Assembly: GCA_009691135.1 (NCBI GenBank)
Contig: SHVF01000001.1
Span: 33,649 to 97,648, forward strand
DNA length: 64,000 nucleotides
Direction of reading: 5' to 3'
From: Candidatus Planktophila sp.
GTDB taxonomy: Bacteria; Actinomycetota; Actinomycetes; Nanopelagicales; Nanopelagicaceae
Made by a program: the position numbers and the translations under genes. Every line of letters starts with the position of its first letter. Position 1 is the stretch's first letter. Positions 1-64,000 of the stretch are shown piece after piece. The notes below the pieces were generated by a model that made no database searches, had not been told where the DNA came from, and saw only the letters and a program-made list of their open reading frames with translations.

Positions 1-3
1 ACC

Positions 4-849
4 TTAGCGCCGCTCTTCCTTCTGCTTGCAGATCATGCAGAGAGTTGCGCGAGGAAAAACTTGGAGTCGTGCCTTACCGATTGCATAGCCGCATTCTTCA
101 CAATTTCCATAAGTCTTATTATCGATACGATCAAGAGCGCGCTCGGTCTGCAAGACCATATCTCGGGCATTGATAACCAAGGACATCTCGTGTTCGCGTT
201 CGAATGTCTTAGTGCCAGAATCTGCCTGATCATCTCCGGCGCCTTCACCAGATTCGGTAATTAACTCATTCATTTCGGCTTCTACGTGCGCCAGTTCTAT
301 GCGAAGCCGCGCTAAATCTTTAGCAATTTCGGTGCGGACAGATTTTAACTCTCCGACAGACCATGGCGCCTCACCATCGCTGGCAGTAACTGGAGTCGGC
401 GCTGCCTTAATTGGCTTAAGTGGTGCAACTTTCTTGCCGCTCTTTACTGGGCGTGGAGGTGGGGGCATGACTAGTCGACGTTCTTCAATCACAGGAGTTG
501 AAACTGGTGCAACAACGGTTGCAACGCTAACGGTCTGCGATTTCTCATCAACTGTAAGCGTTGTCTTGCCAACTTTTGAAGGGAACGGGCGACCTGGCGC
601 TTTTTTAGCAGCAGATTTCTTTGCTGGCGCTTTTTTGGCAGCAGATTTCTTTGCTGGCGCTTTTTTGGCAGCAGATTTCTTTGCTGGCACTTTTTTGGCG
701 GGTGCCTTCTTAGCCACTTTTTTCGCAGGAGCTTTCTTAGCCGCCTTTTTCACAGGGGCTTTCTTAGCTACCTTCTTCGCAGAGGCTTTCTTTTTTGCTG
801 GCACGCCGCGCACCTTATGCTCTTTTTGGCGCACCACCAACTTTGCCAC
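4..849 (-). CDS. DksA/TraR-type C4 zinc-finger protein with lysine/alanine-rich tail
   Basis: 281 aa. The C-terminal ~110 residues form a DksA/TraR-like module: a helical segment followed by a C4 zinc finger, CEECG then CMICK. The family acts on RNA polymerase or as a general transcription modulator. The N-terminal ~90 residues are built of AKKAP/AKKSA repeats like histone H1 or the tails of actinobacterial HU, which suggests nucleic-acid binding. The middle is proline-rich and probably unstructured. The start is a GTG at 849 with no clear ribosome binding site. It is divergent from ileS; a TraR/DksA gene near ileS is usual in actinobacteria. Zinc finger certain; function of the basic tail inferred. 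Confidence 0.85.
   Translation of the reverse strand: MAKLVVRQKEHKVRGVPAKKKASAKKVAKKAPVKKAAKKAPAKKVAKKAPAKKVPAKKSAAKKAPAKKSAAKKAPAKKSAAKKAPGRPFPSKVGKTTLTVDEKSQTVSVATVVAPVSTPVIEERRLVMPPPPRPVKSGKKVAPLKPIKAAPTPVTASDGEAPWSVGELKSVRTEIAKDLARLRIELAHVEAEMNELITESGEGAGDDQADSGTKTFEREHEMSLVINARDMVLQTERALDRIDNKTYGNCEECGYAIGKARLQVFPRATLCMICKQKEERR
601..690. repeat. Three 30-bp tandem repeats inside the DksA-like gene
   Basis: Three consecutive near-identical 30-bp units (unit begins ttttttagcagcagatttct, with one a/g change) encode three copies of a 10-residue Lys/Ala/Pro unit on the minus strand. A fourth, degenerate unit follows. The DNA identity points to recent slippage or duplication, so the tail length may vary between strains. 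Confidence 0.9.
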
Positions 850-926
850 TCAGGGACGGCGTGAATTCTTACCTTTTAATTAGAGTGATCATGTAAATCA
901 GGGTGAGGGATTAGACTCTGCCTCTC

Positions 927-3900
927 ATGACTATGCGTCCAATTTCTGCTCAAATCGACCTTCCCGCGATGGAACGTTCGATTTTGGATTTCTGGCGCAC
1001 GCACTCAATTTTCCAGGCAAGCACTGCGGCGCGAGTTGGCGCCCAGCCATGGACATTCTATGAAGGCCCACCAACTGCTAACGGAGCGCCTGGCACCCAC
1101 CATATTGAAGCGCGCGTTTTTAAAGATGTCTTTCCGCGTTATCAAACAATGAAGGGTAAATATGTAACCCGCAAAGCAGGTTGGGATTGCCACGGTTTGC
1201 CAGTTGAAATTGCAGTTGAAAAAGAGTTGGGATTTTCTGGAAAAGGCGACATTGAAAAATATGGAATCGCTGCCTTTAATGAAATGTGTCGAGAATCTGT
1301 AACTCGCCACGTTGGCGCTTTCACAACGATGACCAACCGCATGGGTTTCTGGGTTGATTTTGATCAAGCCTATTGGACTATGGCTCCAGAATATGTAGAA
1401 AGTGTTTGGTGGAGCCTAAAAGAGATTTGGAAAAAAGGTCTCTTAGTTCAAGATCATCGCGTTGCTCCATATTGCCCGCGTTGCGGAACCGGGCTTTCAG
1501 ATCATGAACTTGCGCAAGGATATGAAACAGTTACAGATCCTTCCGTTTATGTGCGCTTTCCGATCACATCTGGTGAACTTGCTGAACTAGGCGCTGCGCT
1601 TTTGGTTTGGACTACAACTCCTTGGACGCTAGTTTCAAATACTGCAATCGCAGTGCATCCCGATGTCGATTATGTTGTAGCCGAAGTTGGCGTTGAAGAG
1701 AACCGGGAAGTATTGGTAGTTGCCGAACCACTTCTGTCAGCCCTGACTGGCGAAGTTAGAGTACTTAGAACAATTAAAGGTAAGGATCTAGAACACACCA
1801 AATATAAGCGCCCCCTTGATTTAGTTGATATCCCAGACTCACATTTTGTAGTTCTTGCAACTTATGTCACTACCGAAGACGGAACAGGGCTAGTCCACCA
1901 ATCCCCCGCCTTTGGCGCCGATGACCTAGCGGTCTGTCGTGGTTATGGACTGCCGGTGGTAAATCCAATCGCACCTGATGGAAGATTCTTAAGCGATGTG
2001 CCACTAGTTGGTGGAATCTTCTTTAAAGATGCCGACAAAATATTGGTGAAGGAACTTAAATCGCGTGAAGTTTTATATAAGCACCAACCATTTGAGCACC
2101 CTTATCCGCATTGCTGGCGCTGCCATACTGCGTTAATTTATTACGCACAACCTTCTTGGTATATCCGCACAACATCAATTAAAGATGCGTTGATCCGCGA
2201 GAATAATCAGACCAACTGGCATCCTGAAACGATTAAGACTGGTCGCTATGGAGATTGGCTAAATAACAATATTGACTGGGCACTATCCCGGAATCGCTAT
2301 TGGGGTACTCCCCTTCCAATTTGGCGTTGCGAAGAAAAGCATGAAATCTGTGTTGATTCACTTGCAGAACTAGGAGCACTTGCCGGGCAAGAACTTTCTA
2401 ACTTAGATCCGCACCGTCCTTTTGTAGATGACATTAATTTCCCTTGCGCTGCCTGTGGCAAAACAATGACACGCGTTCCTGAAGTTATCGATTGTTGGTA
2501 TGACTCTGGCGCGATGCCATTTGCGCAATGGGGTTATCCGCATAAGCCGGGCTCAGTTGAAAAATTTGAAGCTGCTTATCCTGCTGATTTTATCTGCGAA
2601 GCAATTGATCAAACCCGTGGCTGGTTCTATACCTTGATGGCTATCGGTACCTTGGTATTTGATAAAGGCTCTTATAAGAGCGTGCTCTGCCTGGGCCATA
2701 TCTTAGATAAAGATGGTCGCAAGATGAGCAAGCATGTGGGCAACGTGCTTGAGCCAATTGAATTAATGGATCAACATGGCGCCGATGCTGTGCGGTGGTA
2801 CATGTTGGCTGCAGGTTCCCCATGGTCAGCACGTCGGGTGGGCCACGATGCCATCAGCGATGTTGTTCGAAAGACTTTGCTTACTTACTGGAACACCATC
2901 TCCTTCCATACTCTCTACGCCCAATCATCGAACTTCGAAATTTCCCAGATCCCAGCGGTTAAAGATCGCTCCATGATGGATCGTTGGATCTTGAGCGAAC
3001 TCAATTCCTTAATCCAGGAAGTTGATGCCGCTTATGAAGAATTTGATTCGCAAGTTGCAGGAAAGGCGCTGGCACGTTTCATCGATGATCTATCTAATTG
3101 GTATGTGCGTCGCTCGCGTCGTCGCTTCTGGGATGGCGATGTTGCAGCACTTGGCACCTTGCACGAATGTCTAGTAACACTGACCCAACTCTTGGCACCG
3201 ATGGTTCCATTTATCACCGAACATGTCTGGCAAGAATTGGTAAAGATGGCCGATCCAAAAGTTGCCGATTCAGTTCACTTAACTAATTTTCCAGTAGCCA
3301 ATGCTGCTCTAATTAATCTTGAGTTAAATGCGCAGGTTGCAATGACTCGTCGGGTTGTGGAGCTCGGTCGCGCCGCTCGCGCCGAGTCTGCGATCAAAAT
3401 CCGCCAGCCACTGCAACGTGCACTGATTTCGGCCAACGGATGGTCAAAGTTGCCGAAGGATATGAGGGACCAGATCTCAGATGAGCTAAATGTGATTGAC
3501 CTTGCAGATATTGCCGATGCCGATGGAGATTTAGTAAATATTTCAATCAAGGCAAATTTCAAATCACTCGGCGCCAAGTACGGCAAGGAAGTTCAAGATA
3601 TCGCTAAGGCAATTGCAGCTACCGATGCAACGGCGCTCGTTAAAACTCTTCGCTCGACTGGAGCCAGCAAGGTTGCAACGTGGGATATAGAACTTGAAGA
3701 TCTCGTGATTACAGAAGTACCAAAGAGCGGTTGGATGGTGGCAAGCCATGAGGGTGAATCTGTTGCCCTCGATTTAGCACTTTCGCAAGCGTTAATTGAT
3801 GCCGGAAATGTTCGTGAAGTAATTCGCTTTATCCAGGAACGTCGCAAGAGCGATGGCTTTGAAATCTCTGATCGCATTAAGGTGCGTTGGAACACTGATC

Positions 3901-4037
3901 CGGCAATCGTCTTGGCAATCTCATCTGCTGCTAGCCATATCAGCGATGAAGTTTTAGCTTTGGAATTTACTCACGACCCAGGTATTCCTGCAGAAGATAA
4001 CGATCTTGCGATTAGCGCAATCCTAGAAAAGGCTTAA
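927..4037 (+). CDS. ileS: Isoleucyl-tRNA synthetase (eukaryal-type)
   Basis: 1036 aa. Charges tRNA-Ile with isoleucine in the cytoplasm. The class I signature appears as PPTANGAPGTHH (GTHH in place of HIGH, residues ~49-59) and KMSKH near residue 600, with an editing domain between them and an anticodon-binding domain plus C-terminal extension after. Length and HIGH variant match the long actinobacterial/eukaryal IleRS class (about 1040 aa) rather than the 930-aa E. coli type. The start at 927 follows TAGACT by 9 nt with no ribosome binding site, so a very short leader or none is likely. It runs convergently into yggT, 3 bp away. Confidence 0.97.
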   Translation: MTMRPISAQIDLPAMERSILDFWRTHSIFQASTAARVGAQPWTFYEGPPTANGAPGTHHIEARVFKDVFPRYQTMKGKYVTRKAGWDCHGLPVEIAVEKELGFSGKGDIEKYGIAAFNEMCRESVTRHVGAFTTMTNRMGFWVDFDQAYWTMAPEYVESVWWSLKEIWKKGLLVQDHRVAPYCPRCGTGLSDHELAQGYETVTDPSVYVRFPITSGELAELGAALLVWTTTPWTLVSNTAIAVHPDVDYVVAEVGVEENREVLVVAEPLLSALTGEVRVLRTIKGKDLEHTKYKRPLDLVDIPDSHFVVLATYVTTEDGTGLVHQSPAFGADDLAVCRGYGLPVVNPIAPDGRFLSDVPLVGGIFFKDADKILVKELKSREVLYKHQPFEHPYPHCWRCHTALIYYAQPSWYIRTTSIKDALIRENNQTNWHPETIKTGRYGDWLNNNIDWALSRNRYWGTPLPIWRCEEKHEICVDSLAELGALAGQELSNLDPHRPFVDDINFPCAACGKTMTRVPEVIDCWYDSGAMPFAQWGYPHKPGSVEKFEAAYPADFICEAIDQTRGWFYTLMAIGTLVFDKGSYKSVLCLGHILDKDGRKMSKHVGNVLEPIELMDQHGADAVRWYMLAAGSPWSARRVGHDAISDVVRKTLLTYWNTISFHTLYAQSSNFEISQIPAVKDRSMMDRWILSELNSLIQEVDAAYEEFDSQVAGKALARFIDDLSNWYVRRSRRRFWDGDVAALGTLHECLVTLTQLLAPMVPFITEHVWQELVKMADPKVADSVHLTNFPVANAALINLELNAQVAMTRRVVELGRAARAESAIKIRQPLQRALISANGWSKLPKDMRDQISDELNVIDLADIADADGDLVNISIKANFKSLGAKYGKEVQDIAKAIAATDATALVKTLRSTGASKVATWDIELEDLVITEVPKSGWMVASHEGESVALDLALSQALIDAGNVREVIRFIQERRKSDGFEISDRIKVRWNTDPAIVLAISSAASHISDEVLALEFTHDPGIPAEDNDLAISAILEKA

Positions 4038-4040
4038 CGC

Positions 4041-4322
4041 TTAAAACAGAACTACGATGAGGCTTTTAACTAAGCCAATAGCAATTAAAAGAACTATAAA
4101 AGATAAATCAAGTGAGACTCCACCTAAACGAAGCGGAGGAACAAATCTGCCTACAAATTTCATCGGTGGATCTGTTAGTGTATAAATGAATTCGAAAACA
4201 GCGATCAAAAATGAGTTTGGCCGCCAATTGCGCGCAAAGATGCGGACATAATCGATGATCAAACGAATAAAGAGCGCGTACTTGAAAAGATCAAGAAGTG
4301 TTAAGAGCAGGTTTGTAATCAT
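4041..4322 (-). CDS. YggT family membrane protein
   Basis: 93 aa with two hydrophobic segments (residues ~3-20 and ~70-90) and the family-typical central stretch ending in TDPPMKFVGRFVPPLRLGG. YggT proteins are small membrane proteins coded next to sepF in many Gram-positives and linked by context to division or envelope assembly; the biochemical role is unknown. It lies 26 bp downstream of sepF on the same strand. In most actinobacteria divIVA comes next; here the next gene is the convergent ileS. Confidence 0.9.
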   Translation of the reverse strand: MITNLLLTLLDLFKYALFIRLIIDYVRIFARNWRPNSFLIAVFEFIYTLTDPPMKFVGRFVPPLRLGGVSLDLSFIVLLIAIGLVKSLIVVLF

Positions 4323-4348
4323 AGTTATCTAGCGACCTGCTTGCTAAA

Positions 4349-4813
4349 TCAGCTCTGGTTAAAGAAGCTGGCTTGCGCAGCAGCGGTCTTATCTTCACTG
4401 CTTACATTTACATTGGCAGGAGATAAGAGAAATACTTTATGACTTACACGTTCGATACGTCCGTGAAGACCAAATACTAAACCGCTAGCGAAGTCGACCA
4501 AACGCTTGCGCTCTGACTCTTCCATGTCATCAAGATTAATGATTACAGGATTGCCTTCGCGATAGTGCTCGCCCATTTTGCGCGCTTCGCTGTAAGAGCG
4601 TGGTTGCAAAGTGATGATGTGGTAATTGGCTTCTGGTTGTGTTGATTGTGCAACTGTTGAGCCAACGACTGTTACTCCTGCGCGATCACGTGAAAGACGT
4701 GATACATCCCGAGAAGGACGATCGCTTGCGCGTACGGGAGTTGCTTCAACTTGAGCTTGATCTTCAGTATCTACTAGACCGAGGTAGCCCATCATTTTGT
4801 TAAGTGCCGACAT
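4349..4813 (-). CDS. sepF: Cell division protein SepF
   Basis: 154 aa. SepF anchors FtsZ filaments to the membrane, replacing FtsA, which is absent in actinobacteria. The N-terminus MSALNKMMGYLGL is the amphipathic membrane-binding helix, residues ~15-65 are a linker, and the C-terminal ~85 residues carry the SepF core (RSYSEARKMGEHYREG, then NPVIINLDDM). The start at 4813 has no ribosome binding site; TAAACT lies 6 nt upstream, so the mRNA is probably leaderless. It follows yggS by 9 bp in the ftsZ-pgeF-yggS-sepF-yggT order. Confidence 0.95.
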   Translation of the reverse strand: MSALNKMMGYLGLVDTEDQAQVEATPVRASDRPSRDVSRLSRDRAGVTVVGSTVAQSTQPEANYHIITLQPRSYSEARKMGEHYREGNPVIINLDDMEESERKRLVDFASGLVFGLHGRIERVSHKVFLLSPANVNVSSEDKTAAAQASFFNQS

Positions 4814-4819
4814 AGGTAA

Positions 4820-4825
4820 AGTTTA
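4820..4825 (-). promoter_or_regulatory. Leaderless -10 element for sepF (TAAACT)
   Basis: TAAACT on the minus strand, then exactly 6 nt (TTACCT), then the sepF ATG. The hexamer overlaps the yggS stop codon, so sepF can be transcribed on its own within the cluster. Inferred from spacing; no -35 was sought. Confidence 0.5.
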
Positions 4826-5509
4826 GGGGTGATAAGCGCGCGAACCGAGGATTTCACTACCTACGCGCAGATGTGTCGCACCATAAGCAATTGCCACTTC
4901 AAAGTCAGAGCTCATTCCGGCAGATAGTCCAACTGCATCGGGAAAGCCCATTTTAAAGGCGCTATGTACTTTTGCTATTTCACCAAAGGCACGATCAAAG
5001 CCATACTCAACTGGTGGCACACACATCAGACCCGCTAAATGCAGATTGGGATCGGCTGCAACTTGATCGGCTAACTGCCCTAACTGATCTGCACGAACTC
5101 CCCCACGTTCTGGTGCGCCATCGAGTGAGAACTGTAGGAAGATCGAAATTTTGCGACCCTTTTCTGAGCAGATTCGTGACAACTTGGTGATGTGCTCACC
5201 AGAATCTATTGAATGAATATATGTTGCCCAACTCGCAATATCTTTTAATTTTCTCCCCTGAACTTGGCCCTGAAAATGCCAAGTTCCTGCAATGAGTTGT
5301 GATTTCTCCGAACCTTCATCGCTGCGATTTTCACCGAAGTTGCTGACTCCCAGATCAGCCAAAATTTGGACATCACCTGCTGGATAAGTCTTTGTCACCG
5401 CTATCAAAGTTAACTCGCTGCGCTTGCGACCTGCCGTTACTGCAGCAGTTGTTATTCGAACTTCAACGCTTGCTAAAGCGGCAGCGATCTCTTGTGCCCG
5501 AGAATTCAT
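4823..5509 (-). CDS. YggS family pyridoxal-phosphate-binding protein (PLPBP)
   Basis: 228 aa. Members bind PLP and keep B6 vitamers and amino-acid pools balanced; no catalytic activity is established. The PLP lysine is in LIAVTKTYPAGDVQ (residues ~34-47), followed by NFGENR and, near the C-terminus, GLSAGMSSDFEVAIAYGATHLRVGS, which binds the PLP phosphate. The start ATG overlaps the pgeF stop as ATGA. It sits in the conserved ftsZ-pgeF-yggS-sepF block. Confidence 0.93.
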   Translation of the reverse strand: MNSRAQEIAAALASVEVRITTAAVTAGRKRSELTLIAVTKTYPAGDVQILADLGVSNFGENRSDEGSEKSQLIAGTWHFQGQVQGRKLKDIASWATYIHSIDSGEHITKLSRICSEKGRKISIFLQFSLDGAPERGGVRADQLGQLADQVAADPNLHLAGLMCVPPVEYGFDRAFGEIAKVHSAFKMGFPDAVGLSAGMSSDFEVAIAYGATHLRVGSEILGSRAYHP

Positions 5510-6171
5510 AGACTGACCAACCCAACTTGTCGCCCCGTAAGTCCATCTCGGCGATAAGAAAAATGATCTGCACTTTCAACTGTACAGATTTGCAGATCTC
5601 TAATTTCAGAAATGCCTTCTGCCGTAAGTGAGGCTGCAAGCGCTTTCGATATGTCTAACGCTGGTGTACCTGCCGCAGTCTGCGCACTTGCCAATGGATG
5701 AAACGCCACGACTTCATCATGTACCTCTTGTGAGACTTCATAACAACGGCCGCAAATAGCGGGTCCTAATACCGCGTGGATTTTTCTCGCCCCCATCTCA
5801 CGCATCAGTTCAACTGTCTTAAGAGCAACGCCATTTAATAGACCACGACGACCAACATGCACTGCTGCGACCGCCTCTGCTGAAGTAAGAAGTAATGGAA
5901 TGCAATCGGCCACCATTACTGCAAGAGTGACTCCCGCAATTCCGGTAACTAGCGCATCTGCCGTCGGGACTTCATCGGTAACGCTTTCGATAATCACAAT
6001 CCGGCTGCCGTGGACTTGGTTCATAAATTGCACTGGTCCAAATTTATTAGTAAGGAGTGAGCGGTTTGCCTGCACATCTTGCAGAACATCACTTACATGC
6101 TCGCCTAAATTAAGGGAAGTGAATGCACCTTGACTGACACCGCCTGATCGATCTGTAAAAGTTGCCAACAT
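5506..6171 (-). CDS. pgeF: YfiH/PgeF family multicopper-oxidase-fold protein (purine nucleoside phosphorylase / peptidoglycan editing factor)
   Basis: 221 aa. The family (also annotated polyphenol oxidase/laccase) has been assigned peptidoglycan-editing and purine nucleoside phosphorylase activities. Visible motifs are MNQVHGSRI (metal histidine), ADCIPLLL with the conserved cysteine, AAVHVGRRGLLNGV and GPAICGRCYEV, which hold the remaining metal or active-site Cys and His residues. It follows ftsZ by 36 bp and overlaps yggS by 4 bp. Position after ftsZ supports an envelope role; the in vivo substrate is uncertain. Confidence 0.9.
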   Translation of the reverse strand: MLATFTDRSGGVSQGAFTSLNLGEHVSDVLQDVQANRSLLTNKFGPVQFMNQVHGSRIVIIESVTDEVPTADALVTGIAGVTLAVMVADCIPLLLTSAEAVAAVHVGRRGLLNGVALKTVELMREMGARKIHAVLGPAICGRCYEVSQEVHDEVVAFHPLASAQTAAGTPALDISKALAASLTAEGISEIRDLQICTVESADHFSYRRDGLTGRQVGLVSL

Positions 6172-6207
6172 AGTTAGTTTCTCACTCGCAAAAGGAGTGC
6201 CTCACTT

Positions 6208-7338
6208 TTACTTCATGAAGTCGGGAACATCGATCTCGTCTTCAGCGACTAGTTCTTCAAAGGTCACTCGCCTGCGAGGAGAGGAACCATCGAGTTCTAG
6301 CGCCACTGAAATCGGATCATTGGCAGGAATTGGATTTGCAATACCGGTGAGCGTTGACTTATCGATTACAGGAACATAAACCTTCTTAGGTTCTCCGCCG
6401 TCAAAACCAGCTGCGATGACTGTTACACGAACTTCATCACCGAGAGCATCGTCAATTGTTGTTCCAAAGATGATGCGTGCATCTGGATGAGCTGCAGATT
6501 GCACGAGCTCACACGCTTCGTTAATTTCAAAGAGTCCAAGATCGGAACCACCTGCGACTGAAAGCAGAACGCCCATGGCTCCATCAATTGATGCTTCAAG
6601 CAGCGGACTAGAGATTGCAAGTTCGGCGGCACGGGTGGCGCGGTTTTCTCCACGCGCAGATCCGATACCCATCAAGGCGGATCCAGCATCTGTCATAACA
6701 GTTTTAACATCTGCAAAGTCGAGGTTGATTAAGCCGGGTTGGGTAATAATTTCGGTGATTCCCTGAACGCCAGAAAGCAGAACTTGATCCGCGCTCTTGA
6801 AGGCATCTACTGCTGTGATGTTGCGATCTGAAATTGCAAGCAAGCGATCATTAGGAATAACTATCAGGGTATCTACTTCTGCACGTAAGAGTTCGATTCC
6901 TTCATCTGCCTGTGCTGATCTAATTTTTCCTTCAAATGAGAAAGGACGAGTTACAACGCCAATAGTTAGCGCGCCGAGATCGCGCGCAATCTTTGCAACG
7001 ATTGGTGCGCCACCTGTTCCGGTACCACCACCTTCACCAGCGGTAATGAAAACCATATCTGCACCACGTAAAATTTCTTCAATATCTTCTATGTGATCAA
7101 TTGCAGCTTGACGTCCCTTTTCAGGAGCAGCACCGGCACCGAGTCCTTTTGTTGATGTGCGACCAATATCTAATTTCACATCGGCATCACTCATCAACAA
7201 ATGTTGTGCATCAGTATTTATTGCAATGAACTCAACGCCTTTTAATCCGACATCAATCATGCGATTGATTGCGTTAACTCCACCGCCACCAATTCCAACA
7301 ACTTTGATAACGGCTAAATAATTCTGTGGTGCAGCCAC
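6208..7338 (-). CDS. ftsZ: Cell division protein FtsZ
   Basis: 376 aa tubulin-like GTPase that forms the division ring. The nucleotide-binding signature [10 protein letters not shown] is at residues ~104-113, the T7 synergy loop near residue 205, and the C-terminal conserved peptide is [10 protein letters not shown], which binds SepF and FtsW. The start is GTG at 7338 preceded by GGAGG with 5-nt spacing, a strong ribosome binding site. The linker is short (~50 residues). It has its own promoter in the 157-bp gap after ftsQ. Confidence 0.98.
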
Positions 7339-7404
7339 AAGTTCCTCCTTTAGAACTGTAAACCTCTACTTGAGAATTACATTTCTACTCTCTTTAATGA
7401 GGGC

Positions 7405-7433
7405 AACGTAAGGCGTTATTAGCACGAAAGCAA
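7405..7433 (-). promoter_or_regulatory. Promoter for ftsZ
   Basis: On the minus strand TTGCTT (7433-7428), a 17-bp spacer, then TACGTT (7410-7405). It lies about 67 bp upstream of the ftsZ GTG in an A/T-rich intergenic region. This would let ftsZ be expressed apart from the upstream mur/fts operon, as in other actinobacteria. Confidence 0.55.
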
Positions 7434-7495
7434 AGACCGACTCATACTATTTATTCTATTTATTAATGAAACTTCTATCTGCAATTCACTCAAAT

Positions 7496-8185
7496 TCACT
7501 TCACAATTGGTGCATGTGGAGCGGTTACATCAATCATTCGAATCGATTTATTTTCAGGCTGATCAAGAAGTGCAGTGATTACTTTTATTTTCAAATCAGT
7601 ATCTAACCCATCGCCCCAAATTATTCGCATATCTCGCCCTGAAAATACGCCGTAAATTAAGAGGTTAGTTGGCCGAGCAGCGCTGAGTCGATCTATGCCG
7701 GCGCTAAATTCTGTAGGTAATTCTGTGAAGACTTTTATCGCAGCTAATCCGCTAGCGACAGAAGTTGCAGAAACTTTCGGGAGCCCCTCTGGCAGATCTG
7801 CTTGTAGGATAAATATTTTTCCGGAAGCATCAAGTGCCACTTGAGGTTGGCCAGGTTCGGTGTATAGCGCCACAGGGACGCGAGAGGTAATGGATATTGC
7901 AACTTTTCCATTTAGCCAATTGCGTGAGACTTGTGAAGATTGGATCCAATTGTTTGCAGCCAATCTTGCAGAGATGGAACGCGGATCTACTCGCGCTAAC
8001 TTCTCGCCGATCTCTAAACCAAGTGAGCGGGTAATTATCTCTTTAGATTGCTCAGTGGGCGCACCGGTGATTGCGATACTGCGCACTGTTAAAAGGTTCG
8101 ACCATCCCAGAACATAGGATCCCCCACCGAAGATTAAGACTGCCAAAGCGCTAGCAACCAGAGTTCGTGGTGACTTAACTTTCAT
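7496..8185 (-). CDS. ftsQ: Cell division protein FtsQ
   Basis: 229 aa bitopic membrane protein of the divisome, bridging FtsL/FtsB-type proteins to the septal synthase. One N-terminal membrane segment (residues ~9-29) is followed by a POTRA domain starting at VRSIAITGAPTEQSKEII and a FtsQ beta domain. It lies 11 bp downstream of murC. A 6-bp hairpin (GCCGTT/AACGGC) spans the murC stop just upstream; its significance is unclear. Confidence 0.92.
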   Translation of the reverse strand: MKVKSPRTLVASALAVLIFGGGSYVLGWSNLLTVRSIAITGAPTEQSKEIITRSLGLEIGEKLARVDPRSISARLAANNWIQSSQVSRNWLNGKVAISITSRVPVALYTEPGQPQVALDASGKIFILQADLPEGLPKVSATSVASGLAAIKVFTELPTEFSAGIDRLSAARPTNLLIYGVFSGRDMRIIWGDGLDTDLKIKVITALLDQPENKSIRMIDVTAPHAPIVK

Positions 8186-8196
8186 AAGTTGCGCCG

Positions 8197-9591
8197 TTAA
8201 TTAAAACGGCGTGCCAGTCCGTCGCTAATAATTGGAGCTAGCGAATTAACATCACCGGCACCAAGTGTGATAATCACATCACCAGGCCTGGCGTTATCAA
8301 TTACCCAGTCTGATGCTTCCAGGAAATTAGGTATAAAGCGTCCATGCTCCATCTGCTCCGCAATAGTCTCGGAAGTAATCCCTGTAATCGGCGCTTCACT
8401 TGCCGCATATATCTCTAGCAGTACAACCTCATCTGCAATAGATAAAGCGCGGGCAAACTCATTCATAAATGCTTTTGTACGTGAATAACGATGTGGCTGG
8501 AAAACAACTAGAACCCGACCATCGCCGGCGTAGCGCTTGGCTGCAGTCAGGGTTACATCAATCTCGGTTGGGTGGTGCCCGTAATCATCGATAACGCGGA
8601 TTCCATGGACCGTTGCCTTTAATTCAAAACGACGGCCTGTGCCATGAAAACTCGCTAAACCATTTAGCGCTTCTGCGGCAGGAGCTCCTAGAGCTAAGGC
8701 CATAGCCAGCGCTGCGCCAGCATTTAATACATTGTGTAGCCCGGGTACCTGAAGTGACATTGTGCCAATGGTTCGACCGCGCCAAATAACGCGCGAGGTT
8801 GAGCCCATCGGCAGTAGGTTAACTGAGTCGATAAACAATTCTGAACCCTCTGTCGCACCATAAGAAATCTTCCTTATTTCGAGCACAGTTGAGGCTAATA
8901 GTGAAGAACCGGCATCGTCGGCGCAGTAGACGAGAAATCCATCCCGCGAAATTGAATCAGCAAATTCAGAAAATGCCCTGGTTACATCAGCAGCTGTCGC
9001 GAAGAAATCAACGTGATCGTGTTCGACATTGGTAACAATTGCTGCATATGGGTGATATTCAATAAATGATCCATCGGATTCATCCGCTTCGGCTATAAAT
9101 AAATCACCTGTTCCGCGGTGCGCATTAGAACCTGAGGAAGTCAGAGTGCCACCGATGGCAAAGGAAGGATCGAGCCCACATGCTTGCAACGCCACGGCGA
9201 GCATCGATGAAGTGGTTGTCTTTCCATGTGTACCTGCAACTGCAAGGCTGCGCGATTCCGACATCAAAGTCGCCAGCGCCTGTGCGCGAGTGAGGATTGG
9301 CAATTTCAATTCCCGGGCACGAATTAGTTCGACATTCAATGGATTTATTGCAGTGGAGAAAACTACAAAATTAGCGCCATCTACTTGTTCGGTTTTGTGC
9401 GCGGCATGTACTTCTGCACCAAGGGCCGCAAGAGCGCTTAAAACAGTTGAATCTTTAGCATCTGAACCAGTAACAGTTATCCCGTGAGACAAGGCAATGC
9501 GGGCTAGTCCACTCATCCCTGCTCCACCAATGCCGATAAAGTGCAGACGCTTACCGATCCAATTATTGAGCGGACTCACTTTATTGGGCAT
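8197..9591 (-). CDS. murC: UDP-N-acetylmuramate--L-alanine ligase
   Basis: 464 aa. Adds L-alanine to UDP-MurNAc using ATP. The N-terminal Rossmann domain opens with FIGIGGAGMSGLARI, the ATP loop is AGTHGKTTTSSM (residues ~118-129), and DDYGHHPTE marks the C-terminal Mur ligase domain. The start ATG overlaps the murG stop by 1 nt (TAATG), indicating translational coupling. Confidence 0.98.
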   Translation of the reverse strand: MPNKVSPLNNWIGKRLHFIGIGGAGMSGLARIALSHGITVTGSDAKDSTVLSALAALGAEVHAAHKTEQVDGANFVVFSTAINPLNVELIRARELKLPILTRAQALATLMSESRSLAVAGTHGKTTTSSMLAVALQACGLDPSFAIGGTLTSSGSNAHRGTGDLFIAEADESDGSFIEYHPYAAIVTNVEHDHVDFFATAADVTRAFSEFADSISRDGFLVYCADDAGSSLLASTVLEIRKISYGATEGSELFIDSVNLLPMGSTSRVIWRGRTIGTMSLQVPGLHNVLNAGAALAMALALGAPAAEALNGLASFHGTGRRFELKATVHGIRVIDDYGHHPTEIDVTLTAAKRYAGDGRVLVVFQPHRYSRTKAFMNEFARALSIADEVVLLEIYAASEAPITGITSETIAEQMEHGRFIPNFLEASDWVIDNARPGDVIITLGAGDVNSLAPIISDGLARRFN

Positions 9592-10673
9592 TAGCTCACC
9601 TGACTTTTCAAGGCGTATTGCATGTAATTAACAATTTTTTCAGTTGCTAGCGCATCACTATCTGATCCAGTATCTGCAGATGAGGCAGCAAGATTTAGTA
9701 GGCGGTTTATATTTAAGTTAAGCCAAGCAGAAGTGAATTTGTTCTGCTGGAGAACTTCGGCTCTACCTTGCGATACTAGCGAGTTGGCATTGAAACTCTG
9801 TTCCCCGTTACCGATTGGCAGTGGGATAAATAAAGCGTATTTTCCAAGGGCATTTACTTCTGAGCATGAAATTGCGCCGCTGCGGCTAATAATTAAATCA
9901 GCAGCTAAATACGCCATCGCCATATCTTCAATATATGCCGTGGATTTATAGCGCTCCTGCCTTGGCGGCAAAGCATTTAACTTGCCGACAGCATGCAGCA
10001 GTTGAGACCCGTTGGCGAGCAGCGATGGCAGAGATTGCGCAATGACTTGATTTAATGCAACTGAGCCTTGAGAACCAAAGAAGGCAAGCACTAAAGGTTC
10101 GGTCGATGAAAAACCTAGAGCACGCTTGGCCCTGGCACGCGAACCAGTCCAGTCACCTGCACTCTTTACCAGCGCTGTGGCAACGTCTTCACGCAACGGA
10201 ATCCCTGTCACCAAGGCGCTTTGCAGCACACCTGATTGAACAGGCTGGGAGATCGCGCAATATGGGCTAAGACGAGCACCTAAACGATTTGCAAAACCTG
10301 GTCTGGCATTTGCCTCGTGAACAACGAATGGAACGCGCAGAGATTTGGCGGCTAGGTAAGCCGGTGCTGACACATATCCCCCAAAGCCAATCAAGAGATC
10401 AGCGCCATTTAATAGCTTGCGCGCTGCAAGAAAGGAACTAGATAAAGTAAGGGGAACTTTGAGTAATTTCAGAGATAATTTTCTGGGAATTACCACCTTA
10501 GGGATGTGACTTAATTTAAAACCCGCTGCTGGAACTAATTGATTCTCTAAACCGCTAGCCGTTCCAATAAATTGCAGCTCATCGCCGGGATGGTTTTGTC
10601 GCCAGAGCCGTGCCACCGCGAGTGCAGGTTCTATATGGCCTGCAGTTCCACCGCCAGCAAAAACTATCTTCAT
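9591..10673 (-). CDS. murG: UDP-GlcNAc:lipid I N-acetylglucosaminyltransferase MurG
   Basis: 360 aa peripheral membrane glycosyltransferase that turns lipid I into lipid II. It starts with FAGGGTAGHIEPALAVA, the MurG GGGTxGHI signature, and has FGGYVSAPAYLAAK and ISRSGAISCSEVNALGK in the UDP-GlcNAc-binding half. Its ATG overlaps the ftsW stop (ATGA). Length is normal for the family. Confidence 0.97.
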   Translation of the reverse strand: MKIVFAGGGTAGHIEPALAVARLWRQNHPGDELQFIGTASGLENQLVPAAGFKLSHIPKVVIPRKLSLKLLKVPLTLSSSFLAARKLLNGADLLIGFGGYVSAPAYLAAKSLRVPFVVHEANARPGFANRLGARLSPYCAISQPVQSGVLQSALVTGIPLREDVATALVKSAGDWTGSRARAKRALGFSSTEPLVLAFFGSQGSVALNQVIAQSLPSLLANGSQLLHAVGKLNALPPRQERYKSTAYIEDMAMAYLAADLIISRSGAISCSEVNALGKYALFIPLPIGNGEQSFNANSLVSQGRAEVLQQNKFTSAWLNLNINRLLNLAASSADTGSDSDALATEKIVNYMQYALKSQVS

Positions 10674-11848
10674 GATGTGCGTAATCTACGCCGTTCAATA
10701 GCTTTTTGTAGTTCAACTTTCACTTCTGGATCGCGTAATGCGCTGCCAAATACATAGCCCAAACCAAGATAGAGAGAAATTAACGCTGAACCGCCATATG
10801 AGACAAATGGCAGAGTCACTCCAACTACTGGCAGAACGCTAGTGGCAGATCCAACATTGAGAATAGTTTGAATTGCTATCAAACATCCAATTCCTGATCC
10901 CACATAGCGTGACATTGGATCTTTACAACGAAGTGAAATCTTAAAGATTGAATAAATTATTGCAGCCAATAATAAGAGAACTGCCAGCGTTCCAAGCAGT
11001 CCTAACTCTTCACCTATAACAGCGAAGATAAAGTCGGTATGTGCCTCTGCTAAGTTGCCCCATTTTTGTCGGCTGCCACCTAACCCAACACCGAAAATTC
11101 CGCCCGTTGCTAAGCCCAATAAACTATGGGCTGGTTGCCAACCAGCATTCTTGTAGTCCTCGACTGCAAACGGATCGAGAACAACTAGAAAACGATCAAT
11201 GCGATAACTAGCAGTCACAATTAGTCCAGCAAAAGCGACTGCGCCGATGGCGATTAAGGTTCCAAAGACGCGAAGTTCGATTCCTGAAATAAATAGCATT
11301 CCACCAAGAATTGCCGCTATCACACAGGTTGTTCCCAAGTCATTACCAAGTAATACCAACACCATAACAAGTGCGAAACCAGGACCGATCAGGGCAAAGA
11401 CGTTTACTCGCGATTTTCCAGTGCGCTCTTCGTTGGACAACATATAGCCGGCCCAAAGAATTAGTAAAAATTTAGCCAGCTCACTTGGTTGTACGTCAAC
11501 AAAAGGAAGAGCAATCCAATTGGTATTTCCATTCACTGTTTTACCCACACCTGGAATTTGCAAAATTAGGAGAATAATTGCCGATAGCACTAGCCCAAAC
11601 CTGGCTAACAAACGCCATTGCGCCAATGAGCGTTGTGATAAAAATATCGCAACTGGTATTGAGATTGCAAGAAAAGCAAACTGACGCGAGACGATGGCAA
11701 CGGCATTTCCCCGAGTATCTAGAGCATGAATCGAGGAAGCTGAAAAGACCATCACTAGGCCAATTATTGATAGCGAAAGAGCACTTATCGCAAGAATGTA
11801 AAAATTGTTTACGGGCTTTGTTAGAAATTTTTCTCCGGCTTTGCTCAC
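10670..11848 (-). CDS. ftsW: Septal peptidoglycan glycosyltransferase FtsW
   Basis: 392 aa from a GTG at 11848, preceded by AAGGAG with 6-nt spacing and overlapping the murD stop as GTGA. The ORF track extends it 26 residues upstream into murD, which is unlikely. It is a SEDS-family polytopic protein (about 10 membrane segments) that polymerises lipid II at the septum with FtsI. Family motifs include GNTNWI, QPSELAKF, NDLGTT, and PFVSYGGSAL near the C-terminus. Confidence 0.95.
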   Translation of the reverse strand: MSKAGEKFLTKPVNNFYILAISALSLSIIGLVMVFSASSIHALDTRGNAVAIVSRQFAFLAISIPVAIFLSQRSLAQWRLLARFGLVLSAIILLILQIPGVGKTVNGNTNWIALPFVDVQPSELAKFLLILWAGYMLSNEERTGKSRVNVFALIGPGFALVMVLVLLGNDLGTTCVIAAILGGMLFISGIELRVFGTLIAIGAVAFAGLIVTASYRIDRFLVVLDPFAVEDYKNAGWQPAHSLLGLATGGIFGVGLGGSRQKWGNLAEAHTDFIFAVIGEELGLLGTLAVLLLLAAIIYSIFKISLRCKDPMSRYVGSGIGCLIAIQTILNVGSATSVLPVVGVTLPFVSYGGSALISLYLGLGYVFGSALRDPEVKVELQKAIERRRLRTS

Positions 11849-13230
11849 AAGTTCTCCTTTATTACGGCAGCCGCAAAACGATCGCCCCGATCGGAATAGG
11901 AAATAAACTGATCCATTGATGCACATGCCGGTGCTAGCAATACCGTATCTCCCGCACTCGCCCGCAATCTTGCCGCGGAAACAACGGCCTCCATCAATGA
12001 ATTACTGGCTCCACCTTTTACATAAGCAGAATCAGTTTCTATATAAATAATTTCAACCTCTGGCACTTGGCGACGGAGTTCAGTAGCGATTAACTCACGA
12101 TCTGTTCCGATCAATATCACCGCTTTGATTCTAGATTTGCAACGCTCCACCAACTTATCCATCTGCGCACCTTTTGCTAAGCCACCAGCGATCCAGATCG
12201 TGGAGAGAGTCCCTAACAGCGAAGCAGCCGCTGCGTGTGGATTAGTCGCTTTGGAATCATCTATCCAAGTAATTTCATCTCTTACTAGAATTGTCTCAAT
12301 ACGATGGCGACCAGGTTTAAAATTGCGAATCGCTCGTTGAATTGATTTATGGTCAACGCCCATGGCGCGAGCTAACCCAGATGCGGCCAGAGCATTTGAA
12401 ACGCTGTGTGGCACAGTTGGAACGACCTCTAGAACCTCTGCCAATATCACCGCCTCTTGCGGATCAACAACAAATGCGCGATCCACTAAGAGATCTTCCA
12501 CGACGCCAAGTTCACCAGGGCCAGGAGTTTCAAGGGAGAAAAATACTTTTCGACCCTGCCAATTCGTAGCCCTTGTTAGAACTTCAGGGTCACCAGCGTT
12601 AAATACTCCAGTGTTTGTGCGATCTAGAATCGACATCTTTGCTGCGGCATAACTCTCAAAATCTCCATGCCAATCGACATGATCTGGTGCAATGTTTAAT
12701 ACTGCTGCAAAATCAAATTCAGCCTCATGCAACCAGTGCAATTGAAAGGATGATAGTTCTAAGACTAATACTTGATAATTTTCAGAACTTTCTACAGATT
12801 CCAAAACTGTTGTCCCGACATTTCCGCAAGCAACCGCTGAGATTCCACCCTCGCACAACATCGCGGCAGTTAACTCCACGGTGCTTGTCTTTCCATTAGT
12901 GCCAGTTAAAGCAATCCATCTTTGAGCTGGCACTAGTTCTGCTCGCAGAGACCATGCTAAATCGATCTCATTCATGATCTTTATACCGGCCGAAATCGCA
13001 TCAGTTATCAAGGGGTGATCCGGTCTCCATCCTGGCGAAACTATCACCGCATCAAAATTCTTTACATCAAATGATTTCGAAGTAGCTACATCGAAACCAT
13101 CTACTGCACTGATTTGATCATCTGCTATCGAAATCAACGCGCCACGTTTAGAAAGTGACTTGGCGACAACAAGTCCAGTAACGCCTGCACCCAGGACAAG
13201 AATTCGTGAGCCATAGAAATTAATTGTCAT
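11845..13230 (-). CDS. murD: UDP-N-acetylmuramoylalanine--D-glutamate ligase
   Basis: 461 aa. Adds D-glutamate to UDP-MurNAc-L-Ala. The N-terminal nucleotide-binding fold starts ILVLGAGVTGLVVAKSL, the ATP loop is TGTNGKTSTVE (residues ~109-119), and the C-terminal domain carries WIDDSKATNPHAA. A ribosome binding site AGGA lies 6 nt before the ATG. It is 12 bp downstream of mraY. Confidence 0.97.
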   Translation of the reverse strand: MTINFYGSRILVLGAGVTGLVVAKSLSKRGALISIADDQISAVDGFDVATSKSFDVKNFDAVIVSPGWRPDHPLITDAISAGIKIMNEIDLAWSLRAELVPAQRWIALTGTNGKTSTVELTAAMLCEGGISAVACGNVGTTVLESVESSENYQVLVLELSSFQLHWLHEAEFDFAAVLNIAPDHVDWHGDFESYAAAKMSILDRTNTGVFNAGDPEVLTRATNWQGRKVFFSLETPGPGELGVVEDLLVDRAFVVDPQEAVILAEVLEVVPTVPHSVSNALAASGLARAMGVDHKSIQRAIRNFKPGRHRIETILVRDEITWIDDSKATNPHAAAASLLGTLSTIWIAGGLAKGAQMDKLVERCKSRIKAVILIGTDRELIATELRRQVPEVEIIYIETDSAYVKGGASNSLMEAVVSAARLRASAGDTVLLAPACASMDQFISYSDRGDRFAAAVIKENL

Positions 13231-13242
13231 CGCCCATCCTGC

Positions 13243-14301
13243 TTAACTATTTACCCACTGGGCGTAGAAGAGTCCAAGTCCTGCTGCAACACAAAGACCG
13301 GCAATAATCCAGAACCGCAGGACAATTGTTACTTCTCCCCAACCCATAAGTTCGAAATGATGTTGAAGCGGCGCCATCTTAAAGATGCGTTTGCCGCCAG
13401 TTAATTTGAAGTAGACAACCTGCAAGATTACAGATGCGCTAATTATTACAAAGAGTCCACCAAGTGGAATCAACAAAAGTTCAATACGTAAGGATGTTGC
13501 AATGCCAGCAAGTGCACCGCCTAGCGCAAGAGAGCCGGTATCGCCCATAAAAATCTTGGCAGGAGATGCATTCCACCATAAGAATCCAGCGCAAGATCCC
13601 GCAAGGGCGGCAGATAAAACTGCTAAATCGAGTGGGTCTCTTACTAAGTAACAATTCGCTCCAGGTGCCACCGCGCAGCTCTGACCAAATTGCCAAACAC
13701 CGATCAAAATAAAGGCGATAAATGTCATTACCGCGGCTCCCGTTGCTAAACCATCCAAGCCATCTGTCAGATTTACACCGTTACTGGTTGCGGTAACCAT
13801 GAGAACTACCCAAATTATGACTAAAAAAGTTCCAAGAACAATTGAAGTATCGCGAACAGTTGAGAGATTCTGCGAAATCGGACTGAGCCCATCACGATCT
13901 GGAAAATGTATACCTGCATAACCAAAAGCTGCGGCACAGAGAACTTGTCCAAAAATTTTCTGCTTAGCATTAAGGCCGAGCGATTTCTGGCGTGAGACCT
14001 TTAACCAATCATCTAAGAATCCAACAAATCCGAGCGAAGCCATAAGGGCTAGAATTAAGAGCGCAGAAGTACTAATTACATTTCGGGTCAACAAGTGAGC
14101 AGTGAAATAACCTACTGCAGCCGCGAAGATGATAATAATTCCGCCCATGGTTGGCGTTCCGCGTTTAGTGTGATGCGATGAAGGTCCGTCATCTCTAATG
14201 ATTTGACCATAACCCCGGCGAGCCAAAAATCGAATTAGAGCCGGAGTGCCAAAGAGTGAAAAGAAGAGGGCGATAGATCCGGCAATTAGAATTTCTCTCA
14301 T
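13243..14301 (-). CDS. mraY: Phospho-N-acetylmuramoyl-pentapeptide-transferase
   Basis: 352 aa polytopic membrane enzyme that makes lipid I from UDP-MurNAc-pentapeptide and undecaprenyl phosphate. Motifs: [19 protein letters not shown] (catalytic aspartates), [10 protein letters not shown], and [12 protein letters not shown]. The C-terminus has [13 protein letters not shown], typical of MraY. Its start overlaps the murF stop (ATGA). Confidence 0.98.
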
Positions 14302-15701
14302 CTTATTTCACTCTCCCCTTCTTCAACGATTCCAAGCATCTTCTCAAGTTGATTAGTAATACCCTGCGCAATCTCTTCAAAAGCTTCAGCGCGAGATGCC
14401 TTTACTAAAATCACATCTCCCGACCTCATCTGTGTTACTAGCGCTAGCGCTTCAGGCTTGCTTTCCAAAAGATGAACATCCGTTGCGCAAGTAGTGCCGA
14501 TCTCATCTGCGTACTCTGGGGCTGCGACGCAGACCAAGTGATCAATTCCTAACTCTGAGGCAAGGGTGCCAATACCCGCATGTCGATCTCGTGATGACGC
14601 GCCGAGTTCGTGCATCTTTCCCAGAAATGCCCACGATTGACCACCGCGTTCTTGTGCAAAAAGAACTAGCGTTCGCAGCGCCGCCTCGGCAGATTCTGGA
14701 CTCGAGTTGTAGGAATCATTTATTAAAACCACCCCACTTATCTCAGAAATTTCCATACGCCACTTGCTGTGAAGTTCTGCCGTAGAAAGGGCTCCTGCGA
14801 TTAAATCAATCGAAGCACCTAATGTGGTCGCAACCGCTGCTGCCGCAAGGGCATTAGCCACTTGATGGATACCAACGATGCGAAGTCCAACAGCGGCGCG
14901 ACCAGCAGAAGTTACCAAGTCAAAATGGGGACGACCTTCACGAATTTCAATATCTGTGGCGCGCACATCAGCAGAAGTGCTATCGCCGAAAGTAATTACC
15001 GTTCCATCATGAAGAGATTGCATCTTTTGTGTGAATGGATCGTACTGACCAAGGATTGCAACCGCTGATTCATCAAGTGAAGAAATCATCTCTGATTTTG
15101 CGGTAGCAACTGCTTCGGCAGAACCAAATTCACCAATATGTGCGGTACCCACACGTAAGACGACTCCGATATTTGGCTTAGCCATCTGACAGAGTGAGGC
15201 GATATCACCGAGATGGCGCGCGCCCATTTCCAATATACAAAACTTGGTGTTTGCATCACATTGCAAGAGAGTTATAGGTGTTCCGAGTTCGTTATTAAAA
15301 TTCTCTTGCGGAGCCACCGTATTTCCAACAGATTCCAAGATATGTTGTAATAAATCTTTGGTAGTTGTCTTGCCCTGTGAACCCGTGATTGCAATAACAA
15401 TCAGATCTGGCAGAGCCTCACGCACATGTGCAGCTAACTTATTTAGGGCAGCCAAAACATCTTTAACAACAATGCAACGCTTTGCAGAAGGCACTGTCAC
15501 AAGGGCTAGCACAGCACCATTTGCAAATGCTGCATCTATATAGGCATGGCCATCCGCTTTCTCGCCCTTTAGGGCTAGAAAGATCGAACCTGGGGCTGCG
15601 CTACTCGAATCAAAAACTGGTGGTGCGGTGATAGCCAAATCATCACCAATTAATTCTCCGCCGACGATCTTTGCGATTTCAGATGCTTGTAGGGTAATCA
15701 T
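14298..15701 (-). CDS. murF: UDP-N-acetylmuramoyl-tripeptide--D-alanyl-D-alanine ligase
   Basis: 467 aa. Adds D-Ala-D-Ala to the UDP-MurNAc-tripeptide. The ATP loop is [13 protein letters not shown] (residues ~109-121), [10 protein letters not shown] follows, and [11 protein letters not shown] marks the central domain. Four-base ATGA overlaps link it to murE upstream and mraY downstream. No ddl gene is in this window, so the D-Ala-D-Ala ligase must lie elsewhere. Confidence 0.97.
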
Positions 15702-17191
15702 CGCTTAGCCTCGATCGCCTTTGCCAAGATAACTCGATCATCAAAATCAAGAGTCTTACCATTTATTTCCTGACCAAGCTCGTGACCCTTGCCAAGAACT
15801 GCAACTGTATCGCCCGCACCAGCAAGAGATACTGCATATGTAATAGCTTCGGCGCGATCACGAATTATCCGCGAGGCTTCTGCAATTTCTATCCCAGCAG
15901 TCATCGCTTGTAAAATAGCATCTGGATTTTCGGTTCTGGGGTTATCGCTGGTGAACACTGCAATATCTACATTCGCGTTAAGTGCTTGGCCCATTAACGG
16001 ACGTTTCATGGGATCGCGGTCTCCCCCACAACCCAGAACTGCGATGACTTTACCTGTCGTAAATTCACGAATCGAACCCAGCACATTTGATACCGCATCA
16101 GGAGTATGCGCATAATCAACTAGAGCCGTAAAGTCTTGACCTATTGTGATTTCTTCAAGTCGGCCCGCTGCGCCATTGATATTTGGAACAATTGTTGCGA
16201 TATCAATTGGGTCCACTCCTAGATCAACAGCAATAGCAATAGCCATAAGTAAATTATCAAAGTTATACCCACCTCGTAATGAAGTTGAAGTTTCGATTAA
16301 AATTCCACCGGCGCCACGAATCTTTAACTGTACGCGTTTGGATTGGTTATCAATTTCGATAAAGTGCCATACCGCCTGCGGGTTGGAGCGTGAAATTGTA
16401 ATAGCCGGGAGCTCAGTTGCGGTTGCCAGTCTTGCGCCATATGTGTCGTCAATATTGATGCAAGCCGAGTCTGCAAATGAGTAATTAAAAAGAGATGCTT
16501 TGGCTAAGAAGTAGCTCTCCATGTCACCATGAAAATCTAAGTGATCTTGCGTTAAGTTGGTAAAAGCTGCAATTGCAAAGTGAGCGCCTTCTAGACGGTG
16601 CATTGTCATCGCATGACTTGATGCCTCAATTACTAGATGGCGCATATGGCGCTCTTTCATAACGGCTGCAAGTGCCTGCAGATCTGTCGCCTCTGGTGTT
16701 GTCCGCTTGCTGGCAAGGACTTCACTGCCAATGCGAGTTTCCACTGTTCCGATTAAGCCACAATCTCGGTGAGCTGCTTCAAATATTTGATACAAAAGGG
16801 TTGAGACAGTTGTCTTGCCATTTGTCCCGGTGATGGCAACGCCACTTAGATCACGCATTGGTTCGCCATAAAACAGCGCGGCTATTCGTCCTGCAACTAA
16901 GCGCGGATTTGTAACAACTAGGACTGGAATTCCCTTTATTAATTTAGCGCCGGCAATATCTGTTACAACAGCAACTGCCCCATGCCTTTGCGCGTTGGCT
17001 GCAAATTCGGCCCCATGTCTATTGGCACCAGGTAAGGCAATAAAAAGATCTCCCGGTTGTACATCAGAATCGATATGCGTTATTCCAGTAATTAAAACTT
17101 TAGCGAGTTCATCTTCGCTAATTGACGATGTTGCACCAATTAAATGAGATATTTTTGGAAGCACCAGTGAGAAATCGGCAAATGGGCGCAC
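15698..17191 (-). CDS. murE: UDP-N-acetylmuramoyl-L-alanyl-D-glutamate--2,6-diaminopimelate ligase
   Basis: 497 aa. The ATP loop is TGTNGKTTVSTLLYQ (residues ~121-135). The motif DNPRTENPD (residues ~413-421) is the DNPR signature of meso-diaminopimelate-adding MurE, so a DAP-type peptidoglycan is predicted. The start is GTG, overlapping the ftsI stop by 1 nt (TAGTG), and the stop overlaps the murF ATG. Confidence 0.97.
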   Translation of the reverse strand: MRPFADFSLVLPKISHLIGATSSISEDELAKVLITGITHIDSDVQPGDLFIALPGANRHGAEFAANAQRHGAVAVVTDIAGAKLIKGIPVLVVTNPRLVAGRIAALFYGEPMRDLSGVAITGTNGKTTVSTLLYQIFEAAHRDCGLIGTVETRIGSEVLASKRTTPEATDLQALAAVMKERHMRHLVIEASSHAMTMHRLEGAHFAIAAFTNLTQDHLDFHGDMESYFLAKASLFNYSFADSACINIDDTYGARLATATELPAITISRSNPQAVWHFIEIDNQSKRVQLKIRGAGGILIETSTSLRGGYNFDNLLMAIAIAVDLGVDPIDIATIVPNINGAAGRLEEITIGQDFTALVDYAHTPDAVSNVLGSIREFTTGKVIAVLGCGGDRDPMKRPLMGQALNANVDIAVFTSDNPRTENPDAILQAMTAGIEIAEASRIIRDRAEAITYAVSLAGAGDTVAVLGKGHELGQEINGKTLDFDDRVILAKAIEAKR

Positions 17192-19017
17192 TAGCGTTGC
17201 CTTGCACTTACTTGAGAAGCTTTTACAACGCTGGCTTCGCGCTTCTTGGCGCTTAATTCTTTTTGAGTTAGGGCAACAGGCATTACCTTAGTTCCGGTTG
17301 GCGCCACGTTCTCTGATTGTAGAACAAAAGTCATAACCTTTTTAAACACTGGGCCACAAAGTGAGCCGCCATAGTGAGCGCCCTTAGGATCTTGAATAGT
17401 TACACTGATTACATACTTTGGCGCATCCGCTGGAGCAAAACCGATAAATGATGCGGTGTAGCCGCTGTATTTGCGCAGTTCTGAATTAAATCGCATTGCA
17501 GTTCCAGTCTTACCAGCAACTCGATAGCCGGGGACCGCAGCACTTGGCGCAGTTCCTTGTCCGGAAACCACAGATTCCATCATGATGCGAAGTTGTTGAG
17601 CAGTTGCGGTGCTAATAACGCGCTCGTTAGTGCGCGCCGATGAAGCAGTAAATTTTCCTGAAGCATCACTGGTTCCGGCAATAACTGTTGGCGAAACGCG
17701 AACTCCATTATTTGCAATCGTGGCAAAAATACTTGTCGCCTGCATGGCAGTTAGCGAATAACCCTGACCGAAAGCCACAGTCGGAGCAGTTGTTCCTGAC
17801 CAATTACTTACCGGGCGCAAGATTCCAGCAGATTCACCGGGGAGCCCAGAGCCAGTTGATTTACCGATACCAAACTTGGATAAGTAGTCATGCAAGGTAT
17901 CATTCGAAAGCATTTCACCAATTTGAATTGTGCCAGTATTTGATGAGACTGCTAAAATTCCTGAGGTTGTTAACTTTTGTACTGGATGACGCTCGTGATC
18001 GTGAAAAGTATCTCCACCCCGCTTAATTGAATAGGGAACAGTTAAAACAGTCTCTGGGGTTATCTTCTTCTCTTCTAGTGCGGCAGCAAGTGTCATCACC
18101 TTGCCAGTTGATCCCGGTTCATAAACATCCTGCACCGATGGATTACGCATGAGAGATTCTGAAACCGTTTTTGTATTGTTTGGATCAAAGGTTGGCGCAG
18201 TAGCGTGAGCTAAAATATGTCCTGTCTTAGGATCCATGACAATTACAGTGCCACTTACCGCACGCGCTTTGCTTACCGCTTCCTGAATCGCATTTGCTGC
18301 CACCCATTGCACGTCGCGATCAATAGTTAATCGAACAGTGGTTCCCTTTTTAGCTGCTGCGAGCTCGTTCTGTGATCCTGGAATTTCAGCTCCAAGACCA
18401 CGCGCATACGAGTATCGACCATCGGTTCCAGAAATCTTTGAGTTCATGCTCGATTCGATACCAGTAGCACCTATTCCATCTTGGCGGACGAAACCGACGA
18501 GTGAAGAAACCAGCGAACCAGAAGGATATTCTCGAATGTAATTACGTTCGGCAAAGAAACCAACGATACGCTTATCAAAATGCTCTTTATCAAGGGCCGC
18601 GTTATAAGTTCGGATTGCCGCAGTCAGATTTCGCCAAACTGCTGGTTTCGCACTCTTGGTAACCATTGAATAACGTTTTGTACCCGAAATAGCACTTTGT
18701 ACCTGCGCGACTGTCATCCCCAAATATGGCGCCGCGAAATTAGCGGTCTGCACTGTATCGGTTACTTGTGTCTGATCTACAACGATGTTTATCGCTGAGA
18801 CGCTACGTGCAAATGCCACACCATTTATATCTGTAATTTCACCACGCGCTGCCGGAATTGCGCGAGTGGATTCCATTTCATTGACCGCCTTGCTGCGATA
18901 TTCACCGGCTTGTACTGCCTGAATTTGAATTAAGCGAGCGGCAAATAAAAGAAAAAAGATCAAGATAAAGATTATGAGTACACGTATACGTGAGGCGGCT
19001 AAATTTAAGTTACCCAC
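17191..19017 (-). CDS. ftsI: Septal transpeptidase FtsI (PBP class B)
   Basis: 608 aa from a GTG at 19017. The ORF track begins at 19032, but GGAGG sits 6 nt before the GTG while the ATG has no ribosome binding site. It cross-links septal peptidoglycan. One N-terminal membrane segment (residues ~10-30), a PBP dimerisation domain, then the transpeptidase domain with PGSTGK (catalytic Ser of SxxK), SSNTGT (SxN) and AGKTGTA. It overlaps the ftsL-like gene by 8 nt. Confidence 0.96.
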   Translation of the reverse strand: MGNLNLAASRIRVLIIFILIFFLLFAARLIQIQAVQAGEYRSKAVNEMESTRAIPAARGEITDINGVAFARSVSAINIVVDQTQVTDTVQTANFAAPYLGMTVAQVQSAISGTKRYSMVTKSAKPAVWRNLTAAIRTYNAALDKEHFDKRIVGFFAERNYIREYPSGSLVSSLVGFVRQDGIGATGIESSMNSKISGTDGRYSYARGLGAEIPGSQNELAAAKKGTTVRLTIDRDVQWVAANAIQEAVSKARAVSGTVIVMDPKTGHILAHATAPTFDPNNTKTVSESLMRNPSVQDVYEPGSTGKVMTLAAALEEKKITPETVLTVPYSIKRGGDTFHDHERHPVQKLTTSGILAVSSNTGTIQIGEMLSNDTLHDYLSKFGIGKSTGSGLPGESAGILRPVSNWSGTTAPTVAFGQGYSLTAMQATSIFATIANNGVRVSPTVIAGTSDASGKFTASSARTNERVISTATAQQLRIMMESVVSGQGTAPSAAVPGYRVAGKTGTAMRFNSELRKYSGYTASFIGFAPADAPKYVISVTIQDPKGAHYGGSLCGPVFKKVMTFVLQSENVAPTGTKVMPVALTQKELSAKKREASVVKASQVSARQR

Positions 19018-19429
19018 GGGTGACCTCCCCATTGGCTAGCGCTTGCGATTGCGCATCTAGGTTAAGGAAAACTGGGGATTGCGAAGCTCGCATTCCGAGA
19101 GCTTCTGCCTGTGCGGCAAGAGCAGCCGGTGATGAAACTGATTCAATTTGGCGGTTTATTGCCTCGCGTTGATCTGCAACAACTTTTGCCTCCGCCTTTA
19201 GCTCAGAGAGCGTGAAGGCATCTTGGGCCAGCAAAATATTTACCGCGAGAAGAATTAGTAATCCAATTCCCGCAACTGCGGATAGAAATATTGCAAAGAA
19301 GCGATGAGTGGCTTGGGCGCCCTCTGAAAGATTTGGTAATAATTTTAGGAAAACTTCCGCAGATTTAGCTGACAATTTTTGACGAGGCACACGAACGATC
19401 TGAGTTGCTACTGGATTTAGGAGCGCCAT
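19010..19429 (-). CDS. ftsL: FtsL-like septum formation initiator
   Basis: 139 aa. A basic cytoplasmic N-terminus (~45 residues), one membrane segment around residues 46-68, then a coiled-coil-prone helix (LSELKAEAKVVADQREAINR) and a short C-terminal tail. Small size, single membrane helix and position between rsmH and ftsI match FtsL, which with FtsQ and an FtsB-type protein activates FtsWI. Sequence is weakly conserved in this family, so the call rests largely on topology and position. The ATG abuts the rsmH stop (TAGATG). Confidence 0.85.
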   Translation of the reverse strand: MALLNPVATQIVRVPRQKLSAKSAEVFLKLLPNLSEGAQATHRFFAIFLSAVAGIGLLILLAVNILLAQDAFTLSELKAEAKVVADQREAINRQIESVSSPAALAAQAEALGMRASQSPVFLNLDAQSQALANGEVTRG

Positions 19430-20386
19430 CTACGCGGCCACCCTTTCAATTGCACGAAGTCGCACGGAGGCAGATCTTGGATTTTTGGCAAGTTCTTGAT
19501 CGTTTGGCGTCTCACCTGATTTAGAAGCCATCACAAACTTGGCAGCAAATTCGGGAAGATCGACCGGCAGATTGCGTGGAGTCTTTGAGGTAGTGCAATC
19601 GACAAAGATCTCTTTGACTATTCGGTCTTCTAAAGATTGAAATGACATTACAACTACGCGACCACCAACAGTTATGAGATCTAGCGCTATTGGTAATGCG
19701 CGTGTGATGGCGCCGAGTTCGTCATTGGCTTCAATGCGCAGGGCTTGAAATGTGCGTTTAGCGGGGTTGCCACCTGTACGTCGCGTTGCTGCTGGAATGC
19801 TCTCTTTTACCAATGTAGCAAGTTCTTGAGTTGAGTTAAGCGGTGCCTTAGCACGCGCTTTCACAATATTTTCAACGATGCGAGTTGCAAACTTTTCTTC
19901 GCCAAAGGTGCGCAGAATCTTCACTAAAGTACCTGGCGCGTAGGTATTTACAATCTCAGCAGCGGTGATTCCGCGACTGCGATCCATGCGCATATCAAGT
20001 GGGGCATCTTGTGAGTAAGAAAAGCCGCGGTCTACTTCATCTAATTGAATTGATGAGACACCTAGATCAAAGAGGATGCCATTGACTTTATCAAAGCCAT
20101 TCTCTTTAACAACTTCGGAGATTTGATCAAAGACTGCATGTGCACTCTTAAAGCGAGTGCCAAAATGAGCAAGGCGAGCAGATGCTCTTTCGAGTGCGAT
20201 CTGATCACGATCAATACCAATTACGGTAAGTGTTGGAAACTTTTCAAGAAGTGCTTCTGTGTGGCCACCAAGTCCAAGAGTGCAATCAACAATTACTGGG
20301 TTCTCATTTAAGAACACTGTTGGAGAAAGTAGTTCAATGCAGCGATCTAGCATCACTGATACATGTTGCGCGCTTGAATCGTTCAT
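19430..20386 (-). CDS. rsmH: 16S rRNA (cytosine1402-N4)-methyltransferase RsmH
   Basis: 318 aa from ATG at 20386 (MNDSSAQHVSVML). The ORF track extends 21 residues upstream into a strong inverted repeat, which is implausible. A purine run GGGGGAG lies just before the start. SAM-dependent enzyme with the motifs VDCTLGLGGHTEALL, LFDLGVSSIQLDEVDRGFSY and PAKRTFQALRIEAN, all typical of RsmH/MraW. First enzyme gene of the dcw operon after mraZ. Confidence 0.96.
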   Translation of the reverse strand: MNDSSAQHVSVMLDRCIELLSPTVFLNENPVIVDCTLGLGGHTEALLEKFPTLTVIGIDRDQIALERASARLAHFGTRFKSAHAVFDQISEVVKENGFDKVNGILFDLGVSSIQLDEVDRGFSYSQDAPLDMRMDRSRGITAAEIVNTYAPGTLVKILRTFGEEKFATRIVENIVKARAKAPLNSTQELATLVKESIPAATRRTGGNPAKRTFQALRIEANDELGAITRALPIALDLITVGGRVVVMSFQSLEDRIVKEIFVDCTTSKTPRNLPVDLPEFAAKFVMASKSGETPNDQELAKNPRSASVRLRAIERVAA

Positions 20387-20442
20387 CACTCCCCCATTTC
20401 TTAGCTCGCCTTTTCCTATATCTACTCTGCATCTCTCATCTC

Positions 20443-20523
20443 TGGTCACCGCCGGCCGACGGATCTAACGAAAGTGACACCGGGGAAGGGGTGTCACTGT
20501 CGGCTTTAGGTCGGCGGTGGCCA
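20443..20523 (-). other. Nested inverted repeats between mraZ and rsmH
   Basis: An inner perfect hairpin GTGACACC / GGTGTCAC (20474-20481 and 20490-20497, 8-nt loop) lies within an outer pair TGGTCACCGCCGGCCGAC (20443-20460) and GTCGGCGGTGGCCA (20510-20523). A second GTCGGC at 20499-20504 could compete for the same left arm. In the mRNA this lies after mraZ and ends about 57 nt before the rsmH start. No U-tract follows, so it is not an ordinary terminator. An attenuator-like or RNA-processing role is inferred. Confidence 0.6.
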
Positions 20524-20563
20524 CAAATGAGAGCGCTATTAAGTTGTTTTATTACCTTTCAAA

Positions 20564-20995
20564 CTAGAAGAGCCCGGGAAAGATCTCCTCTGAAACTTCA
20601 GCAAAGCCTTTTTCGCGATCTGTTAGATATGAATTCCATGAAGTGTTATCCCAAATTTCAACGCGAGTATTTGCGCCAATAACTACACAATCTTTTTCAA
20701 GTCCTGCATAAGTACGAAGTCCGGCAGGAATAGTTATGCGACCTTGGCGATCAGGAATTTCATCGTGTGCGCCCGCAAACATCACGCGCATGTAATCGCG
20801 AGCATTCTTTGATGTAACAGGTGCTTGGCGCAGTGTTTCGGTGATCGTTGCAAATTCTGAAGACGGGAAAACGTATAAGCAACGTTCTTGTCCCTTTGTA
20901 ATTACTAAGCCAGCAGAGAGCTCTTCGCGAAATTTTGCAGGAAGTATCAAGCGGCCTTTTTCATCAAGGCGTGGCTCGTGGGTGCCGAGAAACAT
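20564..20995 (-). CDS. mraZ: Transcriptional regulator MraZ
   Basis: 143 aa from ATG at 20995 ([15 protein letters not shown]), the canonical start and length; the ORF track adds 15 spurious residues. Two SpoVT/AbrB-like DNA-binding repeats are seen: [14 protein letters not shown] and [13 protein letters not shown]. MraZ represses the dcw operon by binding repeated TGGGN boxes at its own promoter, and such repeats are present upstream. A purine-rich AAGGGGG lies about 8 nt before the start. Confidence 0.96.
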
Positions 20996-21034
20996 TTTCT
21001 TAGCCCCCTTCCCCGAGGACTCTTGAGGGGGAAA

Positions 21035-21103
21035 TCCCACTTAATCCCCCACTTTACTCCACTTTACTCCTTTTTCAACCACCCTCCGCCATTAATCTCC
21101 CAC
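21035..21103 (-). promoter_or_regulatory. mraZ (dcw) promoter with MraZ-box-like repeats
   Basis: On the minus strand: -35 TTGAAA (21078-21073), 16-bp spacer, -10 TAAAGT (21056-21051). GTGG repeats ending at 21062 (GTGGAG), 21052 (GTGGG) and 21040 (GTGGGA) overlap the -10 and the start region with 10- and 12-bp steps; another GTGGGA ends at 21103. MraZ is known to bind TGGG-type direct repeats with about one helical turn spacing, so autoregulation is predicted. Confidence 0.6.
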
Positions 21104-21124
21104 CGCCTCCCCTTCTTGGGGATG

Positions 21125-21161
21125 AAAAAAACCCCCACCGATCTCGGCAAGGGCTGGGGAG
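21125..21161 (-). terminator. Intrinsic terminator after the DUF3040 gene
   Basis: Minus-strand CTCCCCAGCC ... GGTGGGGG folds into a G/C-rich stem and is followed directly by TTTTTTT. It separates the DUF3040 transcript from the dcw promoter that begins just downstream. Confidence 0.75.
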
Positions 21162-21175
21162 TTATGCGTTATAAA

Positions 21176-21538
21176 TTAGCCATTATTGCGCTGGTCCCAT
21201 CGATCTTCTAAGCCCTTTGTGAAGCCTTGGCCAAATGAGCGGCGAGCGCGTTTTGGGGTTTTGCCAGCCTTTGCACCAGCGTTAACCAAGCCGTTTACGA
21301 GAAGAATTACGCCGACCAGGGCCACGATGAAGCCTCCCACCCCAACCAAAGTCAGCTGAGCAATTAGACCGGCGAAGAGAATTGAGAAGCCACCTAGTAC
21401 AAAGGCGATGGCAATACCGATGGATGCGCCTATGCGGGTGCGAGAGCCATTTAAGGTCGAGACTAGACGTGGGTCATCGACAGATAGCGCCTCTTCCATC
21501 TCGGCTAGTAGGCGTTGTTCGCGCTCAGATAGTGCCAT
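21176..21538 (-). CDS. DUF3040 family membrane protein
   Basis: 120 aa from ATG at 21538 (MALSEREQRLLAEMEEAL); the 16 extra ORF-track residues lack family similarity. The N-terminus is the DUF3040 signature, followed by two hydrophobic segments (~residues 45-90) and a basic C-terminus (GKTPKRARRSFGQGF). The family is actinobacterial and often lies near mraZ or dinB; no function is established. It ends in a clear terminator upstream of mraZ. Confidence 0.9.
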   Translation of the reverse strand: MALSEREQRLLAEMEEALSVDDPRLVSTLNGSRTRIGASIGIAIAFVLGGFSILFAGLIAQLTLVGVGGFIVALVGVILLVNGLVNAGAKAGKTPKRARRSFGQGFTKGLEDRWDQRNNG

Positions 21539-21606
21539 GGCCCCACAATAGAACAACTTCGCGTGCGGTGCTAGTTGGTTGAACAACTAGTTCAGAGGGC
21601 ATGGTG

Positions 21607-22797
21607 CTAGTCGGCTCCATTCTCATCATCTTCAAGTCGTATTAACCGCCCCGGACGCACGCTGCCCCGCCCAAAGCGCGCCTTCGCCCGATCGATTCCG
21701 CTTTGCGCATCGCGCCAACCTTTCTCGCGCGCACCCAAGACAAGCTGTTCCGGTGAATCCTGCTGCAAGTTCTCAAGTGAAACCCCGACCAGACGCAACC
21801 GCGCACGTTCTATCTTTAAAGCAAGATAGAGGGATTTAACGACCGCATAAATTTCGTGGGTGCTATCTATGGGAAGTGCCAACGTCTTTGAGCGATTAAT
21901 AGTTGAGAAATCCGCAAAGCGCACCTTTATCGAAATGGTCTTTGCAAATAGCCCTTTCTCGCGCAGCCGAGCAGTTGATTTTTCAGTCATGCGCAGAAAC
22001 TCTTGCAATATCTCAATCGGATCATCTAAATCATTTGGAAAAGTTTCAGCAGAAGAGATGCTCTTATCTGGTTCTTCAGGTGTCACATCGCGATAGTCGC
22101 GCCCCCAGGCTAGTTCGTAAAGTGAAGCACCTGCAGCATCGCCCAGGGCTCGAATCAAAGTTGCTCGCGGTGTATTTGCGATATCTGCAACGGTGTGAAG
22201 ACCTAAGCGTTCTAGCTGTTCGGCAGTCTTTGGTCCGACCCCCCAAATCGCGCCAACTGGCAACGGATGCAGAAAAGTTAAAATACGATCAGTCGTTATC
22301 TCTAACATTCCATTTGGCTTGCAATTTTGTGATGCCAACTTGGCAATAAATTTAGATGGCGCAACACCGACCGAACAGGTTATGCCTTCCTCTTTTTCTA
22401 CGCGTGCCCGTATGGCAGTAGCAATCTCTCGACCTGTGCCCAATAGTTTACGCGCACCAGTGACATCTAAAAAAGCTTCATCAAGTGAAATCGGTTCTAC
22501 CAGTGGCGTATATGAATTAAATATTTGCATTACTCGTTCTGAAATTTCCGAATAGCGGTGATGATCGGGTGGAACAAATATCGCTTGCGGAGCCATACGT
22601 TGGGCGCGACCAACCGGCATCGCAGCGCGAATTCCAAATTTACGAGCCGCATAATTTGCAGATAAAACTACGCCGCGCGCACCTGCTCCGACAACAACTG
22701 CTTTGCCGCGAAGTTCGGGGTGATCGAGTTCGGCAACGGATGCATAAAAAGCATCCATATCTACATGCAAAATCGTAGATTCGATGGGCTCGTTCAT
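21607..22797 (-). CDS. dinB: DNA polymerase IV (Y family)
   Basis: 396 aa from ATG at 22797 (MNEPIESTILHVDMDAF), which overlaps the dnaE2 stop as ATGA. Translesion polymerase. Catalytic motifs are intact: HVDMDAFYASV (first metal Asp), PISLDEAFLDV (Asp-Glu), CSVGVAPSKFIAKLAS and the helix-hairpin-helix WGVGPKTAEQL. SPEQLVLG near the C-terminus may be a beta-clamp motif. Intact catalytic residues distinguish it from ImuB, the inactive Y-family partner usual beside DnaE2. Third gene of the SOS operon. Confidence 0.95.
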   Translation of the reverse strand: MNEPIESTILHVDMDAFYASVAELDHPELRGKAVVVGAGARGVVLSANYAARKFGIRAAMPVGRAQRMAPQAIFVPPDHHRYSEISERVMQIFNSYTPLVEPISLDEAFLDVTGARKLLGTGREIATAIRARVEKEEGITCSVGVAPSKFIAKLASQNCKPNGMLEITTDRILTFLHPLPVGAIWGVGPKTAEQLERLGLHTVADIANTPRATLIRALGDAAGASLYELAWGRDYRDVTPEEPDKSISSAETFPNDLDDPIEILQEFLRMTEKSTARLREKGLFAKTISIKVRFADFSTINRSKTLALPIDSTHEIYAVVKSLYLALKIERARLRLVGVSLENLQQDSPEQLVLGAREKGWRDAQSGIDRAKARFGRGSVRPGRLIRLEDDENGAD

Positions 22798-25700
22798 TTC
22801 GCCGCTATCTCTAGTAATTTGCGTGACCACTTTTCATAAGCCTGGCGTAGATCCCATGCACCGCTGGCGTTGATAGAGATTCCGCGATCTCCGGTTCTGC
22901 GCGTTTTGCCACGGACTAACAATATGGATGAACCATAGAGAGTGGAAGCAAATCCCTCTTGGGCGCCAGAAAAGAATGTCGAATCGGTGCAGCCATAACC
23001 ATCATCGAGAGTTAGAAAGATAACGCGTCGCCCAGAACGAACTGGCGGCGTCTGCATCGCAACTTTTACACCCGCAACCAGTACTTCGCTCTGAGATCGC
23101 AGCGAAAGCAGATCCGCTGATTTAACTGCGCCGATGGCATTTAAAAATGGGGCATAAAATTCAAGCATATGGTGGGTGATATCCATACCTAAACGTTCGA
23201 CTTCGTTACGTACTTTCTCAGAAGCGCCCATTGGTGGCAGACCACTTGCTGCAAGGTCGGGGGGTGCAAAACCAAAGACCATCTGCGAACCTGCAACAGT
23301 TGCAACGGGTGAGCGAGTTAAATCAGATAAATGCAATAACAAATCACGATGATTAATTGCGCCATTATTTAAAGAATGCACTCGATCAAGTGCGCCAGTG
23401 AGAATTAAGGTTTCAATAACTGGGTGCGATGCACCAGATCTGCGGTAAAAATCCGATAGGTCTATATAGGGGCGCCCAGCAATAATCGAAGTGACTTCCT
23501 TATCGCTGATGCCCGAAACAGATGTCAACGCAATGCGAACATGGTCACAGCCTTTCTCATCCCTTTCTACGGTGTATTGCTCCCCGGAATAATTAATATC
23601 AAGAGGCGCTAAACCAACGCCAAGTTGGCGCGCTTCATCGATCATCAAACGCTTTGGATACATTCCAGGGTCATGGGTAAGAACGCCTGCAATAAACGCT
23701 GCGGGATGATGCGTCTTTAAATATGCAGATTGATAAGTGGGCAGCGCAAAAGCTGCGGCGTGTGCTTTACAGAAACCAAAGGATGCAAAGGCGCGCAGCA
23801 CATCCCAAATTTCGGTAACAATATTTAACTCATAACCGCGCGTCGTTGCGGCAGGAAAGAACCAGTCGCAGACTTCTTGTTGGCCATCGATACTGCCTAA
23901 AGCCCGCCGTTTTTCATCGGCGGCAGCCAGTGAGATACCAGTCATCGTGGCGATAATCGAGATCACTTGTTCGTGAAAGACAACCACACCTTCGGTTTCG
24001 GCCAAGATAGAATATAGATCAGGGTGAATTATCTGCGCTGGGTTCCAGCCATGGCGGGCGTTAAGAAATGGCCGAATCATGTCGGACTTAACTGGGCCAG
24101 GGCGAAAGAGTGAAATATCAATAATTAAATCTGTAAATGTTTTAGGGGCTAGCTTGCCAACTAGTTCGCGTTGTCCGGGGCTTTCAACTTGGAAGATACC
24201 TAAGGTATGCGTTGATTGAATTAAATTATAAGTTGGCTCATCATCTAGTGGCACTGCATCTATATCTAGATCAATTTCCTCTATCCGCTTTATCTCGTGC
24301 ACCGCATGTGCGATTGTCGATTGCATACGCACGCCGAGGATGTCTAGCTTAAGTAAGCCGATTTCTTCTACTCCATCTTTATCAAATTCCACCATCGGAT
24401 AACCGCTGGCGTTAAGTTGCACCGGTGCGCGATCTAAAAGTCCACCATCAGATAGAACAACTGCGCAGGGATGCATCGCAAGATGGCGCGGCAGGCCATC
24501 GAGGCGTTGCGCCAGCGAGATCGCCATCGCAGTAAGGGGCGCCGATAAATTAAGGCAGCGAAGTTCGGGAAGTGATTTAAGGGTCGCCTCAATATTTCGG
24601 GCACGGATATGTGGCAGTGATTTAGCGATTAGGTCTATTTCGATCGCAGGTAAACCCATTGCGGCGCCCACATCACGGATGGCATTTCGTGCACGGTAAG
24701 TATCGACCATTGAAACTGTGGCACAGCGCGAGATCGCCTGCGGTGATTGCCAATCGGTATCGCCATAACGCTTGAAGACCAGATCATAAATTTCTAAACG
24801 GCGCGCAGATTCAACATCTATATCAATGTCGGGTAGCGCTCTGCGTAGCGGAGAACAGAAACGTTCCATCAATAAACCATGCTGCATAGGGTCGACCCCT
24901 GAGATACCAAGTAGATGACAGATCAGAGAACCTGCACCGCTACCACGAGCTGCTACTCGAATATTTTTAGCACGCGCCATATCGGTTATATCTGCAACCG
25001 TTAAAAAATATGGTTCATAACCAAGCGTTGCAACCGTTGCTAACTCATCATCTAAACGCACCCGGGCTTTAGCGATTGTGGCCGAATCGTTATAGCGCCA
25101 ATTAATTCCTGATTCACAGCGAGTGCGCAGCAGAGCGCGTATTGAGTTAGCCGAATCGGCGCCGACTATGTGTGCTTCAGGTAAGTGAATGCCACCTAAA
25201 CCAAGATCGCGTTGCGGTGATAGGAGCGCGCGTTCGGCCCATTGGCGCGTTGTCTGTAGAAGTTCACGTGGTGTGCGCTCCCCTGCTGCGCGCGCTATTT
25301 CGGCGGCGAGTGAAACCATCTCATCGTTTGATTTTAAATATCCTTCTGCATTGCGACGTTCCAGATGGCGCTGATGCAACGGAACTAATTGGCGCGCACA
25401 ATCAAGAATGTCAGCAACCGGCCCATCGGCGGCATCGCGCATGCGCACCGCATTGGTTATTACTGCATCAATATCGTGATCGCGCGCAAAGATTAATGAG
25501 CGCCCAGCATGCGCTGTCGAAAAAGGCCCGTTGCCCGCAACCAGGTGTGAAACGCAATCAATAGCGTGGTCGCCAAAGAGTGGCCTAGTTTTATTAAATA
25601 TCTCAAGTGCTATGTCGCTGCGGTGCATAGCAAGTGCTTGGCTAACTGGTGATTCAGGGCCATGAAGCAAATGCAGTTGAGTTGAGTATTGGCTAAAGCG

Positions 25701-26075
25701 TTGTAGCAGATCTAAAGTCAGGATCGGTGTGCGATCTGCAGTGTTCATATTTAAGCCACTTAACAAACGCACCAAAGCGCGCCATCCCCCATCGCCATGT
25801 GCCAAGACGGTAACCCGCGGCAGATCTTTAGTAGGCGCACTTTTAATATTTGGATCTGCCAGTAAATCAATTGCCAGATTAATGCCGATAATTGGTGCGA
25901 TACCAAATTCCAGACATGCGCTAGCAAAACGAATTGCACCAGATAAACCATCGCGGTCTGTCAGAGCCAGCGCCGGTGATTCAAATTGCGCAGCCCGTTC
26001 TACAAGATCGCGCGGCTGCGTTGTTCCGTATTTAAGTGAGAAAGCACTTGATGTGCGCAGATGTATAAAACTCAT
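22794..26075 (-). CDS. dnaE2: Error-prone DNA polymerase III alpha subunit DnaE2
   Basis: 1093 aa. A C-family polymerase for damage-induced, mutagenic synthesis. N-terminal PHP domain (HLRTSSAFSLKYGTT, with HLR where replicative DnaE has HLH), polymerase palm with catalytic acids in PDIDIDVES (~residues 411-419), SLFRPGPVKSDM and FCKAHAAAFA, and a C-terminal OB region. Length and motifs match DnaE2 rather than DnaE1 (~1180 aa). Both ends overlap their neighbours as ATGA, giving a three-gene transcript behind a LexA box. Confidence 0.95.
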   Translation of the reverse strand: MSFIHLRTSSAFSLKYGTTQPRDLVERAAQFESPALALTDRDGLSGAIRFASACLEFGIAPIIGINLAIDLLADPNIKSAPTKDLPRVTVLAHGDGGWRALVRLLSGLNMNTADRTPILTLDLLQRFSQYSTQLHLLHGPESPVSQALAMHRSDIALEIFNKTRPLFGDHAIDCVSHLVAGNGPFSTAHAGRSLIFARDHDIDAVITNAVRMRDAADGPVADILDCARQLVPLHQRHLERRNAEGYLKSNDEMVSLAAEIARAAGERTPRELLQTTRQWAERALLSPQRDLGLGGIHLPEAHIVGADSANSIRALLRTRCESGINWRYNDSATIAKARVRLDDELATVATLGYEPYFLTVADITDMARAKNIRVAARGSGAGSLICHLLGISGVDPMQHGLLMERFCSPLRRALPDIDIDVESARRLEIYDLVFKRYGDTDWQSPQAISRCATVSMVDTYRARNAIRDVGAAMGLPAIEIDLIAKSLPHIRARNIEATLKSLPELRCLNLSAPLTAMAISLAQRLDGLPRHLAMHPCAVVLSDGGLLDRAPVQLNASGYPMVEFDKDGVEEIGLLKLDILGVRMQSTIAHAVHEIKRIEEIDLDIDAVPLDDEPTYNLIQSTHTLGIFQVESPGQRELVGKLAPKTFTDLIIDISLFRPGPVKSDMIRPFLNARHGWNPAQIIHPDLYSILAETEGVVVFHEQVISIIATMTGISLAAADEKRRALGSIDGQQEVCDWFFPAATTRGYELNIVTEIWDVLRAFASFGFCKAHAAAFALPTYQSAYLKTHHPAAFIAGVLTHDPGMYPKRLMIDEARQLGVGLAPLDINYSGEQYTVERDEKGCDHVRIALTSVSGISDKEVTSIIAGRPYIDLSDFYRRSGASHPVIETLILTGALDRVHSLNNGAINHRDLLLHLSDLTRSPVATVAGSQMVFGFAPPDLAASGLPPMGASEKVRNEVERLGMDITHHMLEFYAPFLNAIGAVKSADLLSLRSQSEVLVAGVKVAMQTPPVRSGRRVIFLTLDDGYGCTDSTFFSGAQEGFASTLYGSSILLVRGKTRRTGDRGISINASGAWDLRQAYEKWSRKLLEIAAK

Positions 26076-26353
26076 ACCTGTTTAACGATCCAAGAACCTG
26101 TGATCTCATCGCGTTCGAGTTCAAAGGTCTTGAGCGCACCGATTGGTGCAGCTTCTACTGTCCACAAAGCGCGAGCGCCATCATCAGGGCGATATATGCC
26201 ATCGCTTACGCGGTTCCACCAACCACCTGCTTCACACCAACGCGATAGAACAGTGTGGATGCGAAAGCGTTTTCCACGAAAGGTAAATTCGATAGGCGTT
26301 GCCGCTCCATCGGAAGTGACTTCATGAGCTGGTGTTACCTCTGGGACTGACAT
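26072..26353 (-). CDS. DUF6504 family protein of the dnaE2 operon
   Basis: 93 aa from ATG at 26353 (MSVPEVTPAHEV); the ORF track adds 52 residues that run through the LexA box. It shows a compact beta-rich pattern, FTFRGKRFRIHTVLSRW, WWNRVSDGIYR and FELERDEITGSWIVKQV. I recall this small actinobacterial family as a frequent neighbour of dnaE2 and Y-family polymerase genes; no activity is established. First gene of the SOS operon and translationally coupled to dnaE2 (ATGA). A role as accessory factor in translesion synthesis is inferred from context only. Confidence 0.8.
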   Translation of the reverse strand: MSVPEVTPAHEVTSDGAATPIEFTFRGKRFRIHTVLSRWCEAGGWWNRVSDGIYRPDDGARALWTVEAAPIGALKTFELERDEITGSWIVKQV

Positions 26354-26384
26354 TTTTACGGGCCTTTTGCCTTCCTGTGGATAT

Positions 26385-26400
26385 TCGAACAAGTGTTCGA
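26385..26400. promoter_or_regulatory. LexA (SOS) box
   Basis: TCGAACAAGTGTTCGA, a perfect match to the Gram-positive/mycobacterial SOS box TCGAAC-N4-GTTCGA. It lies 32 bp upstream of the DUF6504 start, so the DUF6504-dnaE2-dinB operon should be derepressed on DNA damage. Confidence 0.9.
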
Positions 26401-26452
26401 AAACTAGCCCAAGGCCCTGACATTGGCAAGACGCGCCCCTATCCACGCTCAA

Positions 26453-26485
26453 GATAGTTGAAAGTTCAACTATCTCCCCTACACT
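26453..26485 (+). promoter_or_regulatory. doxX promoter with 22-bp palindromic operator
   Basis: GATAGTTGAA-AG-TTCAACTATC (26453-26474) is a perfect palindrome with 10-bp arms. It contains the -35 TTGAAA (26458-26463); TACACT (26480-26485) follows after 16 bp as -10. Arm length and TTGAA/TTCAA core resemble MarR-family operators. Repression by a regulator coded outside the window is inferred. Confidence 0.7.
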
Positions 26486-26538
26486 TGCCTGAGTCAGAAC
26501 ACAGACCAATCAAAATAGAAAAACTAACAAGGAGATCC

Positions 26539-26967
26539 ATGGACGCAGTACTCGTAATCGGCCGAATTCTTTTCGCGCTTATCTTCATCACATCAGGAAT
26601 CGCTCACTTCGCAAAGCTGGAAATGATGACCGGCTATGCAAAGTACAAGAAGTTGCCTGCTGCAAAGATCGGCGTAATCGCAAGCGGTCTCTTCTTCCTT
26701 CTAGGCGGAATCTACGTAGCACTTGGCTTCTGGGTTGACCTCGGCGCGCTATTGCTCGCAATCACGTTGGTGCTTGCCGCGGTTATCTTCCATAACTTTT
26801 GGAAAGAGACAGATGCAACTACCAAGCAGAACGAAATGATCGCTTTCAACAAGGATCTAGCCCTTGCTGGCGCTTCCCTAATCATCTTCGCCATTATCTA
26901 CAGTGGCGCTGTTTCTGCTGATGCTTTCGGTCCACACATTGGAAACATCTCGTTCTTCAACAAGTAA
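26539..26967 (+). CDS. DoxX family membrane protein
   Basis: 142 aa from ATG at 26539, with AAGGAG 5 nt upstream; the ORF track's 27 extra residues cover the promoter. Four hydrophobic segments and the opening GRILFALIFITSGIAHFAK are typical of DoxX. Family members are small quinone-linked or redox-associated membrane proteins, some tied to thiol-oxidative stress; the exact reaction is unknown. It is a single-gene unit with its own operator-bearing promoter and a strong terminator. Confidence 0.88.
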   Translation: MDAVLVIGRILFALIFITSGIAHFAKLEMMTGYAKYKKLPAAKIGVIASGLFFLLGGIYVALGFWVDLGALLLAITLVLAAVIFHNFWKETDATTKQNEMIAFNKDLALAGASLIIFAIIYSGAVSADAFGPHIGNISFFNK

Positions 26968-26982
26968 GCAATCCCTTACGGC

Positions 26983-27010
26983 AAAGGGCTCCCAGAAATG
27001 GGGGCCCTTT
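26983..27010 (+). terminator. Hairpin terminator after doxX
   Basis: AAAGGGCTCCC (26983-26993) pairs over 11 bp, with one U-G pair, with GGGGGCCCTTT (27000-27010) across a 6-nt loop. The U-run is short (TTT inside the stem). It separates doxX from the downstream transporter gene. Confidence 0.7.
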
Positions 27011-27035
27011 CGCATTTCGGTGGCAGTATTAAGAA

Positions 27036-27776
27036 ATGGAGACCGCACTTGCGCTAATCGCCGGTGGATTTATCGGCGCCGTACTTGGCTTTGTTGGTGC
27101 AGGTGGCGCCATGCTCTCGGTTCCGATTCTGATGTACGGCTTTGGCTTTGATCCCAAACCAGCAACTACTGCTGCTCTTGCTGTTGTATTACTAGCAGCG
27201 CTTTCCGGGGTAATTCCCAAAGCAAGGAAGAAGCAAGTTCTCTATCGCGATGCCTTTGTGATTTGGGGTATCGGATCAATTACCAACTTAGGTTTTTCAT
27301 CGATCGTTGATCAAATACCGGATTCAGTTATTACAACTGGTTTTGCCGGCGTCTTGCTCTTGGCGGGTTCATCAATGCTGCGTCCACCAAAGCTCGATGA
27401 ACATAAACGAATGCCGCTTCCAGTGTTAATTCTTATGTCTTTGTTCATCGGAACAATAACTGGACTCTTTGGCATCGGTGGTGGATTTCTCGCAATCCCA
27501 GTTCTGGTTCTCTACTTTGGCACTCCGCAAATTGTGGCAGCTGGAACTTCGCTCTTAATTATCGCTGCTAACTCGCTGACTGCCTTCATCGGACATCGCT
27601 CGCAATGGGGCGATGTGCAATGGCATATCCCGATCTTGATGGGAGCATCCGCAATTGTCATTGCCCAAGTTGCATCACAACTCGCTCACAAGACCTCACC
27701 AGTTGTACTTCGCAAAGCGTTTGCCTACCTGCTCTTTGCGATCTCCATCTTTACCTTAATTCAAACTTATCTTTAA
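27036..27776 (+). CDS. Sulfite exporter TauE/SafE family permease
   Basis: 246 aa with about eight hydrophobic segments and the duplicated family motif: GFVGAGGAMLSVPIL near residue 15 and GLFGIGGGFLAIPVL near residue 145. The family moves sulfonates, sulfite or related organic anions; the substrate here is not determinable. No ribosome binding site; CAGTAT lies 6 nt before the ATG, so possibly leaderless. Its TAA overlaps the MFS gene's stop in a shared TTAA. Confidence 0.88.
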   Translation: METALALIAGGFIGAVLGFVGAGGAMLSVPILMYGFGFDPKPATTAALAVVLLAALSGVIPKARKKQVLYRDAFVIWGIGSITNLGFSSIVDQIPDSVITTGFAGVLLLAGSSMLRPPKLDEHKRMPLPVLILMSLFIGTITGLFGIGGGFLAIPVLVLYFGTPQIVAAGTSLLIIAANSLTAFIGHRSQWGDVQWHIPILMGASAIVIAQVASQLAHKTSPVVLRKAFAYLLFAISIFTLIQTYL

Positions 27777-28984
27777 GGCGTAACTTTCTTTATTCCGCGC
27801 GATAAATAACCCGTAAGAATTAACATCGCAACCGGATAGATCATGCCGATTGAAAGATTTGTGTATTGCGCAATAATTCCCGTAACAGTTGGACCAAAGA
27901 AGAAGCCAGCTATTCCGATGACGCCAACGCGCGAGATCGCAACTGCGGGTGCGATCCCAGGAGTCTTGCTCGCCGCCAAAATAAATGCCGGAAACATTGG
28001 ACCAATGCCAAGTCCTGCGGCAATGAAACCAATATTGACAATTATTAAGGCCGGGATTGGGTAGGTATCTGACATCGGAATTGCAATCAACATTGCGATC
28101 CCCCAGATAGCTCCACCTAAGTAACCACCTAATTGCACCAAACGCGCTGGCCCAAAATGATCTAGCGCGCGATCACCAAGGAAACGACTAACGATCATGG
28201 CCAGGGCAAAGGATGCAAAGGCAGATGCGTAAACACCTTTTTCATATCCCATTTCATCGCGCAATAAGATCGCGCCCCAATCACTTGCCGCACCCTCACC
28301 AACCAAACTAGAAAGCAAGCCAACGCCTAGCAACCAGAGCGGCATCACGCCTTTTCCAAATAGCGGAATTTTTGACTCGTGCTCTTCATCGCCTTTATGG
28401 CCATCAATCGTTCGTGGCAGTAAGTAATAAGCGGCTATCAAATAAGCAATAAGGGCAACTACGGCGATGGCAATCAAATTATCGCGCGGTGAAACATGGC
28501 GAGAAATAAGACCGCCGACTACGGTAGTTAAGAATGCACCGGTACTCCACATCGCATGAAATGAAGACATATGACGCCTACCTAAAATATTCTCGACAAC
28601 AGTGCCCTGAAAGTTGTAACACATATCAATTAGTGCATAACCAAAACCCATTGTGTAAAGCGTAAGAAATAAAGTCAGAGCGTTAGTTGCCAAACCCATG
28701 CCAGCCAGCCCGGCGGGCATAATAAAGACGCCCACAAAAATTGTCCGTTGAGAGCCATACATATGCATAAAACGCCCAGCTAATTGCGCACCCGTGATGG
28801 ATCCAAATGTGCTGCCCAATAAAACAAAGCCGAAGGCGCCATTTGATAACCCGATTGCATCTTTAATTTCCGGGATGCGAGGTACCCAACCCATCGAAAC
28901 CGTGCCGAGCAATAAGAAGCAGACCCATAAAGAATTGCGTGCTAATTTGGCACGATGTACTTGATCAAGTGCTCCGAGAGACAT
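27773..28984 (-). CDS. MFS transporter
   Basis: 403 aa from ATG at 28984 (MSLGALDQVHRAKLARN); the ORF-track start 11 codons upstream would lie inside ybaK. About 12 membrane segments, with the loop motif GAQLAGRFMHMYGSQR after segment 2. It resembles bacterial sugar-efflux-like or fucose-permease-like MFS proteins, but the substrate is not evident. TACCCT lies 6 nt before the ATG, implying leaderless mRNA from a promoter shared with ybaK. Confidence 0.85.
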   Translation of the reverse strand: MSLGALDQVHRAKLARNSLWVCFLLLGTVSMGWVPRIPEIKDAIGLSNGAFGFVLLGSTFGSITGAQLAGRFMHMYGSQRTIFVGVFIMPAGLAGMGLATNALTLFLTLYTMGFGYALIDMCYNFQGTVVENILGRRHMSSFHAMWSTGAFLTTVVGGLISRHVSPRDNLIAIAVVALIAYLIAAYYLLPRTIDGHKGDEEHESKIPLFGKGVMPLWLLGVGLLSSLVGEGAASDWGAILLRDEMGYEKGVYASAFASFALAMIVSRFLGDRALDHFGPARLVQLGGYLGGAIWGIAMLIAIPMSDTYPIPALIIVNIGFIAAGLGIGPMFPAFILAASKTPGIAPAVAISRVGVIGIAGFFFGPTVTGIIAQYTNLSIGMIYPVAMLILTGYLSRGIKKVTP

Positions 28985-29006
28985 TTGCCAAGGGTATCCT
29001 GCACCC
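28985..29006. promoter_or_regulatory. Bidirectional leaderless promoter, MFS / ybaK
   Basis: The whole intergenic region is 22 bp: ttgcca AGGGTATCCT gcaccc. On the minus strand TACCCT is 6 nt from the MFS ATG; on the plus strand TATCCT is 6 nt from the ybaK ATG. The two -10 hexamers share the central TA. The same geometry occurs between metF' and crtE. Confidence 0.6.
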
Positions 29007-29495
29007 ATGGATGGCATCTTAGAAAAGGCAGCGGTAAAGCGTTTTATTCAAGCCGCCATTGATCTCGGAGTAAATGGCCAAGTCACCGTTCTATCTGATA
29101 CCGCCCGCACTGCAGTCGATGCTGCCAACGGCCTTGGAATTGAAGTCGGACAAATTGCCTCTTCCCTTATCTTTAAATTGCCATCCGGTAATCCACTTTT
29201 AATTATTACTAGCGGACGACACCGAGTTGATACCGAACTTGTTGCAAAGAATTTAGGAATCGCTGAACTCGGCCGCGCGGACGCGAACTTTGTAAAAGAT
29301 GTCTCTGGTTACTCAGTTGGGGGCGTAGCTCCACTTGGTTGGATAAATCAACCTGAGAAAATACTTATCGATCAAGCGCTCAACGATTACGAAATTGTTT
29401 GGGCAGCATCTGGCCATCCACACGCTGTTTATCCAACTTCTTTTGCTGAGTTAATTACCTGTACAGGTGCAACACCTATGGTTGTTGGCGATTAG
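29007..29495 (+). CDS. YbaK/EbsC family aminoacyl-tRNA deacylase
   Basis: 162 aa single-domain editing protein. The family hydrolyses mischarged aminoacyl-tRNA, typically Cys- or Ala-tRNA-Pro. The core lysine-bearing segment IASSLIFKLPSGNPLLIITSG and the glycine-rich VSGYSVGGVAPLGW are visible. No ribosome binding site, and the ATG is 6 nt from TATCCT, so the mRNA is probably leaderless. Its TAG shares TTAG with the arsC stop. Confidence 0.92.
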   Translation: MDGILEKAAVKRFIQAAIDLGVNGQVTVLSDTARTAVDAANGLGIEVGQIASSLIFKLPSGNPLLIITSGRHRVDTELVAKNLGIAELGRADANFVKDVSGYSVGGVAPLGWINQPEKILIDQALNDYEIVWAASGHPHAVYPTSFAELITCTGATPMVVGD

Positions 29496-29890
29496 CCAAG
29501 TAGTTCAGATAATAACTTTTCGACTCGTCCCTTGATGTCATCGCGGATTACGCGAACAGATTCGATTCCCTGTCCTGCAGGGTCATCCAACACCCAATCT
29601 TCGTAACGCTTACCGGGGTAGAACGGGCAGGCATCACCGCAACCCATCGTGATAACGGCATCTGATGCTTGCACAGCCTCTGGTGTCAAAATCTTTGGTG
29701 TGTTATTTGCAATATCGATTCCGAGTTCAGCCATTGCTTCAACGGCAATTGGATTGATTGACTCTTTAGGAGCAGAGCCAGCAGAGAGAACTTCTACGCG
29801 ACCTTGGCCAAGTTCGCGCATAAATCCTGCAGCCATTTGCGAGCGACCGGCATTGTGCACGCAGACGAAAAGTACTGATGGTTTACTCAT
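29492..29890 (-). CDS. arsC: Arsenate reductase (low-molecular-weight phosphatase type)
   Basis: 132 aa. Reduces arsenate to arsenite. The N-terminal P-loop FVCVHNAGRSQMA carries the catalytic Cys-X5-Arg; a second cysteine is in ITMGCGDACPFYPG, as in thioredoxin- or mycothiol-linked ArsC, and DPAGQG holds the acid Asp. The ATG overlaps the aquaporin stop (ATGA), so the two are one transcript. No arsR or arsB is nearby. Confidence 0.93.
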   Translation of the reverse strand: MSKPSVLFVCVHNAGRSQMAAGFMRELGQGRVEVLSAGSAPKESINPIAVEAMAELGIDIANNTPKILTPEAVQASDAVITMGCGDACPFYPGKRYEDWVLDDPAGQGIESVRVIRDDIKGRVEKLLSELLG

Positions 29891-30552
29891 TCTTTCCCTT
29901 TGCCTTTGACGCTAAGTGATTGGCTCAGCGCTAGCCCCAACACCGCGCCAATTAATTGGGCAGCAATAAATGGAGCAATGGATTTTGGTGCAATTCCGGC
30001 AAATGTATCTGACCAACCTCTCGCGAAGGTGACTGTAGGGTTAGCAAAAGATGTTGAAGATGTGAAGAAATAGGCGGCGCCAATCCAACAGGCAACAAGT
30101 GTTGGTATCTTCTTATCGCGCTTTTGATCAATGGCAGCAAAAATAATAAAGATTAAGCCGGCGGTTGCGATAATCTCACTGAGGAATAGATGTCCCCCGC
30201 TTCGAACCTTCGTCGAGGCAGTGAAAACCGCAAGATCGAAGACTAGATTTGCCAGCCCCGCACCGATTAAGGCACCCACAAATTGAGCGATGATAAATCG
30301 CGCAGTCTCGGCGATCGACATCTCGCGCTTATAGGCAAGTACCAAAGTTACGAGTGGGTTAAAGTGTGCACCACTTATATCGGCCAAGAGAGTGATTAGT
30401 GCATACAAGATGGCAGCGGTGCTAAGGGAGTTAATCAATAACTGAACACCTGTGTCAGATGACAGGTTTTCTGCCATTTCACCTGAACCAATTACGGTCA
30501 TTACTAATACGGCGCTGCCAAATACTTCAGATCCAACTCTTCGAAGCTTCAT
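29887..30552 (-). CDS. MIP/aquaporin family channel, probable arsenite exit channel
   Basis: 221 aa from ATG at 30552 (MKLRRVGSEVFGSAVLV); the ORF track adds 20 residues in the intergenic region. Six membrane segments and two half-helix motifs modified from NPA: HFNPLVTL and FANPTVTFARGW. Coupled directly to arsC. In Sinorhizobium an aquaglyceroporin, AqpS, replaces ArsB and lets arsenite leave by its gradient; the same arrangement is inferred here. Confidence 0.85.
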   Translation of the reverse strand: MKLRRVGSEVFGSAVLVMTVIGSGEMAENLSSDTGVQLLINSLSTAAILYALITLLADISGAHFNPLVTLVLAYKREMSIAETARFIIAQFVGALIGAGLANLVFDLAVFTASTKVRSGGHLFLSEIIATAGLIFIIFAAIDQKRDKKIPTLVACWIGAAYFFTSSTSFANPTVTFARGWSDTFAGIAPKSIAPFIAAQLIGAVLGLALSQSLSVKGKGKE

Positions 30553-30605
30553 GGCTACATCATTACCTATCTTTGACTGTGAAAAAGCCTGTCCCACGGG
30601 GTAAA

Positions 30606-30620
30606 ATCTCAAATTGAGAT
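30606..30620. promoter_or_regulatory. 15-bp palindrome between aquaporin-arsC and the hydrolase gene
   Basis: ATCTCAA-A-TTGAGAT, a perfect palindrome with 7-bp arms. It overlaps a -10-like TAAAAT (30602-30607) and the hydrolase start codon. It could be the operator of an ArsR-type or other repressor controlling one or both divergent units. No regulator gene is adjacent. Confidence 0.5.
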
Positions 30621-31422
30621 GAACCTTTCATTAACAGTGCATGAAGCAGCACATAAGTCTGCGCCGTATATCGTCCTGGTGCATGGCATGGGCTCGGCTG
30701 CGACCGCCTGGAAACCGCTGACACCTTTTTTGCAGGAGCGCTTTAACGTAATCACAGTTGATCTGCCAGGTCATGGCCAAACTCCAATGATCACCGGCCA
30801 ATCAATGGATCCAATTTCTATCGGTGAGCTAGTTGTTCGTGAAATTAAAGAACAATTGGGGGTTACTGAGTTTGATTTAATTGGAAGTTCTTGGGGTGGT
30901 TGGATCGCTCTGGAAATGGCAGCATCTTTTCCTGATTCAGTGCGCAGCGTGACCGCCTTGGCACCTGCAGGATTTTGGCTTGCAACATATGTGCAACGTA
31001 GGCCAGGTGCTTCCCAATTTCGATTATTGACAAGCAGATCTGCTGCACTTGCTCCATCATTTTTAAAATACGAACGTTCTCGTAAATTGGGGTTTAGCGA
31101 TGTCAGTCCTCGTTGGCGCGAGTTTTCATACGAGCTTTGCCTCGATGCAACGCTAGCAATGGCAAAATCGGAAGGTTATTTTCCGGCATGGGATGGCATG
31201 CTACATAAGCGCTTTGATTCACAGATCGATTCCAAAATTCCCGTAAAAATTATATTTGGTGATTCTGATAGAACTTTGCCTGCTACAACCTGTCAAGAGC
31301 GAACCATGGCGCCACAACATTCGGAGTGGATAATCTTTGAAGAATGTGGGCATGCCCCAATGTGGGATAACACCGAAAAGCTTGCGGCGCACATAATGGA
31401 AATTGCCGGAGTATCTCGATGA
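30619..31422 (+). CDS. Alpha/beta hydrolase, first gene of the carotenoid operon
   Basis: 267 aa alpha/beta-hydrolase fold. Oxyanion motif VLVHGMGSAATAW, nucleophile elbow LIGSSWGGW (Ser ~95), acid in FGDSDRTLP and the catalytic His in EECGHAPMWD. The substrate is unknown. Its stop overlaps the crtA-like start (ATGA), so it belongs to the crtA-cruF-GT2-crtD transcript; a role in carotenoid ester or acyl-glycoside handling is possible but only inferred. Likely a leader of about 5 nt. Confidence 0.85.
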   Translation: MNLSLTVHEAAHKSAPYIVLVHGMGSAATAWKPLTPFLQERFNVITVDLPGHGQTPMITGQSMDPISIGELVVREIKEQLGVTEFDLIGSSWGGWIALEMAASFPDSVRSVTALAPAGFWLATYVQRRPGASQFRLLTSRSAALAPSFLKYERSRKLGFSDVSPRWREFSYELCLDATLAMAKSEGYFPAWDGMLHKRFDSQIDSKIPVKIIFGDSDRTLPATTCQERTMAPQHSEWIIFEECGHAPMWDNTEKLAAHIMEIAGVSR

Positions 31423-32096
31423 GCACAACTGCGGTTACCGTTGTTTATTTTTGGAAGATAGAAAGTCGCGATATTGGATTTGCACTGCTGCGCATGGCTC
31501 TCGATCGCGGTAGATTGCGCAGAATGAAAGGCGTCACTTTCGCTAAAATGCTGGGCACCGGTAAAGGCGAAACATTTACTCCACGTGATGCCGATGCCAA
31601 TCGTTGGGGTTGTGTGCTCGTCCTGGATGAATCGCAATTAGATGCGCTCGATAACTCAAAGCTAATTAAGCGTTGGCGGGCTAAATCAATTGAAGAAGTT
31701 CGATTCTTGCTTGATCCAATTTCATCGCATGGCCTTTGGGCCAAAAAGAACCCATTTGCTTACTCATCTACTCAGACTGATGGACATGTAGTTGCAATAA
31801 CGCGGGCACGCATTAAGTGGCTGCAGAATTTTAGATTCTGGCGAGCAGTTCCTCCGGTTACACAAAGCCTGCATGCATCTGAGGGGTTAATTAGAACCAT
31901 TGGGATAGGTGAAGCACCTCTCGGTTTGCAAGGAACTTTCTCGCAGTGGAACTCTGGCGCAGATCTAAGAAATTTTGCTTACAAGGGCGCAGCGCACCAG
32001 AGCGCAATCGCTGCCACCGAACGCCATGGCTGGTATGCCGAAGAACTCTTTGCCCGCTTTGCAGTTCGCGATATTCGAGGCTTGATTACTAAGTAA
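31419..32096 (+). CDS. crtA: Spheroidene monooxygenase-like protein (CrtA family)
   Basis: 225 aa. CrtA enzymes insert a keto group at C-2 of acyclic carotenoids in purple bacteria. Family features: LGTGKGETFTPRDAD near residue 45, RARIKWLQNFRFWRAVPP near residue 127, GIGEAPLGLQGTFSQW and the C-terminal GWYAEELFARFAV. Length is normal. Neighbouring cruF, GT2 and crtD-like genes support a carotenoid substrate. Symbol given for family; ketolase activity on this pathway's product is inferred. Confidence 0.82.
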   Translation: MSTTAVTVVYFWKIESRDIGFALLRMALDRGRLRRMKGVTFAKMLGTGKGETFTPRDADANRWGCVLVLDESQLDALDNSKLIKRWRAKSIEEVRFLLDPISSHGLWAKKNPFAYSSTQTDGHVVAITRARIKWLQNFRFWRAVPPVTQSLHASEGLIRTIGIGEAPLGLQGTFSQWNSGADLRNFAYKGAAHQSAIAATERHGWYAEELFARFAVRDIRGLITK

Positions 32097-32122
32097 GTAC
32101 TCAAGTAGGGCAGACTTAGCCC

Positions 32123-32926
32123 ATGTCGATTCGTCATTACTCACCGCGTCGCAATCGCCGCCGCGGAATTTCGTCTCGCGCACAATTAGCACTAAATCTC
32201 ACTTTGGGTATCGCCATTTTGCTGCAAATCAGTTATCCACTTCTCAGTGGCGAGGCTTTGCGTGTAGTAACAATTTCCACGGTTTATTGGGCCGCGGGTG
32301 CAATGGCACTTCACGCTTTGTTAGCCTTCGGGGCGCGTTATGCATTTACATATTTGGGTATCACTCTTTCATTTGGCTTTCTTATTGAGCTAATGGGTTT
32401 GAAAACTAGTTGGCCCTTTGGAACTTATGAATATGACCCATCCCTAGGTCCACAACTCTTTGATGTCCCGCTCGTTGTTCCATTTGCTTGGGCGATGATC
32501 GCGCATCCAATACTTTGCGCAGCACGTCGGGTTTCTGGCAATTGGGTATTTCTCTATGGCGGATTTGGGCTAATGGCTTATGACTTATTTCTTGATCCGC
32601 AGATGGTTACGGCGGGACGTTGGAAATGGGAAGTCACTGGTTCGCATGTGCCTTTCACTCCTGAAGTTCCATTGTCGAACGCCTTCGGTTGGTTGTTATC
32701 TGGCATGGCGCTAATTGCAATTCTGCATTTAACGCTCTCGCGTGATCGTCGTAAAGTGAGTGCAAGCTTTATTACGATTGATATCTTTTTAATCTGGACT
32801 TGGTTTGCCGGTGTTATCTCGAACCTCTTCTTCTTTGATCGTCCAGGAATTGCATTTATTTTCGGCCTGACATTTGGAGCGGTACTGGCTCCATACATCT
32901 TCTCGCGTTGGCTCGGCCGCCCTTAA
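32123..32926 (+). CDS. cruF: CruF-type carotenoid 1',2'-hydratase
   Basis: 267 aa polytopic membrane protein (about seven hydrophobic segments after a basic N-terminus). Family signature segments: TSWPFGTYEYDPSLGPQLF, VPLVVPFAW, and AYDLFLDPQMVTAGRWKW. CruF hydrates the end of lycopene or gamma-carotene in cyanobacteria and Deinococcus. CAGACT lies 6 nt before the ATG, so it may be leaderless. The GT2 gene follows by 7 bp, matching cruF-cruG pairing elsewhere. Confidence 0.87.
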   Translation: MSIRHYSPRRNRRRGISSRAQLALNLTLGIAILLQISYPLLSGEALRVVTISTVYWAAGAMALHALLAFGARYAFTYLGITLSFGFLIELMGLKTSWPFGTYEYDPSLGPQLFDVPLVVPFAWAMIAHPILCAARRVSGNWVFLYGGFGLMAYDLFLDPQMVTAGRWKWEVTGSHVPFTPEVPLSNAFGWLLSGMALIAILHLTLSRDRRKVSASFITIDIFLIWTWFAGVISNLFFFDRPGIAFIFGLTFGAVLAPYIFSRWLGRP

Positions 32927-32933
32927 TAAATAG

Positions 32934-34001
32934 ATGACTTCCGCTCTATTTTTCTTCTCAATTTTTTTACTTTGGATCTCACTTGCCAATTTCATAACAA
33001 TTAGACGTCCTGGCCTTGTGCAAGAAATTGATAAGAGCGTTTCGGTGTTGATTCCAGTTCGAAATGAAGCTGTAAATATTAATGAATTAGTCGATTGTCT
33101 TACCAAGCAAAGCCACTTGAAATCACTGGAAATTATCTTTATTGATGATTCCTCAACGGATAGCACCAATGAATTATTAAAGACCGCTATATCTGAAGGG
33201 GCTCCTATAAAAATGGTTAACGCACCTGAACTACCAGAGGGTTGGTTGGGCAAACCATGGGCACTGCAGCAAGGGTATTTAATTGCAAGTGGTGAAATCA
33301 TTGTGACAATTGATGCCGATGTGAGATTAACTCCCACGGCAATTGCTCAAGCCATAGCCATGATGGGCAAGGGTGACTTTATATCTCCTTATCCGCGCCA
33401 GATTGCAATTTCATTTGCTGAACGTTTAGTACAACCGCTTCTTCAATGGTCTTGGATGACAACAGTTCCCTTGCGGATAGCTGAAAAATCAACTCGACCT
33501 TCACTTGCTGTCGCAAATGGTCAATTCTTTTTGGTAACTAAAAGTGCTCTCGACCTGACAAGTGGATTTCAGAAGATTGCGGCTGAAGTTCTAGATGATA
33601 TGAAGTTGGCACGTGTGCTAATTGCAACAGGTGCGCACGGTGGAGTCGCCGATGGGTCAACTCTGGCAAAGACGCGCATGTATAAGAATTTCAGCGATAT
33701 TAAGGCCGGCTATGGGAAATCTTTGTGGAGCGCTTTTCCTACGCGTCTGAACACAGGCATTGCCATCACTTTTATTTTCGTAACTGGCGTTACACCAGTT
33801 CTAGTGTGGTTTAGTGGAAATCCAATTGGTCTATTCACTTTTCAAATTATCGTCATTACGCGGGCCTTGAGTGCGAAACGATCTGGTGGAAGGATTCTAG
33901 ATTCACTCTTACATCCAATCTCATCAGTAATTTTGATTTACTTGATTATTTACAGTTGGCGTGCCCGCGGTAAAGTGCAATGGAAGGGGCGCACCCTATG
34001 A
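32934..34001 (+). CDS. cruG: Family 2 glycosyltransferase, CruG-like
   Basis: 355 aa. N-terminal membrane segment, GT-A domain with VSVLIPVRNEA, FIDDSSTDST, LPEGWLGKPWALQQGY and the metal-binding TIDADVRL, then two or three C-terminal membrane segments. The GWLGKPWA motif is shared by carotenoid-linked GT2 enzymes such as CruG and CrtQ. It likely glycosylates the hydroxyl made by CruF. Its stop overlaps the next start (ATGA). Confidence 0.8.
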   Translation: MTSALFFFSIFLLWISLANFITIRRPGLVQEIDKSVSVLIPVRNEAVNINELVDCLTKQSHLKSLEIIFIDDSSTDSTNELLKTAISEGAPIKMVNAPELPEGWLGKPWALQQGYLIASGEIIVTIDADVRLTPTAIAQAIAMMGKGDFISPYPRQIAISFAERLVQPLLQWSWMTTVPLRIAEKSTRPSLAVANGQFFLVTKSALDLTSGFQKIAAEVLDDMKLARVLIATGAHGGVADGSTLAKTRMYKNFSDIKAGYGKSLWSAFPTRLNTGIAITFIFVTGVTPVLVWFSGNPIGLFTFQIIVITRALSAKRSGGRILDSLLHPISSVILIYLIIYSWRARGKVQWKGRTL

Positions 34002-35512
34002 GCCAAATGAAAAAGCAGGTTGCCGTAATTGGCGCCGGCATGGGTGGAATGTGCACCGCAGCTCGTCTGGCCAAGGCTGGCTATGACGTGACTGTATTTG
34101 AATCATCTGATCGACATGGCGGAAAATGCCGCACCGAATGGATCGGAAATTACGCTTTTGATACTGGCCCATCTTTATTAACTCTTCCAGCCGTTTACCG
34201 TGACTTCTTTCAACGTACCGGTGATGTCATGGGTCGAGTGCTAGAACTCGAGAGCGTTAGCCCATCATTTGATTATCGCTTTAGCGATGGCACTTCCGTT
34301 AAATTCGCCAACCTATCGCGCAAAGAAACCTTGGCCGCGATTGAGACTTCTATGGGCAGCGCATCGGCTTTGGAGTGGGATCAAGTTATGCGCCAAGCCG
34401 AATCCATGTGGGATGTCTCGCGCGAGCCATTTGTGGAATCGGAGCTTAAATCAATTGCCTCGCTCTTGAAACGTCCTACCTTGCTGCGCGATCTGCGGAT
34501 AATTGCTCCATGGAAGTCTCTGCGCCAGATCAAATTAAAAGATGGCCGGCTACGCAACATTTTGGACCGCTATGCAACCTACAGTGGATCTGATCCACGT
34601 GTTGCACCTGCAGTTCTGTCATCGATTGCCTTTGTAGAAGAAGCATTTGGCGCTTGGCATATCAAAGGCGGAGTAGGAAAATTATCCGATGCTGTTTATC
34701 AGCGTTGTCTCGACCGCGGTGTGAAATTTGAATTTAACGTTGAGGTGTCCCAGATAAATCATGATGGCAGCCGCGTAAATGGAATTACTTTGGTCGATGG
34801 CCGCTCATTGGACTTTGCAACGGTTGTAGCAAACGCTGATGCGTCGCTGGTATATAACAAGTTAATCACTGGCAAGGTTAAGAAATTGCGCAAACAGCGC
34901 GCTGACTTAGCGAAGGCTGATCCATCACTTGCCGGCTTCTCGTTATTGCTTGGGTTGCGCCCGAGCGAGACGGACTCTGGGTTGTCCCATCACAATATTT
35001 TCTTTCCTGAAAATTATGAAAGCGAATTCATAGATATTTTTGACCGCAAAAAGCCAGTAGAAGATCCTGCGATTTATATCTGCGCACCACGCGATGAAAC
35101 AATGGTTAAACACGCCGGGCATGAAGCCTGGTTCATATTAATTAATGCACCTCGCCACGATGTATCGGGCGCCGATGGCTTTGATTGGAACGATAAAGAC
35201 TTTAACCAACGTTATGCAATGCAGATTATCGATTCGCTGGAAGCGCGCGGTATTTCAATTCGCAATCGGTTAGAGCTTTTAGAAATCCGCACGCCTGCAG
35301 ATTTAGAACGATCCGTTATGGCCCCAGGTGGGGCAATTTATGGAACTTCTAGCAATGGTGCACGCTCAGCATTTATGCGGGCTAAGAATCGTTCACCATT
35401 GCAGGGTTTGTATTGTGTTGGTGGTTCTGCCCATCCAGGAGGCGGGTTGCCGCTGGTTGGTCTAAGCGCTGAAATCGTTACGGAGGCGATTGTGGGCAAA
35501 GCGCGCCACTAG
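33998..35512 (+). CDS. CrtI/CrtD-family carotenoid desaturase
   Basis: 504 aa from ATG at 33998, overlapping the GT2 stop; the ORF track adds 6 residues. FAD-binding N-terminus VAVIGAGMGGMCTAARLAKAG and the substrate-entry segment FDTGPSLLTLPAVY mark a CrtI-type desaturase; the C-terminus GLYCVGGSAHPGGGLPLVG is typical. A separate crtI lies downstream, and this copy is linked to cruF, so a CrtD-like 3,4-desaturation of hydroxy-carotenoid is inferred. Its 3' end overlaps the convergent gene by 51 bp. Confidence 0.85.
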   Translation: MSQMKKQVAVIGAGMGGMCTAARLAKAGYDVTVFESSDRHGGKCRTEWIGNYAFDTGPSLLTLPAVYRDFFQRTGDVMGRVLELESVSPSFDYRFSDGTSVKFANLSRKETLAAIETSMGSASALEWDQVMRQAESMWDVSREPFVESELKSIASLLKRPTLLRDLRIIAPWKSLRQIKLKDGRLRNILDRYATYSGSDPRVAPAVLSSIAFVEEAFGAWHIKGGVGKLSDAVYQRCLDRGVKFEFNVEVSQINHDGSRVNGITLVDGRSLDFATVVANADASLVYNKLITGKVKKLRKQRADLAKADPSLAGFSLLLGLRPSETDSGLSHHNIFFPENYESEFIDIFDRKKPVEDPAIYICAPRDETMVKHAGHEAWFILINAPRHDVSGADGFDWNDKDFNQRYAMQIIDSLEARGISIRNRLELLEIRTPADLERSVMAPGGAIYGTSSNGARSAFMRAKNRSPLQGLYCVGGSAHPGGGLPLVGLSAEIVTEAIVGKARH

Positions 35513-36094
35513 ATAAAAACTCCACAGTTGCAAAATAAATAGCACAGCCATCACGGCACCAACTAGATTCAAAGAAAAAGCATAAGAAACAAGTGCGATG
35601 AAGATAAAGCTGGCTCGCACTGGACGTTCTGCGGGAGTTACAACACCAACATCACTTATTCCCAAACCACCGAGTCGTGCTCGTGCATATTCTTGAGTAG
35701 AAGCGATTACGTAGGTAACCAAAACCAACCAAGCAGGTGCACCGATCCGGTATGCGACGTAAAACCAGAGAGCTTCGCTAATTCGATCCGCAACCGAATC
35801 CAGAATCGCGCCAAATGAACTGCTGCGATCTTGATAAATAGCAACGCTACCGTCGATGCCATCGGCGTAAAGAGAGAGAACGAGCAGTGGAATAGTCCAG
35901 AGTGATAGTGGATTTACCGCCATAGCAATAGCAAATACTAATCCGAGTAGCGTTAGAAAATTTGGACTAATTCTTAGGGAGGATACGACTTTAGCTGATG
36001 CATAAGAAATAGCGAGCCAGGTTTTTACAACGCCTTTGATTTCGGCGCCGCCATGAAGGACACTCCAAGCAGAGTTGAAATCAGATTTATTCAT
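35462..36094 (-). CDS. CDP-alcohol phosphatidyltransferase family protein
   Basis: 210 aa membrane enzyme family that transfers a phosphoalcohol from or onto CDP-activated lipids. The catalytic motif DGIDGSVAIYQDRSSSFG followed by AILDSVADR keeps all four metal aspartates and the glycines, but the usual Arg after the Ala (DG-x2-AR) is Ile. Substrate unknown. The start overlaps the metF remnant stop (ATGA), so it was, and may still be, expressed from the metF promoter. Confidence 0.85.
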   Translation of the reverse strand: MNKSDFNSAWSVLHGGAEIKGVVKTWLAISYASAKVVSSLRISPNFLTLLGLVFAIAMAVNPLSLWTIPLLVLSLYADGIDGSVAIYQDRSSSFGAILDSVADRISEALWFYVAYRIGAPAWLVLVTYVIASTQEYARARLGGLGISDVGVVTPAERPVRASFIFIALVSYAFSLNLVGAVMAVLFILQLWSFYLVARFAHNRLRNDFSA

Positions 36095-36458
36095 GACCTT
36101 TTCTTATCTTTAATCTGCGCAAATATTTCTTGTGTAGCAGTGGATGTGTTCATTGTGTAAAAGTGCAATCCTGGGACTCCCGCTTCTAATAAATCTTCAC
36201 AGAGTTTGGTGGCAAGCCGCAAGTCAGATGCGCAACGACTGGCAATTTAGTGTGTTCGGTGATCTCGGATGTGATGCGAATTGTGCGTTCGCGAGTCGTT
36301 CCACCTGCGCAGCAAGTGACTGATATGAAATCTGGGGCGATCGGCTCGAGCGCACTAATTGCGCTCCAGAGGCGATCTTCCCCCTCTTGATCCTTCGGTG
36401 GGAAGAATTCAAAGGAGTACGTGACGCTCTCGCCAATTCCAGTCATACGCATCTCCAT
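36091..36458 (-). pseudogene. metF: 5,10-methylenetetrahydrofolate reductase remnant with internal deletion
   Basis: The N-terminal part from ATG at 36458 reads YSFEFFPPKDQEGED ... DFISVTCCAGG ... VVAHLTC, clear MetF. It then shifts frame and stops after GLPPNSVKIY. In another frame the same strand encodes the normal MetF C-terminus ATKLCEDLLEAGVPGLHFYT ... and stops at 36091. About 160-170 central residues of the TIM barrel are missing, with CTTGC repeated at the junction. The product cannot fold as a reductase. Either a real deletion pseudogene or an assembly error. Confidence 0.88.
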
Positions 36459-36480
36459 GCGGTCAGGGTACCGTTGCGCC
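36459..36480. promoter_or_regulatory. Bidirectional leaderless promoter, metF' / crtE
   Basis: The 22-bp intergenic region is gcggtc AGGGTACCGT tgcgcc. Minus-strand TACCCT is 6 nt from the metF' ATG and plus-strand TACCGT is 6 nt from the crtE GTG; both share the central TA. Geometry is identical to the MFS/ybaK module. Confidence 0.6.
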
Positions 36481-37566
36481 GTGGTTAATGATGCGCGTGG
36501 CACGCTCCTTCAAGTGCGTGAGCAGGTTCATAGCGAACTGACCTCATATTTAACCTTGCAGCGCGAATACCTAAGTGGCATCGGCTCTGAATTAATTCCG
36601 GTTTGTGATGCTCTCGAATCTTTCCTGCTCGAAGGTGGCAAAAGGTTGCGACCGCTATTTGCATATGCCGGGTTCGCCGCAACCGGCAAAGTTGCAACGG
36701 CTGCAGATATTCGCGCTTTCACAAGTTTGGAATTATTACAAGCATGCGCGCTAATTCATGATGACTTAATGGATCGCTCGGATACGCGCCGCGGCAAACC
36801 AGCGATACATCGCCACTTCGAAAATTTGCACCAATCTGAGGCGATGAATGGATTAGCAGATCAATTTGGTGAAGCCGCCGCGGTATTGCTCGGAGATCTA
36901 GCGCTAGTTTGGTCTGATCACTTGCTTCACACATCAGGTGTTTCCGATTCGGCGCTTTTATCTGCACTTTCGGTGCACGATGAGATGCGCATCGAATTAA
37001 TGGCTGGTCAATATTTAGATGTTCGCGAAGCTGGTGAGAAAACTCCCAGTGTTGATCGCTCACTGCGCATCGCGCGTTATAAATCCGGAAAATACACAAT
37101 CGAGCGACCACTTCATCTAGGTGCTTCACTGGCCATCACTAGTCCCAATGAAAGATCCCAATTAATAAATGTCTTAAGTGCCTACGGTCTACCGCTCGGT
37201 GAAGCATTCCAGCTTCGTGATGACATCCTGGGCATCTTCGGTGACCCATCGGTTACTGGCAAGCCAGCCGGTGATGATATTCGCGAAGGCAAACGAACTG
37301 TGCTGATGGCGATGACTCTAGAGCGCGCAGACCAACAGGCTTCGGCCAAGATAACCGCAGCACTCGGTCGCGAGGATTTAACCTCTGATCAGATTGATGA
37401 AATTCGCGGACTAATCACAGCAACTGGCGCTGTTAAAGATGTCGAAGATCTCATCGAGGGCTTGCTTTCCAACGCGCTAACTGCGGCAAACTCTGCTGAA
37501 ATTAACCCTTCAGCCCGTGAGTTACTGACTGAGCTCGCAACAACTGCAATCCGTAGGAGCCATTAA
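36481..37566 (+). CDS. crtE: Geranylgeranyl diphosphate synthase
   Basis: 361 aa from a GTG at 36481; the ORF-track start 20 codons upstream lies inside metF'. trans-Prenyltransferase making the C20 precursor of carotenoids. First Asp-rich motif in IHDDLMDRSDTRRGKPAIH, second in FQLRDDILGIFGD, and GGKRLRPLFAYAG near the N-terminus. No ribosome binding site; a -10 TACCGT 6 nt upstream suggests leaderless mRNA. Its stop abuts crtI. Confidence 0.93.
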   Translation: MVNDARGTLLQVREQVHSELTSYLTLQREYLSGIGSELIPVCDALESFLLEGGKRLRPLFAYAGFAATGKVATAADIRAFTSLELLQACALIHDDLMDRSDTRRGKPAIHRHFENLHQSEAMNGLADQFGEAAAVLLGDLALVWSDHLLHTSGVSDSALLSALSVHDEMRIELMAGQYLDVREAGEKTPSVDRSLRIARYKSGKYTIERPLHLGASLAITSPNERSQLINVLSAYGLPLGEAFQLRDDILGIFGDPSVTGKPAGDDIREGKRTVLMAMTLERADQQASAKITAALGREDLTSDQIDEIRGLITATGAVKDVEDLIEGLLSNALTAANSAEINPSARELLTELATTAIRRSH

Positions 37567-39051
37567 ATGCCAGCCAGAGTAAAAGGACCAACCGATCATG
37601 TTGTCGTCGTCGGTGCAGGTCTTGCTGGGCTAAGTGCCGCACTTCGTTTAGCAGGTGCGGGGCGCAAAGTAACTGTCATCGAACGCGAGAGTGTTCCAGG
37701 CGGGCGCAATGGTCTGCTCGAAAAAGATGGCTTCTCATTTGATACTGGACCTTCAGTTTTGACTATGCCTTCGCTAATTCAAGATGCCTTTAGTTGCGTC
37801 GGTGAAGATATGAAAGACTGGCTGGAACTTTCACCACTTAAACCTCTTTATCGCGCTTTTTATCACGATGGTTCACAGATTGATGTGCACGCCAATACCG
37901 CCGAGATGGAAGAAGAGATCCGTCGCACGGTGAGTGCAGAAGAAGCGCTGGGTTATCGCAGATATGTTGAATTTGTTACCAAGTTATACAAGTACGAGAT
38001 GAATGACTTCATTGATCGCAATATTGATTCTCCACTTAACTTGCTAACCCCAAACCTGGCACGTTTGATCGCACTAGGTGGATTTAGAAGACTCTCACCG
38101 AAAGTAAATCAATTCTTAAAAGATCCGCGCTTGCAAAAAGTTTATTCATTCCAAGCGATGTATGCCGGAGTTAGTCCACAACAAGCCTTGGCAATTTACG
38201 CGGTTATCGCTTACATGGATTCAGTAAACGGAGTCTTCTTCCCGAAGGGTGGAATGCACGCGGTTCCTCGCGCACTTGCCGCAGCAGCGCAAAAGCATGG
38301 CGTTACATTTAAATACAGCACTTCAGTTACTCGCTTGGAAGTTGAAAACAGCCGCGCCAAGGCAGTCATAACCGATACCGGTGAACGCATCGAATGCGAT
38401 GTTGTCGTAATGAACCCAGATCTGCCAGTGGTTTGGCGCGATTTATTGGGCAAGACGCCACTTTCGGTAAAACGCTTGAAGTACTCGCCATCTTGTGCCA
38501 CTTTATTGGTCGGCTCTTCCAAGAAATATGACCACGTTGCCCACCACAACATCCACTTTGGAAAATCTTGGGATGGCATCTTTGATGAGTTAATCAAGGA
38601 AAAAACTTTGATGTCAGACCCATCTGTGCTTGTAACAATTCCAACTAAAGATGATCCAGCACTCGCACCGGCAGGCAAAGAGATTTATTACATTCTCTAT
38701 CCAACGCCGAATTTAAGTGCCGATATTGATTGGAAGACGCAGGCGCGCCCATATCGCGATCACATGATTAAGACTCTGGAAGATCGCGGGTATACCGGCC
38801 TGAGTGACTCCATTGAAACTGAAGTCATGACCACGCCCCTTGATTGGCAGGACCGAGGCATGGAACAGGGCGCACCATTTGCTAGTGCGCATACTTTCTT
38901 CCAGACCGGACCCTTTCGCCCAAAAAATATTGCAGCAGGTTTTGAGAATGTGGTCTTTGCCGGATCCGGAACCCAACCTGGTGTTGGCGTTCCGATGGTT
39001 TTGATTTCTGGTCGCTTAGCCGCTGAGCGAATCGTGGGTCCGGTTAAATAA
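37567..39051 (+). CDS. crtI: Phytoene desaturase CrtI
   Basis: 494 aa FAD-dependent desaturase taking phytoene to lycopene or neurosporene. N-terminal VVVVGAGLAGLSAALRLAG, then FDTGPSVLTMPSLI, and C-terminal FAGSGTQPGVGVPMVL with the CrtI signature. Directly follows crtE (TAAATG) and is followed directly by crtB, forming the crtEIB operon. Desaturation number cannot be read from sequence. Confidence 0.95.
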   Translation: MPARVKGPTDHVVVVGAGLAGLSAALRLAGAGRKVTVIERESVPGGRNGLLEKDGFSFDTGPSVLTMPSLIQDAFSCVGEDMKDWLELSPLKPLYRAFYHDGSQIDVHANTAEMEEEIRRTVSAEEALGYRRYVEFVTKLYKYEMNDFIDRNIDSPLNLLTPNLARLIALGGFRRLSPKVNQFLKDPRLQKVYSFQAMYAGVSPQQALAIYAVIAYMDSVNGVFFPKGGMHAVPRALAAAAQKHGVTFKYSTSVTRLEVENSRAKAVITDTGERIECDVVVMNPDLPVVWRDLLGKTPLSVKRLKYSPSCATLLVGSSKKYDHVAHHNIHFGKSWDGIFDELIKEKTLMSDPSVLVTIPTKDDPALAPAGKEIYYILYPTPNLSADIDWKTQARPYRDHMIKTLEDRGYTGLSDSIETEVMTTPLDWQDRGMEQGAPFASAHTFFQTGPFRPKNIAAGFENVVFAGSGTQPGVGVPMVLISGRLAAERIVGPVK

Positions 39052-39957
39052 GTGAGCGAGTTAAATGCGGCCGGGATCTTTGATCCGGAACTTCGCGCTT
39101 CATATGAAGAATGCAAAAGGCTAAATTCGCTGCACGGTAAGACTTATTACCTAGCAACGCTTCTCTTACCAGCAAAAAAACGTCCATTCGTTCACGCCCT
39201 ATATGGTTTTGCTCGCTATGCCGATGAAATTGTTGATGATTTATCCTCGACTCTCTCCCCCGATGAGAAAACAAAAGTACTCCGCGAATGGGGCGCTGAA
39301 GTTCTCGCTGGACTTAAATCAGGATCTACCAGCGACGCAGTTGGTAAAGCGCTAATCGATACCGTGCAGCGCTTTGATATTCCGCACCAGCATTTTGTTG
39401 ATTTTCTTCATTCGATGGAGATGGATTTAACTGTTACCGAATATAAAACTTTCGATGATCTATACGAATACGTTTACGGCTCAGCAGCTGTCATTGGCCT
39501 GGAAATGGTGCCAATTCTGGGCGGGGATGCCGTGAATTCTTTATCTGCTGCCAAGGACCTGGGCGTTGCCTTTCAACTAGCCAATTTTATTCGCGATGTT
39601 GCAGAGGATTTAGATCGTGGACGTATTTATCTGCCGCTAGATGAGTTAGCCAAATCTGGCGTGACACCTGAGATGTTGCGCGCACGAATTCTTACCCCAC
39701 AAATCATCAGCGCCCTAAAGTTTCAGATTGCTCGTGTACGGGCGTTACAGAAGGCGGCAGAACCCGGGATTGCACTCCTTGATAAGACCAGCCAACCTTG
39801 TATTCGCGCAGCAAGTGAGTTGTACTGTGGAATCGTTGATGAGGTAGAAAAAATTGGTTACGACATATTTAATAAGCGAGCCAAGACTTCTACGGCTCGC
39901 CGCGCACGTGTGGCCGGGCGCGCTTACATAGACGCAGTTTTGGCCCGAATCCGCTAG
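39052..39957 (+). CDS. crtB: Phytoene synthase CrtB
   Basis: 301 aa, GTG start immediately after the crtI stop. Condenses two GGPP to phytoene. Motifs: ALYGFARYADEIVDD (first Asp-rich), ANFIRDVAEDLDRGRIYLP (second Asp-rich). Length is normal. A TPP riboswitch begins 4 bp after its stop. Confidence 0.96.
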   Translation: MSELNAAGIFDPELRASYEECKRLNSLHGKTYYLATLLLPAKKRPFVHALYGFARYADEIVDDLSSTLSPDEKTKVLREWGAEVLAGLKSGSTSDAVGKALIDTVQRFDIPHQHFVDFLHSMEMDLTVTEYKTFDDLYEYVYGSAAVIGLEMVPILGGDAVNSLSAAKDLGVAFQLANFIRDVAEDLDRGRIYLPLDELAKSGVTPEMLRARILTPQIISALKFQIARVRALQKAAEPGIALLDKTSQPCIRAASELYCGIVDEVEKIGYDIFNKRAKTSTARRARVAGRAYIDAVLARIR

Positions 39958-39960
39958 AGT

Positions 39961-40048
39961 TTCCAATGCGGGAGCCGCTCACACGGCTGAGAGGATCTGA
40001 AATTCAGATCGACCGCTTGACCCATCCGGTAATGCGGATGCGGAAAGG
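39961..40048 (+). promoter_or_regulatory. TPP riboswitch (THI element)
   Basis: Contains the conserved GGCTGAGAGGA, a hairpin GATCTGAA/TTCAGATC, GACCGCTTGACCC, then CATCCGGTAATGCGGATG, the TPP pyrophosphate-sensing arm. TTCC at the 5' end pairs with GGAA at 40042-40045, closing P1. AAAGG (40044-40048) next to P1 is the ribosome binding site of the transporter gene, so ligand binding should block translation initiation. Confidence 0.93.
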
Positions 40049-40055
40049 TTTGTCC

Positions 40056-40667
40056 ATGACATCTATTTACAACTTTCTCTCCGGAACTTTAGTATCCATT
40101 CTAGGTTACGATCTTTCATATCTAGAATTTATCGCACTGGTCGCTTCCTTTATTGGTGTGGCACTTGGCATAACTGGTAAGCGAATAACTTGGCCATGGT
40201 GGGCGCTGAGTTCAGTTCTATACGGAATACTTTTCATTCAATGGGAGCTCTACGCCAGCGCCGCCTTGCAAATAGTCTTTATCGTGGCCGCAATTTTGGG
40301 ATGGTTTGGTTGGGAGCCAACGGGTGCACGACCGGGAGCGCTTAAGAATAAGCATCGGATCTTTATATTTGCCGCAATCATCGTTGCAACTTTGGCGCTA
40401 GCACCTGTTTTAAAATCAATGGGCGCTGCATCCACTTACGCTGATGCTATTTTATTCTTTGGAAGTTTAAGTGCTCAGATTCTGATGGTCTATGAAAAGT
40501 ATGAAACTTGGGTGCTGTGGTTAATTGTCGATGCTGGTTATGTCGCACTCTACGCTTGGCAAGATCTGCCTTTCACATCTCTGCTCTATGCTGCATTTAC
40601 CGCTTTAGCAGCTATGGGATGGAGTAAATGGTATGCAGCTCATCGCAGCGCTCTTAGATCTCTGTAG
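40056..40667 (+). CDS. pnuT: PnuC-family thiamine transporter (PnuT)
   Basis: 203 aa from ATG at 40056, 7 nt after AAAGG; the ORF-track start is inside the riboswitch. PnuC-type membrane protein with about seven membrane segments and the family features WELYASAALQ, GWFGWEP and YEKYETWVLWLIVDAGYVALY. PnuC homologues take up nicotinamide riboside, riboflavin or thiamine; control by a TPP riboswitch points to thiamine. Uptake in this family is driven by phosphorylation after entry. Confidence 0.9.
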   Translation: MTSIYNFLSGTLVSILGYDLSYLEFIALVASFIGVALGITGKRITWPWWALSSVLYGILFIQWELYASAALQIVFIVAAILGWFGWEPTGARPGALKNKHRIFIFAAIIVATLALAPVLKSMGAASTYADAILFFGSLSAQILMVYEKYETWVLWLIVDAGYVALYAWQDLPFTSLLYAAFTALAAMGWSKWYAAHRSALRSL

Positions 40668-41169
40668 CCAAAAAAACCATCCCGTCATAGCAATTGATGG
40701 TCCCGCTGGCGCGGGTAAGACAACGTTGGCTCATGAAATTTTCTTGGCTCTCTCACCGAAAATGTCGGTAAATGTCATTCACATGGATGACTTGTATGAC
40801 GGCTGGGAGAACGCCTTAACCGATGATTTGACTCAATTTTTGCATTATTTATCAGTCCAACATCAAAGCCAAGAGCCTGCAAAATTATCTCGTTACAACT
40901 GGGCCACATCTTCATTTGATCCACCTGAAGTAATTGCACCCGCAGATCTACTAATTCTGGAAGGTGTAGGAAGTGGCGATAAATCGTTGCAAGATCAATT
41001 TGCCGCTCTAATTTGGATAGATATTGACCCTGAAATCGGAGCGCAGCGGGTAATAGACCGAGATGGCCCAGGGGTGAGAATTCAAATCCAAAAATGGCTT
41101 GACACACAGCAACAATATTTCTCACAACACTCAACGCGCGAAAAGGCTGATTTCATTTTAACTACATAA
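40633..41169 (+). CDS. Uridine-kinase-like P-loop kinase
   Basis: 178 aa. Walker A AIDGPAGAGKTTLA, a kinase-like acidic motif HMDDLYDGW, LLILEGVGSGD, and ERAD-like RDGPGVRIQIQKW near the lid. Related to uridine/pantothenate kinase-type P-loop proteins common in actinobacteria; substrate unknown. It starts inside the last 35 bp of pnuT, with GGAG 8 nt upstream, so it is co-expressed with thiamine uptake. A vitamin-trapping role is possible but unproven. Confidence 0.8.
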   Translation: MQLIAALLDLCSQKNHPVIAIDGPAGAGKTTLAHEIFLALSPKMSVNVIHMDDLYDGWENALTDDLTQFLHYLSVQHQSQEPAKLSRYNWATSSFDPPEVIAPADLLILEGVGSGDKSLQDQFAALIWIDIDPEIGAQRVIDRDGPGVRIQIQKWLDTQQQYFSQHSTREKADFILTT

Positions 41170-41172
41170 AAT
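41167..41172 (+). promoter_or_regulatory. Leaderless -10 element for the PASTA kinase (TAAAAT)
   Basis: TAAAAT, then 7 nt, then the kinase ATG at 41180; no ribosome binding site is present. The hexamer overlaps the stop codon of the preceding P-loop kinase gene. Confidence 0.5.
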
Positions 41173-41179
41173 TACAGAT

Positions 41180-43114
41180 ATGTCTGACCTAACTGGCGAG
41201 CTAATTGATGGGCGATATCAGCTCATCCGCCACATGGCATCCGGCGGCATGGCCACAATTTACGAAGGCCTTGATACCCGCCTAGATCGAAAAGTTGCGG
41301 TAAAAATTATGCATCCGCACCTTGCGCAAGATGAACAATTCGTTGAAAGATTTATCCGAGAGGCAAAAGCGTCGGCTGCCCTTTCGCATCCAAATATTGT
41401 CTCAGTGCAAGATCAAGGTTGGAATCAAAACGGCACACCAGCAGTTTTTCTTGTAATGGAATTGGTGCAAGGTCATACTCTTCGCGAATATTTGAATGAA
41501 CAAGGGGCTTTATCCGTTGTAAGTGGAATTCAATTCTTGTTACCAGTTTTAAGTGCGTTATCTGCCGCTCACAAATTGGGAATTGTGCACCGCGATATCA
41601 AACCTGACAATATTTTGATTTCCAAAGAAGGGCGAATCAAAATTGCTGACTTTGGGTTAGCCAAAGGTCCTCTACTCGGAACAACAATGACGGCCGAATC
41701 CAGCATCGTATTGGGAAGCGTCTCATATCTATCCCCCGAACAAGTCCAACGTGGTATCGCTGATGCACGAAGTGATGTTTACTCTGCTGCAATTACCGCC
41801 TTTGAAATTTTTACGGGCGAAAAACCATATGCCGGCGAAGAGCCAATCCAGATCGCATACATGCACGTTAATGAGCGCGTTCCTCTGATGAGTACCAAGC
41901 GAGCGGGAATACCGCCAGAGCTTGATCAGTTAATTTACCGCGCTACAAATTCTGATCCAGATGCGCGCCCTCGTGATGCCAGTGAATTTCATCAATCACT
42001 TACTTTGATTGCCCAAGCGCTAGATCCCAATCAGAAACAGCTAAGCCTGGAACTAGATATACCAATTGCTCCGATGCGCCCTGCATCAAAGAAATCTAAC
42101 CGGCGCGAGAGAGCGCGAATTGAAAAGGAACAGACTGTGGCGATAAGTAAGCGCGAAAATACTAGAGAGAATTCCAAGGCAGAGGGTAAAGAGAGCACTG
42201 CGCAGATTCGCAAGCGCAAAAAGATAAGTAAGCGGGTTCGCCGCAATCGCTATATAGCCGCAGGTTTGGCGATCGCACTTGGCATCTTTGGTTGGTATGC
42301 ACTGGTTGGGCCAGGATCCAAAGTCGTTGTTCCATCAATTGTCGGTGCCACGCAAGAAGAAGCGTTAAGCGCCCTTTCGCCACTGGGATTAACGTTAGTA
42401 ATCTCCGAAAAACGTTTTGATGAAGAGATCTCAGATGGGCAGATTATTGAATCTGATCCAGCAGGTGGCGGCAAAGTCGATGCTGGAGGACAAGTCAAAG
42501 CGGTCATCTCTAAGGGCGCTGAACGTTATTTGATCCCAGCACTTGTTGGACTAACGCCAGAGGCAGCAGTTAATTTGCTGGCAAAATCACCAATCAAAGT
42601 TGGAGATTTAACTGAAGTATTTAACGATCAAACCCCTAAGGGATTTGTTATTTCATCATCCCCTGCTGCGGGTAAAAAAGTCAAACGTGACGCTGTGGTT
42701 AATTTATTAATTAGCAAAGGCATCGAAACAATTGATGTGACGTCATACGTTGGAGAATCTGCAGACCAAGCGCTAAATGAACTTACCGAAGGTGGATTTG
42801 ATGTAGAGACGGTTGATCAATTTAGTGAGAGCGTTTTGGCTGGTGCGGTAATTTCACAAGTCCCATCTGGCGGTGCACCACTTGCTAAGGGCGCCAAGAT
42901 TACTTTGACCGTTTCTAAGGGATCACAGTATGTATTTATTCCAAATGTCTTCTCGCTAACCGAAGCCAAGGCTCGTGCGGCGCTGACTGATCTAGAGCTA
43001 AAAATTGTAGTGAAGAAAATTGGCGTTAAGAAGGTCAAGGCGGTAACAAATATCTCGCCCAAGGTCGGCACAAAGGTTAAACGTGGCAGCACGGTGACGA
43101 TCACAGTAGGGTAA
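41180..43114 (+). CDS. pknB: PknB-type serine/threonine kinase with PASTA repeats
   Basis: 644 aa. Hanks-type kinase at residues ~1-275: SGGMATIYEG loop, catalytic Lys in VAVKIMHP, IVHRDIKPDN and IADFGLAKG. A basic linker leads to one membrane helix (~354-372), then four extracellular PASTA repeats ending VKRGSTVTITVG. Such kinases sense muropeptides or lipid II and regulate wall growth and division. Not in its usual pbpA-rodA-pknAB cluster, so it could be the PknL-type paralogue. Confidence 0.93.
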   Translation: MSDLTGELIDGRYQLIRHMASGGMATIYEGLDTRLDRKVAVKIMHPHLAQDEQFVERFIREAKASAALSHPNIVSVQDQGWNQNGTPAVFLVMELVQGHTLREYLNEQGALSVVSGIQFLLPVLSALSAAHKLGIVHRDIKPDNILISKEGRIKIADFGLAKGPLLGTTMTAESSIVLGSVSYLSPEQVQRGIADARSDVYSAAITAFEIFTGEKPYAGEEPIQIAYMHVNERVPLMSTKRAGIPPELDQLIYRATNSDPDARPRDASEFHQSLTLIAQALDPNQKQLSLELDIPIAPMRPASKKSNRRERARIEKEQTVAISKRENTRENSKAEGKESTAQIRKRKKISKRVRRNRYIAAGLAIALGIFGWYALVGPGSKVVVPSIVGATQEEALSALSPLGLTLVISEKRFDEEISDGQIIESDPAGGGKVDAGGQVKAVISKGAERYLIPALVGLTPEAAVNLLAKSPIKVGDLTEVFNDQTPKGFVISSSPAAGKKVKRDAVVNLLISKGIETIDVTSYVGESADQALNELTEGGFDVETVDQFSESVLAGAVISQVPSGGAPLAKGAKITLTVSKGSQYVFIPNVFSLTEAKARAALTDLELKIVVKKIGVKKVKAVTNISPKVGTKVKRGSTVTITVG

Positions 43115-43118
43115 GCAA

Positions 43119-43976
43119 ATGCCAAAAACGTCACCGCGCATCGGCGCACATACGCCGACAAGCGGCGGTATGGCAAAACGTTCTATCGCCTACGCCGAGA
43201 CTATTTGCGCTGAAGCGATTCAAGTATTCACATCTAATCCACGCGGTTGGGCGATGCCTGAGACCAACCACGATGCCGATGCCATTTTTCGCGAGAAAGC
43301 AACAGGGCTAGATATAGAAGTTTATGTGCATGCACCTTTTCTAATTAACTTAGGCTCACCAACCGAAGCAACTTATCTAAATTCGTTGGCATCGACTCAA
43401 TATTCGCTAAAGCGCGGCAAGGAAATTGGAGCACTCGGCGTTGTCGTGCATACCGGTTCTGCCGTTAATGAAGACTTTATAGAAAAAGCTTGGAAGCAGA
43501 TCCACAAAGGGATGATGCCGATTCTTAACGCTCTGCCTGATGATGCGCCTATGTTGTTGCTTGAACCAACTGCTGGCCAAGGTCAATCACTGGTTAAGCG
43601 CTTAGAAGATTTGGAATATTACCTAAAGGCTCTCGAATATCACCCCAAAGTTGGCATCTGCCTTGATACCTGCCACGTATTTGCTGCAGGTCATGACATC
43701 GCTAAAAAAGGCGGGATGAAGGAAACTCTTGACCTACTTGTTGAAGTCGCTGGCGCAGAACGTATCCAATTAATTCATGCCAATGATTCAATGGATGTAT
43801 GTGGCGCACTAAAGGATCGTCATCAAAATATCGGCGATGGTTTTATCGGAGTTGATCCATTTAAGGAACTTCTTAAGCATCCAGCTGTTGCCAACGCACC
43901 GTTGATTTTGGAAACACCGGGAATGGAGCCAGAACATGGCAAAGAAGTTGAGTTATTAAAGAAGTTGCGCGGATGA
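43119..43976 (+). CDS. nfo: Deoxyribonuclease IV (AP endonuclease)
   Basis: 285 aa TIM-barrel zinc enzyme cleaving DNA at abasic sites. Motifs: YVHAPFLINLGSP, LLLEPTAGQG (metal Glu), GICLDTCHVFAAGHD, LIHANDSMDVCGALKDRH and ILETPGME. These include the conserved His/Asp/Glu metal ligands. It lies 4 bp after the PASTA kinase and overlaps the next gene (ATGA). Confidence 0.95.
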   Translation: MPKTSPRIGAHTPTSGGMAKRSIAYAETICAEAIQVFTSNPRGWAMPETNHDADAIFREKATGLDIEVYVHAPFLINLGSPTEATYLNSLASTQYSLKRGKEIGALGVVVHTGSAVNEDFIEKAWKQIHKGMMPILNALPDDAPMLLLEPTAGQGQSLVKRLEDLEYYLKALEYHPKVGICLDTCHVFAAGHDIAKKGGMKETLDLLVEVAGAERIQLIHANDSMDVCGALKDRHQNIGDGFIGVDPFKELLKHPAVANAPLILETPGMEPEHGKEVELLKKLRG

Positions 43977-44833
43977 ATGCACGTCACCAGATGCAGTTGC
44001 GCCTGGCGCCATGGGCGCTATTGGCGGTCTCTGCGGCTTGGGGCGCATCTTTCGTTTTGATGAAACCGGCCATCGAACGACAATCAGTAAATAGTTTTCT
44101 CGCAACTCGTTTTTTTATCGCAGTGATTGCCATGGTGGCACTTCGACCTAGCGTTCTTAAGAAACTAAATCGCGATCTAGTCTTAAAGGGAGCGCTGGCC
44201 GGACTCTTCTTAGGTTCTGGTTATATCTTCCAGACCTTAGGGCTGGCACGGACTGGCGCCGCAGTCACCGGATTTGTAACTGGACTTTACGTTGTCTTAA
44301 CACCGTTAATCGCAGCACTCTTCTTGAAAGAGAGAATCACCAAATTTACCTGGAGTTGCGTTGCACTTGGCACTGTTGGCTTAGCCTTGCTTTCTTTGCG
44401 CGGTTGGTCATTTGGAATTGGTGAAGCGCTAGTGTTCTTCTGCGCAATTGCTTTTGCCGCTCACATTATTGCGTTGAGTAAGTGGAGTTTTGGGTTAGAT
44501 ACCTACGCTCTAACCATTGTTCAATTGGCAATCTGTGGACTTCTCACAGGTGTAATCGCACTTGGCCAAGGTTATGAAACACCGCCTGATGCCGGAGTTT
44601 GGGGCGTTGTTATATTTACAGCAATCATCTGCACCGCCGTCGCATTTATCGTGCAAACCTGGTCGCAGGCTCATATGACCTCAACTAAAGTGGCAGTTAT
44701 TTTGACTATGGAAGTTGTTTTTGCCGCACTCTTTGCAGTTCTCTTCGGTGGAGAGTCACTTACTCTGCAAGTATTAATCGGTGGCGCCATGGTGGTTCTA
44801 GCGATGTATTTGATAGTAATGAAAGAAGCATGA
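43973..44833 (+). CDS. EamA/DMT family transporter
   Basis: 286 aa with ten hydrophobic segments arranged as two five-segment EamA repeats; WGASFVLMKPAIE opens the first and VQTWSQAHMTSTKVAVILTMEPVF-like sequence (here MEVVFAALFAVLFGGE) is in the second. Drug/metabolite-type exporters; substrate unknown. Start overlaps the nfo stop (ATGA). Confidence 0.88.
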   Translation: MNARHQMQLRLAPWALLAVSAAWGASFVLMKPAIERQSVNSFLATRFFIAVIAMVALRPSVLKKLNRDLVLKGALAGLFLGSGYIFQTLGLARTGAAVTGFVTGLYVVLTPLIAALFLKERITKFTWSCVALGTVGLALLSLRGWSFGIGEALVFFCAIAFAAHIIALSKWSFGLDTYALTIVQLAICGLLTGVIALGQGYETPPDAGVWGVVIFTAIICTAVAFIVQTWSQAHMTSTKVAVILTMEVVFAALFAVLFGGESLTLQVLIGGAMVVLAMYLIVMKEA

Positions 44834-44845
44834 GAGGCTTGCGCA

Positions 44846-45889
44846 ATGACTTCTCCGATTGATTTACGTTCGGACACCGTAACTCGTCCATCTCAAGCGA
44901 TGCGTGAGGCGATGGCATCTGCTCCAGTAGGCGATGACGTATACGGTGATGACCCAACAGTTAATTCACTTGAAGAACGTGTCGCGGAAATGTTTGGTAA
45001 AGAAGCAGGCGTATTTACACCTACTGGATCACTAGCAAATCAATTGGCAATTCGTATGTTGGTTGCTCCTGGAGAAGAATTGATAGCTGAAACTAATTCA
45101 CATATCGTCCGCGCCGAATTGGGCGCCGCTGCAGTATTTAGTGGAATCACAACCCGCACTTGGCCAGCTAAGAACGGTCTGCTCATTGCATCCGATGCGC
45201 TAGATATCGCTCGTCCCAACTCAGGGCCATATTTAGTCTCAACTACTGCTATCGCAGTTGAAAATACCCATAACTTTGGTGGCGGAACCGTCCAACCACT
45301 TGATGAAATTAAAGCTCTTCGTAAAGGCGCTGATGAATTAGGCCTTGCGCTGCATTTAGATGGCGCTCGAATCTGGAATGCCCACGTTGCAAGTGGTGTT
45401 GCCTTAAATGAGTACGGAAAATACTTTGAGACCATCAGCGTTTGTTTATCAAAGGGCTTAGGCGCTCCAATTGGCTCGGTCATGCTCAGCACAAAAGATC
45501 GAGTATCAAAAGCGCGAATTTGGCGTAAACGTTATGGCGCCGGAATGCGCCAAGTTGGTTTGCTCGCGGGCGCCGCGCATTACGCCCTAGATAACAATAT
45601 TTTGCGACTAACAGAGGACCACCGCCGCGCTAAAGAGATCGCTATCGCTATTGCATCAGTTGATGCTTCACTTATCGATCCAAATACCGTTGAAACAAAT
45701 ATTGTCGGGCTTGATTTAAGCGCTTTGCCCATGACGGCTGCCGAACTAGCCGCTCGCACAAAAGATGCGGGACTTTGGATTAGCGCACTCGGTCCTAAAT
45801 ATGCGCGTCTGGTAACTCATTTGGACTTTGATGACGCGCAATGCGCACAAGCTATTGAAATATTAAAGCGCGCCCTCGTGGCGCAATAG
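44846..45889 (+). CDS. ltaE: Low-specificity L-threonine aldolase
   Basis: 347 aa PLP enzyme splitting threonine or allo-threonine to glycine and acetaldehyde. Opening [29 protein letters not shown], and the PLP-lysine segment [15 protein letters not shown] (~residue 205). GAGAGG is replaced by a GAGAGG-like purine run 9 nt before the start. It converges on ogt with a 27-bp 3' overlap. Confidence 0.94.
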
Positions 45890-46336
45890 CCACTCTTTCT
45901 TATTTAAACCATAGGCATAGTTGCCGAGCGCTCCCCCAGTTTTAACGATGCGGTGGCACGGTATGACTAGAACAATTGCGTTCTTTGCACACGCACTTCC
46001 TGCTGCACGCACTGCTGCAGGTGAACCTGCGCGATCTGCTAAATCGGCGTAAGAAAGAGTTTTGCCTGCCCTTACTTTGCGCATCGCCTTCCATGCTGAC
46101 TGTGAAAAAACCGCACCGTCTTGACGGACTTGAATACCATTTAGCGCCTCCAAATCACCATCAAAGTAATCAGAAATTAAATCTGTAATTATTGGAATCC
46201 TCTTAACGGCCTTGGCATCTCGTGTTGTGCCTAATTCCGACAAAGTGGAGAAATTTGCGCCAATTAGTATTTGCTCATCAGCCAAAAGATTTAGCGTGCC
46301 GACCGGAGTCTTTAGGGAAGATAGAAGCAGTGGCAC
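45863..46336 (-). CDS. ogt: Methylated-DNA--protein-cysteine methyltransferase
   Basis: 157 aa suicide repair protein for O6-alkylguanine. Active-site segment VLVIPCHRIVKTGGALGNYAYG with the acceptor Cys in PCHR, and the preceding winged helix VRAAGSACAKN. Start is a GTG at 46336, 6 nt from TAATTT, so probably leaderless. Overlaps ltaE by 27 bp at the 3' ends. Confidence 0.95.
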   Translation of the reverse strand: MPLLLSSLKTPVGTLNLLADEQILIGANFSTLSELGTTRDAKAVKRIPIITDLISDYFDGDLEALNGIQVRQDGAVFSQSAWKAMRKVRAGKTLSYADLADRAGSPAAVRAAGSACAKNAIVLVIPCHRIVKTGGALGNYAYGLNKKEWLLRHEGAL

Positions 46337-46342
46337 GATACT

Positions 46343-46348
46343 AAATTA
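46343..46348 (-). promoter_or_regulatory. Leaderless -10 element for ogt (TAATTT)
   Basis: Minus-strand TAATTT, then AGTATC, then the ogt GTG. The hexamer includes the aroG stop codon, a sign of extreme compaction. Confidence 0.4.
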
Positions 46349-47692
46349 GCGATCGCGCAACATTTCGGCAACTAAAAAGGCGAGTTCTAGCGATTGCGAA
46401 TGATTTAGACGCGGATCGCAGGCGCTCTCATAGCGAGTTGCTAGGTCAGCTTCAGAGATCTGTTCGCCACCACCAAGGCACTCAGTAACATCATCACCAG
46501 TTAGCTCGATATGGATTCCACCAGGATGAGTACCAAGGCCTTTATGAACTTCAAAGAAACCTTTAACTTCATCCATGACATCATCAAAGCGCCGAGTCTT
46601 ATAGCCAGTTGCCGTCTCAAAAGTATTTCCATGCATTGGGTCGCAGACCCAAAGTACTTGCGCACCTGATTTGGTTACGCCATCAACTAGTGCTGGCAGG
46701 GCTTCGCGAATCTTGCCAGCACCCATACGAGTGATAAAAGTTAAGCGACCTGGTTCGCGATCAGGATCGAGACGATCAATTAAAGCGAGTGCATCATCAA
46801 CAGTTGACTTTGGTCCTAGCTTTACGCCAATTGGATTGCGAACCTTAGAAGCGAAATCAACATGAGCACCATCTAATTGACGAGTACGTTCACCTATCCA
46901 TAGGAAGTGTGCAGAAACATCGTAAGGCAATTGTGTACGTGAATCGATACGTGTAAGTGCTTTTTCGTATTCCATAATTAGAGCTTCGTGGCTGGAATAG
47001 AAATCAACTGACTTAAATGAATCAGGATTTACCCCTGCTGACTTCATAAAATCTAGCGCACGTCCAATTTCGCGTGCCATTTGTTCGTAGCGATCGCCAA
47101 CAGATGAATCGCGAATAAAGCCTTTGTTCCACTCGTGGACTTGGCGAAGATCTGCAAAGCCACCTTGAGTGAATGCGCGTACCAAGTTAAGGGTTGCCGC
47201 TGATGTGTTGTAGACGCGCACCATTCTTTGTGGGTCTGGTGTGCGAGAGGATTCAGTAAATTCCAGATCATTAACTGCATCCCCGCGGTAAGCCGGAAGT
47301 GTGACAGCTCCGCGAGTTTCAAAATCATTTGAGCGTGGCTTAGCAAATTGCCCTGCCATGCGCCCAACTTTTACAACCGGCAAGCTTGAGTGGTACTGCA
47401 GAACCGCTGCCATCTGCAAAATTGTCTTAATACGATTGCGAATTGAATCAGCAGTAGCGGCTGCAAATGTTTCGGCGCAATCTCCACCTTGTAACCAAAA
47501 TGCTCGACCCGCTGCCGCTTCGGCAACTTTTGCTTTTAGAACATCACATTCACCAGCAAAGACAAGTGGTGGAAAAGATTTTAGATCTGCGACTGCTTTC
47601 TTTACACTTTCGCCATCAACGCCTCCCGGCCATTGCGGTTGTTGCGCCGCAACTAGCCCAGGGGTAAAGAGGTTCTCTAGTGAAGTAGTCAT
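46346..47692 (-). CDS. aroG: 3-deoxy-7-phosphoheptulonate synthase, class II
   Basis: 448 aa. First enzyme of the shikimate pathway, joining PEP and erythrose 4-phosphate. Class II features: WLQGGDCAETF, VVKVGRMAGQFAKPRS, WIGERTRQLDGAHVDF, NPIGVKLGPKST and CDPMHGNT. Length fits plant-like/mycobacterial enzymes. The ATG is 7 nt from TACCCT with no ribosome binding site. Confidence 0.96.
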   Translation of the reverse strand: MTTSLENLFTPGLVAAQQPQWPGGVDGESVKKAVADLKSFPPLVFAGECDVLKAKVAEAAAGRAFWLQGGDCAETFAAATADSIRNRIKTILQMAAVLQYHSSLPVVKVGRMAGQFAKPRSNDFETRGAVTLPAYRGDAVNDLEFTESSRTPDPQRMVRVYNTSAATLNLVRAFTQGGFADLRQVHEWNKGFIRDSSVGDRYEQMAREIGRALDFMKSAGVNPDSFKSVDFYSSHEALIMEYEKALTRIDSRTQLPYDVSAHFLWIGERTRQLDGAHVDFASKVRNPIGVKLGPKSTVDDALALIDRLDPDREPGRLTFITRMGAGKIREALPALVDGVTKSGAQVLWVCDPMHGNTFETATGYKTRRFDDVMDEVKGFFEVHKGLGTHPGGIHIELTGDDVTECLGGGEQISEADLATRYESACDPRLNHSQSLELAFLVAEMLRDR

Positions 47693-47699
47693 GAGGGTA

Positions 47700-47705
47700 A
47701 GGGTA
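47700..47705 (-). promoter_or_regulatory. Leaderless -10 element for aroG (TACCCT)
   Basis: Minus-strand TACCCT, then 7 nt, then the aroG ATG at 47692. No ribosome-binding purine run intervenes. Confidence 0.5.
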
Positions 47706-47734
47706 GTTTGCTCAGATAGATTCTCGGGTGAGAA

Positions 47735-48760
47735 TTATCCGAAGAAGATCTCCGACTCCTTGTAACGCTCGATCGGGACAGTCTTTAACTTCTCGGTGGC
47801 GCTAGCCAATGGAACGCGAACAATATCTGTACCGTGAAGTGCAACCATCTTGCCCCAGTCTCCTTCAGACGCTGCAGTAATTGCCTGCAAGCCAAAGCGA
47901 GTAGCAAGTACGCGGTCGAAGGCACTTGGCGTTCCGCCGCGTTGAATGTGACCGAGTACTGATGTGCGAGCTTCTTTGCCGGTCTTCTCTTCGATCTGCT
48001 TGGCAAGCCATTCGCCGATTCCGGAAAGTTTTACGTGACCGAATGCATCGAGTTCTGAATCCTTAGTGATCATGTCGCCATCTTGAGGAATCGCACCTTC
48101 TGCAATAACGATGATCGGTGCGTAACCGCTCTTAAAGCGTGATTCAACCCATTCGCAGACTTTGTCCACGGAGAATTTAACTTCTGGAATCAAAATACAT
48201 GCTGCCCCACCTGCGATACCTGAGTGAAGTGCGATCCAACCAGCATGGCGGCCCATTACTTCAACGATAAGTGCACGGTGATGTGATTCGGCCGTTGTAT
48301 GCAAGCGATCAATCGCTTCGACCGCAATGTTTACTGAAGTATCAAAACCGAATGTGTAATCGGTGTTGTTGAGATCGTTATCGATTGTCTTTGGAACACC
48401 AATAACTTTTACGCCAAGAGCATCAAGTTTGGTAGCAACGCCAAGTGTGTCTTCGCCACCAATTGCAATCAGTGCATCGATGCCTTGATCAGTCAAGTTC
48501 TGCTTTATACGTTCTACGCCATTTTCGATCTTAAAAGGATTGGTACGAGATGAACCAAGGATGGTTCCACCACGAGGCAAGATACCGCGAGTTGTCTCGA
48601 GGTTGAGCTCCATTGTGTAATTCTCTAGCGGGCCTTTCCAGCCATCGCGGAAGCCAACAAATTCGTGACCATATTCCTTTACACCTTTACGAACAACTGC
48701 GCGGATAACCGCGTTAAGACCAGGGCAATCTCCGCCACCTGTAAGGACGCCAATACGCAT
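47735..48760 (-). CDS. pfkA: 6-phosphofructokinase, probably pyrophosphate-dependent
   Basis: 341 aa. Phosphorylates fructose 6-phosphate. GVLTGGGDCPGLN is the nucleotide loop and PKTIDNDL holds the catalytic Asp. By direct count, residue 104 is Asp (GGED) and residue 124 is Lys (VPKT); these two positions are Gly in ATP enzymes and Asp/Lys in PPi-dependent ones such as that of Amycolatopsis. A good ribosome binding site GGAG lies 5 nt upstream. Divergent from xylB. Confidence 0.93.
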   Translation of the reverse strand: MRIGVLTGGGDCPGLNAVIRAVVRKGVKEYGHEFVGFRDGWKGPLENYTMELNLETTRGILPRGGTILGSSRTNPFKIENGVERIKQNLTDQGIDALIAIGGEDTLGVATKLDALGVKVIGVPKTIDNDLNNTDYTFGFDTSVNIAVEAIDRLHTTAESHHRALIVEVMGRHAGWIALHSGIAGGAACILIPEVKFSVDKVCEWVESRFKSGYAPIIVIAEGAIPQDGDMITKDSELDAFGHVKLSGIGEWLAKQIEEKTGKEARTSVLGHIQRGGTPSAFDRVLATRFGLQAITAASEGDWGKMVALHGTDIVRVPLASATEKLKTVPIERYKESEIFFG

Positions 48761-48826
48761 GAAAACTCCAGTTCAAAAGTTATGAAATCTAAGATCTTGG
48801 ATGGAACTAAAAGATCATAAAAAGTG

Positions 48827-48838
48827 GTCAACGTTGAC
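48827..48838. promoter_or_regulatory. 12-bp palindrome between pfkA and xylB
   Basis: GTCAACGTTGAC, with a central CG as in LacI-family operators. It covers the expected -35 position of the xylB promoter (17 bp upstream of the -10 at 48849). Sugar-responsive repression is inferred; no regulator is adjacent. Confidence 0.4.
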
Positions 48839-48848
48839 AGACACAGTC

Positions 48849-48854
48849 TAGCCT
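48849..48854 (+). promoter_or_regulatory. Leaderless -10 element for xylB (TAGCCT)
   Basis: TAGCCT, then TGCCCC, then the xylB ATG at 48861. No ribosome binding site precedes the gene. Confidence 0.5.
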
Positions 48855-48860
48855 TGCCCC

Positions 48861-50285
48861 ATGGATAATTTAAAACTCGTCGCGGGTGTGGATTCATCAA
48901 CTCAATCTTGCAAGGTCGTAATTCGAGACGCCGCTACTGGCCAGTTAGTACGTGAAGGTCGTGCCATCCACCCCGATGGCACAGAAGTTGCGCCCGCGCA
49001 TTGGATTAGCGCTTTAGATACCGCAATTGCTGCCGCTGGTGGATTAGATGACGTTGCCGCAATCTCAATTGGCGGACAGCAGCATGGGATGGTGGCACTC
49101 GATTCTCAAGGTGCAGTAATCCGTGATGCGTTGCTTTGGAATGACACTCGTTCGGCCGATGCTGCAACTGCATTAAATAAAGAACTAGGTGGTGCTGCCG
49201 AAATTGCTAAACAAGTTGGTTCAGTATTGGTTGCATCATTTACTGCAACAAAATTGCGTTGGTTGGCCGATAGCGAGAAAGCGAACGCTGACAAAGTTGC
49301 AGCAGTTGCCCTGCCTCATGATTGGCTATCTTGGCAGTTACAACATAATCAAGCTCAGGCGCTAGATTTTGAAAAGTTATTTTCCGATCGCAGTGAGGCT
49401 TCAGGCACCGGTTACTTTGATCCAACTTCATCGCAATACCGACGCGATATTTTGGCGCGTGCACTTCGAACAGATCGCGAAATTATTCTGCCCAAAATAA
49501 TCAGCCCAGCAGAATTTGGTGGGACAACTCAAAGTGGAGTACCTATTGCACCGGGTGCTGGAGATAATGCCGCAGCCGCACTTGGTATCCAAGCCCAACC
49601 GGGCGATGTTGTTGTTTCACTCGGCACCAGCGGAACGGCATTTGCAGTCTCTGACATACCAACTCATGATGCATCTGGCCAAGTTGCAGGTTTTGCAGAT
49701 GCAACTGGACGCTACTTGCCGCTGGTCTGCACGCTCAACGCTGCGCGAATACTTGATGCGGCAACTCGCATCCTTGGAAAAACACATGATGAAGTTGGAT
49801 CGCTCGCACTTACTGCCAAAGCTGGCGCAAATGGTTTATCGCTTCTGCCTTACTTTGAGGGAGAGCGCACACCTAATCGTCCAACTGCAACCGGTGTATT
49901 TAGCGGGATGAATCTAAATAACTCTAATCCTGCAGATATCGCACGCGCCATGGTCGAAGGAATGCTCTGCGGTTTAGTGGACGCGGTGGATGCACTTGAA
50001 AAATTGGGGGTTAATGTAAAGCGCATTATTTTAATTGGCGGGGCTGCTAAGAATCCAGCTGTCTCAAAGATTGCTGCCGCACTTTTCGGTCGCGAAGTAT
50101 TAGTGCCGCCTGCCGGTGAATACGTTGCAAATGGCGCGGCTCGACAAGCGGCATGGGCACTATTGGGAGGAGATGCAGCTCCAATTTGGGATTTAGGAAA
50201 GATTGAAAAAGTAAGCACCGCTGCAACGCCAGATGTGATTGCTCGTTATCGCACCTTGCGCGATCAAACTCAGACTTGGAAATAA
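48861..50285 (+). CDS. xylB: Xylulokinase
   Basis: 474 aa FGGY-family sugar kinase phosphorylating D-xylulose. N-terminal [29 protein letters not shown] (typical xylulokinase), [15 protein letters not shown], and the C-terminal ATPase segment [20 protein letters not shown]. The next gene starts immediately after its stop. No xylose isomerase is in the window. Confidence 0.93.
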
Positions 50286-51215
50286 ATGACACTCGCCCCA
50301 GAAATAGTTAAGCAACTTAGCGATCAAAAGGCAGCCGGACTTGCCCAAGTTTGGCAGGCACCTGTTTCGGTAATTCGTGAACAAACACAGGCAAAAGTCG
50401 CTTTTGCCGGACCTGCCGAACCAATTCTTTCAGTGGAAAATCGCTTCATTCCGGGGCTGACCGCTGATCTGCCGGTCCGTATTTATCGCCCTACCGAAGA
50501 TAAGAATTCACCGGCTCTAATTTATTTTCACGGTGGCGGATGGGTCTTAAATTTTCTAGACATCTACGATGCAGCGCTACATCGCTTAGCAAATCAAAGC
50601 GGTTCGGTAATCATCAGCGTTAATTATCAAAAATCACCGGAACACCCCTTCCCAACTCCATTTGATGATTGTTTTGCGACTTTGCAATACGTACAGAGTC
50701 ACGCAGAAGTATTTGGAATAGATGCAAATTTGATTGGCGTCGCAGGCGATAGCGCTGGTGGTAATTTAGCGGCCGCAGTTGCCCTAAAGGCTAGAGATCT
50801 AAATTTAAAAGTTGCCTATCAAATGTTGGTATATCCGTGCACGGCTCGTGATTTCACGACTAAGTCATACATTGAGTATGCAACTGAATATGGGTTAACG
50901 ACGCAAGCGATGCAATGGTTCTGGGATCAATATCTACAAGGAACAGATTTCGATCAAAATCCCTATGCCGTACCTGCGACCGCTAAATCATTTAAGAATC
51001 TGGCTCCCGCAATCATCATTACCGCCCAATATGATCCTTTGATATCTGATTCTGAAGATTACGTGAAGAAGTTGCAGTCAGATGGAGTAGGTGTTGTTTA
51101 TCACGAATTTCCAGGAATGATTCATGGATTTTTTGCCAACGTTGTTGCGACTCCAAGTTCACCACAAGCTATCGATTTTTGTGCTAAGGAAATTAGGAGA
51201 TTACTTTCTAATTGA
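50286..51215 (+). CDS. Hormone-sensitive-lipase-type alpha/beta hydrolase (esterase)
   Basis: 309 aa. HSL-family motifs: oxyanion YFHGGGWVLN, nucleophile GVAGDSAGGNLAAA, acid in ITAQYDPLISDSE and catalytic His in GMIHGF. Carboxylesterase activity on short-chain or acetylated substrates is expected; the real substrate is unknown. Placed directly after xylB (TAAATG), it could deacetylate plant-derived xylose oligomers, which is only an inference. Confidence 0.9.
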   Translation: MTLAPEIVKQLSDQKAAGLAQVWQAPVSVIREQTQAKVAFAGPAEPILSVENRFIPGLTADLPVRIYRPTEDKNSPALIYFHGGGWVLNFLDIYDAALHRLANQSGSVIISVNYQKSPEHPFPTPFDDCFATLQYVQSHAEVFGIDANLIGVAGDSAGGNLAAAVALKARDLNLKVAYQMLVYPCTARDFTTKSYIEYATEYGLTTQAMQWFWDQYLQGTDFDQNPYAVPATAKSFKNLAPAIIITAQYDPLISDSEDYVKKLQSDGVGVVYHEFPGMIHGFFANVVATPSSPQAIDFCAKEIRRLLSN

Positions 51216-51216
51216 G

Positions 51217-51222
51217 TATATT
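51217..51222 (+). promoter_or_regulatory. Leaderless -10 element for the second EamA transporter (TATATT)
   Basis: TATATT, then TCAGTA, then ATG at 51229. It starts right after the esterase stop codon. Confidence 0.55.
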
Positions 51223-51228
51223 TCAGTA

Positions 51229-52101
51229 ATGTCACACCGCAATCTGGTTCTCTTTATCTTGGCGGGCTTTCTTTGGGGCATTCCTTACTTATTCATTCGG
51301 GTAGCCGTTGATCCTGAAACTGGTTTCTCCCCCGCAATAGTCGTCTTCATGCGCGTATTCATCGGCGCGCTGATTTTGATTCCGATAGCGCTCCATGACA
51401 AGTCATTCTTCATCGCTATTAAGGGCTGGAAATACATCGCGGTCTATGCTCTTTTTGAAATGGTAATCCCATGGATATTAATTGGAACTGCTGAGCAATC
51501 AATCTCATCTGGTTTGGCAGGATTGCTGGTTGCTTCGGTACCAATCTTTTCTACACTGATTACATCTTGGCATGGTGATAAATCGGTATGGCAACCAAAG
51601 CGATTATTCGGTATTGGAGTTGGATTCTTAGGCGTTTTTCTATTAGTTGGAATTGAAAGTCTTACCGGTTCATCAAATCCAATTGCGATTTTGATGATGC
51701 TGGGTGCCTCATTGGGTTATGCCTACGCTGTTATTTATATAACGCGTAAAATGCCTGGGGTATCTGGCGTGGCAATAAATGGAATCGCTATGGCAATGAC
51801 TGCCATTTTTTATTCTCCAGCGCTATTTCTTCTCTGGCCAGATCGCCCAGTTTCGACGACCGCGATTTATTGTGTCATCGCACTTGGAGTATTTTCAACC
51901 GGTATCGCTTTCGCTATCTTTTTCACCGTTATGGCAGAGATCGGGCCTGCTCGTGCGTCTCTGGTTACTTATATGAATACCGCATTCGCCGTTGTATTAG
52001 GCGTTTTAATATTGAGAGAACCACTGACGATAGGAATCATCGTAGGACTTCCACTGGTGTTAATCGGCTCATTCTTAGCAAGCCGCAAAACTAGCGTTTA
52101 G
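51229..52101 (+). CDS. EamA/DMT family transporter
   Basis: 290 aa from ATG at 51229 (MSHRNLVLFILAGFLWG); the ORF track adds 35 residues from the esterase 3' end. Ten hydrophobic segments in two EamA repeats, with WGIPYLFIRVA and AEIGPARASLVTYMNTAFAV. Substrate unknown. Its TAG overlaps the era stop in a shared TTAG. Confidence 0.87.
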   Translation: MSHRNLVLFILAGFLWGIPYLFIRVAVDPETGFSPAIVVFMRVFIGALILIPIALHDKSFFIAIKGWKYIAVYALFEMVIPWILIGTAEQSISSGLAGLLVASVPIFSTLITSWHGDKSVWQPKRLFGIGVGFLGVFLLVGIESLTGSSNPIAILMMLGASLGYAYAVIYITRKMPGVSGVAINGIAMAMTAIFYSPALFLLWPDRPVSTTAIYCVIALGVFSTGIAFAIFFTVMAEIGPARASLVTYMNTAFAVVLGVLILREPLTIGIIVGLPLVLIGSFLASRKTSV

Positions 52102-53015
52102 TTTTCGCCAAATCCTAGGCGTTGTAATAACTTAGGATCGCGCTGCCACTCTTTAGAAACTTTAACGTGTAGACCCAGGAAAATTCTCGCTCCAATTTCT
52201 CGTTCGATATCTGCGCGGGCACGCATTCCAATATCTTTTAGACGCTCACCTTTATGGCCCAAAATGATTCCAGTTTGTGAGTCGCGCTCTACGTGAATCG
52301 TGGCATGGATATCAAAGAATGGACGTGAACCAGTTTTTTCGCGCTCGGCCATTTCATCAATTGTGACCATAATCGAATGTGGCAGCTCTTCACGCGCATC
52401 ACGCATAGCCGCCTCACGAATTAACTCGCAGATCACCTGTTCCTGATTTTGGTCGCTAGTCATATCCTCAGGATAGAAAGCATGGCCTATCGGTAGCGCC
52501 TTACCAATTAGTTGCGCCAGCAAATCAATCTGGGAATGAATTGCCGCGGATATTGGGACGATCTCATCCCAAGTAAAACCTTTTGCTAAGTCGTTTACGC
52601 CGACTAAACGCAGAGCCAGTTTCTCTTTGGTAATTAAATCGGTCTTAGTTACCAGCGCAAATTTCTTAGCGCGCGGATGCTTAGCAATTTCTTGCGCTAA
52701 GAAAACATCTCCCGCACCGGATGTCTCATCAGCCGGCAAACACATCATCATAATATCGACTGAGTCCATACTCTCGCCAACAACTGCGTTTAGTCGGTGG
52801 CCGAGCAAAGTCTTTGGTTTGTGAATACCCGGAGTATCAACGAGTACAGCCTGAAACGTTGGCTGATTTACAATGCCACGAATGGCATGACGCGTGGTAT
52901 TTGGGTGTGGAGATGTAATTGAAATTTTACTTCCAACAAGTGCGTTGATGAGAGTTGATTTTCCAGTGTTTGGGCGCCCGACAATTGCGACAAAGCCCGA
53001 ACGGAATTCACTCAT
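52098..53015 (-). CDS. era: GTPase Era
   Basis: 305 aa. Ribosome-assembly GTPase that binds the 3' end of 16S rRNA. G1 GRPNTGKSTLINALVG, G3 DTPGIH, G4 TKTDL, and a C-terminal KH domain with GHKGERLKDIGMRARADIE. Typical length. GAGAAT sits 6 nt before the ATG and no ribosome binding site is seen. Confidence 0.96.
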   Translation of the reverse strand: MSEFRSGFVAIVGRPNTGKSTLINALVGSKISITSPHPNTTRHAIRGIVNQPTFQAVLVDTPGIHKPKTLLGHRLNAVVGESMDSVDIMMMCLPADETSGAGDVFLAQEIAKHPRAKKFALVTKTDLITKEKLALRLVGVNDLAKGFTWDEIVPISAAIHSQIDLLAQLIGKALPIGHAFYPEDMTSDQNQEQVICELIREAAMRDAREELPHSIMVTIDEMAEREKTGSRPFFDIHATIHVERDSQTGIILGHKGERLKDIGMRARADIEREIGARIFLGLHVKVSKEWQRDPKLLQRLGFGEN

Positions 53016-53047
53016 GCCCTTATTCTCTCACTTGTTGCAGGCATTAC

Positions 53048-53914
53048 CTAAAGCGCGCTGATTAACTCGATTGCATCAGAAACAGAAGTAACAATCTCAG
53101 CAGCGCGTTCACCGATTAAGCGATGACACCCTTCAGATGTCGGTGCGTTAATTGGTCCAGGAATTGCCATCACTGGTCGCAATAGTTCGGCGGCATCGCG
53201 CGCGGTTCGAAGAGAACCAGAACGAAAGGCTGCTTCCACCACCAAGGTCGCCTGAGATAACGCGGCGATAATGCGATTGCGATTTAAGAATCGAACCGGA
53301 ATTGCGTGCGAACCCGGCAAAACTTCTGAGACAAGGGCGCCATTATCTGCGATTTCGGCGAAGAGTCTTACATTGCCCGCGGGATAGGCCACATCAATAC
53401 CCGTTGCAAGAACTGCAACAGTTTGGCCTTCGGCAATTAGCGCGCCTTTATGAGCAGCCGAATCAATTCCGTATGCGCCACCGCTAATGATGTTCCATTC
53501 GCGATCAACGAAGCCCGCAGCGAATTCCCCTGCAATCCGCATCCCGTATGAAGTTGGATTGCGAGTTCCGACAATTGCCAAGCTTCGTTGCGATAAAGCA
53601 GCAACATCACCTTTGACCACCAATCCAATTGGGATAGCAGCAAGATCGTTTAGGGATGTTGGCCACCCATCGGATGAGGGTGTCAAGAAGACTGCCTTTG
53701 AGAGCGAAATCTGCATTTTGATGGCTTTCAAATCAGCCGATCGAGCCTTTGCAATTACTTTTGCGTACTTCCTTATATCGTAACTATCAGAAATTAGGCG
53801 ATCATATACATCTACTGCTCCTTTTTCTTTGATTTCTCTCGACCAGAAAACCTGCCCTCCCTCAATTGCAGAAAATAAAACTAATCGGGCATCGACTTCA
53901 GAAAATACACTCAT
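53048..53914 (-). CDS. dprA: DNA processing protein DprA
   Basis: 288 aa. DprA loads RecA on incoming single-stranded DNA during transformation. The Rossmann-like core shows AIVGTRNPTSYGMRIA, NIISGGAYGIDSAAHKGAL and FLNRNRIIAALSQATLVVEA. The C-terminal winged helix seems absent; the protein is shorter than many (350-400 aa). The usual neighbours yraN and the comM/yifB Mg-chelatase gene are missing between it and rnhB. Confidence 0.93.
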   Translation of the reverse strand: MSVFSEVDARLVLFSAIEGGQVFWSREIKEKGAVDVYDRLISDSYDIRKYAKVIAKARSADLKAIKMQISLSKAVFLTPSSDGWPTSLNDLAAIPIGLVVKGDVAALSQRSLAIVGTRNPTSYGMRIAGEFAAGFVDREWNIISGGAYGIDSAAHKGALIAEGQTVAVLATGIDVAYPAGNVRLFAEIADNGALVSEVLPGSHAIPVRFLNRNRIIAALSQATLVVEAAFRSGSLRTARDAAELLRPVMAIPGPINAPTSEGCHRLIGERAAEIVTSVSDAIELISAL

Positions 53915-53921
53915 GAAGCAC

Positions 53922-53927
53922 AGATTA
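53922..53927 (-). promoter_or_regulatory. Leaderless -10 element for dprA (TAATCT)
   Basis: Minus-strand TAATCT, then 7 nt, then the dprA ATG at 53914. It lies in the 61-bp rnhB-dprA gap. Confidence 0.5.
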
Positions 53928-53975
53928 GGTTGCAGCGCCGACAGCTAAAGCCTTATATAAAAGGGGTGTGTGTAA

Positions 53976-54581
53976 TTATTGAAGAAGTAATGCAATATTT
54001 GCGAAAGACCGGCGGTGTTCTATACACGGCCCATACTCTTGTAAGGATTCGGTGTGTACTTTGGTGATATAGCCCTTATGTTTTGCAAACCCATAATTTG
54101 GAAATTGAGTATCGAGTTCACACATAATTCGATCACGAGTTACTTTTGCAATAATTGAAGCAGCGCTAATACACGTAACGACTTGATCGCCTTTCCAAAC
54201 CGCCACATTTGGGATGGCAAGGCCTTCGATCGCATATCCATCAGTCAGCACATAATTTGGAATTACTGATAAGCCCTGCACCGCGCGTCGCATACCATCA
54301 AGATTTGCTGCATGCACGCCACGTTGATCCACTTCTTTTGCAGGAACGATAATTACACTGACCGCTAAGGCAAGATCGATTACTAGATCAAAAAGTTTTT
54401 CGCGCTCAGCCTCTGAGACATCTTTTGAATCGCGAACTCTGGACAATTCAGGTGCAAATGGATCGCTGAGTACAACAGATGCGATAACCAATGGACCGGC
54501 ACATGCTCCGCGTCCGGCTTCATCTACTCCCGCAAGCGGTGATATTCCGGCATCAAGTAGAAGTGACTCAATAACTTTCAT
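53976..54581 (-). CDS. rnhB: Ribonuclease HII
   Basis: 201 aa. Removes ribonucleotides from DNA. GVDEAGRGACAGPLVIA holds the first catalytic Asp-Glu; RVRDSKDVSEAER, DGYAIEGL and AASIIAKVTRDRIM carry the others. 16 bp downstream of lepB, matching the actinobacterial rplS-lepB-rnhB order. Confidence 0.95.
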   Translation of the reverse strand: MKVIESLLLDAGISPLAGVDEAGRGACAGPLVIASVVLSDPFAPELSRVRDSKDVSEAEREKLFDLVIDLALAVSVIIVPAKEVDQRGVHAANLDGMRRAVQGLSVIPNYVLTDGYAIEGLAIPNVAVWKGDQVVTCISAASIIAKVTRDRIMCELDTQFPNYGFAKHKGYITKVHTESLQEYGPCIEHRRSFANIALLLQ

Positions 54582-54597
54582 ATTCTTGCCGACGTAT

Positions 54598-55251
54598 TTA
54601 CTTCAGAGATGAATACGAGTGAACAATGCCGAGATTCTTAATCGGCCAAATTATACCTACGACTTTGCCGGTTACTTTAGATGTTGGAACCATTCCCTTA
54701 TTTATATCTTCTTGGTGGAAGCGAGAATCAGCACTTGCCGCGCGGTGATCGCCCATTACCCAAATCTTGCCATTGGGAATGATGACGTTAAAATTTGTAT
54801 CGCTGGCTGAGTTTCCAGAGAAGATATATGGCTCTTTAATTTCTACACCGTTTATCATTAATTTTTTATTCTTTGAACAACATTCAATTTTGTCGCCAGC
54901 AATACCAATAGCGCGTTTTACCAAGTATTGCTTGGCTGGATTTGGCAGTACTCCAACGGCAACGAAAGCTTCTTTAACCTTGGCTAAGTATTTATTCTCA
55001 TCTATTTCGTAGTGCTCAGGCAGCCAATTATCTGGATCTCGGAAGACAACAACATCGCCACGTCCAATTGATTTGCCGATAAATGGCAACTTATTTACAG
55101 CCACGCGATCGTTGATCTGAAGCGTGTTCTCCATTGATCCTGATGGAATATAAAAGAACTGCACCAAAAAAGTCTTGATTACAAGTGAGACTGCGAGCGC
55201 AACTATGACAAGGATAGGTAACTCGCGTAAAAGCGAGCCCTTACGTGGCAT
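54598..55251 (-). CDS. lepB: Signal peptidase I
   Basis: 217 aa. Cleaves Sec/Tat signal peptides. One N-terminal membrane segment (~residues 9-30), catalytic Ser in FYIPSGSMENTL, catalytic Lys in VKRAIGIAGD, and the C-terminal MGDHRAASADSR. 14 bp downstream of rplS. Confidence 0.95.
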   Translation of the reverse strand: MPRKGSLLRELPILVIVALAVSLVIKTFLVQFFYIPSGSMENTLQINDRVAVNKLPFIGKSIGRGDVVVFRDPDNWLPEHYEIDENKYLAKVKEAFVAVGVLPNPAKQYLVKRAIGIAGDKIECCSKNKKLMINGVEIKEPYIFSGNSASDTNFNVIIPNGKIWVMGDHRAASADSRFHQEDINKGMVPTSKVTGKVVGIIWPIKNLGIVHSYSSLK

Positions 55252-55265
55252 GGTTAGAGTGTTAC

Positions 55266-55841
55266 TTATTCAGCAGGTTTATTTTCGGCTGCAGGCGTTT
55301 CTTCAACTGCAGCTTCAGATACAACTTCTGCTGTCACATCTTGAGCTGGAACCTCTGCCACCACATCGGCCGTAATCGGTTCGGACACTACTGGAGCTTC
55401 GACAACCGCTTCAGGAGCAGCTGATGCCTCAACAACAACTTCTTCCATGACTTCAGCAACTGGAGTTGAAAGAATTCCATCACCGTAACCTTCGATTCCA
55501 TTTCGCTTTTCGCGAATCTTGGCAGCCTTACCACGTAGGTCACGCAAGTAGTAGAGCTTGGCGCGACGTACATCGCCCTTCTTTACAAGTTCGATCTTTT
55601 CAATAACTGGTGTGTGTACTGGGAAAGTACGTTCTACTCCGACGCCATATGAAACTTTACGGATTGTGAAAGTTTCGCGAACGCCATCGCCCTGACGGCG
55701 AATTACGATTCCTTGGAAGACCTGGATACGGCTCTTGCTACCTTCAATAACGCGAACATGGATTTTTAGTTCATCTCCGGCGCGAAATTGTGGGATGTCG
55801 TGGCGAAGTGACTTCGCATCAACTGCATCAAGAATATTCAT
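55266..55841 (-). CDS. rplS: 50S ribosomal protein L19 with acidic C-terminal extension
   Basis: 191 aa. Residues ~1-115 are standard L19 ([46 protein letters not shown]). The last ~75 residues are an Ala/Val/Glu-rich, lysine-free low-complexity tail, unusual for L19, which normally ends near residue 115. The ribosome binding site GAGGA is 7 nt before the ATG. A ~150-bp leader with a hairpin precedes it. Confidence 0.95.
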
Positions 55842-55881
55842 CGTATGGTCCTCATCTATTTAATGCTTATTTAAGCCGATT

Positions 55882-55912
55882 GCAGCGTGGCATTAACTGC
55901 CGCGCAGACTGC
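55882..55912 (-). promoter_or_regulatory. Hairpin in the rplS leader
   Basis: Minus-strand GCGCGGCA-GTTAA-TGCCACGC folds with one C-A mismatch, flanked by GCAG/CTGC that extend the stem. It is about 40 nt upstream of the L19 start. Ribosomal protein genes are often autoregulated through such leaders; a binding role is inferred. Confidence 0.4.
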
Positions 55913-55990
55913 GTATCTTGCCACACAAGGGGCGCCCAGCGTAAATCGGCCTCCACCCTCACGCTTACCCCTTCTGCCGGGGCCTGAAAA

Positions 55991-56755
55991 TTACTCGGAC
56001 ATTCCCAAAATCGAGCAGAGTTGAGCATGCAGGCTTGCCCCAGCGACGATCGAAGTTTGTAACGGTGCGCTGCCGTGTTGGGTGAATTTGGCACCGGCTT
56101 CCAGAGCGATCAGACTGCCAGCCGCCCAATCCCATTCTTTCAATCCGGATTCATAAAAACCATCAATTGCTCCCATCGCTACATGGCAGAAATCAACCGC
56201 TGCAGCGCCATTGCGACGAACATCGCGTGCGATAGGAACTATTTTTGCAAGATCTTCTAATTGAGAAAAGCGATTGGCAACATCGTATTGAAATCCAGTT
56301 GAAATTAACGCTCGGTCTAGCTCGATTGGTTCATTGCAGGAAATTTTATATCCATTATAAAAAGCGCCACCGCCACGCATTGCCGTCCATGTTGAGTTTA
56401 TTGTTGGCGCGGTCACGACTCCGACAATTGAACCTTCGCTATCTTTTGCCGCAATTGAAACGTTCCAGCCCGGTAAACCGTAAACGTAATTTACAGTTCC
56501 ATCGAGTGGGTCTATCACCCAGGTAATCCCCGATTTACTTGGTCGTTCCGTACCTTCTTCGCCGATAATTCCGTCATCCGGTCGAGCTGCAAGAATCGCA
56601 TCGACTATGAATTTTTCGGCTGCGACATCCATTTGAGTGGCAATATCGATAGCCGTGGATTTAGATGAAATCTCAAAGGCCGGTGGGCGCTTCATTAGTA
56701 GCGCTGCCGCTTGCGCACCTGTTTTTTCTGCCAGTTTTAACAAATCTTGATACAT
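55991..56755 (-). CDS. suhB: Inositol monophosphatase family protein
   Basis: 254 aa Mg-dependent, Li-sensitive phosphatase family. Metal motifs GEEGTERPSK, WVIDPLDGTVNYVYGLPGW and the C-terminal LKEWDWAAGSLIALEAGA. Substrate may be inositol phosphate, histidinol phosphate or similar. Leaderless: TAGACT lies 6 nt before the ATG. It is divergent from sepH, as in other actinobacteria. Confidence 0.92.
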   Translation of the reverse strand: MYQDLLKLAEKTGAQAAALLMKRPPAFEISSKSTAIDIATQMDVAAEKFIVDAILAARPDDGIIGEEGTERPSKSGITWVIDPLDGTVNYVYGLPGWNVSIAAKDSEGSIVGVVTAPTINSTWTAMRGGGAFYNGYKISCNEPIELDRALISTGFQYDVANRFSQLEDLAKIVPIARDVRRNGAAAVDFCHVAMGAIDGFYESGLKEWDWAAGSLIALEAGAKFTQHGSAPLQTSIVAGASLHAQLCSILGMSE

Positions 56756-56761
56756 AGTTGC

Positions 56762-56767
56762 AGTCTA
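56762..56767 (-). promoter_or_regulatory. Leaderless -10 element for suhB (TAGACT)
   Basis: Minus-strand TAGACT, then GCAACT, then the suhB ATG at 56755. Confidence 0.55.
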
Positions 56768-56802
56768 GGGCTCAACTTCTCCAAATTTCCTACTTGATCA
56801 GT

Positions 56803-56808
56803 TATTCT
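56803..56808 (+). promoter_or_regulatory. Leaderless -10 element for sepH (TATTCT)
   Basis: TATTCT, then CACACCT (7 nt), then the sepH ATG at 56816; no ribosome binding site. Confidence 0.5.
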
Positions 56809-56815
56809 CACACCT

Positions 56816-57724
56816 ATGACTGAGCTACGCCTGACCGGCAAAACCCCAGATGGGGTGCACCTTGCGCTCACAGATCAAAACGGTGTCGAATTTTCTCTGC
56901 GCATTAGTGACATTCTGCGCGCCACCGTAAATCAACTGCGCCTTACCGCTGTTCCAGTTCGCGATGAAAATGAAACGATGAGTGTTAAAGAGATGCAACG
57001 CCGTCTGCGCGCTGGCGAAACTATGGATTCAATAGCACGCGAGGGAAATATCTCGGTAGAAAAAGTTGAACGTTTTGCTGGCCCTATTTTGCAAGAGCGA
57101 ATTTTTATTATTGATCAGGTACATGGTTTATCCCCTCGTCGCGAAGGTAAAGATGGCAGTCGTGATAACTTAACTTTTATTGAATTAGTGATTTCAAAGT
57201 TAGCACCGCGCGGAGTTGACATTGATGCACTCAATTGGAGTACTTGGCGCCTAGAAGATGGCACATGGACGATCGAACTTCATTATCCAAACCGCGATAA
57301 CTCAGGCGTTGCGCAATTTAGTTATGACGGAAAACGTCGCAGTATTTCTGCACTTGATGAGAACGCATCATGGATTATGGGTGAAGAAGCACCTGCTCGA
57401 CGTATTGAACCTGGACTTATTTACTCACAGCCAAAACATCCTTCACGAGCTAGCGCTCCAACAGAAGCACGTGAACCGATCCGAATCGATAGCGCGCCAA
57501 TACGCAGCGTTGCATCATCACTTGATGATCTTCCCGATAACGATCCAACTGATGAAGAATTTGAAGCACAAATAACCCGTGAGACTCCACGCTTGGTTTC
57601 TATTCGCGAGACTCCAGCACCTGCAGATAAGGCTGATGGAATTACCGCGCGCGCCAAGGTTCCATCATGGGATGAAATTATGTTTGGACAGAAGCCAACA
57701 GATGAAAGTAAACCTGAAAACTAA
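56816..57724 (+). CDS. sepH: Septation protein SepH
   Basis: 302 aa (formerly DUF3071). SepH binds FtsZ and promotes its assembly in actinobacteria. Conserved N-terminal domain: MTELRLTGKTPDGVHLALTD, EFSLRISDILRATVNQ and the helix-turn-helix-like SVKEMQRRLRAGETMDSIA. The C-terminal ~110 residues are acidic, Pro/Glu-rich and probably unstructured, as in SepH. Its TAA overlaps the next gene's stop in CTAA. Confidence 0.94.
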   Translation: MTELRLTGKTPDGVHLALTDQNGVEFSLRISDILRATVNQLRLTAVPVRDENETMSVKEMQRRLRAGETMDSIAREGNISVEKVERFAGPILQERIFIIDQVHGLSPRREGKDGSRDNLTFIELVISKLAPRGVDIDALNWSTWRLEDGTWTIELHYPNRDNSGVAQFSYDGKRRSISALDENASWIMGEEAPARRIEPGLIYSQPKHPSRASAPTEAREPIRIDSAPIRSVASSLDDLPDNDPTDEEFEAQITRETPRLVSIRETPAPADKADGITARAKVPSWDEIMFGQKPTDESKPEN

Positions 57725-58824
57725 TTAACGACTGCAGTTAAAAGCGGCACATAGCTTTCTATATCAGTATCTCCCCCATGATGGCCCACCATGGAACTTT
57801 CCTGATTTTCTCGTTCGGCGTCAATCAAAATTAAATCACCTTGTGCGATTACAACTATGTCACCAATGCGATCGGATGCATCCGCACTAACTTCGCCACC
57901 GAAGAGACCGGAATTCTTTGCCTCTTCTCGGGTATGGACAATTGCTTTTGCACCCAAGAATTCACGCCAACGTTGTGCGCTCTCTTGAATTGCAGTTGCG
58001 CTTGCCCCATCTCTTAGATATAAATGCCGAGCGCGTGGTTCGCCCGCAATCGTTGCGATATCTGTGGCTAAATCATTATCTCGGCCAATCACAATTTTTT
58101 CACCGACATTGATCATTCCGTGATCAGCCGTTAACCAGAGCCTTGATTGACGTGGCAGTTGCTGCAATAATTTTGCAACTAATTGGTCGATAGCAGTAAG
58201 AGCCGCTAACCATTTATCAGATCCCACGCCATCACTGTGTCCTGCAACATCTAAATCATTTACATATAGATAGACAAAGGCTGGCGTAGTTTTCAACGCT
58301 TGCACTGTCTCTATAACTAAATCTGCATGGGTATTAGCGCCCTTGTACTGCGCGCCACGAAATACTGCACGCGTAAAACCAGAGTCTTCATAACGCTTTG
58401 CTGCAACATGTGTGACATTTATATTCTTCGCTGCTGCGCGCTCAAAGAGTGTTGGGATCGGCTGCCAAATTACTGGGTCTACACGTTCATCCCATCGCAG
58501 CGAATTTAAGATTCGTCCCCCACTTCGCGGTACTTGAACTGTATATCCCAGCATTCCGTGTTCGCCAGGATTTACGCCAGTTGTAAGCGTTGCCAGACTT
58601 GTTGCAGTCGTTGATGGAAATGAAGTTTTAACAGCGCCATGTCTAATTAAAGATGTCATCGTCGGAATGTAAGACGCATATTTAGCGACCACATCTGCGC
58701 CCAGTCCATCAATTAAGAAAAGTAGCTCGCGTCCAGCTGGGCTTGGTCCGCATTGAATTTGATCGATCAAGTCGGCTAACCCCAGACTGGCAAAGAGCGA
58801 TGGAGTGATTTGCGAAAGTTGCAC
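57721..58824 (-). CDS. Alkaline-phosphatase-fold nucleotide pyrophosphatase/phosphodiesterase
   Basis: 367 aa. Metal Asp in LFLIDGLGADV, nucleophile region FPSTTATSLATL, NDLDVAGHSDG and WLTADHGMINVG are the phosphodiesterase/sulfatase superfamily metal sites. No signal peptide is seen, so it is cytoplasmic. Start is a GTG at 58824. An alkaline-phosphatase family gene next to sepH is a common actinobacterial arrangement; substrate unknown. Confidence 0.88.
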   Translation of the reverse strand: MQLSQITPSLFASLGLADLIDQIQCGPSPAGRELLFLIDGLGADVVAKYASYIPTMTSLIRHGAVKTSFPSTTATSLATLTTGVNPGEHGMLGYTVQVPRSGGRILNSLRWDERVDPVIWQPIPTLFERAAAKNINVTHVAAKRYEDSGFTRAVFRGAQYKGANTHADLVIETVQALKTTPAFVYLYVNDLDVAGHSDGVGSDKWLAALTAIDQLVAKLLQQLPRQSRLWLTADHGMINVGEKIVIGRDNDLATDIATIAGEPRARHLYLRDGASATAIQESAQRWREFLGAKAIVHTREEAKNSGLFGGEVSADASDRIGDIVVIAQGDLILIDAERENQESSMVGHHGGDTDIESYVPLLTAVVN

Positions 58825-58856
58825 GGAGTTATCTTCTCATGGGTAAGGTTGGGGTT

Positions 58857-59771
58857 ATGAACCACCGTATGCCATTTACACCATCGCCAGAAGTTGCTGC
58901 CGCACTTGCAGAAGGTCGCCCGATCGTCGCACTTGAATCCACGATCATCAGCCATGGTTTACCTCGGCCTCAAAATCTAGAAGTGGCTCGCGAAGTTGAA
59001 GATATTGTCCGCGATCACGGCGCTGTGCCCGCAACAATTGCGGTGCTCGATGGCGTTGTTCATGTCGGTTTAACTGATGACCAACTTAAGGAAATCGCCA
59101 ATCGTGACGACATTGCTAAAGCATCTAGTCGCGATCTGGCAATCATTTCTGCAACTGGAAAGTCTGCAGCAACAACTGTTGCGGCAACCTCTCACCTAGC
59201 AGCGTTAGCCGGAATTCGCATCTTTGCAACAGGTGGTTTAGGTGGAGTACATCGCGATGCTACTGAAACTTTCGACGAATCTGCAGATCTGACCGCATTA
59301 TCACAACTAGATATAACTGTTGTATGCGCCGGCGTTAAATCAATTCTTGATGTTGCTGCAACGTTAGAGCGCCTCGAAACTTTGGCGATCGGCGTAGTCG
59401 GATATAGAACAACTTCCTTCCCTGGCTTTTATTTAACGGATTCTGGTTTCACTATCGAGCACAGTGCGCAAAACGCAGCTGAAATTGCCAAAATAATTCG
59501 AACGCGTGAAGCACTGCGTACTAATAAGAGCGCGCTGATTGTGGCAAATCCAGTCAAGCACGAGATGAATCGCAAGCGCCATGATGCCATTCTCAAGAGT
59601 GGGTTAACGGCTGCTCGCAAGGCCAGAATTACTGGTAAGGCAGTTACTCCATTCTTGCTAGAGCATTTCCACACCACCAGCCAAGGCGAATCACTTTCAG
59701 TCAATATAGAAATAATCAAATCTAACTCGGCACTTGCCGCAGATATTGCAGTTGCGAAGCAACACCACTAA
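58857..59771 (+). CDS. psuG: Pseudouridine-5'-phosphate glycosidase
   Basis: 304 aa from ATG at 58857, which lies 7 nt after TAAGGT; an ATG at 58839 would add six residues. Splits pseudouridine 5'-phosphate to uracil and ribose 5-phosphate. Motifs: IVALESTIISHGLPRPQNLE, TIAVLDGVVHVGL, TTVAATSHLAALAGIRIFATGG and ALIVANPV. The kinase gene follows by 15 bp, forming the psuG-psuK salvage pair. Confidence 0.94.
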   Translation: MNHRMPFTPSPEVAAALAEGRPIVALESTIISHGLPRPQNLEVAREVEDIVRDHGAVPATIAVLDGVVHVGLTDDQLKEIANRDDIAKASSRDLAIISATGKSAATTVAATSHLAALAGIRIFATGGLGGVHRDATETFDESADLTALSQLDITVVCAGVKSILDVAATLERLETLAIGVVGYRTTSFPGFYLTDSGFTIEHSAQNAAEIAKIIRTREALRTNKSALIVANPVKHEMNRKRHDAILKSGLTAARKARITGKAVTPFLLEHFHTTSQGESLSVNIEIIKSNSALAADIAVAKQHH

Positions 59772-59786
59772 ACAAAAGGAAAATGG

Positions 59787-60692
59787 ATGTCAATACAAGT
59801 ACTTTGTATCGGTGATGTGATGCTCGATGTCATAGTCCGCATAGATGTTGCACCAGAGAAAATTAACTACGGCAGTGATACTACAAGTCGCATTAGCACC
59901 GGCAGCGGTGGCGCTGCAGGTAATGTGGCTGCTTGGCTGACCCGCACTGATGCGCGCAGCACAATCATTTGCCACGTCGGCGGTGACCCTGCAGGTGCGA
60001 CGATCGTTGCCGACTTCGATGCCTTGGGGGTTGAACACGGAGAACTAGTTATTTCAGGTCAAGCATCAGGCGTAGTTATCATCTTGGTTGATTCATCAGG
60101 CGAACGAACCATGTTTCCCGAAAAGGGTGCAAACTCCAGTTTGACTATCTCTGATTTACCAGAGCTATCGAAATTTCAAGCAGTCTACATTTCTGGATAT
60201 GCACTTTTAAATCCTTTAGCTCGCCCAGGTGTGTTGGCGATGATTGAAAAAATCAAGGCAGATAACATCACTATTTATTTCGATCCCGCTTCGGTTGGCA
60301 CGATGAAAGATGTATCCGATACCGAAATGCATCAATGGTTCTCACTGATGAATGTTCTTCTCTTAAATGAAGAAGAGTCCATATATCTAACGGGATCGGT
60401 AGATATGGAGCGTGCCTTAGATTATTTGTTGGATTACTCTGAAGTCGTGGTGATCAAACGCGGATCATTGGGCGCAATTGCCAAGACGCGTGGTTTTGAT
60501 TCAATTAGCGTCCCCGCAGTTCCTGCATCTGTGGTGGATACAACTGGGGCTGGCGATAGTTTTGCAGCGGGATTTATTGCAACTTATGCCAGAAGTCACG
60601 ACTTAACTGCTGCCCTGACATCAGGAACGCAATTAGCAGCCGGATGTGTTGCAATCGTTGGTGGCAGACCGCGTGTAGGTACCGCGATTTAG
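59787..60692 (+). CDS. psuK: PfkB-family kinase, probable pseudouridine kinase
   Basis: 301 aa ribokinase-like fold. N-terminal IGDVMLDVIV, GSGGAAGNVAAWL and the C-terminal VVDTTGAGDSFAAGFIA with the catalytic Asp. Family alone does not give the substrate; direct linkage to psuG points to pseudouridine phosphorylation. AAAGGA lies 6 nt before the ATG. Confidence 0.85.
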   Translation: MSIQVLCIGDVMLDVIVRIDVAPEKINYGSDTTSRISTGSGGAAGNVAAWLTRTDARSTIICHVGGDPAGATIVADFDALGVEHGELVISGQASGVVIILVDSSGERTMFPEKGANSSLTISDLPELSKFQAVYISGYALLNPLARPGVLAMIEKIKADNITIYFDPASVGTMKDVSDTEMHQWFSLMNVLLLNEEESIYLTGSVDMERALDYLLDYSEVVVIKRGSLGAIAKTRGFDSISVPAVPASVVDTTGAGDSFAAGFIATYARSHDLTAALTSGTQLAAGCVAIVGGRPRVGTAI

Positions 60693-60717
60693 CCATTTAA
60701 CTTGGCAGAATGCGAGC

Positions 60718-62244
60718 ATGTCAACAGTAAAGAAGGCGGCAACATCGACCAAGGCTAAGAAGCCAGTTGGACCAAAACCTGGCGAATATCCTGGCAAGAT
60801 TGTTGATATAGATGTTTCATCTGAAATGTCTGAGTCTTTTCTTGAGTATGCATATTCAGTTATTTACTCACGCGCACTTCCAGATGCGCGAGATGGTTTA
60901 AAACCGGTTCACCGTCGCATCTTGCATCAGATGGCCGATATGGGACTTCGCCCAGAACGTGGCCATGTAAAGAGTGCGCGTGTTGTCGGTGAAGTAATGG
61001 GTAAGTTGCACCCGCACGGTGACTCTGCAATTTATGACGCACTTGTTCGCATGGCGCAATCTTTTTCTATGCAGGTTCCACTAATTGATGGACACGGAAA
61101 CTTTGGTTCACTAGATTCTGGACCTGCTGCGATGCGTTACACCGAAGCGCGTCTGGCGCAGGCTGCGATGGCAATGGTTGCCGAAGCCGATGAAGACACT
61201 GTTGATTTTGGTCCAAACTATGACGGCCAATTACTTGAGCCTCTTGTATTGCCTGCCGCTTATCCAAACTTGCTAGTAAATGGTGGTTCCGGAATTGCTG
61301 TTGGTATGGCTACCAACATGGCGCCACATAATTTAGGCGAAGTAATCGCTGCTACTAAGTTTCTAATTGATAATCCCAAGGCAACGCTAAATCAATTGAT
61401 GAAGCATATTCCTGGACCAGATTTCCCTACTGGCGGAGAACTTGTCGGCGCCGAAGGCGTGCGCGAGGCATATGCCACCGGGAAAGGATCATTCAAAGTT
61501 CGTGCCAGCGTTGAAATTAGCAAAGTAACTTCACGCAAGATGGGCATCACAATTAAGGAGTTGCCATTTAACATCGGGCCTGAAAAAGTTGTTGAACGTA
61601 TCGCAGATTTAGCTAAAGCAAAGAAGATCCAGGGCATTTCAGACATCATCGATTTAACCGATGGCCAGACAGGCACAAACGTCGTTATCGAGCTAAAGAA
61701 TGGTTTTGAACCAGAAGCCGTCCTTGAACAGCTCTACAAATTAACACCGATGGAAGATGCTTTTGCGATCAACGCAGTTGCACTGGTCAAGGGCCGCCCA
61801 CAAACGCTGGGGCTGAAGGAACTTTTGCAGGTATTTATCGATCACCGCATCGAAGTTGTACGTCGCCGTTCGCAATACCGTAAAGCAAAGGCAGAAAGCC
61901 GCCTTTCCATGGTTGATGGTTTGCTTAAAGCAATTATCGATATCGATAAAGTAATTAAAATTATCCGTGGCAGCGATGATGCCGCAGCGGCTAAAGAGAA
62001 GTTGATCAAAGATTTAAAGTTAAATGATGAGCAAGCAACTTATATCCTGGATATGCCACTTCGTCGCTTGACCAAGATGAGCAAACTCGAACTCGAGAGT
62101 GAGCAGAAAGAACTCAAAACAATTATTTCTGCTCTCACGACCTTGCTTAAGTCAGAAGAAAACATCAAAGCACAGGTTGCAACCGAACTAACTACAGTTG
62201 GTAAATCTTTCTCAACTCCGCGCAGAACCAAAATTCTGCAGTAG
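60718..62244 (+). CDS. parC: Topoisomerase IV subunit A lacking the C-terminal domain
   Basis: 508 aa. DNA cleavage subunit: winged helix SYAYSVI-like EYAYSVIYSRALPDARDG, GEVMGKLHPHGDSAIYDALV, active-site Tyr in AAMRYTEARL (~141), tower and coiled-coil gate ending near TPRRTKIL. Full-length ParC/GyrA is about 800 aa; the beta-pinwheel domain is absent. Two stop codons in tandem (TAGTAA) follow, and the next gene is convergent 8 bp away, so no out-of-frame remnant remains. A short basic N-terminal tail precedes the core. Confidence 0.92.
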   Translation: MSTVKKAATSTKAKKPVGPKPGEYPGKIVDIDVSSEMSESFLEYAYSVIYSRALPDARDGLKPVHRRILHQMADMGLRPERGHVKSARVVGEVMGKLHPHGDSAIYDALVRMAQSFSMQVPLIDGHGNFGSLDSGPAAMRYTEARLAQAAMAMVAEADEDTVDFGPNYDGQLLEPLVLPAAYPNLLVNGGSGIAVGMATNMAPHNLGEVIAATKFLIDNPKATLNQLMKHIPGPDFPTGGELVGAEGVREAYATGKGSFKVRASVEISKVTSRKMGITIKELPFNIGPEKVVERIADLAKAKKIQGISDIIDLTDGQTGTNVVIELKNGFEPEAVLEQLYKLTPMEDAFAINAVALVKGRPQTLGLKELLQVFIDHRIEVVRRRSQYRKAKAESRLSMVDGLLKAIIDIDKVIKIIRGSDDAAAAKEKLIKDLKLNDEQATYILDMPLRRLTKMSKLELESEQKELKTIISALTTLLKSEENIKAQVATELTTVGKSFSTPRRTKILQ

Positions 62245-62252
62245 TAAAAATA

Positions 62253-63011
62253 CTACCTCGGCTTCAATACTGCAGTTCCTTTTTCGTGGCTGAGAAATTC
62301 TAACTCGTAGCCAGGAAGTGCCTTCAAAAACATCTCGGCTAGATCTCTCTCACCTTCACGGTTTGCATCATCGAGAACAATTACCGCCTTTGGAGACAAT
62401 TTAGAAAGACACTGTTCGATTACTGGGTGGCGAGCCGTGTCATCCTTAGATCCCGGAGGGCCATCTATGAATAAAAGGTCGATCTGATCAATATCCGATA
62501 ACGCTGAAATGTCATACCAATCGCTACCGCCTGCAAGTGGCTTCAATGGAGCCACTCTTAGATCCACGTTTGTAATGTCGTGGTCCTGCAATAAAGATCT
62601 TGTCTTTCCCGCAAACTCTTGTAGATGATCGATGCTAAATACTTTTGCACTTGGTGTTGCCTTGGCTAAAACCAGAGTTGAAATCCCTGATCCGAGATCT
62701 AGAACTACCTTCGGTTTAATCCTCTTTGAAATGCTAAGCAAGGTTAGTAAGACATCGGCAGAAGCAGCCCAGCTACGTAGCCCAGGAATTGTCGCCTTGA
62801 AATCCATTAAGTTGATTAGTTGAGCGAAATATTCTGATTGTCGGTAATGCTGCCAATTCTCTTCGCGAGATCGCTTGCTTAAAATAAGTGGATCTCTTTC
62901 GGATTTTGACATATTTCTGAGCTTTGCCGAAATTCTTCTTGATAAGCGAATCTGATAGATCATCAACACGCATAAAGTTATTAAGCCGAGGTAGATAATC
63001 ACTTTGGACAT
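62253..63011 (-). CDS. Membrane-anchored class I SAM-dependent methyltransferase
   Basis: 252 aa. One N-terminal membrane segment (residues ~3-20), then a basic stretch, then a Rossmann methyltransferase: VVLDLGSGISTLVLAK (SAM motif I, ~98), VFSIDHL (acidic loop), IDLLFIDGPPG and AVIVLDDANREGE. It resembles O-methyltransferases acting on surface glycans or small molecules, but the substrate is unknown. Leaderless: TAGTAT is 6 nt before the ATG. Confidence 0.8.
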   Translation of the reverse strand: MSKVIIYLGLITLCVLMIYQIRLSRRISAKLRNMSKSERDPLILSKRSREENWQHYRQSEYFAQLINLMDFKATIPGLRSWAASADVLLTLLSISKRIKPKVVLDLGSGISTLVLAKATPSAKVFSIDHLQEFAGKTRSLLQDHDITNVDLRVAPLKPLAGGSDWYDISALSDIDQIDLLFIDGPPGSKDDTARHPVIEQCLSKLSPKAVIVLDDANREGERDLAEMFLKALPGYELEFLSHEKGTAVLKPR

Positions 63012-63017
63012 TTGAGA

Positions 63018-63023
63018 ATACTA
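63018..63023 (-). promoter_or_regulatory. Leaderless -10 element for the methyltransferase (TAGTAT)
   Basis: Minus-strand TAGTAT, then TCTCAA, then ATG at 63011. Confidence 0.45.
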
Positions 63024-63068
63024 CGGTCATTGTTTAGGATAGGTAAATACTGTGGGAGAATTCATCAA

Positions 63069-64000
63069 ATGATCTCTACAAGCGCTCTTGAACTACGTGC
63101 CGGTGCACGCCTCCTGGTCTCGGGAGTTAACGTTCGCATCAATCACGGAGACCGCATCGGATTCGTTGGCCGAAATGGCGCCGGAAAATCCACTCTCGCC
63201 AAAGTTTTAGCAGGGGAAACACTTCCTTCAGGCGGTGCCGTACAGCGCACCGGCAAGATCGGATATCTCCCTCAGGATCCACGCACTGGTGAAGATCAAG
63301 GAACTGTTATTGAAAGAATTTTATCTGCTCGAGATTTAGATCAAATCGCATCCCGCATGACCCAAGTTGAAGAAGAGATGGCGACGACTGAAGGCGCCGC
63401 ACTTGAAAAGGCGATGGAGCGTTACACCCGCGTCGACGCTGAATTCCAAGCAGCCGGTGGCTATGCCGCAACCGCCGAGGCCGAAGCGATTGCAACTTCA
63501 CTTGGTGTTTCCGAGGCGGTATTTGGAAATCAATTAGATACTTTATCTGGCGGACAGCGTCGTCGTATTGAATTAGCACGTATTCTATTTTCAGGTGCCG
63601 AAACACTTTTACTTGATGAGCCAACAAACCACTTAGATGCCGATTCCATTATCTGGCTGCGCAACTATTTGAGCACTTACTCAGGTGGACTAGTAATCAT
63701 CTCTCACGATGTGAACTTGATTGAACAAGTTGTAAATAAAGTCTTTTACATCGACGGCAACCGTAACGTCATCGATGTCTATAATTTGGGCTGGAGGCAA
63801 TACCTCTTACAGCGCGAACAAGATGAACATCGTCGCAAGAAAGAACGCGCCAACGCCGAGAAGAAGGCAGAGATCTTGCAGAAGCAGGGCGAGAAAATGC
63901 GTGCCAAAGCATCTAAGGCAACTGCTGCTCAAGGTATGTTACGTCGTGCTGAAAAACTTCGTTCCTCACTCGATGATGTTCGCATTAAAGATAAAGTTGC
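63069..64000 (+). CDS. ABC-F family ATP-binding protein (partial)
   Basis: About 310 residues before the window ends; the second ATPase domain is missing only because of the cut. Soluble ABC-F proteins act on ribosomes. First domain: Walker A FVGRNGAGKSTLAK (~35-48), signature LSGGQRRRIELARIL, Walker B TLLLDEPTNHLD, then the charged interdomain linker (EHRRKKERANAEKKAEILQK). A GGGAG run lies 10 nt before the ATG. Not in the ORF track because it runs off the edge. Confidence 0.93.
   Translation, partial: MISTSALELRAGARLLVSGVNVRINHGDRIGFVGRNGAGKSTLAKVLAGETLPSGGAVQRTGKIGYLPQDPRTGEDQGTVIERILSARDLDQIASRMTQVEEEMATTEGAALEKAMERYTRVDAEFQAAGGYAATAEAEAIATSLGVSEAVFGNQLDTLSGGQRRRIELARILFSGAETLLLDEPTNHLDADSIIWLRNYLSTYSGGLVIISHDVNLIEQVVNKVFYIDGNRNVIDVYNLGWRQYLLQREQDEHRRKKERANAEKKAEILQKQGEKMRAKASKATAAQGMLRRAEKLRSSLDDVRIKDKV

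Follow-up and report, generated by a model that had tools for sequence, protein, structure and literature searches.

A 22-bp gap between a broken metF gene (metF') and crtE, in a 64,000-nucleotide window (the whole stretch of DNA analysed) from a Candidatus Planktophila draft genome, holds a promoter-like element that is well conserved in relatives. We consider the element real and of a known kind, the bidirectional promoter with overlapping −10 boxes, here in an unusually compact form in which, as far as the sequence can tell, both transcripts would be leaderless. The account that we regard as probable is that of a bidirectional leaderless promoter beside which metF has been lost repeatedly, and whose metF arm has mostly been kept, through bases shared with crtE and through inheritance of the arm by the downstream CDP-alcohol phosphatidyltransferase gene (cdp).

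Anatomy and conservation of the metF'/crtE gap

Direct reading of the window gives CATGCGGTCAGGGTACCGTTGCGCCGTG at positions 36456–36483, a layout of CAT-N6-AGGGTACCGT-N6-GTG. Read on the minus strand, CAT (36456–36458) is the metF' ATG; GTG (36481–36483) is the crtE start on the plus strand, and the gap between them consists of gcggtc (36459–36464), AGGGTACCGT (36465–36474) and tgcgcc (36475–36480). The core of AGGGTACCGT, GGTACC, is a palindrome. On both sides exactly 6 nt separate a TANNNT box from its start codon, and the TA at 36469–36470 is common to both −10 boxes, which overlap reciprocally as those of a bidirectional promoter do. TA and GG/CC serve both boxes, and the metF arm has one private base, the T of TACCCT. 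The predicted transcript starts, 36458 (minus) and 36481 (plus), are 23 bp apart. The sequence-only reading had described this gap, its coordinates and a spacing identical to that of an MFS/ybaK gap in the same window, and on re-reading all of these were exact. The features are as follows.

36456–36458, minus strand: metF' start codon (ATG), also the predicted start of a leaderless minus transcript, from direct sequence; RTG in the same place in 76 of 77 metF-intact relatives
36465–36470, minus strand: −10 box TACCCT of the arm for metF and the CDP-alcohol phosphotransferase gene; TANNNT in 77/77 metF-intact relatives, private T (plus-strand A36465) invariant
36469–36474, plus strand: −10 box TACCGT of the crtE arm; TANNNT 6 nt from the crtE GTG in 110/110 genomes scored with strict spacing
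36481–37566, plus strand: crtE, polyprenyl synthetase (PF00348, 3.9e-49); predicted leaderless start at GTG 36481, kept in relatives
35462–36094, minus strand: cdp (PF01066, 3.4e-11), downstream of metF' here and behind metF in relatives
28982–29009, between divergent genes: first copy of the geometry, between an MFS transporter gene (start 28984, minus) and a ybaK-like gene (start 29007, plus), with spacing identical to metF'/crtE

A TANNNT box 6 nt before the start codon (~12 bp upstream) marks leaderless genes of Actinobacteria (PMC3160421; PMC3898074). In the 64-kb window, to which our leaderless-gene statistics apply, 10 of 58 genes have such a box, vs 3 of 506 internal RTG codons. Bidirectional promoters arise from overlapping −10 elements (PMC10268837), and 23 bp is one common spacing of those in E. 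coli (PMC12825309). We propose that the gap is a minimal bidirectional promoter, at which RNA polymerase would bind in either orientation at two −10 boxes with a common TA. The two transcripts would then begin with the first base of their respective start codons, those of metF and crtE, 23 bp from each other, and both mRNAs would be leaderless. The element would be an old one in the family, reading crtE and its followers in one direction and a metF-cdp operon in the other. Both promoters and both translation starts would thus be fixed by 28 bp of sequence, which makes the element compact and testable.

Conservation was scored in the genus, where 110 genomes were scorable with the strict 6-nt crtE spacing, 77 of them with intact metF. 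TANNNT was found on both strands in all 77, and an RTG exactly 6 nt past the minus box in 76, which gives metF, too, a TANNNT ~12 bp upstream. On the crtE side, TANNNT is kept 6–7 nt before the GTG in relatives and again lies ~12 bp upstream; in about ten additional genomes with intact metF the arrangement persists, the crtE spacer being 7 nt long. The 77 genomes hold 33 distinct 28-mers, across which the shared T and A, the private base of each box, the C at position 4 of the plus box and the crtE GTG are invariant. The arrangement is also present in most other genera of the family that were sampled. These counts run over related genomes and hence are not independent. CrtE identity falls to about 53% across the compared genomes, and the proteins have thus diverged much more than the 10-bp core. 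The comparison with metF-intact relatives had been proposed in the sequence-only reading, with a different crtE start or an unconserved −10 as the outcomes that would speak against that reading; relatives proved to have the same crtE GTG and the same −10.

Public MAG records titled Bifidobacterium breve (L127, L150, L153, L194 and L202) carry a promoter of the Planktophila type. Their titles look mislabelled, and L127 and L150 are apparent counterparts of G099:C31 and G007:C15.

Much of the metF-side box is given by symmetry alone, TA and GG/CC being common to both boxes, and one might suppose that the crtE box is the sole promoter, that symmetry accounts for the metF-side box, and that transcription of metF-cdp begins elsewhere. 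The private T of the metF box is nevertheless kept in all 77 metF-intact genomes, and the RTG stands 6 nt after it in 76. Moreover, the metF start lies within the gap, hence there is no space for another leader, and the RTG is mostly gone once metF is lost (it remains in 7 of 30 such genomes). We therefore judge a crtE-only promoter to be improbable. Still less probable is that GGTACC is a regulator binding site or some other palindromic element instead of a −10 pair. Its core is indeed palindromic and strongly conserved, but in several lineages it has become GATATC or AGTATC with both TANNNT boxes and the spacing unbroken, other divergent pairs show the same geometry with different cores, and the distance to both start codons is fixed.

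The MFS/ybaK copy has the layout CAT-N6-AGGGTATCCT-N6-ATG, and its 28-mer recurs in relatives G001, G058 and G030 with one or two changes. The pattern CAYN6ANNNTANNNTN6RTG occurs twice in the window, vs 0.28 expected, a count of 2 being reached in 2 of 100 shuffles. In the 1.14-Mb draft genome it has four occurrences, vs two for a reversed-pattern control. With a slightly tighter pattern, 61 genus genomes gave 218 strand-matches vs 71 in the control. Three of the four places in the draft genome lie between real divergent genes, namely MFS/ybaK, metF/crtE and a choline-kinase-like/FAD-oxidoreductase pair. The two-box geometry is enriched, which is suggestive, but alone it is weak evidence at any single site; at the metF'/crtE gap, chance is ruled out by the base-level conservation in relatives.

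The choline-kinase-like and FAD-dependent oxidoreductase genes, named from reading their sequences and not from a family search, flank a third interlocked 22-bp geometry (L035 1501–1528; G000:C37:2351–2378), which is also present in relative G053 (L352 1041). A further recurrent interlocked core, TTAAGGGTACCTTT, lies between an MgtE/CBS-type gene and an EamA-type transporter gene in many genus genomes (L345 1282–1320; G057:C16).

The broken metF of the source genome

The metF' gene consists of two pieces.

36218–36458, minus strand: 5' remnant, about 80 codons of MTHFR (PF02219 positions 9–79); its YGAGG motif, YGAGG or FGAGG in 87/87 metF copies examined, now reads CCAGG
36217–36218: junction of the deletion, which removes 514 bp relative to G080 and shifts the frame; split alignment 1–123/124–426 to G080 and G082
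36092–36217, minus strand: 3' remnant, the last ~40 codons, in another frame (PF02219 positions 251–286); protein identical to G080 and G082

PF02219 matches metF' only at positions 9–79 and 251–286, in different frames, and the coding sequence is disrupted relative to intact orthologues, as in a pseudogene, in one MAG in which an assembly error is possible. Among the 135 genus genomes, none of the 134 others spans the junction. Against the nearest relatives, the 5' piece shows dS of 0.40–0.53 and dN/dS of 0.05–0.08, and the 3' piece shows no amino-acid change (dN/dS 0). The low dN/dS at such dS implies that metF was under selection along nearly the whole branch, and the deletion would thus seem to be either too young for the arm to have decayed or an assembly error.

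The sequence-only reading had offered this locus as a case in which promoter sharing preserves transcription of a pseudogene. We do not uphold it as such a case. The deletion is private to a draft MAG and the remnants carry the mark of purifying selection, leaving no time for decay, so the intact arm here is no evidence of preservation by sharing; metF' does not combine long-standing gene decay with a maintained promoter arm. In the source MAG, with its very recent deletion or assembly error, the intact arm would simply not have decayed yet and would still transcribe metF' and cdp.

An assembly error, with an intact metF in the real genome, is an alternative that we think rather unlikely. The deletion is found only in one MAG, 81% complete and in 57 contigs, and a comparable case exists in G081, whose metF has a 26-bp deletion at a strain-mosaic junction (L342 1–600) where a second contig (L343) starts. 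We had considered G081 as a second natural metF pseudogene and dropped it as probably an assembly artefact. In the source genome, however, the 5' remnant has also changed YG to CC in the motif kept in all 87 copies, which fits loss of function and could also be an error, and the missing middle of metF has no copy elsewhere in the assembly. The source genome (G000; 81% complete) also yielded no cobalamin-dependent methionine synthase, an enzyme that its three nearest relatives have.

Natural metF losses and the fate of the orphan arm

Losses of metF in relatives are a natural experiment on the fate of half a shared promoter after gene loss; many species and several distinct deletions allow asking whether the arm is kept by physical sharing, by inheritance by the next gene, or not at all. 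The test set comprised 30 genus genomes that have crtE and cdp but in which no metF could be recognised in between. Of these, 30/30 retain the crtE box, 27/30 the metF-side box and 7/30 an RTG after the metF-side box. Assuming no regain, the crtE-cdp tree, in which some nodes are weak, implies about ten losses of metF, which left at least eight different scars; since metF-less G015 has intact G083 as a neighbour on the tree, recombination is possible.

Two outcomes were observed. In 13 of the 30 genomes metF has been lost entirely and cdp follows immediately on the arm, which is kept in all 13. Here cdp is either fused in frame to the first 5–6 metF codons (G077 and G017/G090/G095) or begins 46–51 nt from the arm (G107 and the G014 group, the latter with a Shine-Dalgarno sequence of the AGAAAGG type ahead of cdp). 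In the other 17, cdp is 97–198 nt away and the last 20–30 codons of metF remain; 14 of these genomes keep the arm, and in the remaining three (G041, G044 and G108) it is broken. The remnants of this second class carry CTTCTATACTATGAAT (HFYTMN codons) 47–58 nt before cdp, and the TATACT in this retained 3' end would be a −10 box. The retained metF 3' end thus has a TANNNT-like box of its own, so cdp may not need the arm in these 17 genomes. The same TATACT occurs in 10 of 12 metF-intact genomes of the metF-losing clade vs 7 of 76 others, a difference confounded by phylogeny and codon choice. We had earlier supposed that a new cdp promoter evolved in metF-less class C genomes, and replaced this idea on finding that TATACT lies in metF's own retained 3' codons.

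Examples of the metF 3' TATACT are L304 and L295, and of metF-less loci L053, L055 and L049. Two genomes of other genera also lack metF beside crtE (L331, L337), one with cdp adjacent (G166) and one with cdp 161 nt away (G162); the palindromic core is kept in both.

The enzyme encoded by metF may have become redundant through a distant second MTHFR. Among the metF-less genomes searched for PF02219, 22 of 25 encode such a protein (about 90 bits), which in the searched genomes was otherwise found only in one clade, where both MTHFRs are present. Among NCBIfam models the bifunctional homocysteine S-methyltransferase/MTHFR comes nearest to it, and the following copy may serve as an example.

L340 1728–2573 (G014:C1:932227–933072): second MTHFR of G014, about 93 bits to PF02219

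Cobalamin-dependent methionine synthase is absent from metF-less G014, G015 and G095, and MetE was found in none of seven genomes (these three, the three nearest relatives of the source genome and the source genome itself).

We propose that metF is dispensable in several lineages and has been deleted repeatedly, while crtE holds on to its arm, and that the opposite arm would mostly survive through its bases in common with the crtE arm and through the ability of cdp to inherit it. Decay of most of the metF-side box would harm crtE, as TA and GG/CC belong to both arms. For the same reason selection on the metF-side box is not measurable from these bases; only the T of TACCCT is private, so retention of the metF arm is weak evidence of function. 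Nor does sharing force retention, because the three relatives named above broke the metF-side box with the crtE box intact, in at least two separate losses in which the private T disappeared (G041; G044/G108). Sharing thus helps retention without forcing it, probably by reducing the number of bases free to change, and inheritance by cdp would explain the full retention where cdp is adjacent. The earlier suggestion that crtE and cdp are the reason for keeping the arm accordingly finds support in the relatives, where 27 of 30 metF-side boxes are kept, 13 of them with cdp adjoining; the locus in the window lends it none.

The relatives also bear on whether the metF pseudogene in the window stays transcribed because its promoter is shared with crtE. 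An intact arm at metF'/crtE, three key bases common to both boxes, at which mutations would hurt crtE too, and 27 of 30 arms kept after metF loss all speak for this. Yet the pseudogene is private and recent (dN/dS 0–0.08 vs dS of 0.4–0.5), so retention needs no explaining here; the only private base has disappeared from G041 and G044/G108, whose crtE box is unbroken; and retention is complete (13/13) exactly where cdp positionally depends on the arm. We consider such preservation at this locus distinctly unlikely, and favour partial sharing combined with inheritance by cdp in the relatives. A more general proposal, which we put forward tentatively and hold to be somewhat short of even odds, is that the dual-leaderless interlocked promoter of Planktophila outlives a gene, the orphan arm passing to the next gene through a short leader or an in-frame fusion, or else the metF 3' TATACT box serving cdp. 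A literature search of partial coverage returned nothing on point for the retention of shared promoters after gene loss in bacteria.

Comparison with known systems

Bidirectional, symmetry-based promoters have divergent starts 7–25 bp apart and overlapping −10 elements (Warman et al. 2021 as cited in PMC10268837; PMC12825309). The Planktophila element resembles the 23-bp class in E. coli in its overlapping −10s and in the spacing of its predicted starts. The E. coli promoters are most often spaced at 18 bp, and their second RNA is frequently antisense; in Planktophila, by contrast, the two RNAs would each be leaderless and the mRNA of a conserved gene, and the element is kept across the family. 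With the TANNNT leaderless genes of Actinobacteria (PMC3160421; PMC3898074) it shares the box ~12 bp upstream and the lack of space for a Shine-Dalgarno sequence. Unlike ordinary genes of that type, two such genes stand back to back with one common box core. In M. tuberculosis, divergent promoters occur in close juxtaposition and one divergent pair, prpD/Rv1129c, is leaderless, but an interlock of the present kind is not described there (PMC3898074).

As in the transcribed pseudogenes of Mycobacterium leprae (PMC2753549) and Sodalis (PMC7067036), a broken gene would be expected to be transcribed where its promoter or operon is still in place. The Planktophila case differs in that a specific shared element may explain the retention, and in that the evidence is comparative and comes from gene loss, not from RNA.
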